This document shows positions 1-37,127 of a stretch of 37,127 bases of DNA, piece after piece. Under the pieces are notes generated by a model. That model was not told where the DNA came from and searched no databases. It saw nothing but the letters and a program-made list of their open reading frames with translations. Numbering within the stretch: the first letter of the stretch is position 1; the number at the start of each line of letters is the position of its first letter. Both the position numbers and the translations under genes were made by a program. Source of the DNA: Pseudoxanthomonas koreensis (lineage in GTDB: Bacteria; Pseudomonadota; Gammaproteobacteria; Xanthomonadales; Xanthomonadaceae); contig NZ_PDWM01000032.1 in assembly GCF_010093225.1 (NCBI RefSeq), positions 1-37,127 on the forward strand, written 5' to 3'.

Positions 1-2
1 CC

Positions 3-569
3 CCCGCCCCTGACCACGCCGGTCTCGCCGTGCGCGCCGACTGGCCCTCCCGCACGGTTGCCGCTGATCGAGGCGTCAGCGCCCCAACCGATGACGGTTC
101 GGGCGACGGTCTGGCCTCGTCCGCCCTGGTGACCCCGGGGGGTCCGCCGCCGGTGGCCCCGGCACCGCCGGCCCCGCCGCCGCCGCCGCCGCCGCCGGTC
201 GAGCCGCCGACCACCCCGATCAGCATCGACCTGAAGGGCGTGAACTTCGACTTCGACAAGGCGACCCTGCGTCCTGACGCGCTGGAGATCCTGGGCGAAG
301 CCTCGGAGATCCTGCGTCGCTATCCGGAACTGCGCGTCGAAGTGGCTGGCCACACCGACCTGTGCGGCCCGGAGGACTACAACCAGAAGCTGTCCGAGCG
401 TCGCGCCACCGCGGTCTACCAGTACCTGACCAGCAACGGCATCGATGCCTCGCGCCTGGCCGGTCCGGTGGGCTACGGCGAGAGCCGTCCGCTGGAGCCG
501 ACCGCGCAGACCATGCCGGGCTGCAAGAGCGAGACCAACCGCCGCACCGAGCTGAACGTCCAGAACTGA
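3..569 (+). CDS. OmpA-family outer-membrane protein, 5'-truncated
   Basis: The C-terminal part is an OmpA-like peptidoglycan-binding domain: it has the opening GVNFDFDKATLRPDA, the core GHTDLCGPEDYN and SERRATAVYQYL, and the end NRRTELNVQN. Such domains anchor the outer membrane to peptidoglycan. A proline-rich linker precedes it (about 155-225). The frame is open to the window edge, so the beta-barrel half lies outside. The GTG at 30 is not a credible start. Before about position 155 the translation reads like a damaged version of the usual end of the barrel: fragments such as RTVA, GVSAPTDD and LAS are recognisable, but expected aromatic and hydrophobic residues are replaced. This suggests a low-quality contig end (see findings). 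The domain call is secure; the N-terminal 50 residues are not reliable. Confidence 0.9.
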   Translation, partial: PAPDHAGLAVRADWPSRTVAADRGVSAPTDDGSGDGLASSALVTPGGPPPVAPAPPAPPPPPPPPVEPPTTPISIDLKGVNFDFDKATLRPDALEILGEASEILRRYPELRVEVAGHTDLCGPEDYNQKLSERRATAVYQYLTSNGIDASRLAGPVGYGESRPLEPTAQTMPGCKSETNRRTELNVQN

Positions 570-593
570 CCGGACGCCAAGCTGCAGTACCAC

Positions 594-625
594 AAGGCCC
601 GGCATCTGCCGGGCCTTGTTTTTTT
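594..625 (+). terminator. Rho-independent terminator after the OmpA gene
   Basis: A perfect 11-bp stem AAGGCCCGGCA/TGCCGGGCCTT with a very short TC loop (a few inner pairs probably open) is followed by G and seven T. It lies 24 bases after the OmpA stop codon. Confidence 0.93.
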
Positions 626-721
626 GTGCGCGGTGGCCGCCGCAATACGTGCCGGCCATCCTTGTATCGGATGCCCCCACTACCTACACTCGGTCGCATC
701 TGTTCCGTGGGAAATCCAACG

Positions 722-1228
722 ATGCGCGCCTTCGCCACCGCCGGCCTGCTGGCCCTTGTCACCGTCCCGGCCATCGCCAACGCCGCGCAGGATTGCCGCG
801 GTCCACTGGTGCAGGGGCCACTGGCGTTGCCGGCGACGGTCGCCGTCCCGGTCGCGTCCGAACTGGGGTCGCGGCATTCCCAGCTGGGCATGCCCAGCGG
901 CGTGCTGGCGCAGCCGGCCGACGCGGCGCAGTCGCTGGACCGGGTGCTGCTGCGCCTGCGCATCGTCAATTGCCGCGACATCGCCCAGGCGCTGCCGGCA
1001 GCGCGCGCGGTAGCCAACCCCGGCGACCCGGCGGCCTACAAGCCCAAGACCCAGTACGACAACACGCCGTACCGCTTCAACATGACCCAGAACGGCAAGC
1101 GCATGACCGCCGACGATTTCGACGCGTGGCTCAAGGCCAACGGCTACAGTGCCGGCCGCCGCGCCGACACCGCGCCGGCCCCGGCGGCGCAGCCCGCCGC
1201 ACCGGCGACCACGCCCGGCAAGAACTAG
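722..1228 (+). CDS. Exported small protein with NGKRMTADDFDAWLKA motif
   Basis: 168 residues. A signal peptide is clear (MRAFATAGLLALVTVPAIANA, cut before AQDC). The mature part has two cysteines (QDC and VNC), which could form a periplasmic disulfide. Residues ~119-141 hold the motif RFNMTQNGKRMTADDFDAW followed by LKANG, and the tail is Ala/Pro-rich. The same motif occurs in the lipoprotein at 2140-2634, two genes downstream. I do not recognise a named family with a known function; motifs of this kind recur in exported proteins of Xanthomonadales. The ATG at 722 is chosen because the signal peptide begins there; the frame is open further upstream without a leader. Role unknown; probably periplasmic. 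Confidence 0.75.
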   Translation: MRAFATAGLLALVTVPAIANAAQDCRGPLVQGPLALPATVAVPVASELGSRHSQLGMPSGVLAQPADAAQSLDRVLLRLRIVNCRDIAQALPAARAVANPGDPAAYKPKTQYDNTPYRFNMTQNGKRMTADDFDAWLKANGYSAGRRADTAPAPAAQPAAPATTPGKN

Positions 1229-1238
1229 TACCGCGCGC

Positions 1239-2051
1239 ATGGACGGGAAGGGTTCCCGTCCACGCCCGCCGCGCGTGAGCGGAGGTGCCGCTGGCGCCCC
1301 GCAGCGCAGGCATGGCCTGGCGCGGGTGATCTCGAAGGCGGGGCTGTGTTCGCGCAGCGAGGCGGCGCGCTGGATCGGCGAAGGCCGCGTGCGCGTGGAC
1401 GGACGCATCGTCCGCGATCCCGAGTATCCGCTGCACGACGGTATGCGCCGCGTGCGCATCGACGGCGCCGGGGCGCCGCCGCCGCAACAGCGGCACTACC
1501 TGGTGCTCAACAAGCCGCGCGGGCTGGTCACCACCGCGCGCGACGAGCGTGGCCGCGACACCGTCTACCGCTGCCTGGAAGGATCGGGCCTGCCCTGGCT
1601 GGCGCCGGTGGGGCGGCTGGACAAGGCCAGCGAGGGGCTGCTGCTGTTCTGCAATGACCCGGAGTGGGCGGCCGCGGTGCTCGATCCACGCACCGGGCCG
1701 GACAAGACCTACCACGTGCAGGTCGACCGGGTGCCCGACGACGCCCTGCTGCGGGCCTTGCGCGAGGGTGTGGAAGACGATGCCGACGGCGCCCGCCTGC
1801 GTGCGAAGTCGGCCACGCTGCTGCGCAGCGGCACGCGCAATGCCTGGCTGGAGATCGTGCTGGACGAAGGCCGCAACCGGCAGATCCGGCGCCTGCTCGC
1901 CGCCTTCGACGTCGGCGTGCTGCGGCTGGTGCGGGTGGCGATCGGTGGCCTGCAGCTGGGCACCCTGGCGAAGGGCGCATGGCGCCCGCTCGGCGCGGCG
2001 GAACGGGATGCGCTGGCGCAGGTTGTGCGACCCGGAGCGGTCGCCAGCTGA
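1239..2051 (+). CDS. Pseudouridine synthase, RsuA/RluB family
   Basis: 270 residues. An N-terminal S4 RNA-binding domain (about residues 25-75: GLARVISKAGLCSRSEAARW, then RVRVDGRIV) is followed by the pseudouridine synthase domain. The catalytic aspartate is D128 in GRLDKASEGLLLF, and the family motif EGRNRQIRRLL is near residue 210. These enzymes isomerise one uridine in rRNA. The S4 domain argues for the RsuA/RluB/RluF branch rather than RluE, but the target cannot be told from sequence. The ATG at 1239 is preferred over an upstream in-frame start at 1149, because the latter would overlap the preceding gene and add an Arg/Pro-rich tail. The ribosome binding site is poor. Confidence 0.88.
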   Translation: MDGKGSRPRPPRVSGGAAGAPQRRHGLARVISKAGLCSRSEAARWIGEGRVRVDGRIVRDPEYPLHDGMRRVRIDGAGAPPPQQRHYLVLNKPRGLVTTARDERGRDTVYRCLEGSGLPWLAPVGRLDKASEGLLLFCNDPEWAAAVLDPRTGPDKTYHVQVDRVPDDALLRALREGVEDDADGARLRAKSATLLRSGTRNAWLEIVLDEGRNRQIRRLLAAFDVGVLRLVRVAIGGLQLGTLAKGAWRPLGAAERDALAQVVRPGAVAS

Positions 2052-2139
2052 GAACCGGTCCACAGATCCCGAACCGCGACGGTTTTCCGGCGCCTCCAGC
2101 CCGTAGAGTCCCCCCGTCTACACCGCGGGGAGTTGCGTC

Positions 2140-2634
2140 ATGCGTCCACGTATCCGGGGATTCCAGCTGTTCGCGCTCGCGCTCGCGACGCTCGTGCTGG
2201 CCGCCTGCGCGGGGCGGGAGTCCAGGGCCACCACCGCAAAGCCGGCACCGGCAGCCGTCGCCAAGCCCGACGACCGCTATGGTCATCGCTTCCACATGGT
2301 CCAGAACGGCAAGCGCATGACCGCCGACGACTTCGATGCGTGGCTGAAGGCGAAGGGGTTGCGGGTCCAGGGCGGCAAGGTGGTGGCGGCTTCGCAGGGC
2401 GCCTCGGGCAACGCAGCCAAGGCCGGCGGCACGGCGAAGTCAGCGGCAAAGGGCGCGACGCCGGTGGCCAACGCCTCGTCGAGGCCTGCGGCAACTGCGA
2501 AGACCGCCGGTGCCGCGAAGGCAACGAAGGCAACCGGCGCTGCGAACTCGAGCGCGACCGGCAAGGCCAAGGCCGGGGCCAAAGAGGAAAAGGATCCCGT
2601 CGCCGTGACGACGACCCCGCCCCGCGGCCGCTGA
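2140..2634 (+). CDS. Lipoprotein with NGKRMTADDFDAWLKA motif and Ala/Lys-rich tail
   Basis: 164 residues. The lipobox LVLAAC puts the lipidated cysteine at position 23. Residues ~49-74 carry RFHMVQNGKRMTADDFDAW followed by LKAKGL, almost identical to the motif in the exported protein at 722-1228. The rest (residues ~80-150) is low-complexity Ala/Lys/Gly/Thr, probably extended and able to cross the periplasm or touch anionic polymers. GGGGAG lies 7 bases before the ATG. No enzymatic domain is visible. It may act in the cell envelope together with its paralogue; this is inference. It is convergent with kbl, 31 bases away. Confidence 0.8.
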   Translation: MRPRIRGFQLFALALATLVLAACAGRESRATTAKPAPAAVAKPDDRYGHRFHMVQNGKRMTADDFDAWLKAKGLRVQGGKVVAASQGASGNAAKAGGTAKSAAKGATPVANASSRPAATAKTAGAAKATKATGAANSSATGKAKAGAKEEKDPVAVTTTPPRGR

Positions 2635-2665
2635 GCGGTGGGGGCGGCCGCCGCGCCGCGATGAC

Positions 2666-3865
2666 TCAGCCGCCGATCACGCCCAGTTCGCGGCCGATCC
2701 GGGTGAACGCATCGATCGCGCGGTCCAGGTGTTCGCGGGTATGCGCCGCGCTCATCTGCGTGCGGATCCGCGCCTGGCCCTGCGGCACCACCGGGAAGAA
2801 GAAGCCGATCGCGTAGATGCCTTCCTCGAGCAGGCGCGCGGCGAATTTCTGCGCCAGCGGGGCGTCGTACAGCATCACCGGGCAGATCGGATGGGTGCCG
2901 GGCTTGATGTCGAAGCTGGCCGCGGCCATGCGTTCGCGGAAGTACGTGGTGTTCTCCTGCAGCCGGGTGCGCAGGTCGCCGGCGGCGGCCAGCATGTCGA
3001 CCGCCTTGATGCCCGCGGCGACCACGTGCGGCGGCAGCGAGTTGGAGAACAGGTACGGGCGCGAGCGCTGGCGCAGCAGTTCGATGATTTCCGCGCGCGC
3101 GGTGGTGAAGCCGCCCAGCGCGCCACCCATCGCCTTGCCCAGGGTGCCGGTGAAGATGTCGACCTTGTCCATCACGCCCTTGACCTCGGCCGAGCCGCGG
3201 CCGCTCGCGCCGAGGAAACCGGTGGCGTGGCATTCGTCGATATGGACCAGTGCGTCGTACTTCTTCGCCAGCGCGGTGATCTGGTCCAGCGGGGCGATGA
3301 AGCCGTCCATCGAGAACACGCCGTCGGTGGTGACCATGACGGTCCGCGCACCATCGGCGCGGGCCTGCTGCAGCTGCTTCTCCAGGTCGGCCATGTCGCA
3401 GTTGGCGTAGCGGTAGCGCCGGGCCTTGCACAGGCGCACGCCGTCGATGATCGAGGCGTGGTTGAGCGCGTCGGAGATGATCGCGTCGTTCTCGTCCAGC
3501 AGCGGTTCGAACAGGCCGCCGTTGGCGTCGAAGCAGGCCGCGTACAGGATCGTGTCCTGGGTGCCGAAGAAGCCGGCGATGGTCTTCTCCAGCTGCTTGT
3601 GCAGGTCCTGGGTGCCGCAGATGAAGCGCACCGAGGCCATGCCGAAGCCGTGGCTGTCCAGCGCCGCCTTGGCAGCGGCGATCACGTCGGGGTGGTCGGC
3701 CAGGCCCAGGTAGTTGTTGGCGCAGAAGTTCAGCACCCGGCGGCCGTCGGCCAGTTCGATCTCGGCCGACTGCGGGCTGGTGATGACCCGCTCGGCCTTG
3801 AACAGGCCCTGTTCGCGCAGGCCCTCCAGCTGCGTGGCATAGCGGGCGAGGGCGGCGTCGGACAT
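2666..3865 (-). CDS. kbl: Glycine C-acetyltransferase (2-amino-3-ketobutyrate CoA ligase)
   Basis: 399 residues, close to E. coli Kbl (398). It is a PLP-dependent alpha-oxoamine synthase. Visible signatures are [16 protein letters not shown] near residue 50, [12 protein letters not shown] (the PLP-ring Asp/His region), and [10 protein letters not shown] with the Schiff-base lysine near residue 245. It cleaves 2-amino-3-ketobutyrate with CoA to glycine and acetyl-CoA, the second step of threonine degradation after threonine dehydrogenase. Its partner tdh is not adjacent but lies at 10508-11542 on the same strand, on the far side of the sulfate transport genes. The start fits the usual N-terminus. 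Confidence 0.96.
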
Positions 3866-3927
3866 GGCGCAAATCCTTATCGGAAAAGGAAAACGGGGAT
3901 TTTAGCGGGTCGGCGCAGGCGACGCTG

Positions 3928-3997
3928 GCTTAATGCTGATCCGCTATAAGGGCGCGCCCCATATTCATTTCCCGCGCCGAACCTGAATAGGGAATAT
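3928..3997 (+). promoter_or_regulatory. AT-rich control region of the sulfate operon (candidate)
   Basis: An AT-richer patch in otherwise GC-rich DNA lies 45-115 bases before the porin ATG. It contains CTTA (3929-3932) and TATAAG (3945-3950, one base off a -10 box), which form an interrupted inverted repeat, followed by ATATTC (3961-3966) and its complement GAATAT (3992-3997). Such spaced AT-rich dyads are what LysR-type regulators such as CysB bind. The CysB link is inferred from the sulfate genes downstream; no clear -35 box is seen. Confidence 0.35.
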
Positions 3998-4041
3998 CCT
4001 CGCATCCGGCCAGCAGGCCCAACCCAGGTGGGAGCGGTTCC

Positions 4042-5496
4042 ATGCAGCGACGCAATGAAGGACGAGGCGCGGGCGGTACACCGGTGGCCTGGCTGGCCGG
4101 AGCGCTGGCCTGCGCGCTGGCGGCCCCGGCCTTCGCCCAGGGCAAGAAGCCCACGGTGGAGGAGCTGCTGAGCCGCCTGGAGGCGCTGGAGCAGCGCTAC
4201 GGTGGCCAGGCCGCCAACCAGGCCGACGGCGCCACCACGCTCGACCTGGCCGCGCTGGACCAGCGCCTGCGGGTGCTGGAGCGCAACCTCGAACTGCAGG
4301 AAGAGGCGAGGGTGGCGAAGGAGAAGGAGGCGCCGGTGGTCGCGGTCAACGACAAGGGCGCCTCGTTCAAGTCGGCCAGCGGCGATTACGAGCTCCGTTT
4401 CCGCGGCCTGCTGCAGGGCGACGGCCGCTTCTACAACAGCGGCGTGCCGGCGGGCACCAACGACACCTTCCTGCTGCGCACCGCGCGTCCGATCTTCGAA
4501 GGCACCCTGGGCAAGTGGGTCGGCTACCGCTTCACCCCGGAATTCGCCGGCGACAGCGCGACCATCGTCGATGCCTACGCCGACCTGAAGTTCTCGCCGG
4601 CCGCGACCGTGCGCCTGGGCAAGTTCACCTCGCCGGTCGGCCTCGAGCGGCTGCAGTCGTCCTCGGCGCTTTCGGCGGTCGAGCGCGGCATCGCCAGCGA
4701 ACTGGCGCCCAACCGCGACATCGGCGTGCAGCTGCAGGGCGACCTCGGCGGCGGCCGCGCCAGCTACGCCATCGGCGTGTACAACGGCGCGGTCGACGGC
4801 CGCGATGCGCCCAGCACCAATCCGGACGACGACTTCGAGTACGGCGCGCGGCTGTTCTTCGAACCCTTCAGGAACGACGCCAGCGCGTGGTCGGGGCTGG
4901 GCTTCGGCATCGGCGCCAGCGTCGGCGACACCCATGGCAGCGGCAACAACTTCCTGCCGCGCTACCGCACGCCGGGCCAGGTGCAGTTCTTCAACTACCG
5001 CGGCACGGTGGCCGCCGATGGCCGCCGCACCCGCTGGTCGCCGCAGGCCTACTACTATCGCAACCGCTTCGGCCTGCTCGCCGAGTACATCGAGTCGGCG
5101 CAGGAAGTGCGCCTGGGCGCGGACACGGCCGAACTGGACAACACCGCCTGGCAGGCCACCGCCAGCTGGGTGCTCACCGGCGAGGACGCTTCGTACCGCG
5201 GCGTGGTCAAGCCTTCGCGCCCGCTCAGCCCCGGCAAGGGCGGCTGGGGCGCCTGGGAGCTGGTCGGGCGTTACGGCGAACTGGACGTGGACGACGGTGC
5301 GTTCCCGCTGTTCGCCGACCCGGCCGTGGCCGCGCGCAGCGCGCAGACCTGGACGGTGGGCGTCAACTGGTACCTCAACAGCAACCTGAAACTGGTCGCC
5401 AACTACCTGCAGACGGGCTTCGACGGCGGTGCCGCCGCCGGCGCCGACCGCACGGACGAGAAGGCGGTGTTCACCCGGCTGCAGGTCGCGTTCTGA
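4042..5496 (+). CDS. OprP/OprO-type porin of the sulfate import operon
   Basis: 484 residues. A signal peptide ends at AAPAFA (about residue 32). A short coiled-coil segment follows ([18 protein letters not shown] and [17 protein letters not shown]), as in trimeric OprO/OprP porins. The rest is a beta barrel with alternating aromatic residues and a C-terminal phenylalanine (FTRLQVAF), typical of outer-membrane proteins. The family includes the phosphate porin OprP, but this gene lies only 28 bases before the sulfate-binding protein gene and is the first gene of that run. A sulfate or general oxyanion channel is therefore more likely than a phosphate one; this is inference from context. Confidence 0.85.
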
Positions 5497-5524
5497 CCTG
5501 CCACCCCACAACCGGAGCATGCAC

Positions 5525-6550
5525 ATGAAGAACTTCCCACTCCGCGGGTCCGCGATCCGCCTCGGCGCGGCCGTGTTCGGCCTGGTCCTGGCGGCCGGCG
5601 CGATCGCCAGGGACGCGCAGCTGCTCAACGTGTCCTACGACCCCACCCGCGAGCTGTACAAGGACTACAACGCCGCCTTCGCCAGGCACTGGCAGGCGAC
5701 CCAGGGCCAGAAGGTGGCGATCGAGACCTCGCACGGTGGCTCGGGCAAACAGGCCCGCGCGGTGATCGACGGCCTGGAGGCCGACGTGGTCACCCTGGCG
5801 CTGGCCTACGACATCGACTCGATCGCCGAGCGCGCGAAACTGTTTCCGGCCAACTGGCAGAAGCGCCTGCCGGAGAACAGCACGCCCTACACCTCGACCA
5901 TCGTGTTCCTGGTGCGCAAGGGCAATCCGAAGGGCATCAGGGACTGGCCGGACCTGCTCAAGTCCGGGGTGTCGGTGATCACGCCCAACCCGAAGACTTC
6001 CGGCGGCGCGCGCTGGAACTACCTGGCCGCCTGGGCCTATGGCCTGAAGATCTTCAAGGGCGACGAGGAGAAGACCCGCAACTTCGTCGCCGCGCTGTTC
6101 CGCAACGTGCCGGTACTCGATACCGGCGCGCGCGGCTCGACCACCACCTTCGTCCAGCGCGGCATCGGCGACGTGCTGCTGGCCTGGGAGAACGAGGCGT
6201 TCCTGTCGATCGAGGAGCTGGGACCGGACAAGTTCGACATCGTGGTGCCGTCGTTGTCGATCCTGGCCGAACCGCCGGTGGCGCTGGTCGACCGCAACGT
6301 CGACAAGCATGGCACCCGCGAGGTCGCCCAGGCCTACCTGGAGTACCTGTACTCGCCGGAAGGGCAGAAGATCGCCGCGAAGCACTACTACCGCCCGCGC
6401 CACCCGCAGCACGCCGACCCGGCCGACATCGCCCGCTTCCCGAAGGTGGAGCTGGTGACCCTCGACGCGGTGTTCGGTTCGTGGTCCGCGGCGCAGAAGA
6501 AGCACTTCGCCGACGGCGGCGTGTTCGACCAGATCCAGGCGAAGAAGTGA
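5525..6550 (+). CDS. sbp: Periplasmic sulfate-binding protein
   Basis: 341 residues. An N-terminal signal peptide ([20 protein letters not shown] onward, cut after AIA) is followed by a mature start [17 protein letters not shown], typical of Sbp/Cys[21 protein letters not shown] and [18 protein letters not shown] are the conserved sulfate-contacting segments. The protein delivers sulfate or thiosulfate to the CysTWA transporter. Two ATGs are possible (5519 and 5525). GGAG at 5514-5517 is 7 bases from the second and only 1 from the first, so 5525 is chosen. Confidence 0.95.
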
Positions 6551-6584
6551 GCCCTGGCCGATCCCTGCAGCCGTGGAGCCGGTA

Positions 6585-7478
6585 ATGGGCGCCACCCCGG
6601 CCTTGCGCGAACCTGCCACGCCGCCTCCGGGCGGCGTGGCCGTGCGTGCGCGCCGCCGCCGCGTGGTGCCGGGGTTCGGCCTGAGCCTGGGCTACACACT
6701 GGCCTGGTTGGGCCTGATCGTGCTGATCCCGCTGGCGGGCGTGTTCCTGCATTCGGCGCAGCTGGGCTGGGACGGGCTGTGGCGGATCTGGACCGAGCCG
6801 CGCGTGCTGGCGGCGCTGAAGGTCAGCTTCGGCACCGCGCTGGCGGCGGCGGCGTTCAACGCGGTGATGGGCACGCTGGTGGCGTGGGTGTTCGTGCGTT
6901 ACCGGTTCCGCGGCCGGCGCCTGTTCGACGCGATGATCGACCTGCCGTTCGCGCTGCCCACCGCGGTGGCCGGCATCGCCCTGACCGCGCTGTACGGGCC
7001 CAATGGCTGGATCGGCCGCTGGCTGGAAGCGATCGGGATCAAGGTCGCGTACACGCCGCTGGGGATCACCGTGGCGCTGGTGTTCATCGGCCTGCCGTTC
7101 GTGGTGCGGGTGGTGCAGCCGGTGCTGGCCGAGGTCGAGCGCGAGCTGGAGGAAGCGGCGGCCACGCTCGGCGCCGGTCGCTGGCAGACCGTGCGCCGGG
7201 TGGTGCTGCCGGCGGCCTGGCCGGCGGTGCTGGCCGGCTTCGCCCTGGCCTTCGCCCGCGGCGTGGGCGAGTACGGCTCGGTGATCTTCATCGCCGGCAA
7301 CATCCCGCAGGTATCGGAGATCGCGCCGCTGCTGATCACGATCAAGCTGGAGGAATTCGACTACGCGGGCGCGACCGCGATCGCGGTGGCGATGCTGCTG
7401 TTGTCGTTCGCGCTGCTGCTGCTGATCAACACCCTGCAGGCGCGCCTGGTGCGCGGCGAGCGCAGGGGAGGAGGCTGA
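6585..7478 (+). CDS. cysT: Sulfate ABC transporter permease CysT
   Basis: 297 residues with about six membrane segments. The first is at ~25-50 ([20 protein letters not shown]) and the last near the C-terminus. The cytoplasmic EAA loop that contacts the ATPase is visible as [21 protein letters not shown]. The conserved block [20 protein letters not shown] is characteristic of CysT/CysU. A GTG at 6573 is also in frame, but TGGAG at 6574-6578 lies 6 bases before the ATG at 6585, which is preferred. The stop is one base before the cysW start, so the two are probably translationally coupled. Confidence 0.95.
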
Positions 7479-7479
7479 C

Positions 7480-8442
7480 ATGGGTGATACATTGGCCGGC
7501 GTCCTCGCTGTCGAAGGTGGACAGGTGAGCGTGCGCCGCCGCGAACGCAGTCCCGCCAAGCCGGCCTCGCCGACCACCGAGCCGCGCTGGGTGCAGGTGT
7601 CGCTGGTCCTGCTGGCGCTGGCGTTCCTGCTTTCGTTCCTGCTGCTGCCGCTGCTGCTGGTGTTCGCCGAAGCGCTGCGCGGCGGGGTACAGGCGTTCGC
7701 GCGCGCGGTCACCGAGCCGGATGCGCTGGCCGCGATCCGGCTGACCCTGCTGGTCACCGCGATCGTGGTTCCGCTGAACCTGGTGTTCGGCGTCTCAGCG
7801 GCGTGGGCGGTGACCAAGCACGAATTCCCGGGCAAGCGCTGGCTGGTGAGCCTGATCGACCTGCCGTTCGCGGTGTCGCCGGTGGTGGCCGGCCTGGTCT
7901 TCATCCTGGTGTTCGGTGCGCAGGGCTGGGCCTGGCCGCTGGTCGACGAGGGCTGGGACTTCAGCCTGCCGCTGCTCGGCCAGTTCCACCTGCAGCTGCC
8001 GAAGATCGTGTTCGCGCTGCCGGGCATTGTCCTGGCGACGACCTTCGTGACCTTCCCGTTCATCGCCCGCGAGCTGATGCCGCTGATGGAGCAGCAGGGC
8101 GCCGACGAGGAACTGGCCGCGCTGAGCCTGGGCGCCAACGGCTGGCAGACGTTCTGGCGGGTGACCCTGCCCAACATCCGCTGGGCGCTGCTGTACGGCG
8201 TGCTGCTGTGCGGGGCGCGGGCGATGGGCGAGTTCGGCGCGGTGTCGGTGGTGTCGGGCCACATCCGCGGCCGCACCAACACGCTGCCGCTGCATGTGGA
8301 GATCCTCTACAACGAATACGCCTACAGCGCCGCGTTCGCCGCGGCCTCGCTGCTGGCACTGAGCGCACTGGTCACGCTGGTGCTGAAAACCTGGCTGGAA
8401 TGGCGCCATGGCGAATCGCTGGCCGCCAACCACCGCCACTGA
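7480..8442 (+). CDS. cysW: Sulfate ABC transporter permease CysW
   Basis: 320 residues and about six membrane segments. The EAA loop reads [42 protein letters not shown] matches the CysW signature, and [20 protein letters not shown] is the conserved CysW-type C-terminal motif. It forms the membrane channel with CysT. A strong GGGAGGAGG precedes the ATG at 7480. The first ~35 residues are a polar extension before the first membrane segment; a GTG at 7528 could be an alternative start. Confidence 0.95.
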
Positions 8443-8451
8443 GGAAGAGAC

Positions 8452-9507
8452 ATGGCGATCAGGATCGAACACCTCGACAAGAAGTTCGGCGCCTTCGCCG
8501 CGCTGGCCGGCATCGACCTGGAGATCCGCCAAGGCGAGCTGCTGGCGCTGCTGGGGCCTTCGGGTTCGGGTAAGACCACGCTGCTGCGGGTGATCGCCGG
8601 GCTGGAGCATCCGGACGCGGGCCGGGTGCTGTTCGGCGGCGAGGACGCGACCGGGTTGAGCGTGCAGGAGCGGCGCGTGGGTTTCGTGTTCCAGCACTAC
8701 GCGCTGTTCCGGCACCTGACCGTGGCCGACAACATCGGCTTCGGCCTGCAGGTGCGGCGCGGTCGCGAGCGCTGGCCGGCGGCGAGGATCTCCAGTCGGG
8801 TCGAGGAGCTGCTGTCGCTGGTGCAGCTGCAGGGGCTGGGCGGGCGCTATCCGGCGCAGCTGTCCGGCGGCCAGCGCCAGCGCGTGGCGCTGGCGCGCGC
8901 GCTGGCGATCGAGCCGCGCGTGCTGCTGCTGGACGAACCGTTCGGCGCGCTCGACGCGCAGGTGCGCCGCGACCTGCGCGCCTGGTTGCGCCAGCTGCAC
9001 GAGCAGACCGGGCTGACCACGGTGTTCGTCACCCACGACCAGGAAGAGGCACTGGAGCTGGCCGACCGCGTGGCGATCCTCAACCACGGCCGGATCGAGC
9101 AGCTGGCCACGCCGGCCGATGCCTACGACCGGCCGGCGTCGCCGTTCGTGTACTCGTTCGTCGGCGCGGTCAACCGCCTGCGCGGCCGCCGCCAGGGCGA
9201 CCGCATCGAGGTCGCCGGGCTGTCGTTGCCGGCCGGCGGTTCCACGCATGCCGGTGCCGCACCGGGCGATGGTCCGCTGGACCTGTTCGTGCGCCCGGAG
9301 GACCTGCGCCTGGGCACGGGCGGCTGGCCGGCGACCATCGTGGCCAGCCAGCGCAGCGGCCCGCGCCTGCGCCTGCGTGCGCGGCTGGAAGAGGGCGAGG
9401 GCCAGGAGGTGGAACTGGAGCTGCCGGTCGATGCCGAGCGCGTGCATCCGCCGGGCAGCAGGGTCGACGTGCTGCCGGTGCGCTTCGGCGCCTTCCCCGC
9501 CGCGTAG
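8452..9507 (+). CDS. cysA: Sulfate ABC transporter ATP-binding protein CysA
   Basis: 351 residues. Walker A is GPSGSGKTT (~residues 40-48), the signature motif is [15 protein letters not shown], Walker B is [13 protein letters not shown] and the H-loop is [18 protein letters not shown]-terminal TOBE-like regulatory part follows from about residue 240 ([11 protein letters not shown]). It hydrolyses ATP to drive sulfate/thiosulfate import through CysTW. It starts 9 bases after cysW and is the last gene of the operon; no hairpin terminator is seen directly after it. Confidence 0.96.
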
Positions 9508-9704
9508 AGCGGGGCTCGCCCTGCTGCCGTCTCGTCCCCGATGGCGTGCCCGGGAGGCGCGTCCGACCCCGTTTCCGGCACTTGACGGCGGGCAATGTTG
9601 CAACGCAGTATCGGGCTGGTTAATTATTTGTGAATCCGTGAGCGCAGTTGCGGAATGCCCACGGTTCCCCGCCCCGCAACAGCCCCCACGACAGGAGATG
9701 CAGG

Positions 9705-10412
9705 ATGAAGCCGTTCAAGCTCGCCGTTTCGCTCGCCGTTGTGTTGTCCGCCCTTCCGTTCGCCGCACTGGCCGAGGAAGAGGAAGCTTCCTCGCCGTTC
9801 ACCTGGTCGGTCGACCTGGTTTCCGATTACGTGTTCCGTGGTGCGTCGCAGACCGACGAAAGCCCGGCGTTGCAGGCGGGCCTCACCTGGAGCGCGGATT
9901 CCGGTTTCTACGTCGGCGCCTGGGGCTCCAACGTCGACTTCGGTTCGGGTGGCCCCGACGTGGAGCTGGACACCTTCATCGGCTACAACACCGACCTGGG
10001 CGACGACTTCGTCAACCTGGACGTGATGCTCAACCGCTACAACTACCTGGGCGGCGACGGCAGCGACCTGGCCTACAACGAGCTCTACACCGTGCTGACC
10101 TTCGCCGGTTCGTTCGCGCTGACCGGGACCTACAGCAACGATGTGTGGGCCTCCGGCGAGGATGGCTGGTACTTCGGCGCGGCCAAGACCTTCGAGCTGC
10201 CGTCCGACTACGCGATCGAAGTGAACGCCGGCAAGAGCGTGTTCGACAGCAGCGTGGCGCGCGATTACCTCGACTGGGGCGTGAGCGTCAGCAAGGCCTG
10301 GGGCAACTTCAGCGCCAAGCTGGGCTACGTCGGCACCGACAGCGACGGCGAGGCCAATTTCGGCGAGCTGGGCGACGACCGCGTGGTGCTGACGCTCAGC
10401 TACGGGATGTGA
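9705..10412 (+). CDS. TorF-family putative outer-membrane porin
   Basis: 235 residues. A signal peptide (MKPFKLAVSLAVVLSALPFA, cut after ALA) is followed by an acidic start EEEEASSPF. The signature VSDYVFRGASQTDESPALQAGL is typical of the TorF family (formerly Gcw_chp), small beta-barrel proteins. The barrel is rich in Gly, Tyr, Trp and Asp and ends LSYGM. The substrate is unknown; some relatives have been linked to flavin or other small-molecule uptake, but nothing here fixes that. GGAG lies 7 bases before the ATG at 9705. The 197-base gap before it holds TTGACG at 9582-9587, a possible -35 box, without a good -10. Confidence 0.85.
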   Translation: MKPFKLAVSLAVVLSALPFAALAEEEEASSPFTWSVDLVSDYVFRGASQTDESPALQAGLTWSADSGFYVGAWGSNVDFGSGGPDVELDTFIGYNTDLGDDFVNLDVMLNRYNYLGGDGSDLAYNELYTVLTFAGSFALTGTYSNDVWASGEDGWYFGAAKTFELPSDYAIEVNAGKSVFDSSVARDYLDWGVSVSKAWGNFSAKLGYVGTDSDGEANFGELGDDRVVLTLSYGM

Positions 10413-10449
10413 CGGGATGCGGCTGCGTGCCGCTTTTCGTCCAAAGGGG

Positions 10450-10476
10450 AAAAAGGCGCCGGAAGGCGCCTTTTTT
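10450..10476. terminator. Bidirectional terminator between the TorF gene and tdh
   Basis: An 8-bp stem AAGGCGCC/GGCGCCTT with a GGAA loop is flanked by an A-run on the left and six T on the right (10471-10476). It can therefore stop transcription from both convergent genes. Confidence 0.9.
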
Positions 10477-10507
10477 CTGGTCTACACCCTGGTGCGCGCG
10501 GGTGTGG

Positions 10508-11542
10508 TCAGGTCCAGCCGAGGACGACCTTGCCGGCCTTGCCCTGTTCCATCAGGTCGAAGCCCTGCTGGAACTCCTCGAACGGCAGCTGGTGGGTGAG
10601 CACCTTGCCCAGCGGGAAGCCGCCCAGTACCAGCTGGGTCATCTTGTACCAGGTCTCGTACATCTTGCGGCCGTAGATGCCCTGCACGGTGAGGCCCTTG
10701 AAGATGATCCGGTCCCAGTCCACGCCGGCGCCCTTGGGCAGGATGCCGAGCAGGGCGATGCGGCCGCCGTGGTACATGCAGTCGAGCATGTCGTTGAACG
10801 CGCGCGGGTTGCCGCTCATCTCCAGGCCGACGTCGAAGCCTTCCATGTGCAGGTCGTTCATCACGTCCTTGAGCGACTGGTTGGCGACGTTGACCACGCG
10901 GGTGGCGCCCATGTCGGCGGCCAGCTTCAGGCGGAAGTCGTTGACGTCGGTGACCACGACGTTGCGCGCGCCGATGTGCTTGCAGATGCCGGCGGCGATG
11001 ATGCCGATCGGGCCGGCGCCGGTGATCAGCACGTCCTCGCCGACCACGTCGAACTCCAGCGCGCAGTGCACCGCGTTGCCGCAGGGGTCGAAGAACGCGG
11101 CCAGCTCCGACGGGATCGGGTCGGGGATCGGCCACAGGTTGGAGGCCGGCATCACGATGTATTCGGCGAAGGCGCCGTCGCGGTTCACGCCAATGCCGAA
11201 GGTGTGCGGGCACAGATGCTGGCGGCCGCCGCGGCAGTTGCGGCAGTGGCCGCAGACGATATGGCCCTCGGCCGAGACGCGCTGGCCGACCTTGTAGCCG
11301 GACACGCCCGGGCCCAGCTCGGCGACGCGGCCGACGAATTCGTGGCCGATTACCAGGCCGGGGCGGATGGTGCGCTGGGCCCATTCGTCCCACAGGTAGA
11401 TGTGCAGGTCGGTGCCGCAGATGGCGGCCTTCTCGACCTTGACCAGGATCTCGTTGGGGCCGGGCACCGGCACCGGCACTTCCTCCATCCACAGGCCCTT
11501 GGCCGCTTCGCGCTTGACCAGCGCCTTCATCGTACGGGCCAT
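10508..11542 (-). CDS. tdh: L-threonine 3-dehydrogenase
   Basis: 344 residues; E. coli Tdh has 341. It is a zinc medium-chain dehydrogenase. Catalytic zinc region [10 protein letters not shown] (Cys) and IGHEFVG (His/Glu), structural zinc cluster [19 protein letters not shown], and NAD-binding loop [13 protein letters not shown] are all present. It oxidises L-threonine to 2-amino-3-ketobutyrate, the substrate of Kbl (2666-3865). GAGG lies 9 bases before the ATG at 11542; an ATG four codons later matches the E. coli N-terminus MKAL, so either could be used. kbl and tdh commonly form one operon; here about 6.6 kb separates them. Confidence 0.96.
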
Positions 11543-11576
11543 CGTCTGCAACCTCGGGACAGGGGAAAGGGCGCAC

Positions 11577-11582
11577 ATTATA
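11577..11582 (-). promoter_or_regulatory. -10 box for tdh (candidate)
   Basis: TATAAT on the minus strand, 35 bases before the tdh ATG. No convincing -35 hexamer stands at the usual distance. Confidence 0.45.
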
Positions 11583-11718
11583 GGTTGCGGGCGAAACCGG
11601 AGTGGGGGCCGATGGCTGCGCGGATTCCCGGCGCCGGGGCCGCCCGTGTCGAAGGTCACGGGCCGGGCCGGAGCGGGGCACCTTAGAATCCGGGGTCCTT
11701 TCACATGGAACCGTCCAG

Positions 11719-13881
11719 ATGCGCCTTCGCCTGCTTTCCGCCTCCGTCCTGGCCGCGCTGGCCGCCGCTCCCGCCGCCTGGGCCGGCGAAGGCATGTGGG
11801 TGCCGCAGCAACTGCCGGAGATCGCCGGTCCGCTGAAGAAGGCGGGGCTGAAGCTCTCGCCGCAGCAGCTGGCCGACCTGACCGGCGACCCGATGGGCGC
11901 GGTGGTGGCGCTGGGCGGCTGCACCGCCAGCTTCGTTTCGCCCAATGGCCTGGTGGTGACCAACCACCACTGCGCCTACGGCGCGATCCAGCTCAACTCC
12001 ACCCCGGAGAACAACCTGATCCGCGACGGCTTCAACGCGCCGGCCCCGGCCGACGAAGTCAGCGCCGGGCCGAACGCACGCGTGTTCGTACTCGACCAGA
12101 TCACCGATGTGACCGTGGACGCCAAGGTCGCGATCGCCACCGCCGGCGACGATGCGCTGGCCCGCACCAGGGCGCTGGAAGCCTTCGAGAAGAAGCTCAT
12201 CGCCGAATGCGAGGCCGAGGCCGGTTTCCGCTGCCGCCTGTACAGCTTCGCCGGCGGCAACAGCTACCGCCTGTTCAAGAACCTCGAGATCCGCGACGTG
12301 CGCCTGGCCTACGCGCCCCCGGGCAGCGTGGGCAAGTTCGGCGGCGACATCGACAACTGGATGTGGCCGCGCCACACCGGCGACTTCGCCTTCTCCCGCG
12401 CCTACGTCGGCCAGGACGGCAAGCCGGCGGCGTTCTCGGCCGACAACGTGCCCTACCAGCCCAAGCGCTGGCTGAAGATCGCCGACAAGCCGCTGGGCGA
12501 GGGCGACTTCGTCATGGTCGCCGGTTACCCGGGCTCGACCAACCGCTATGCGCTCGCCGCCGAATTCGACAACACCGCGACGTGGACCTATCCGACCATC
12601 GGTGCGCACTACGCCAGGCAGATCGCGCTGGTCGAGGCGGCCGGCAGGAAGGATCCGCAGGTGAAGGTGAAGTACGCCAGCAGCATGGCCAGCTGGAACA
12701 ACGTGCGCAAGAACTACGAAGGCCAGCTGGACGGCTTCAAGCGCATCGACGCGGCCGGGCAGAAGCATGCCGGGGAAGCGGCGGTGCTGGCCTGGCTGGA
12801 AGGGCAGGGCGCCAAGGGCAGCGATGCGCTGGCCGCGCACGGGCAGCTCGTCGCGCTGCTGGAGCAGGCCAAGGCAACCCGCGAGCGTGACCTGGCGCTG
12901 GGCATGTTCAACAACACCGCCATGCTCGGCGCGGCGACCCAGCTGTACCGGCTGTCGATCGAGCGCGACAAGCCCAACGCCGAGCGCGAGTCCGGCTACC
13001 AGGAACGCGACCTGCCGGCGATCGAGGGCGGCCTGAAGCAGCTCGAGCGCCGCTACGTAGCCTCGATGGACCGCCAGTTGCAGGAGTACTGGCTCAACGA
13101 GTACCTGAAACTGCCAGCCGCCCAGCGCGTGGCCGCGGTCGACCAGTGGCTCGGCGGCAACGACGCGGCGGCGGTGAAGCGCGCGCTGGACCGCCTGGCC
13201 ACGACGAAGCTGGGCGACACCGGGGAGCGCCTGAAGTGGTTCGCCGCCGACCGCGCCGCGTTCGAGGCCAGCAGCGACCCGGCGATCCAGTACGCGGTGG
13301 CGGTGATGCCGACCCTGCTCAGGATCGAGCAGGAGCGCAAGACCCGCGCCGGCGAAAACCTGGCCGCGCGCCCGGTGTTCCTGCAGGCACTGGCCAACTA
13401 CAAGAAGAGCCAGGGCGAGTTCGTCTACCCGGACGCCAACCTGTCGCTGCGCATCACCTTCGGCAACGTCACCGGCTACGTGCCGCGCGACGGCGTGAAG
13501 TACACCCCGTTCACCACCCTGCCGGGCGTGGTCGCCAAGGAGACCGGCGAGGAGCCGTTCGATTCGCCGAAGGCGCTGCTGGACGCGGTCGCGGACGGTC
13601 GCACCGGCGGGCTGGAGGATCCGCGCCTGGGTTCGGTGCCGGTGAACTTCCTCTCCGACCTGGACATCACCGGCGGCAACTCCGGTTCGCCGGTGCTGGA
13701 CGCGCAGGGCAGGCTGGTCGGCCTGGCCTTCGACGGCAACTGGGAGTCGGTGGCCTCGAACTGGGTGTTCGACCCGTCCATGACCCGGATGATTTCGGTG
13801 GACCAGCGCTACATGCGCTGGATCATGCAGGAGGTGTTCCCGGCACCGCAGTTGCTGGAGGAAATGAACGTCGGCAAGTGA
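11719..13881 (+). CDS. S46 family dipeptidyl peptidase (DPP7 / DAP BII type)
   Basis: 720 residues with a signal peptide (cut after AWA), so periplasmic. It removes dipeptides from peptide N-termini. The chymotrypsin-type triad is visible as His84 in VTNHHCAYG, Asp222 in HTGDFAF and Ser655 in GGNSGSPV. Each is exactly two residues lower than the triad known for DAP BII of Pseudoxanthomonas mexicana (His86, Asp224, Ser657), indicating a close relative. The specificity position 18 residues after the serine is Gly673 (FDGNWE). Glycine there marks the DPP7-like subgroup that prefers hydrophobic P1 residues, whereas DPP11 (Asp/Glu-specific) has arginine. TAGAAT at 11684-11689 is a possible -10 box. 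Confidence 0.94.
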
Positions 13882-13891
13882 TGCCGGCGGT

Positions 13892-14006
13892 CCCGCGGGT
13901 GCGAGTGACGCACCCGCGCGGGCCGGGAATCGCGTGCACGCCGCACGCGATTCCGGCGCGATGCCGGCCCGAGGGACGGGAGCGGGTATCATCCGCTCCC
14001 GTCCTC
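13892..14006. repeat. Three consecutive hairpins after the S46 peptidase gene
   Basis: Hairpin 1 (13892-13922) pairs CCCGCGGGTGCG with CGCACCCGCGCGGG, with a 2-base bulge. Hairpin 2 (13926-13954) has a perfect 11-bp stem GGAATCGCGTG/CACGCGATTCC. Hairpin 3 (13971-14006) has a perfect 11-bp core GACGGGAGCGG/CCGCTCCCGTC with the loop GTATCAT. None has a T-run, so these are not ordinary intrinsic terminators; mRNA 3'-end protection or a leader structure for the next gene are possible. Confidence 0.7.
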
Positions 14007-14073
14007 GCGTCTGGTCCCCGGAATTCCGGAAACCGGAACGGACACGGAACGCCCCCCAGACCGGAACTGCTGC

Positions 14074-14718
14074 ATGCGCATCCTGCTTGCCCGCCACGGC
14101 GAAACGCCGTGGAACGCCGAAGGCCGCTACCAGGGCCAGATCGACATCCCGCTTTCGCCGGTCGGTGAAGCGCAGGCCCGCGCGCTCGGCGAGCGCCTGG
14201 GCGGACTGGCGATCACGCACGCGGTCGCTTCGCCGCTGTCGCGCGCGCGCCGTACCGCCGAATTCGCGCTGGGCGACCAGCGCGCGTCGATGCTGCAGCT
14301 GGACCCGGACCTGCAGGAGATCGCGCATGGCGAGTGGGAAGGCCTTCTCGCCGCCGAGATCGGCGAGAAGGACCCGGCGCGCCTGCGCGCCTGGCGCGAG
14401 GAACCGGACACGGTGCTGATGCCCGGTGGCGAATCGCTGCGCCAGGTGCTGGACCGTTCCTGGCGCGGCCTGGCCCGCGCCGGCGAGGGCCTGGGCGACG
14501 ACGACACCCTGCTGGTGGTTGCGCACGACGCGGTCAACCGCGTGCTGCTGTGCCGGATCCTGGGCCTGCCGATCGGCAAGCTGTGGACCTTCCGTCAGGC
14601 ACCGACCACGCTCAACCTGCTCGAAGGCCCGGACGTGGAGAACCTGGAGGTGGTGCGCCTGAACGACTGCGCCCACCACACGCCGTTCTTCGGCGAAGCC
14701 CGGCACCGGGCACTGTAG
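14074..14718 (+). CDS. Histidine phosphatase family protein (phosphoglycerate mutase-like)
   Basis: 214 residues. The catalytic motif LLARHGETPWN places the phospho-accepting histidine at residue 8. The second-arginine motif SPLSRARRTAEFAL, the acidic LQEIAHGEWEG and the second histidine in LLVVAHDAVNRVLL complete the active site. The family includes cofactor-dependent phosphoglycerate mutases and many small-molecule phosphatases (GpmB, CobC and phosphoserine phosphatase types). The sequence resembles the phosphatase branch, but the substrate cannot be named. It lies upstream of folC in the place where accD stands in the E. coli block; the functional relation is unclear. Confidence 0.88.
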   Translation: MRILLARHGETPWNAEGRYQGQIDIPLSPVGEAQARALGERLGGLAITHAVASPLSRARRTAEFALGDQRASMLQLDPDLQEIAHGEWEGLLAAEIGEKDPARLRAWREEPDTVLMPGGESLRQVLDRSWRGLARAGEGLGDDDTLLVVAHDAVNRVLLCRILGLPIGKLWTFRQAPTTLNLLEGPDVENLEVVRLNDCAHHTPFFGEARHRAL

Positions 14719-14788
14719 ACGCGCATCCCGCGCGGGGTGCGTCGTGCCGGCCGCGGTGCCTCCGGCGGCGAAACGCTAGGCTGTCGCC

Positions 14789-16048
<1,260 letters not shown>

Positions 16049-16072
16049 CGGCATCACCGCGATGCGGCGCCC

Positions 16073-16078
16073 TATAAT
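16073..16078 (+). promoter_or_regulatory. TATAAT box before dedD (candidate)
   Basis: A perfect -10 hexamer between folC and dedD, 37 bases before the GTG start. No good -35 is seen at 16-18 bases. It may allow dedD-cvpA-purF transcription independent of folC. Confidence 0.35.
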
Positions 16079-16114
16079 CCCCGCGGCATTCCCGCCGCGC
16101 TGCCCCGAGCCGAA

Positions 16115-17191
16115 GTGGATACCACGCTGAAACAACGCCTGATCGGTGGCGCCGTGCTGGTCGCGCTGGCGGTCATCTTCCTGCCGATGCTGGTCCAGGG
16201 CCCGGCGCCCGACAGTGGCGTGGGCGACGTCTCCACCCGCGTCCCGGCGACGCCCGGTGGCGAGTACGAGACCCGCGAGCTGCCGCTGCTCGGTCCCGAC
16301 CGGGCCGGCGAACTGGTGCTGCCGGCGCCGGCAGCCACGACTTCGACCGCCACTCCCGCCACCGGTGCGCCGGCCGCGGCCGCAGCGCCGGAGCGCACCG
16401 ACCCGGCGGTGGCCGCAGGGCAGTGGGCGGTCAGCTTCGGTGCCTATGCCAGCGCCCGCGACGCCGATGCCGTGCTTTCGCGGCTGCGCCAGGCTGGCCT
16501 GGACGGGTTCCGCGAAGAGGCCACGCTCAACGGCCGCCAGGCCTGGCGCGTGCGCGTCGGGCCGTACCCCGACCGCGCCCTGGCCGAGGCCGGCCGCCTG
16601 CAGGCGGTGCGGATCCGCAACGACGTGAACGCGCAGGTGATCGCGCTGGACGCGGTGGCCGATGCCGCGGCGACGCCCGCCGCCGGGTCCACCCCATCGC
16701 CGGCCGCTGCCGCATCCACGGCCCGCGTGCCGGCCACCAGCCCGCCCGTTGCGCGCCAGCCTGCATCCAGCCAGTCCGTCGCCACCAGCGCCGCGCCGGC
16801 CACCCGCACCGAAGCGCTGCCGCCCGATCCCGCACCGGCCAGGCCGGCGGCCGCGGCGCCAAAGCCCGCCGCCACCGCGCAGCAGGGACCACCGGTCCCG
16901 GCCAAGGCCACGCCGGCCGCAGCCGTACCGGCCGCCAGTTCCGCCCCAGCCGCTTCCGGTGTCGGCTTCGCCGTGCAGATGGGCGCCTTCGCCAGCGCCG
17001 CCGAGGCCAACGCCCTGCGCGACCGCCTGCGTGCGGCCGGCTACAGCGCCATCGTGCAGCCGGTAAGCACCGACAAGGGCACGCTCAACCGGGTCCGCGT
17101 CGGTCCGGTGTCCAGCCGTGCCGAGGCCGATCAGCTGAAGGCGCGCCTGGCCGGTGGCTTCGGCGCCGGCATGGTGGTGCCGCACCCGTGA
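16115..17191 (+). CDS. dedD: DedD-like cell-division protein with two SPOR domains
   Basis: 358 residues. The start is GTG (GTGGATACC). A single N-terminal membrane segment (LKQRLIGGAVLVALAVIFLP) leaves the rest in the periplasm. Two SPOR domains are visible: ~residues 105-180 (WAVSFGAYASARDADAVLSR to RVRVGPYPDRALAEA) and ~285-355 (FAVQMGAFASAAEANALRDR to RVRVGPVSSRAEADQLK). They are joined by a ~100-residue Ala/Pro linker. SPOR domains bind denuded glycan at the division septum. E. coli DedD has one SPOR domain, so the duplication is notable. Position between folC and cvpA supports the dedD assignment. Confidence 0.85.
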   Translation: MDTTLKQRLIGGAVLVALAVIFLPMLVQGPAPDSGVGDVSTRVPATPGGEYETRELPLLGPDRAGELVLPAPAATTSTATPATGAPAAAAAPERTDPAVAAGQWAVSFGAYASARDADAVLSRLRQAGLDGFREEATLNGRQAWRVRVGPYPDRALAEAGRLQAVRIRNDVNAQVIALDAVADAAATPAAGSTPSPAAAASTARVPATSPPVARQPASSQSVATSAAPATRTEALPPDPAPARPAAAAPKPAATAQQGPPVPAKATPAAAVPAASSAPAASGVGFAVQMGAFASAAEANALRDRLRAAGYSAIVQPVSTDKGTLNRVRVGPVSSRAEADQLKARLAGGFGAGMVVPHP

Positions 17192-17225
17192 CCCGGGCCG
17201 CCGACGCCCGGGGAGGGTGCGCCGC

Positions 17226-17873
17226 GTGAACTCCATCGACCTGGTGCTGCTGGTGGTGATCGCCGCCTCGGCCTTGCTGGGCGCGGTGCGCGGCCTGGTC
17301 GGCGCGGTCGCCTCGCTGGTGGCCTGGTTCGGCGCGGGCTGGGCCGCGTTCCGGTACGGCGCGGAACTGGCGTTCTGGTTCAGTGACGACGGTGTGCCGG
17401 GGGCGACCGAACTGCTCGGCGGCTACATCGTGGCGTTCATCGGCGTGCTGGTGGTGGTCGGCCTGGTCGGCTGGGTGGTGCGCAAGCTGGTGCACTCGGT
17501 CGGGTTGTCGGGCGTGGACCGGTTCCTGGGGCTGCTGCTGGGCCTGGCCCGCGGCGCCCTGGTGGCCTGCATGCTGGTGCTGCTGATGGCGTTCAGCGGA
17601 CTGCCGCAGGAACGCGGCTGGTCCGAATCCCGCGCCGTGGCCGTGCTTCTGCCCGGAGCGAAGTGGATGGCGCGCTGGCTGCCGGAATGGACTGTCCGGG
17701 AGCTGGATTTTGGCAACGGCCGCGCGAGCGGCGATAATGGCGTCCTCGATCGGGTCGGCGTGGTGGTCGAAACCATCACCGCAGCGCTGCCCGTTCCCAT
17801 TCCCGAGGGCGAGGACGGACCTCCTCCCGGCGCGGAGCCGCCACCCGAAACCCCTTCTGTCCCCGGTCGCTGA
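17226..17873 (+). CDS. cvpA: CvpA family membrane protein
   Basis: 215 residues. Four membrane segments are expected: IDLVLLVVIAASALLGAVRG, LVAWFGAGWAAFRY, GGYIVAFIGVLVVVGLVGWV, and LLLGLARGALVACMLVLLM. DRFLGLLLGLARG is the CvpA core motif. The tail (~residues 165-215) is polar and proline-rich. CvpA is needed for colicin V production in E. coli and is involved in envelope stress tolerance; the molecular activity is unknown. The start is the GTG at 17226 with GGGAGGG 8 bases before it; an upstream in-frame ATG would overlap dedD. It precedes purF as in E. coli. Confidence 0.88.
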   Translation: MNSIDLVLLVVIAASALLGAVRGLVGAVASLVAWFGAGWAAFRYGAELAFWFSDDGVPGATELLGGYIVAFIGVLVVVGLVGWVVRKLVHSVGLSGVDRFLGLLLGLARGALVACMLVLLMAFSGLPQERGWSESRAVAVLLPGAKWMARWLPEWTVRELDFGNGRASGDNGVLDRVGVVVETITAALPVPIPEGEDGPPPGAEPPPETPSVPGR

Positions 17874-17897
17874 GACCGCTGCGGAGAACACAGGACC

Positions 17898-19370
17898 ATG
17901 TGCGGCATCGTCGGAATCGTCGGCAACCAGAACGTTGCCGGCCAGCTCTATGACGGCTTGACCGTCCTCCAGCACCGCGGCCAGGACGCGGCCGGCATCG
18001 CCACGGCCGACGGTACCCGCCTGCGCGTGCACAAGGACAACGGCCTGGTCCGCGATGTGTTCAACCCCAAGGCGATGAGCGTGCTGGAAGGCCGCGTGGG
18101 CATCGCCCACTGCCGCTACCCGACCGCCGGCTCCGAGGGCATGGACGAGGCGCAGCCGTTCTACGTCAACTCGCCCTACGGCATCGCGCTTTCGCACAAC
18201 GGCAACCTGACCAACACCGAGGCCCTGCGCGAGCAGGTGTTCGCGCAGGACCGCCGCAACATCAACACCGGTTCGGACAGCGAGGTGCTGCTGAACGTGT
18301 TCGCGCACGAACTGGACCTGCAGCGTGCGTTGACGCCGGAAGCGGCGATCCGCGCGGTGGCCGGCGTGCACCGCCGGGTGCAGGGCGGCTACGCGGTGGT
18401 CAGCGTGGTGCTGGGCCTGGGCCTGGTCGCGTTCCGCGACCCGCACGGGATCCGCCCGCTGGTGCTGGGCCGGCGCGAGCACAACGAGGGCATCGAGTAC
18501 ATCGTGGCCTCCGAATCGGCGGTGCTGGACATCCTCGGCTTCGAGCGCGTGCGCGATGTGGTGCCCGGCGAAGCGGTGGTGATCACCGCGCGCGGCGAAC
18601 TGTTCGCCGAGGTCTGCGCGCCGCCGGCCGAGCAGGCGCCGTGCATCTTCGAGTACGTGTACTTCGCCCGCCCCGACTCGATGATCGACAATGTCTCGGT
18701 GCACAAGGCGCGGATGCGCATGGGCGTGAAGCTGGGCGAGAAGATCCTGCGCCTGCGCCCGGATCACGACATCGACACCATCATCCCGATCCCGGACACC
18801 TCGCGCGACGCGGCGCTGGAGATCTCCAACGTGCTGGGGGTGAAGTACCGCGAGGGGTTCATCAAGAACCGCTACGTCGGGCGCACCTTCATCATGCCGG
18901 GGCAGGGCGAGCGGGTGAAGTCGGTGCGGCGCAAGCTCAATCCGATCAACCTGGAATTCCGCAACCGGGTGGTGCTGCTGGTCGACGATTCGATCGTGCG
19001 CGGCACCACCAGCCAGCAGATCGTGCAGATGGCGCGCGATGCCGGTGCGCGCAAGGTCTACCTGGCCAGTGCGGCGCCGCCGGTGCGCCACCCCAACATC
19101 TACGGCATCGACATGCCGTCTTCCGACGAGCTGATCGCGCATGGCCGCAGCATCGAGGAAATCGAGAAGCTTCTCGGCTGCGACTGGCTGGTCTACCAGG
19201 ACCTCGAGGACCTGGAGGCGGCGGTGCGCGAGGGCAACCCGGAGCTGGCGCGATTCGATTCCTCGTGCTTCGACGGCAGGTACGTGACCGGGATCGACCC
19301 GGGCTACTTCGAGCGCATCCAGCAGCAGCGTTCGGACGAGGCGAAGAAGAAGCGGCGCGCGGCGTCTTGA
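17898..19370 (+). CDS. purF: Amidophosphoribosyltransferase
   Basis: 490 residues; E. coli PurF has 505. The N-terminal nucleophile is Cys2 ([11 protein letters not shown]) of the class II glutamine amidotransferase domain, and the phosphoribosyltransferase domain has the PRPP-binding loop [19 protein letters not shown]. It makes 5-phosphoribosylamine from PRPP and glutamine, the first committed step of purine synthesis. It is the last gene of the folC-dedD-cvpA-purF block. A large inverted repeat lies directly downstream. Confidence 0.97.
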
Positions 19371-19381
19371 TGGTGCGCGGG

Positions 19382-19483
19382 GGCGTCGTGGTGCGATGCC
19401 TGCCGCCGCTCATGTCCCCCGGAACCTGTGAAGCCGGTTCCTCCTCCTTGACTTCCCGTCGGCAGGCATCGCACCACGACGCC
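19382..19483. repeat. 24-bp perfect inverted repeat with inner hairpin after purF
   Basis: The arms at 19382-19405 and 19460-19483 are perfectly complementary over 24 bp (left arm begins GGCGTCGTGG, right arm ends CCACGACGCC). The 54-base interior holds a second hairpin GGAACC/GGTTCC (19421-19441). ACGCCTCCGGCGT, another small hairpin, overlaps the right end. There is no reading frame for a transposase and no evident target duplication. It could end the purF transcript or be a small mobile or structured repeat; its layout recalls the GGA elements elsewhere in the window, but the sequence is different. Confidence 0.85.
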
Positions 19484-19581
19484 TCCGGCGTGGCGGGTGG
19501 TTTATGGGCAGGTGCGCGGGCTGGATGGGTGGTAGGCGTCGGTGACGCGTCGTCTGGGGTTCCACTAGTGGTGTCGATTCC

Positions 19582-20400
19582 ATGATTTCCCTGTTCGAAG
19601 CCGCCGCAGAGTGCCTGGCTGCCGCCGATCCGGCGGAGAAGGTCGCGTTGACCCATCGTCATGCGGCTGCTTTCGCGCGCGGCGAGCTGCAGGCGCCTGT
19701 CGATGCGCCGCCGCCGGAGCCGATCCGCATGCCCGGGCGGCCGCCGCGGCCGCGGCTGGTGCATCCGCGCGATGTGCCACGGCGCGGGCTGGGCAGCGAC
19801 GAGGGGCGTGCGGCGTTCCTGCATGCCATCGCCCACATCGAACTCAATGCGATCGACCTGGCGTGGGATGCGGTGTACCGGTTCCGCGGGTTGCCCGCGG
19901 ACTTCCATCGCGACTGGGTGCAGGTGGCCGATGACGAGGCGCGGCACTTCACCCTGCTGCGTGAGCGGCTGCGCGAGTTCGGCCACGACTACGGCGATTT
20001 CGATGCGCACAACGGCCTGTGGCAGATGACCGAGAAGACCGCGCACGACGGCCTGGCGCGGATGGCGCTGGTGCCGCGGGTGCTGGAGGCGCGCGGGCTG
20101 GACGTGACGCCCGGCATGATCGAGCGCCTGCGTTCGCTCGGCGACATGCGCACGGTGGAGATCCTGGAGACGATCCTGCGCGAGGAGGTGGCGCACGTGG
20201 CCGCCGGTTCGCGCTGGTACCGCTGGTACTGCGAACGCGCCGGGGTCGAGCCGCGGGCGCGCTTCCGCGAGCTGCTGCAGGAATACGCCGGTGGCTACCT
20301 GCGCGGCCCGTTCAACATCGAGGCACGCCTGCTGGCGGGGTTCGACGAGGATGAACTGGCGTCGCTGGAATACGTCGAAGCCGCGCAATCGGGTGCCTGA
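19582..20400 (+). CDS. Ferritin-like DUF455 family protein
   Basis: 272 residues. The helical ferritin-like core shows pairs of metal-ligand candidates: AHIELNAIDLAWD, VADDEARHFTLL and ETILREEVAHVAAGSRWY (Glu and His residues spaced as in di-iron proteins). LGSDEGRAAFLHAIAHIE and WQMTEKTAHDGLARMALVPR are typical of DUF455. The function of the family is not established; a di-iron oxidase or hydroxylase role is possible. No signal peptide. The first half is proline/arginine-rich (~residues 38-65). It lies between purF and lpxH with a 132-base REP pair directly after it. Confidence 0.8.
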   Translation: MISLFEAAAECLAAADPAEKVALTHRHAAAFARGELQAPVDAPPPEPIRMPGRPPRPRLVHPRDVPRRGLGSDEGRAAFLHAIAHIELNAIDLAWDAVYRFRGLPADFHRDWVQVADDEARHFTLLRERLREFGHDYGDFDAHNGLWQMTEKTAHDGLARMALVPRVLEARGLDVTPGMIERLRSLGDMRTVEILETILREEVAHVAAGSRWYRWYCERAGVEPRARFRELLQEYAGGYLRGPFNIEARLLAGFDEDELASLEYVEAAQSGA

Positions 20401-20412
20401 CGCAGGCCCCCT

Positions 20413-20544
20413 GTAGGAGCCCACTTCAGGGGGCGACCCGAGGCGGCTGGATGCGGCCGCGGTAAACGCGGCTGATCCGGAGGGGATGCGTTGAATGCGG
20501 CGCCTTCCGACGGGATCGGGTCGCCCCCTGAAGTGGGCTCCTAC
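20413..20544. repeat. Inverted pair of GTAG-type REP sequences, 132 bases
   Basis: Two 25-base arms, 20413-20437 and 20520-20544, are exact inverted copies. Each begins GTAGGAG and continues with a hairpin related to GCCC..TTCAGGGGGC. They enclose 82 bases containing TGCGTTGAA. GTAG-led REPs are the known substrate type of REP-associated tyrosine transposases; similar families are abundant in Stenotrophomonas and Pseudomonas. The right arm overlaps the lpxH stop codon. A second pair of the same total length lies at 26511-26642. Confidence 0.9.
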
Positions 20545-21287
20545 AATGGGGCGAGCGACTGCAGGGCGTAGCCGTCGGGAGTGACCCGCAGCACCGAGCC
20601 CTGCTCGTACCAGTCGCCGAGCACGATGCGGCGGCAGGCACGGCCGCCGGCCTGCAGTTCGTGGATCGCCGGGCGGTGGGTGTGGCCGTGGACCAGCGTG
20701 GCCACGCCGTAGCGCGCCAGCGTGGCTTCCACCGTCGCCGGGGTGACGTCGGTGACGGCTTCGAAGCCGGCGCGGTCGCCTTCGATCATCTGTCGCTGCC
20801 GGGCCATGCTCGCCTCGCGCGCCTGCGCGGCGAACGCCTGGCGCGCGGCCAGCGGCTGCGCCAGGAAGCGCGCCTGCCAGTCCGGGTCGCGGGTCTGCGC
20901 GCGGAACGCCTGGTAGGCGGTGTCGTCGCTGCACAGCAGGTCGCCGTGCATCAGCAGCACCGGTTCGCCGTACAGCGACACCACGGCCGGATCGGGCAGC
21001 AGGCGCATCCCGGCGCCGCGTGCGTAGTCGCGGCCGACAAGGAAGTCGCGGTTGCCGTGCATGAAGTACACCGGCACGCCCGCGTCGGCGACTGTGCGCA
21101 GCCCCGTGGCCACCGCGTCGCCGGTTTCCGAAGGATCGTCGTCGCCGATCCAGGCCTCGAACAGGTCGCCGAGCACGTACAGCGCGTCGGCCGACGCGGC
21201 CTCTTCGCGCAGGAAACGCAGGAACAGCGCGGTGACCTCCGGCCGGGCCGGATCCAGGTGCAGGTCGGAAACGAAGAGCGTGGGCAT
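20541..21287 (-). CDS. lpxH: UDP-2,3-diacylglucosamine diphosphatase
   Basis: 248 residues. It is a calcineurin-like metallophosphatase with all metal motifs: [44 protein letters not shown] and LVHGHTHRP. It hydrolyses UDP-2,3-diacylglucosamine to lipid X in lipid A synthesis, at the inner face of the cytoplasmic membrane. It is divergent from gltX, 77 bases away. The last two codons before translation ends are CTC-like context then TTG-TAG, and this TAG is part of the GTAG of the adjoining REP, so the repeat supplies the stop codon. Confidence 0.95.
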
Positions 21288-21364
21288 GGCCGGATTGTAG
21301 GGGGCAGAACCGATCCATGCCGCAGGCAGGTAAAATCCCCTGACACCTCCGATCGGGGCCTCCC

Positions 21365-22768
21365 ATGACCTGCCGCACCCGCTTCGCTCCCAGTCCTACC
21401 GGCTACCTGCACATCGGCGGCGCGCGCACCGCGCTCTACAGCTGGCTGCAGGCGCGCCACAACGGCGGCAAGTTTATCCTGCGCATCGAGGACACCGACC
21501 GCGAGCGCAGCACCCAGGGCGCGATCGACGCGATCCTGGAGGCGATGGACTGGATGGGGCTGGACTACGACGAAGGCCCGATCTACCAGACCGATCGCCT
21601 GGACCGCTACCGCGAAGTGGCCGAGCAGCTGGTCGCCGAGGGCAAGGCCTATTACGCCTACGAGACCCGCGAAGAGCTCGAGGCCATGCGCGAGGCGGCG
21701 ATGGCCGCCAAGGAGAAGCCGCGCTACAACGGTGCCGCGCGCGACCTCGGCCTGCCGTATCGCGACGACCCCAACCGGGTCATCCGCTTCAAAAATCCGC
21801 TCGATGGCGTGGTGGTGCTCGACGACCTGATCAAGGGCCGGATCGAGATCGCCAACAGCGAGCTGGACGACATGGTCATCTTCCGCCCGGACGGCTGGGC
21901 CACGTACAACTTCGCCGTGGTGGTCGACGACTGGGACATGGGTATCACGGAGGTGATCCGCGGCGACGACCACGTCAACAACACCCCGCGCCAGATCAAC
22001 ATCTACAAGGCGCTCGGCGCGCCGGTGCCCAGGTTCGGCCACATGCCGATGATCCTCAACGAGGAGGGCGCCAAGCTGTCCAAGCGCCACGGCGCGGCCG
22101 ACGTGATGCAGTACAAGGACATGGGTTACCTGCCGCATGCGCTGCTCAACTACCTGGCGCGGCTGGGCTGGTCGCATGGCGACCAGGAGATCTTCAGCCG
22201 GCAGGAACTGATCGATCTGTTCGACATCCGCAACTGCAACTCCAAGGCCGCGCGCCTGGACATGGCCAAGCTGGGCTGGATCAACCAGCACTACCTCAAG
22301 AGCGACGACCCGGCGACGGTCGCGCCGCACCTGGTCTGGTATCTGCAGAAGCTCGGCCTGGACGTCGCCGCCGGCCCGGCGCCGGCGGACGTGGTGGTGG
22401 CGCTGCGCGACCGTGCGCAGACGCTGAAGGAAATGGCCGAGAAGGCGGCAGTGTTCTACCTGCCGCTGGAGCAGTACGACGAGGCGGCGGTGGCCAAGCA
22501 CCTGAAGGCCGGCGCCGAAGCGCCACTGGGCAAGGCGCGCGAACTGCTGGCCGCGCTGCCGGAGTGGACGGTCGAGGCGGTCGCGCAGGCGCTGCATGAC
22601 GCCGCCGCGGCGCTGGAACTGGGCATGGGCAAGATCGCCCAGCCGCTGCGCGTGGCCATTACCGGCACCCAGGTCAGCCCGGACATTTCCCAGACGGTGT
22701 ACCTGGCCGGACGCGACGAGGCCTTGAAACGCATCGATGCGGCACTCATCAAGGTAGCGAAGGACTGA
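21365..22768 (+). CDS. gltX: Glutamyl-tRNA synthetase
   Basis: 467 residues, class I synthetase. The HIGH motif appears as [18 protein letters not shown] and the KMSKS motif as [31 protein letters not shown] is a conserved active-site segment. It charges tRNA-Glu. The anticodon-binding helical part occupies the last ~150 residues. TAAAAT at 21331-21336 is a possible -10 box. The regulator gene follows 16 bases after the stop, so the two may be co-transcribed. Confidence 0.97.
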
Positions 22769-22784
22769 GGTCACGAGGAGACGC

Positions 22785-23273
22785 ATGTCCGCCCGGCACG
22801 CCTGCACCGATCCGCACCACCACGTCCATAGCGCCGATGCGTTCGTGCGCGCGGTGGAGCGTGCCTGCGGCGAGCGCGGCCTGCGGCTGACGCCGATCCG
22901 CGCCAACGTGCTGCGCCTGATCGCAGACGCGGGCAAGCCGGTGAAGGCCTACGACCTGCTGGAGAAGGTGCGCGAGGGCAAGGGCGCCGGCGCCGACGCG
23001 CCGCCCACCGTGTACCGGGCGCTGGATTTCCTGATGGCCAACGGTTTCGTGCACAAGCTGGCTTCGGTCAATGCATTCGTCGCCTGCCATCATCCGGACA
23101 GCGACCAGCATTCGGTGCCGTTCCTGATCTGCGACCGTTGCCACAGCGCGGTGGAGCTGGAGGACCGCGAGGTGGTCTCGCAGCTCGAGGCGCGGGCCAA
23201 GGCGCTGGGTTTCCAGCCGCAGGCGCAGACGCTGGAAGTGCACGGGTTGTGCGAGCGCTGCGCGGAAGGCTGA
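22785..23273 (+). CDS. zur: Fur-family zinc uptake regulator, Zur type
   Basis: 162 residues. It has a winged-helix DNA-binding domain (LRLTPIRANVLRLIADAGKP, and PPTVYRALDFLMANGFVHKL) and a dimerisation domain with two CxxC pairs (LICDRCHSAVEL and HGLCERC) that would hold structural zinc. The N-terminus is His-rich (DPHHHVHS), as in Zur proteins. Zur represses zinc-uptake genes when zinc is plentiful. Zur rather than Fur is favoured by length, the His-rich start and the neighbouring His-rich TonB receptor and MerC-like genes. GAGGAG lies 5 bases before the ATG. Confidence 0.87.
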   Translation: MSARHACTDPHHHVHSADAFVRAVERACGERGLRLTPIRANVLRLIADAGKPVKAYDLLEKVREGKGAGADAPPTVYRALDFLMANGFVHKLASVNAFVACHHPDSDQHSVPFLICDRCHSAVELEDREVVSQLEARAKALGFQPQAQTLEVHGLCERCAEG

Positions 23274-23302
23274 GCGCCCTGCATCGGTGTTCGAAGGCAA
23301 AA

Positions 23303-23438
23303 GCGTCGGCTCCGGTGGGGGCCGCCGCACCCTGGGTATATGGTCCACCCTTCGGACGACATCCTGTCTTTACGATGGGCCGTGGCACATCCATGTGCCA
23401 CTTGGGCCATATACCCAGGGTACGGCGTCCTTCGCGAC
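23303..23438 (-). repeat. GGA-hairpin structured repeat, copy A
   Basis: It fills the gap between zur and the convergent TonB receptor gene. On the minus strand the order is: AAGGA, outer stem (arms at 23407-23420 and 23330-23343, 14 bp perfect, longer with one mismatch), hairpin 1 GTGGCACATGGATGTGCCAC (23382-23401), hairpin 2 GACAGGATGTC (23358-23368), closing outer stem, then CGGCGGCCCCC and CCGGAGCC. The minus strand is also that of the TonB receptor, so the element would lie in that gene's 3' untranslated RNA. It matches the copies at 36771-36908 and 37001-37127. Confidence 0.85.
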
Positions 23439-23469
23439 TTCTGGTTCTTGGCTTCTATCAGCCGCCCGC

Positions 23470-25632
23470 TCAAAACCAGGCGCGGATGCCGAAGGCGACG
23501 GCGCGGCCCGGAAGCGGCGCGTATTCGCGCAGCAGCGAGGTGTGCGGGCGCGCTTCCTGGTCGGTCAGGTTGCTGCCGTCCAGGAACAGTTCCCAGCTGT
23601 TGCCGTTGTCGCGGTCCCAGCGGTAGCCCAGGTGCGCATCGACCAGGGTGTAGCCGGGGCTGGGTTCCTCGTGCCCGGCGACCTCGTCCTGTTTCTGGTA
23701 GCGCACCGCGCCCAGCGCGGCGCGCCAGCCGCCCCGTTCCCACGTCACGTCGGCGCCATAACGGCCCGGCGCGATCCGCGGCAGGTAGCCGTCGTTGGCC
23801 AGTTCCGTTTCGTAGTGGTGCGCATGGTCGCCGTGCGGCACATCGAAGGCGGCCGTGCGGCTGCCGTCACCGTCGCGCTCGGCGCGCACCCGGTCGGCGA
23901 ATAGGCGCAGGTCCCAAGCGCCGGTGTTGTTGTCGGCCAGGTGCAGCACCGCTTCGGCCTCGGCGCCGGTGAACACCGCGTCGGCCTGGGTCCACAGACG
24001 CACCGGCGTGCCGTGCTCCTCGATGCCGGTGTCGGCCAGGTAGATGAAGTCGCTGAAGTCGCTGCGGTAGAGCGAGAGCTTGAAGTCCACGCGTTCGTTG
24101 TGCGCGTGCAGGCCGATCTCGCCGCGCAGCGCGCGCTCGGTGTCCAGTGTCGCATCGCCGATCTCGATCGAGGCGGTGGCCACGTGCAGGCCGTTGGCGT
24201 ACAACTCTTCCTGGGTCGGCGCGCGCTCGGAACCGTCGATGCCGAAGCGCAGGTCGAACGCCTCGTCGATCTTCCAGATCGCGGCGGCCGACAGGTTGGT
24301 GGCGCCGAAATCGCGACGCGGCTGGCCGCCTTCCGGTTCCAGGCGGACGCGGTCGTGGCGTGCGCCCAGTTCCAGCTTCACCGGCCCGAAGTCCTTCTCC
24401 TGGACCGCGAACAGGCCCCAGTTGCCGGTGACCGTGGCCGGGACGAAGGCTTCCTCGCCGGCCGCGCTGAAGTCCACCCGGCCGAGCTGCAGGCCGAACA
24501 CGCCGCGCCAGCCGGCCACGTCCTGCTGCACGGCCTCGATGCGCGCGTCGTAGCCTTCGCTGGCGAAGCGGGTGCCGATCGTGCCGTCCTCCAGCTCCGC
24601 GTGTTCGTAGTCGTTGTACGCGCCATGCAGTTCCAGGCTCTGCAGGAACGGCAGCGGATCGTAGACGCCGGCTTTCAGCTCGACGCGGTTCTGCACCATG
24701 TCGATGCGCACCTGCTCCTCACCATGCGCGTCTTCGTCATGGTCGTGGTCGTCATCGTCATCGTCATCGTGGCCATCGTCGTCGTCGGCATGCACGTGCG
24801 CGCCGGCCGGAATGCCGTAGTTGCTGCGGTAGGTGCTGGCGGCCAGGCCGAAATAGCCGGCCTCGCCCAGCCAGGTCGCGCCGAGCGCGCCGGCACCGGT
24901 CCTGATCGAGCTGTTGGGCAGGGTACCGTAGGCCAGGTCCTCGCCCTCGTGCTCGTCCGGATGCGCCATCGCATACCCGGGGATGTCGTAGTCGCCGGTG
25001 TTGCGCAGCAGGCCGTCCACGTGCAGTACCCAGTCGCCGTTGACGCCGTCGAGGCGGAACATGCCGCTGCGTTCGTCGTTGCCGGTGTTGCCGCGGACCT
25101 CGGCCCGGCCACCCAATGGCTCATCCGGCCTGTACAGGGCGATGCGCCCGTCGGCGACATTGACCGCGCCACCGATCGCGCCGCTGCCGAACAGCAGGGT
25201 GGCGGGGCCCTTGAGCACTTCGATCTGGTCGGCCAGGAACGGTTCCACGCTGGCGGCGTGGTCGGCGCTGACGGTGGACGCGTCCATCACCCCGATGCCG
25301 CCGGACAGGATCTGTACCCGCGGGCCGTCGAGGCCGCGCAGGATCGGCCGGCCGACGCCTGGGCCGAAGTAGCTGGTCTGCACGCCGGGCAGCCTGGCCA
25401 CGGTCTCGCCGAGGGTGGCGGCCTTGGCCCGGTCCAGTGCCTCGCCCTGCAGGACCTCGACCGGGCGCGCCAGCGACTCGGCATCGCCGGCCAGCGGTGA
25501 GGCGGTGACCTGGACCGCATCGAGCTCGGTGGGATCGTGGGCGGCGGCGGCCACGGGCAGGGTGGCGAGGGCCAGCGCGAGCGCCGTGGCAAGGGGGCAG
25601 GACGGGAAGGGGCGGTAAGCGGGTCGGGACAT
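23470..25632 (-). CDS. TonB-dependent receptor, probable zinc receptor (ZnuD-like)
   Basis: 720 residues. A signal peptide ends near AAAA-HDP. The plug domain follows (LGETVARLPGVQTSYFGPG, RPILRGLDGPRVQIL, EVLKGPATLLFGSGAIGGAV) and then a 22-strand barrel ending in RAVAFGIRAWF. An extracellular loop at ~residues 285-310 is extremely rich in His and Asp (HVHADDDDGHDDDDDDDHDH), and a second short His cluster (DVPHGDHAHHYETE) lies further on. Such loops are known in the zinc receptor ZnuD. With the Zur-type gene next door and the Zur-box-like sequence upstream, zinc uptake across the outer membrane is the likely role. Other divalent metals cannot be excluded. Confidence 0.88.
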   Translation of the reverse strand: MSRPAYRPFPSCPLATALALALATLPVAAAAHDPTELDAVQVTASPLAGDAESLARPVEVLQGEALDRAKAATLGETVARLPGVQTSYFGPGVGRPILRGLDGPRVQILSGGIGVMDASTVSADHAASVEPFLADQIEVLKGPATLLFGSGAIGGAVNVADGRIALYRPDEPLGGRAEVRGNTGNDERSGMFRLDGVNGDWVLHVDGLLRNTGDYDIPGYAMAHPDEHEGEDLAYGTLPNSSIRTGAGALGATWLGEAGYFGLAASTYRSNYGIPAGAHVHADDDDGHDDDDDDDHDHDEDAHGEEQVRIDMVQNRVELKAGVYDPLPFLQSLELHGAYNDYEHAELEDGTIGTRFASEGYDARIEAVQQDVAGWRGVFGLQLGRVDFSAAGEEAFVPATVTGNWGLFAVQEKDFGPVKLELGARHDRVRLEPEGGQPRRDFGATNLSAAAIWKIDEAFDLRFGIDGSERAPTQEELYANGLHVATASIEIGDATLDTERALRGEIGLHAHNERVDFKLSLYRSDFSDFIYLADTGIEEHGTPVRLWTQADAVFTGAEAEAVLHLADNNTGAWDLRLFADRVRAERDGDGSRTAAFDVPHGDHAHHYETELANDGYLPRIAPGRYGADVTWERGGWRAALGAVRYQKQDEVAGHEEPSPGYTLVDAHLGYRWDRDNGNSWELFLDGSNLTDQEARPHTSLLREYAPLPGRAVAFGIRAWF

Positions 25633-25654
25633 GCGGGACGCGGCGGGATGGCTG

Positions 25655-25681
25655 CTGACAGGGAATCCGGAATGTTATAAT
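25655..25681 (+). promoter_or_regulatory. Promoter for the MerC-like gene
   Basis: CTGACA (25655-25660) and TATAAT (25676-25681) are 15 bases apart, and TG at 25673-25674 gives an extended -10 (TGTTATAAT). The ATG of the downstream gene is at 25725. The short spacer is offset by the extended -10. Confidence 0.65.
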
Positions 25682-25687
25682 GTATCC
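25669..25687. promoter_or_regulatory. Zur-box-like operator
   Basis: GGAATGTTATAATGTATCC resembles the AATGTTATAnTATAACAT-type sites known for gammaproteobacterial Zur, with the left half intact and the right half degraded. It sits between the divergent TonB receptor and MerC-like genes, on top of the latter's -10 box and 37 bases before the receptor's start, so zinc-loaded Zur could repress both. Inferred from motif and context. Confidence 0.6.
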
Positions 25688-25724
25688 AAATCGGGCGACA
25701 CCCCCCGGACGTCATGCTTCGTCG

Positions 25725-26186
25725 ATGAGCCACTACCATCACCACCATTCCGGCCACGCCCACCCGGCCCGCCACGCCACGGCCCGGCGGCACCGCCACT
25801 GGTTCGACCGTTTCGGCGCGACCGGCTCGCTGCTGTGCGCGCTGCACTGCGCGCTGACGCCGCTGCTGCTGGCCGCCTTGCCGGCGCTGGGCCTGAGCGT
25901 GTGGTTCGACGGCAGCCTGGAGTGGGCGCTGGTCGTGTTCGTGACCCTGCTGGGCGTGTTCAGCCTGGGCTGGAGCTACCGCCGCCACCGCGCGCTGCGC
26001 GCGCTGGGCCTGCTGCTGCCCGGGCTGGCGGCGCTGTGGGCCGGCCTGCTGTACGCGCCACTGCACGAATCGGTGGTGCCGCACGCGGTGGTGATGACCT
26101 TCGGTGGCACCCTGGTCGGGTTGGCGCACCTGGTGAACCTGCGCCTCAACCACGGCCACGTCCACGACGCCAGCTGCGCCCATTGA
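25725..26186 (+). CDS. MerC-domain membrane protein, His-rich
   Basis: 153 residues. The N-terminus is strongly His-rich (MSHYHHHHSGHAHP), followed by a MerC-like core of about four membrane segments with the metal-binding-type motif LCALHCALTPLLLAAL (two cysteines) in the first. A second His/Cys cluster ends the protein (HGHVHDASCAH). MerC proteins are inner-membrane metal transporters. Beside a Zur-type regulator and zinc-type receptor, a zinc role is more likely than mercury; no mer genes are present. The ATG at 25725 is chosen because the His tail begins there. The ribosome binding site is weak. Confidence 0.78.
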   Translation: MSHYHHHHSGHAHPARHATARRHRHWFDRFGATGSLLCALHCALTPLLLAALPALGLSVWFDGSLEWALVVFVTLLGVFSLGWSYRRHRALRALGLLLPGLAALWAGLLYAPLHESVVPHAVVMTFGGTLVGLAHLVNLRLNHGHVHDASCAH

Positions 26187-26212
26187 GGGCCGCGTGCTAG
26201 GCTTCCCGGCCT

Positions 26213-26231
26213 GTCGCGCGTTGCGCGCGAC
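26213..26231 (+). other. Hairpin between the MerC-like gene and bTHX
   Basis: An 8-bp perfect stem GTCGCGCG/CGCGCGAC with a TTG loop is followed after three bases by TTTT. It could be a weak terminator for the upstream gene or a leader structure for the ribosomal protein gene starting at 26262. Confidence 0.45.
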
Positions 26232-26261
26232 CTGTTTTCCAGAGAATCCAAGGAGTTGAAG

Positions 26262-26444
26262 ATGGGCAAGGGTGATCGCAAGACCGCCAAGGGCAAGCGC
26301 TACAACGCCAGCTACGGCAACGCGCGCAGCCATGGCACCCGTGCCGCCGCGGGCGCCGCCGCGCCGGTGGCGAAGAAGACCGTCGCCAAGCCGGCGGCGG
26401 TGAAGAAGGCCGTGGCCAAGAAGACGGTGGCCAAGGCCGGTTGA
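26262..26444 (+). CDS. 30S ribosomal protein bTHX family
   Basis: 60 residues. The first 26 (MGKGDRKTAKGKRYNASYGN, then ARSHGT) match the bTHX (Thx) family, known from Thermus as a small peptide stabilising the head of the 30S subunit. The remaining half is a Lys/Ala/Val repeat region (KKTVAKPAAVKKAVAKKTVAK) resembling histone-H1-type tails, absent from Thermus Thx. AGGAG at 26251-26255 is 6 bases from the ATG; an in-frame TTG at 26256 is less likely. It has its own terminator. Confidence 0.85.
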   Translation: MGKGDRKTAKGKRYNASYGNARSHGTRAAAGAAAPVAKKTVAKPAAVKKAVAKKTVAKAG

Positions 26445-26471
26445 CGGCGGGCCTGTCACAGCAGTACCTGG

Positions 26472-26498
26472 AAACGCGGCGCCTGGCGCCGCGTTTTT
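26472..26498 (+). terminator. Rho-independent terminator after bTHX
   Basis: Stem AAACGCGGCG/CGCCGCGTTT around the loop CCTGG, running into five T. It lies 28 bases after the stop codon. Confidence 0.92.
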
Positions 26499-26510
26499 CT
26501 TTGGAGTTCT

Positions 26511-26642
26511 GTAGGAGCCCACTTCAGGGGGCGCCCCGGCCCGCGCCGGGGCCGCGACGTTCAACGCAAGTCCCGGAGTCGCGGCCCCGGAACACGGTTG
26601 CGTCCAACCTTCGCGCGGTCGCCCCCTGAAGGGGGCTCCTAC
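26511..26642. repeat. Inverted pair of GTAG-type REP sequences, second copy, 132 bases
   Basis: Arms at 26511-26535 and 26618-26642. The right arm, read on the minus strand, has the perfect hairpin GCCCCC-TTCA-GGGGGC after GTAGGA; the left arm carries one A in that stem, as both arms of the copy at 20413-20544 do. The 82-base interior, read on the minus strand, contains TTGCGTTGAACG and is related to the interior of the first copy over much of its length. The right arm overlaps the hutI stop codon. Confidence 0.9.
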
Positions 26643-27874
26643 AGGGGGTCGGGGAGGCGGCGGCCGGCGATCCAGGTGGCCAGGCGCAGGTTGCCGCCGA
26701 GCCAGTAGGCCAGTTCGGCGGGCTGGCCGATGTCCCACAGCACGAAGTCGGCGCGCAGGCCCGGTTGCAGGCGGCCGCGGTCGTCCAGGCCCAGGGCGCG
26801 GGCGCCGTGCACCGTGGCGCCGCGCAGCGCTTCCTCCGGGGTCAGGCGGAAGTGGGTGCAGGCCAGCGACATCGCCAGGCGTAGCGACTGCAGTGGCGAG
26901 GTGCCGGGATTGCAGTCGGTGGCCACGGCCATCGGCACGCCGGCGGCGCGGAATGCGTCCAGCGGCGGCAGCGTGGTCTCGCGCAGCACGTGGAAGGCAC
27001 CGGGCAGCAGCACGGCCACGGTGCCGGCGGCCGCCATCGCCGCAACGCCGGCCGGCGAGGTGTATTCGACATGGTCGGCCGACAGTCCGCGGAACTCGGC
27101 CACCATCGCCGCGCCACCGCCGTCGCTGAGCTGGTCGGCGTGCAGCTTCACCGGCAAGCCCAGCGCACGCGCGGTCTCGAACACGCGCCGGGTCTGCGCC
27201 GCGTCGAAGCCGATCCGCTCGCAGAATGCGTCGACTGCGTCGACCAGGCCTTCGGCGTGCAGCCGCGGCAGCCAGTCGCAGACCGCGTCGATGTAGGCGT
27301 CGGCACGGCCGGCGTATTCGGGGGGCAGTGCGTGCGCGCCGAGGAAGGTGGTGCGTACGCCGATGCCCAGGGCTTCGCCGATCCGGCGCGCGACCTGCAG
27401 CATGCGCCGCTCGCCTTCGAAATCCAGGCCGTAGCCGGACTTGATCTCGACCGTGGTGACGCCGTCGGCGAGCAGGGCACGCGCGCGCGGCAGCGATTGC
27501 GCGAACAGGGCGTCGGCGTCGGCGGCACGGGTGGCGCGCACAGTCGAGACGATGCCGCCGCCGGCGCGGGCGATCTCTTCGTAGCTGGCACCCCGCAGGC
27601 GCTGTTCGAACTCGCCGGCGCGATCGCCGCCGAAGACCAGGTGGGTATGGCAGTCGACCAGGCCCGGGGTGATCCAGCGGCCGCGCGCGTCGACGACTTC
27701 GGCGGCCAGCGTTTCCGCTGCGCCGGGCAGCGACGCGCGTGGGCCGGCGTAGGCGATGCGGCCGTCCTTCCAGCCCAGCGCGCCGTCCTCGACGGCGCCG
27801 TAGCCGGCTTCGCCCTGCAGCGTGGCCAGGTTCGCGTTGACGGCCAGGCCGTCCCAGCGGTGTGCGGTGTCCAT
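26639..27874 (-). CDS. hutI: Imidazolonepropionase
   Basis: 411 residues, amidohydrolase superfamily. Metal and substrate motifs: [20 protein letters not shown] (HxH), [34 protein letters not shown] and [11 protein letters not shown] with the catalytic aspartate. It opens the imidazolone ring to formiminoglutamate in histidine degradation. The ATG at 27874 gives the usual N-terminus (NANLATLQ). It is divergent from hutF, with 46 bases between the starts. Its CTG-TAG ending is formed by the GTAG of the adjacent REP. No hutH, hutU or hutG gene is in the window. Confidence 0.95.
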
Positions 27875-27920
27875 GCGCGGGATTCTACGTGAAGCGCTTT
27901 TTCGCGCGAGAATGCGCGGC

Positions 27921-29263
27921 ATGGACACCTTGCGCGATGCTTCACTGCTCTGGACCCGCGCCGGCTGGCGCGCCGATGCCGGCCTGGCCGTGGCCGACGG
28001 CCGCATCACCGCGCAGGTGGCGGCCGGTGCGGGTGGCGGCTGGGTGCTGCCGGGCATTCCCAACCTGCATTCGCACGCCTTCCAGCGGGCGATGGCCGGG
28101 CTGGCCGAACGCCAGACCCATCCGCAGGATTCGTTCTGGACCTGGCGCGAAACCATGTACCGGATCGCCGCGCGCTTCGACCCCGACAGCCTGCAGGCGG
28201 TGGCCGCGCAGCTGTACGCGGAGATGCTCGAGGCCGGCTACACCAGCGTGTGCGAGTTCCACTACCTGCACCATGCGCCGGACGGCAAGCCCTATGCCGA
28301 TCCGGCGGCGATGTCGCATGCGCTCATCGCCGCCGCGCGCGAAACCGGCATCCGCCTGACCCTGCTGCCGGTGCTGTACATGACCGGCGGCTTCGACCGG
28401 CGGCCGCTGGCCGAGCGGCAGCGCCGCTTCGGCCATGACCTCGACGGGTTCCTGCGCCTGTTCGAAAGCCTGCGCGCGCAGGAGGACGCGACCCTGCGCG
28501 TGGGGGTGGCCTTCCACAGCCTGCGCGCGGTGCCGGCGGAGGCGATGTCCACGGCGCTGGCCGCGCTGCCGCCGGCGACGCCGCTGCACATCCACGTCGC
28601 CGAGCAGATCGGCGAGGTGCAGGACTGCCTGGCGGTGCGCAACGCGCGCCCGGTCGAGTGGCTGCTCGACCATGCGCCGGTCGACCGGCACTGGACCCTG
28701 GTGCACGCCACCCACCTCACCGCGGAGGAAACCACGCGCATCGCCCGCAGCGGCGCCACCGTGGCGATCTGCCCGACCACCGAGGCCAACCTCGGCGACG
28801 CCTGTTCCCGCTGCGCGACTACCTCAACGCCGGCGGCGCCTGGGGCATCGGTTCGGATTCGCACATTTCGGTGTCGCCGGTGGAGGAACTGCGCTGGCTC
28901 GAATACGGCCAGCGCCTGCACACCCGCCGTCGCAACATCGCGGCAGGGCGCGAGGGCGACAGCGTCGGCGAGACCCTGCTGCACGGCACCCTGGGCAGTG
29001 CTGCGAACGCGACCGGGCAGCCGGTGGGCATGTTCGCGCCGGGGATGGCGGCCGACTGGATCATGCTGGACGGGGACGCGCCGGTGTTCGCCGGCGCGCG
29101 TGCAAGCGATGTGGTCGACCGCTGGCTGTTCTCGGGCAACCGCAACCTGGTGCGCGAGGCGTGCGTGGCGGGCCAGGCGCTGGTAACCGCAGGTCGGCTC
29201 CACGGGCGCGAGGCCATCGCGACCCGTTACCGGCAAGTGGTGGGGCGCCTGCTGGCCGATTGA
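27921..29263 (+). pseudogene. hutF: Formiminoglutamate deiminase, frameshifted
   Basis: It is recognisable over its whole length as Hut[21 protein letters not shown] (HxH metal motif), FHSLRAVP, HIHVAEQ, VHATHLT and, in another frame, GIGSDSHISVSPVEELRWLE with the catalytic aspartate. The frame breaks near 28800, where EANLGD should continue as GLFPLRDYLNAGG; one G is missing (GACGCCTG where GACGGCCTG is expected). About 293 residues are in the first frame and about 154 in the second. The unshifted frame runs in error to 29186 and lacks the catalytic aspartate. HutF converts formiminoglutamate to formylglutamate. This is either a true mutation or a sequencing error; nothing resembles a programmed frameshift site. 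Confidence 0.85.
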
Positions 29264-29483
29264 ACGGGCTACCGCGGGTCGCGGGCGCAGCAGCGGATGG
29301 GGGGCGTCGTCGTCGCCACGCCTGCGGCGGGAAACGAGCGGCGGCCCCGCCCGGGCGCGTCCCTGGCGGCGCCCATCGGCCCGGCGCCTGCGTTCGTCGC
29401 CCGCGCACGGCCGTCCGTCGCAGGCCTGCACGACGGGCGCGGCGCCGTGCAGCATGGCTTCATCCCGACACTGGAGGTGCCGC

Positions 29484-31130
29484 ATGAATCCCCGTCACGC
29501 CTCGCTCGCCGCTACCCTGGCCGCAGCACTGTTCTTTCCCGGCGCCGCCCTGGCCATGACCGACGCCGAACTGGCCGAGGTCGTCCACCAGCGCCTGCAT
29601 GGCGACCGCACCGGCGCGTGCATGGCCGTGGCGGTAGTGGAGAAGGACCGTGTCGCGCGCACGTTCCAGTGCGCCAACCAGGCCGACGGTGCGCGCATCG
29701 GCCCGGACTCGGCGTTCGAGATCGGCTCGGTCAGCAAGACCATGACCGCCGCGCTGCTGGCCGACCTGCTGCTGCAGGGCCAGGGCTCGCTCGACGACAC
29801 CCTGGCCTCGTGGTTGCCGGAGGGCACGAAGGTGCCCGACTGGCAGGGCCAGCCGATCCTGCTGCGCCACGTGGTCACCCACACCTCCGGGCTGCCGGCG
29901 CTGCCGTCGCGGCTGGGCGCCACGAGCATGGACGATCCCTACGCCAAGCTCGACGAAGCCGCACTGCTGGCCTCGCTGGGCGAGGCGACGCTGTCGTCGG
30001 CGCCGGGTGCCAGGTTCGAGTACTCCAACTTCGCCTCGATGCTGCTCTCCTACGCGGTCGCGCGCCGGGCGGGCACGGACTTCGAGACCCTCGCCAGGGA
30101 GCGGCTGTTCGCCCCGCTGGGCATGGACCACGCCTACGTCAACCGCAAGCCGGAGGGCGTGCGCGTGGCCAGCGGGCACACGCCCAATGCCCGGCCGGCG
30201 CCGGCGTGGAACTTCGCCACCAACCTGGCCGGCGTGGGCGGCGTGCGTGCCACCCTGGAGGACATGGTCCGCTACGTGCAGGCCGGGCTGGGCTGGACCG
30301 ACGCGGCGATCGGCGCCGCGCTGGAGAAGACCCATGCGCCGGTGTCCGAACAGCCGCCGATGGGGATGAACTGGATGATGGCGCCGGTGGCCGGGCGCAC
30401 GGTGCTGGTCCACGAAGGCGGCACCGGCGGGTTCTCCTCGTTCGTCTCGCTCGATCCGCAGCGCCAGCGCGGCGTGGGGGTCCTGTCCGACACCGCCCGG
30501 CATTCGATCGGCAGCCTGGGCAGCCTCGGCAACCATCTGGTCGACGCGTCGCTGCCGCTGGGCAAGCCGCGCCGGGCGGTGCCCGCCGATCCGGCGCTGC
30601 TGCAGGCGCTGGCCGGCGAATACCAGCTGCAGGGGGCGATGAAGATGACCCTGCGCGAGCGTGAGGGAAAGCTCTTCATCCAGGCCGCGGGCCAGGACGA
30701 ATTCGAGATGGGACACGATGACGCCGGCGACTTCTACCCGCTGCAGCTGGACGCGGTGCTGCGCCCGCAGCGCAAGGCGGACGGCAGCTACGGCTTCACC
30801 TGGACGCAGTTGGGCGCGGTGCTGCCGGCGCGGCGGGTGGAGCGTGACGCGGCCGTCGCCGCACCGTCGCTGTCGGCCGCCGACCTGGCCGCCTACGCCG
30901 GCGACTACCCGCTGGCGCCTTCGTTCTCGCTCAACGTGCGCGAAGAGGCTGGCAGGCTGCTCGCGCAGGCGACCGGGCAGGGGGCGTTCCCGCTGGAACC
31001 CACGGCACGGGACCTGTTCGAGGCGCCGGCCTTCGGCATCGAGATCCGCTTCCTGCGCGATGCCGACGGCAACGTGGAATCGCTGGAGCTGCACCAGGCC
31101 GGCCAGGTGCTGAGGGGCAAGCGCGGCTGA
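29484..31130 (+). CDS. Exported serine hydrolase, class C beta-lactamase-like
   Basis: 548 residues with a signal peptide (cut after GAALA). The penicillin-binding/beta-lactamase fold has the SxxK motif S82-V-S-K85 (FEIGSVSKTMTAALL), the Y180-S-N182 motif (FEYSNFASML) and HEGG at His310 in place of KTG. The last ~200 residues (from about 370) are a separate beta-rich region common in serine hydrolases of this group. Such proteins range from AmpC-like beta-lactamases to esterases and D-aminopeptidases; the extra domain makes an esterase or peptidase role as likely as drug resistance. GGAGG lies 6 bases before the ATG. The 220 bases before it contain nothing I recognise. Confidence 0.85.
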   Translation: MNPRHASLAATLAAALFFPGAALAMTDAELAEVVHQRLHGDRTGACMAVAVVEKDRVARTFQCANQADGARIGPDSAFEIGSVSKTMTAALLADLLLQGQGSLDDTLASWLPEGTKVPDWQGQPILLRHVVTHTSGLPALPSRLGATSMDDPYAKLDEAALLASLGEATLSSAPGARFEYSNFASMLLSYAVARRAGTDFETLARERLFAPLGMDHAYVNRKPEGVRVASGHTPNARPAPAWNFATNLAGVGGVRATLEDMVRYVQAGLGWTDAAIGAALEKTHAPVSEQPPMGMNWMMAPVAGRTVLVHEGGTGGFSSFVSLDPQRQRGVGVLSDTARHSIGSLGSLGNHLVDASLPLGKPRRAVPADPALLQALAGEYQLQGAMKMTLREREGKLFIQAAGQDEFEMGHDDAGDFYPLQLDAVLRPQRKADGSYGFTWTQLGAVLPARRVERDAAVAAPSLSAADLAAYAGDYPLAPSFSLNVREEAGRLLAQATGQGAFPLEPTARDLFEAPAFGIEIRFLRDADGNVESLELHQAGQVLRGKRG

Positions 31131-31156
31131 CGTGCACGGGCGGGAGCAGACAACCC

Positions 31157-31246
31157 ATGGATATGATCGTGCACTTGCTCGCCCCGGTCGCCGCGATCCT
31201 CGCGCTGCTGCCGGCGGGTGGACTCCGCCGGTCCGGCGGCAGGTGA
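31157..31246 (+). CDS. Possible 29-residue membrane peptide
   Basis: A short frame between the serine hydrolase and the sensor kinase genes: it reads MDMIVHLLAPVAAILALLPA and then GGLRRSGGR. It is a hydrophobic helix with a positive C-terminal tail, as in small membrane proteins. GGGAG lies 10 bases before the ATG and the stop is 10 bases before the kinase start. It could equally be a chance frame in a leader. No homologue is known to me. Confidence 0.3.
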   Translation: MDMIVHLLAPVAAILALLPAGGLRRSGGR

Positions 31247-31256
31247 GGGAACCGGC

Positions 31257-32492
31257 ATGACCACCCACGCAGGCTATCCGCTGCAACAGGTTCTGCCTGC
31301 CGAAGTCCTGGTGGGCGGCAACGCGGTATGGAGCCGCTATCGCCAGTACCCGGTGTTCAGCGCGCGCTGGCTGGCCGGTCGCAGCCTGCTGTTCTGCGGG
31401 CTGATCGGGGTGGCCACGGCCTTCACCGGGGCGGGCGTGGGCCTGGCGGGGCAGGGCGCGGTCATCGGCGCGAAATCGGGCCTGACCCAGTTCGTCGCCT
31501 TCAGCCTGATGGCCATGCTCGGACCGGCCCTGGCGACCATCGTGCGCCACCGCCGCTGGCCCGAGTCGCGCGAACGCAAGGCGGTGGTGCTGGCGGTGCT
31601 GGCGGGCGTGGTGCTGAGCTACGCGATCGACAAGGTGGCCTCCGGCTACCTGCTGGCGCTGGTCAATCCGCACCTGGCCGCGCTGGGCATGGTCCCGTCC
31701 AAGCCGCCGGAGGTCGGCCTGGTGGTCAAGGCGATGGGGCTCGCCTTGAACATCGCCGCGCTGATCCTGATCTATGGCCTGTTCGGCGGCGGCCTGGCCC
31801 TGCGCGCCTATTTCAGCGAGCGCCGGCGCTGGGACCGGCACCGCCACGCGGACGCCGTGGAACGGCTGCAAGGGCGGGTGCGCGAGGCCGACCTGCGCCT
31901 GGGCGTGCTGCAGGCGCAGGTGGAGCCGCACTTCCTGTTCAACACCCTGGCGTCGGTCCGCGCGCTGGTGCGCCAGGACCCGGGCCAGGCGGAGGCCACG
32001 CTCGATGCGCTGGTCGATTTCCTGCGCGCGACGATCCCCAAGCTGCGCGATGGCCAGGGCCTGCATTCCACCCTCGGCCAGCAGCTGGACATCTGTGCCA
32101 GCTACCTGGCGCTGATGCAGGTGCGCATGGGCGGGCGGCTGTCGTTCGCGATGTCGGTGGACCCGGCGCTGCGCGCGCAGCCGTTCCCGCCCGCGCTGCT
32201 GATCACCCTGGTGGAGAACGCGATCAAGCACGGCATCGAGCCCCGCCCGGGCCCGGGCCGGATCGAGGTTTCGGCGATGCAGGAGGGCTCGCGCCTGCGC
32301 ATCCGCGTGGTCGACGACGGCGCCGGCCTGCAGCCGGGCATTGGCGGCGGCATGGGCCTGGCCAACGTGCGCGAGCAGCTGGCGCAGCGCTTCGGCGCGC
32401 AGGCCAGGCTGAGCCTGCGCCCGGGCGAGGCCCGCGGGGTGGTCGCCGAGATCGAACTGCCCAGTGCGCCGGCCACGGAGGACGGCGCATGA
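31257..32492 (+). CDS. LytS/YehU-family sensor histidine kinase
   Basis: 411 residues. Four membrane segments (~residues 45-70, 80-98, 108-135, 160-185) are followed by a short coiled region and a His_kinase domain. The phosphorylated residue is His225 in LQAQVEPHFLFNTLASVRAL. The N box is LVENAIKHGIEP, and G boxes are VDDGAGL and GMGLANVREQL. No separate input domain is visible, so the signal may act through the membrane part. The stop overlaps the response regulator start by four bases (ATGA), indicating a coupled pair. The ATG at 31257 is preferred to one 13 codons upstream. Confidence 0.9.
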   Translation: MTTHAGYPLQQVLPAEVLVGGNAVWSRYRQYPVFSARWLAGRSLLFCGLIGVATAFTGAGVGLAGQGAVIGAKSGLTQFVAFSLMAMLGPALATIVRHRRWPESRERKAVVLAVLAGVVLSYAIDKVASGYLLALVNPHLAALGMVPSKPPEVGLVVKAMGLALNIAALILIYGLFGGGLALRAYFSERRRWDRHRHADAVERLQGRVREADLRLGVLQAQVEPHFLFNTLASVRALVRQDPGQAEATLDALVDFLRATIPKLRDGQGLHSTLGQQLDICASYLALMQVRMGGRLSFAMSVDPALRAQPFPPALLITLVENAIKHGIEPRPGPGRIEVSAMQEGSRLRIRVVDDGAGLQPGIGGGMGLANVREQLAQRFGAQARLSLRPGEARGVVAEIELPSAPATEDGA

Positions 32493-33265
32493 ACGAGGCA
32501 GTCACCGCGCTGATCGCAGAGGACGAGGCGCCGCAGCGTCGCGCGCTGCACGAACAGCTGCTGCAGGCCTGGCCCGGGTTGGGCGTGGTGGCGGTCTGCG
32601 AGGACGGCGTGTCGGCGCTGGAAGCGGTGGAGGCGCGGCGCCCGGCTGTCGCCTTCCTCGATATCCGCATGCCCGGAGTGAGCGGCCTGGATGTGGCGCG
32701 CGCGGTCGTGGCCCAGGGCGGGCTGGTCGTTTTCACCACCGCCTATGACGACTACGCGGTGCGTGCGTTCGAAGCCGGCGCGGTCGACTACCTGCTCAAG
32801 CCGGTGCAACCGGCACGGCTGCAGGAGGCGGTGGCGCGGTTGCGCAAGCGCCTGGACGAGCGCCAGTCGCGTGACGGCGGCCCGGACCTGCGTGCGCTGG
32901 TGGACGAACTGGAGTCCCGGCTGCGCCCGAGCGGCGAGCGCTTGATCCGCTGGATCACCGCCAGCGCCGGCGACAGCGTGCGCATGTTCGCGATCGACGA
33001 GGTGCTGTTCTTCCAGGCGACCGAAAAATACGTGCGGGTGGTGGCCGCCAGCGGCGAAGGCGTGCTGCGCACGCCGCTGAAGGAACTGCTGGCTGGGCTG
33101 GACCCGGACCAGTTCTGGCAGGTGCACCGCGGCGTGGTGGTGCGCGTGCAGGCCATCGAAAGGGTCACCCGGAACGAACTGGGCCGGCACAGCCTGAGCC
33201 TGAAGGGCCATGACGAACGGCTGCCGGTCAGCGGTGCATTCCTGCACCGCTTCCGCGGGATGTAG
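32489..33265 (+). CDS. LytTR-family response regulator
   Basis: 258 residues. The receiver domain has the acidic pair E11-D12, phosphoacceptor D58 (VAFLDIRMPGVSGLD) and the lysine in VDYLLKPVQPARL. A linker follows, then a LytTR DNA-binding domain (~residues 155-255: ITASAGDSVRMFAIDEVLFF to VHRGVVVRVQAIERVTR). It is the partner of the kinase directly upstream. LytTR regulators often control envelope, polysaccharide or virulence genes; the targets here are unknown. It ends 32 bases before the convergent thioredoxin-like gene. Confidence 0.93.
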   Translation: MNEAVTALIAEDEAPQRRALHEQLLQAWPGLGVVAVCEDGVSALEAVEARRPAVAFLDIRMPGVSGLDVARAVVAQGGLVVFTTAYDDYAVRAFEAGAVDYLLKPVQPARLQEAVARLRKRLDERQSRDGGPDLRALVDELESRLRPSGERLIRWITASAGDSVRMFAIDEVLFFQATEKYVRVVAASGEGVLRTPLKELLAGLDPDQFWQVHRGVVVRVQAIERVTRNELGRHSLSLKGHDERLPVSGAFLHRFRGM

Positions 33266-33297
33266 GCTGGACTTCCGCGTCGGCGCCGGGCCGTGGC

Positions 33298-34155
33298 TCA
33301 GAACAGCAGCGAGGCCATCTTCCTGCGGTACTGGCCGACCAGGTCTTCGTCCTCGACGATGCGGAAGGCGTCGATCAGCGCCTTCTTCGGCAGGCCGTCC
33401 TGGTAGCCGCGGTCGCGGCGCAGCATCTCGATCAGCTGTTCCAGCCCGCTGGCCGCGTCGCCGCCGACCAGGTGGTGCACGGCCAGCAGGTGGCGCGCCT
33501 TGAGGTCGCCATCGTTGGCCGCGATCGCCTGCTCGAGCACCTGCACCGGCGGGGCATCCTTGAGCAGGGCGGCGAAACCCAGCCGCGCACGCGCACGCAC
33601 GGTGCGGTCGTCGGTGGCCAGGTTGGCCGGCAGCGCGTCGAGCAACTGCTCGGCTTCGGCGGCCGCGCCGGTCTTGAGCAGGGCCAGCGCCAGGTCGAGC
33701 TTGAGTTCGGCCTTGTCCGGCTCGGCGTCCACCGCGTGGCGCAGGCGGACCACCTCGGCGTGCGGATCCAGCGGCGCCAGTTCGGCCGGTTCGGCATCGG
33801 TGGCGGCAAGGGGCTCGACGCCGTGCTGCTGCAGGAACTGCCGCAGCTGGCCCTCCGGCAGCGCGCCCTGGAAGGCATCCACCGGCTGCCCGCCCACCAG
33901 CAGGAACACGGTCGGCACCGAGCGGATCTGGAACGCGGCGGCGATCTGCTGCTCCTTGTCCACGTCGACCTTGGCCAGGACGAAGGCGCCGCCGTACTCG
34001 CCGGCCAGTTTCTCCAGCACCGGGGTCAGCGACTTGCACGGCCCGCACCAGGTCGCCCAGAAATCGACCAGCACCGGGGTCTGCATCGACTTCTGCAGGA
34101 CTTCGGTCTCGAAGGTGTCGGTGGTGATGTCGATGACGTGGGGCAGGTCGGCCAT
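33298..34155 (-). CDS. cnoX: CnoX/YbbN-like thioredoxin with TPR domain
   Basis: 285 residues. The N-terminal thioredoxin fold has an intact active site WC37GPC40, unlike E. coli YbbN/CnoX, which lacks the first cysteine. The cis-proline motif SVPTVFLLVGG is present. From about residue 120 there is a helical region of TPR type (AELKLDLALALLKTGAAAEA, RARLGFAALLKDAP) ending in the family's QDGLPKKALIDAFRIV. CnoX proteins are chaperedoxins that protect proteins from oxidation and hand them to GroEL/DnaK. With CGPC intact, this one probably also has disulfide reductase activity, as reported for Caulobacter CnoX. Confidence 0.88.
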   Translation of the reverse strand: MADLPHVIDITTDTFETEVLQKSMQTPVLVDFWATWCGPCKSLTPVLEKLAGEYGGAFVLAKVDVDKEQQIAAAFQIRSVPTVFLLVGGQPVDAFQGALPEGQLRQFLQQHGVEPLAATDAEPAELAPLDPHAEVVRLRHAVDAEPDKAELKLDLALALLKTGAAAEAEQLLDALPANLATDDRTVRARARLGFAALLKDAPPVQVLEQAIAANDGDLKARHLLAVHHLVGGDAASGLEQLIEMLRRDRGYQDGLPKKALIDAFRIVEDEDLVGQYRRKMASLLF

Positions 34156-34415
34156 GGGGGATTCCGGAGGGAGGCGATGCGGACGAGATGGTGGCGGCGC
34201 CGGGCGCTTGCAAGCGGTGGTCGGATCGTCCGGTCCGCGCGATGCCTGGGTGCCCGGCGGATTTTACCTCCGCGGGCGCGCCCGGGGTCCGCGGCCGGGT
34301 CGATGACCGAAGCGGTCGCCGCAGGCGGGGCGCTATGCTCTGTCGCGGCAACCGGCGTTCCGCATCGACCGCGCATCCGGCGTCGGGTCAAGGGCGTCTT
34401 CCACTGGAGAGCGGG

Positions 34416-35039
34416 ATGGACACGATCGAACGCTGGCGCGTGCCGGCGGCGCTGCTGGCGGTCGCCAGTTGCGTGCTGGCCGCGGTGGTGGCCGGGCACG
34501 CGGGGGAGGGCTATTCGCACCTGCATCATCCGCTGGCGCTGCTTGGCGCACGGCAGCTGCAGGGTGGCGTGCCGCTGTTCGGCCTGTTCGCCTTCGTGCT
34601 GCCGGGAGTGGCCGGCGCGTGGATCGCGCTGGGCGTGCGCGACCGCGTGCCCGGTGGCAGCGGCTGGAGCGCGCGGATCGGCGCCCAGCTGCTGGTGCTG
34701 GCGGCACTGGCGTTCGCGGCGCAGGGCCTGCTGGCGCTGGACCTGGAGAACCTCGACGGCGGCGGCAGTCGCTACCACGCCGCCGCCTGGCTGCTGTGGG
34801 CGCTGGCGTTCCCGGCCGGTGCGGCGCTGCTGGCGATGGAGCTGTGGCGTACGCCGGGCTGGCGCCGCTTCGCGGCGGTCACGGCGGCGGTGGCGGTGCT
34901 GGTGGTGGCCGGCGGCTTCCTCGGCAGCGGCTGGGTCGGTGCGGCGCTGGCGCAGCGGATCGCGTTCGCCGCGTGGCTGGGCTGGGGCGTGTTCGCCGCC
35001 GCGGCCACGCCAGGCGGCGTCAGCCGTGGCGCAGCTTGA
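34416..35039 (+). CDS. Membrane protein, DUF998-like
   Basis: 207 residues with about six membrane segments (for example VPAALLAVASCVLAAVVAG, LFGLFAFVLPGVAGAWIALG, LLVLAALAFAAQGLLAL, AAAWLLWALAFPAGAALLAM). HAGEGYSHLHHPLALLGARQ resembles the first loop of DUF998 family proteins. Function unknown. GGAGA stands before the ATG at 34416. Its last 20 bases overlap the convergent SemiSWEET gene. The 260-base region upstream, shared with the divergent cnoX gene, holds TATGCT (34333-34338), a possible -10 box. Confidence 0.65.
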   Translation: MDTIERWRVPAALLAVASCVLAAVVAGHAGEGYSHLHHPLALLGARQLQGGVPLFGLFAFVLPGVAGAWIALGVRDRVPGGSGWSARIGAQLLVLAALAFAAQGLLALDLENLDGGGSRYHAAAWLLWALAFPAGAALLAMELWRTPGWRRFAAVTAAVAVLVVAGGFLGSGWVGAALAQRIAFAAWLGWGVFAAAATPGGVSRGAA

Positions 35040-35267
35040 GCGCGAGGATCAGCAGTGCCAGCGCCAGGGTGACGACGTTGGACAGGATCATCGGCCAGGA
35101 ATCGAGCACGATCCCGTAGGCCAGCCAGAAGCACAGGCCCACGGTGAACACCACGTACATCCCCAGCGAGATCGAGCGCGTGTCGCGGCTGCGCAGGGTC
35201 TTCAGCGCCTGCGGCACGAACGCGGCGGTGGTCAGGGTCGCGGCCACGTAGCCCATCCATTCGCCGC

Positions 35268-35271
<4 letters not shown>
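35020..35271 (-). CDS. SemiSWEET sugar transporter
   Basis: 83 residues, three membrane segments: [40 protein letters not shown] and [18 protein letters not shown]. The PQ motif ([18 protein letters not shown]) is the hallmark of SemiSWEETs, which work as dimers and pass sugars by facilitated diffusion across the cytoplasmic membrane. The ATG overlaps the stop of the upstream amidohydrolase gene (ATGA), so the two are translationally coupled. The 3' end overlaps the convergent DUF998-like gene by 20 bases. Confidence 0.9.
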
Positions 35272-36596
<1,325 letters not shown>

Positions 36597-36676
36597 TCGA
36601 TCGTTCTCCACGAAGGATGCGCCGATATTAGGTCCTTGTCCTGGATCCGGGGGGCGAAGGGGTGGTGGCAACGGCA

Positions 36677-36763
<87 letters not shown>

Positions 36764-36770
36764 TTGGGTG

Positions 36771-36908
36771 GCGTCGGCTCCGGAGGGGGCCGCCGTTCTG
36801 CCGCACTGGGGGTCGTCGCTCACGTCGGCGTCCTGCCTCAGTTCGCGAGCGCGGCACATCCCTGTGCCGCTCGACCCCCAATGCGACAGAACGACGTCCT
36901 GTCGCGGC
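36771..36908 (-). repeat. GGA-hairpin structured repeat, copy C
   Basis: Read on the minus strand: GACAGGACGTC, outer stem (arms 36891-36872 and 36815-36796; 20 pairs of which two are G-U), hairpin 1 GCGGCACAGGGATGTGCCGC (36851-36870), hairpin 2 GGCAGGACGCC (36827-36837), closing stem, then CGGCGGCCCCC and TCCGGAGCCGAC. The skeleton is that of copies A and B, but the outer stem sequence is entirely different. The minus strand runs toward the amidohydrolase gene. Confidence 0.85.
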
Positions 36909-36960
36909 GTTGGGGTTGTGGCTTCGGTTAGCCCCGCTCTACGAAAGCGCAATACAGCCA

Positions 36961-36980
36961 CGTCCCCACCGTGGGGCTAC
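36961..36980 (-). repeat. Single GTAG-type REP-like hairpin
   Basis: On the minus strand GTAGCCCCACGGTGGGGACG: GTAG then a hairpin CCCCAC/GTGGGG-like stem around CGG. It sits between GGA-element copies C and B. The flanks GTGGCTTC (36918-36925) and GAAGCCAC (36982-36989) are complementary. Confidence 0.6.
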
Positions 36981-37000
36981 AGAAGCCACGCCCTCAAAGT

Positions 37001-37127
37001 TCGCGAAAGGACGCCGTACCTTGGGTATATGGCCCAAGTGGCACATGGATGTGCCACGGCCCTGAGTAAAGACAGGATGTCGTCCCGAAGGGTGGGCCAT
37101 ATACCCAAGGTGCGGCGGCCCCCGCCG
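37001..37127 (+). repeat. GGA-hairpin structured repeat, copy B (reaches window end)
   Basis: Plus strand: GCGAAAGGACGCC, outer stem perfect over 19 bp (37018-37036 with 37093-37111), hairpin 1 GTGGCACATGGATGTGCCAC (37038-37057), hairpin 2 GACAGGATGTC (37071-37081), then GCGGCGGCCCCCGCCG at the edge. It is inverted relative to copies A and C and faces C tail to tail. The outer far end is cut by the window. Confidence 0.85.

Follow-up and report, generated by a model that had tools for sequence, protein, structure and literature searches.

Three copies of a structured repeat in the window, which is the whole stretch of 37,127 nucleotides that was analysed, belong to an interspersed family larger than the one that the preliminary description gave, a family whose module has a long closing stem and, inside it, two hairpins with GGA in their loops. 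On balance, and by a modest lean, we take it to be a dispersed RsmA/CsrA-binding RNA module borne on a mobile-like composite repeat; that degree of confidence is for the putative binding role, and net titration of RsmA is put lower. CsrA/RsmA sponges are known as dedicated sRNA genes, of which a genome has one or a few. If the reading is right, a sponge-like module recurs as interspersed matches, at least 16 to 121 per genome in the four more fully scored Pseudoxanthomonas genomes, mostly as inverted pairs of unlike members, and mobile repeats would be joined to a global regulator with copy number itself a regulatory variable. It would then be possible to study TwoAYGGAY-like RNAs in a tractable host group, and RsmU would be seen in a wider context. 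No earlier description of the module family was found in the open-licence PMC literature.

The module, its fold and its strand

Copies A, B and C were confirmed at the positions first proposed for them, and a covariance model matches all three (Table 1). The letters given earlier for hairpins 1 and 2 are also right, hairpin 1 in B being of the copy A type (GTGGCACA-TGGA-TGTGCCAC), and after hairpin 2 each copy carries GGCGGCCCCC on the GGA strand. C and B together make up a single inverted unit, truncated where the contig ends. Directly outside the outer end of that composite unit comes a run of GGCAAC units (36664-36765), and short simple-sequence runs adjoin the outer ends of copies at three other loci as well (L023, L024, L029).

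Table 1. Positions of the module copies, their hairpins and the associated elements in the window
Feature	Position	Strand	Remark
Copy A, single module	23303..23438	- (GGA strand)	covariance-model match 23307-23431, 132.2 bits
Copy A hairpin 1, GTGGCACA TGGA TGTGCCAC on GGA strand	23382..23401	-	
Copy A hairpin 2, GACAGGATGTC on GGA strand	23358..23368	-	
Inner box GAAGCC	23450..23455	-	24 nt upstream of copy A on GGA strand
Composite inverted unit: module C (-), core, module B (+)	36771..37127	.	cut by contig end
Copy C, type II module	36771..36908	-	model match 36775-36900, 128.2 bits
Copy C hairpin 1, GCGGCACA GGGA TGTGCCGC on GGA strand	36851..36870	-	
Copy C hairpin 2, GGCAGGACGCC on GGA strand	36827..36837	-	
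Core between C and B modules	36909..37007	.	inverted inner boxes GGCTTC 36920, GAAGCC 36982
C/B core: two CTAC ends of GTAG/REP-like sequence	36939, 36977	-	named REP by likeness to the GTAG REPs in the passages of PMC3733652 that describe them
Copy B, type I module, truncated at contig end	37001..37127	+	model match 37008-37127, 135.2 bits
Copy B hairpin 1, GTGGCACATGGATGTGCCAC	37038..37057	+	
Copy B hairpin 2, GACAGGATGTC	37071..37081	+	

What kind of structure is shared? The module, of about 125 nt, consists of a long outer stem and two hairpins, many copies have a GAGU/CCGA internal loop, and the predicted folds are very stable. Covariation of the stems, which had been claimed from the three copies, is borne out both by pair counts against shuffles and by a tree-aware test. 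Among 63 sequences 91.8% of the cells are in standard pairs, compared with 33-46% when the partners are slid; change on both sides has occurred in 29 of 42 pairs, and the cells so changed number 469 against a shuffle mean of 130.5 (sd 11.9), with none of 500 shuffles as high. The weakest covariation measure counts further pair types, and 6 of the 500 shuffles attained its value. The tree-aware test, a simplified and purpose-written one distinct from R-scape itself, was applied to 115 of 227 copies (<93% identity) aligned without structure, and gave 10 of 7626 column pairs at E<0.05, nine of them in the consensus fold and the tenth adjacent to it.

The GGA strand had been proposed as the one that folds, and the outer-stem mismatches agree. 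Read on that strand, G-U pairs outnumber A-C by 106 to 6 in the 88 ungapped of 91 distinct Pseudoxanthomonas stems, and by 21 to 1 in the 14 ungapped of 15 stems from other genera, in a tally of 133 distinct copies whose arms were aligned by identity only and whose gapped stems (3/91 and 1/15) are left out; by distinct 9-nt contexts the figures are 121 and 13, or 89 and 12 without two often repeated positions. The excess of G-U on the GGA strand therefore shows that selection maintains pairing on that strand. RNA fits the polarity best, though folding of single-stranded DNA would leave the same sign. For copy C the preliminary description was correct that the imperfect pairs of the outer stem are G-U on the GGA strand and miscounted them as two, there being three U-G; A and B have one each.

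It is the two hairpin loops, not the outer GGAs, that are the conserved feature. An AGGA at the left edge and a GGA towards the 3' end had been included in the common skeleton, yet of 231 distinct copies just 62 have AGGA within the opening 5 nt of the match and just 62 have GGA within its closing 14 nt, and neither is a feature of the family. The loops themselves are near-invariant, as had been thought: GGA stands in both hairpin windows of 225 of the 231, several GGA motifs in hairpin loops being a trait of RNAs that sequester CsrA/RsmA, and hairpin 1 has CANGGAYG in 220. The SELEX core for CsrA/RsmA is ACARGGAUGU.

Family size and inverted pairs

With R1, a covariance model made from 63 own-genus copies, and 150 of 2832 candidates scored, the own genome gives 72 matches, namely 50 distinct places on the GGA strand (E <= 1.1e-5) and 22 weaker opposite-strand readings of the same places that are left uncounted. 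As several of the 50 places are cut by contig ends, that number is not a count of whole copies, and there are three further partial copies at contig ends. Under the same scoring the closed relative G011 has at least 121 matches, G007 at least 79 and G005 at least 16; the figures are at least 9 for each of two Xanthomonas genomes and at least 10 to 22 for five genomes from other genera. Searched across Lysobacteraceae, as had been proposed, the model finds an interspersed family that includes Xanthomonas, with matches in at least 120 of 395 genomes and at least 17 of 54 genera, lower bounds since at most 8 candidates were scored per genome.

Used as a DNA query, copy A is matched in 15 of the genus's 17 genomes (its own among them) and in no genome of the 24 from outside the genus; in the other two of the 17 no copy was found with that query or in the R1 family search. 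A scan of named records with a pattern made from these copies gave 66 stretches, only from Xanthomonas and Pseudoxanthomonas, and loci of P. kaohsiungensis score like G007 (144.7 and 141.8 bits). Spread beyond the family was considered and rejected, as class-wide R1, which derives from own-genus copies, matches only 2 of 369 genomes, both of the own genus, with at most 9 candidates scored per genome. There was no match to copy A in the plasmid collection, nor to a Xanthomonas copy in the plasmid and phage collections. Eleven copies on G000 contigs reach a contig end or lie within 8 bases of one, and the repeat therefore probably breaks assembly. Three Xanthomonas copies (L134, L137 and L138) adjoin a cobalamin riboswitch, which suggests an inherited orthologous site.

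In Pseudoxanthomonas two unlike modules in inverted orientation form the usual unit, and this, together with the mobile-like behaviour considered below and the lack of conservation of the outer GGAs, is what the preliminary description missed. Set 1, which is the window plus 40 regions chosen for copies (20 from G011 and 20 from G000), has 94 elements in 53 units, 41 pairs and 12 singles; the 94 are from 128 matches, the omitted 34 scoring 32-44 bits and being nearly all opposite-strand readings of the same palindromic places, with one (L266 6248) in a core. Every one of the 41 pairs is inverted, the GGA strands of the two partners facing each other with their 5' ends. The orientation is the same in set 2, some loci of which repeat one genomic place, for 15/15 Pseudoxanthomonas pairs and 6/6 pairs of other genera; the 54 Xanthomonas units there are 42 singles and 12 tandem direct ones. 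G005 has two tandem direct pairs beside inverted ones.

How unlike are the two partners? In G011, 24 of 25 pairs join cluster 1 with cluster 2 or 3, and in the last, where both are of cluster 4, the stems still differ. The 16 pairs of G000 comprise eight of type I with type II, two of other unlike clusters and six within one cluster, the outer arms of these six differing at 3 to 7 of 16 places. When partner outer stems were compared with random pairing, 2 of 2000 pairings were as high for G011 and 307 of 2000 for G000, where partners are not clearly more different. Partner variants go together, and so the pair looks like the spreading unit. The cores between paired modules are of 62 to 408 bp, a GRAGCC box is 23-27 nt upstream in 73 of the 94 elements (shuffled mean 4.05), and many of the longer cores have a GTAG REP-like sequence. 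At L135 a terminator-like hairpin with A and T runs on its flanks makes up the core (1413-1500) that separates two divergent modules, an arrangement that would complicate read-through expression of both modules.

Placement and mobility

Pseudoxanthomonas units are intergenic and downstream of genes. With gene calls from our own codon-usage caller rather than annotation, none of the 53 units overlaps a called gene by >60 nt, and the 51 with both neighbours are in 22 convergent, 28 codirectional and 1 divergent settings, the corresponding numbers for 181 background gaps being 27, 89 and 65. In codirectional settings the GGA strand is sense in 1 of 4 Pseudoxanthomonas singles of set 1, with no clear sense bias, and in set 2, which has some duplicate loci, in 3/5 Pseudoxanthomonas singles, 8/12 Xanthomonas units and 1/3 singles of other genera. 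No promoter-like site near the window copies was found by a sigma-70 consensus scan, which is weak in GC-rich DNA, and one terminator-like site in the C/B unit was taken as chance (0.4 expected, sd 0.7).

The upstream neighbour of copy A is present in all 16 other genomes of the genus and, within flanks of about 1.5 kb, none of the 16 has a module at the orthologous place. In six of these loci (L297, L300, L303, L306, L309 and L311) the two neighbours of copy A are only 39-102 bp apart, and five of the six short gaps fold into other strong GC-rich hairpins.

Could the family be a mobile repeat at the DNA level only, a giant REP-like hairpin dimer or TIR-type repeat read as single-stranded DNA by a transposase, with the loops as its recognition letters? 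We regard this as unlikely, while still deserving a hearing. Passages of PMC3733652 on REP dimers describe inverted and often unlike halves with 3' intergenic placement, and similar behaviour for TIR repeats, and the likeness of the present units to GTAG/CGTC REPs, REPIN/BIME dimers and TIRYT-type TIR repeats extends to the GTAG REP-like cores. The fixed inner box and the lack of a counterpart of copy A in the flanks of the 16 relatives go the same way, and a single-stranded DNA fold would yield strand polarity too. However, REPs and REPINs are GTAG-tagged, RAYT-linked palindromes of 20-40 bp, and the module, at about 125 nt, untagged and with a variable outer stem, departs from them in length and tag, and in its absence from beside Y1 tyrosine transposase genes: flanks of about 1.5 kb around 11 such loci, which come from 6 of 7 genomes, contain no module, one match of 20.7 bits (E 0.014) being seen among them, and G157 has 22 module matches and no Y1 gene. 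An origin from a Y1 transposase or TIRYT is thus not supported within those flanks. Also against a DNA-level role alone are the keeping of loop letters while stem letters have been replaced, and the resemblance, treated below, of partner elements to the CsrA-type RNA clan and of hairpin 2 to a hairpin of RsmU. MITEs are marked by terminal inverted repeats, a target duplication and a matching transposase; what is seen here is similar outer ends and a lineage-specific copy A, and no transposase was found.

RsmA-type RNAs and what the module may do

For the reading that the module is an RNA that binds RsmA, which known RNAs are relevant? A comparison with Rfam and a likeness to TwoAYGGAY had both been put forward. 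At gathering threshold the whole window has no Rfam match. The likeness is supported by sub-threshold matches: TwoAYGGAY (RF01731) gives 42.0, 40.6 and 36.0 bits at three distinct partner-element places, just under its threshold of 43, which was never reached. Two of these coincide with R1 matches on the same strand, and the third is at the partner position of L127, where the fold has two GGA hairpins and R1 finds nothing at E <= 0.01. The search took in 67 locus entries, some repeated, and the remaining entries, among them a set of 18 loci, had no TwoAYGGAY match. Window positions 36700-37127 had none at E <= 10; RsmV came out there only weakly, at 13.4 and 12.4 bits against a threshold of 100, and was outscored by miRNA models. 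Low-scoring matches to miRNA and other Rfam models were taken as chance.

TwoAYGGAY (clan CL00106), which in Rfam shares one clan with rsmX and RsmV, has, as does the module, two GGA-loop hairpins inside an outer stem, with a CAuGGAUG loop in hairpin 1. Where PMC4333381 treats it, it is proposed as a CsrA-binding RNA and tandem GAs are noted in one of its stems, beside which the GAGU/CCGA internal loop of the module may be set by description only. Its entry in PMC2864571 lists human gut, gamma-Proteobacteria and Clostridiales and, unlike what is found for the Pseudoxanthomonas module, does not there list it as a high-copy inverted repeat.

RsmU (sRX061) is a Xanthomonas campestris sRNA from the 3' UTR of comEA which, in the account of it in PMC7694677, binds RsmA by gel shift and co-immunoprecipitation; with four GGA motifs changed RsmA was still bound, in a smaller complex, and the phenotype was kept. 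Its hairpins are therefore not the proven site, and likeness to them is support, not proof. The RsmU region was located in two Xanthomonas genomes by published position, not letters, as the 117 nt that begin 25 nt past the stop codon of the presumed comEA, a frame of 138 residues with an HHH_3 match. It holds GGACAGGATGTCC, which includes the core of the module's hairpin 2 and so lends weight to the RsmA idea, and its terminator hairpin holds GCACTTGGATGTGC. The features in common are GGACAGGATGTCC, a GCAC-TTGGAT-GTGC hairpin and the 3' UTR location; RsmU differs as one comEA-linked sRNA that ends in a terminator and is without the long outer stem. Full membership of RsmU was rejected, as R1 finds no module at the two presumed comEA loci, where its best is 8.5 bits over hairpin 1 positions at one of the two, and only hairpins are common. 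Downstream of the presumed comEA at L332 and L333 the RsmU terminator hairpin has TTGGAT in its loop, and a single hairpin may therefore serve both termination and RsmA binding.

RsmX/RsmV-type and other Csr/Rsm sRNAs, whose GGA hairpins sequester CsrA/RsmA, are products of dedicated sRNA genes. Though the hairpins are alike, none of their models comes near threshold (RsmV 18.7 bits, threshold 100; rsmX 22.3, threshold 56).

How might the module act? A closing stem followed by two tight GGA-loop hairpins would set these at a spacing at which a single RsmA/CsrA dimer could hold the two. The Pseudoxanthomonas module would mostly travel as a composite, two unlike modules inverted and divergent around a core often having GTAG REP-like sequence, inserted between genes and on their downstream side. 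A transcript that reads through from a neighbouring gene across the unit would in its 3' region carry one GGA-strand module, to which RsmA/CsrA may bind, and the copies could jointly take RsmA out of the common pool or direct it to the 3' ends of the transcripts concerned. We infer transcription of the modules, their binding of RsmA and, with less confidence, titration. Against the binding reading is that any transcript of an inverted pair also carries one module as its complement. The lack of a clear sense bias and of promoter-like sites near the window copies also counts against it, as do the binding that RsmU kept after four GGAs had been changed, the failure of RsmU to match R1, the sub-threshold TwoAYGGAY scores and the two genomes of the genus in which no copy was found. 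A more ambitious proposal, put forward tentatively and with doubt outweighing belief, is of a mobile composite repeat with an RsmA-binding site as cargo, such that tens to >100 putative modules per genome, with unlike modules facing outward, would constitute a distributed sponge and RsmA activity would be partly set by copy number and by read-through at gene ends.

A branch of the favoured RsmA-binding reading, not exclusive of the rest of it, is that RsmA is recruited in cis to individual mRNAs instead of being titrated; little probability is accorded to this, and a fixed regulon in particular is unlikely because copy A is lineage-specific and the neighbours differ between copies. Least probable is a 3'-end structure that protects or ends neighbouring mRNAs, like REP/BIME and without an RsmA role, for which the very stable folds, the siting between convergent (22/51) or codirectional (28/51) genes and the other hairpins in 5/6 short orthologous gaps at the place of copy A would be apt, but which leaves unexplained the near-invariant GGA loops and, because either strand would serve, the one-strand G-U polarity.

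The putative ligand of the module is encoded throughout the genus, with a csrA match in 17/17 genomes and one in the own genome; 15 of the 17 have one, and G007 has three CsrA-family matches.
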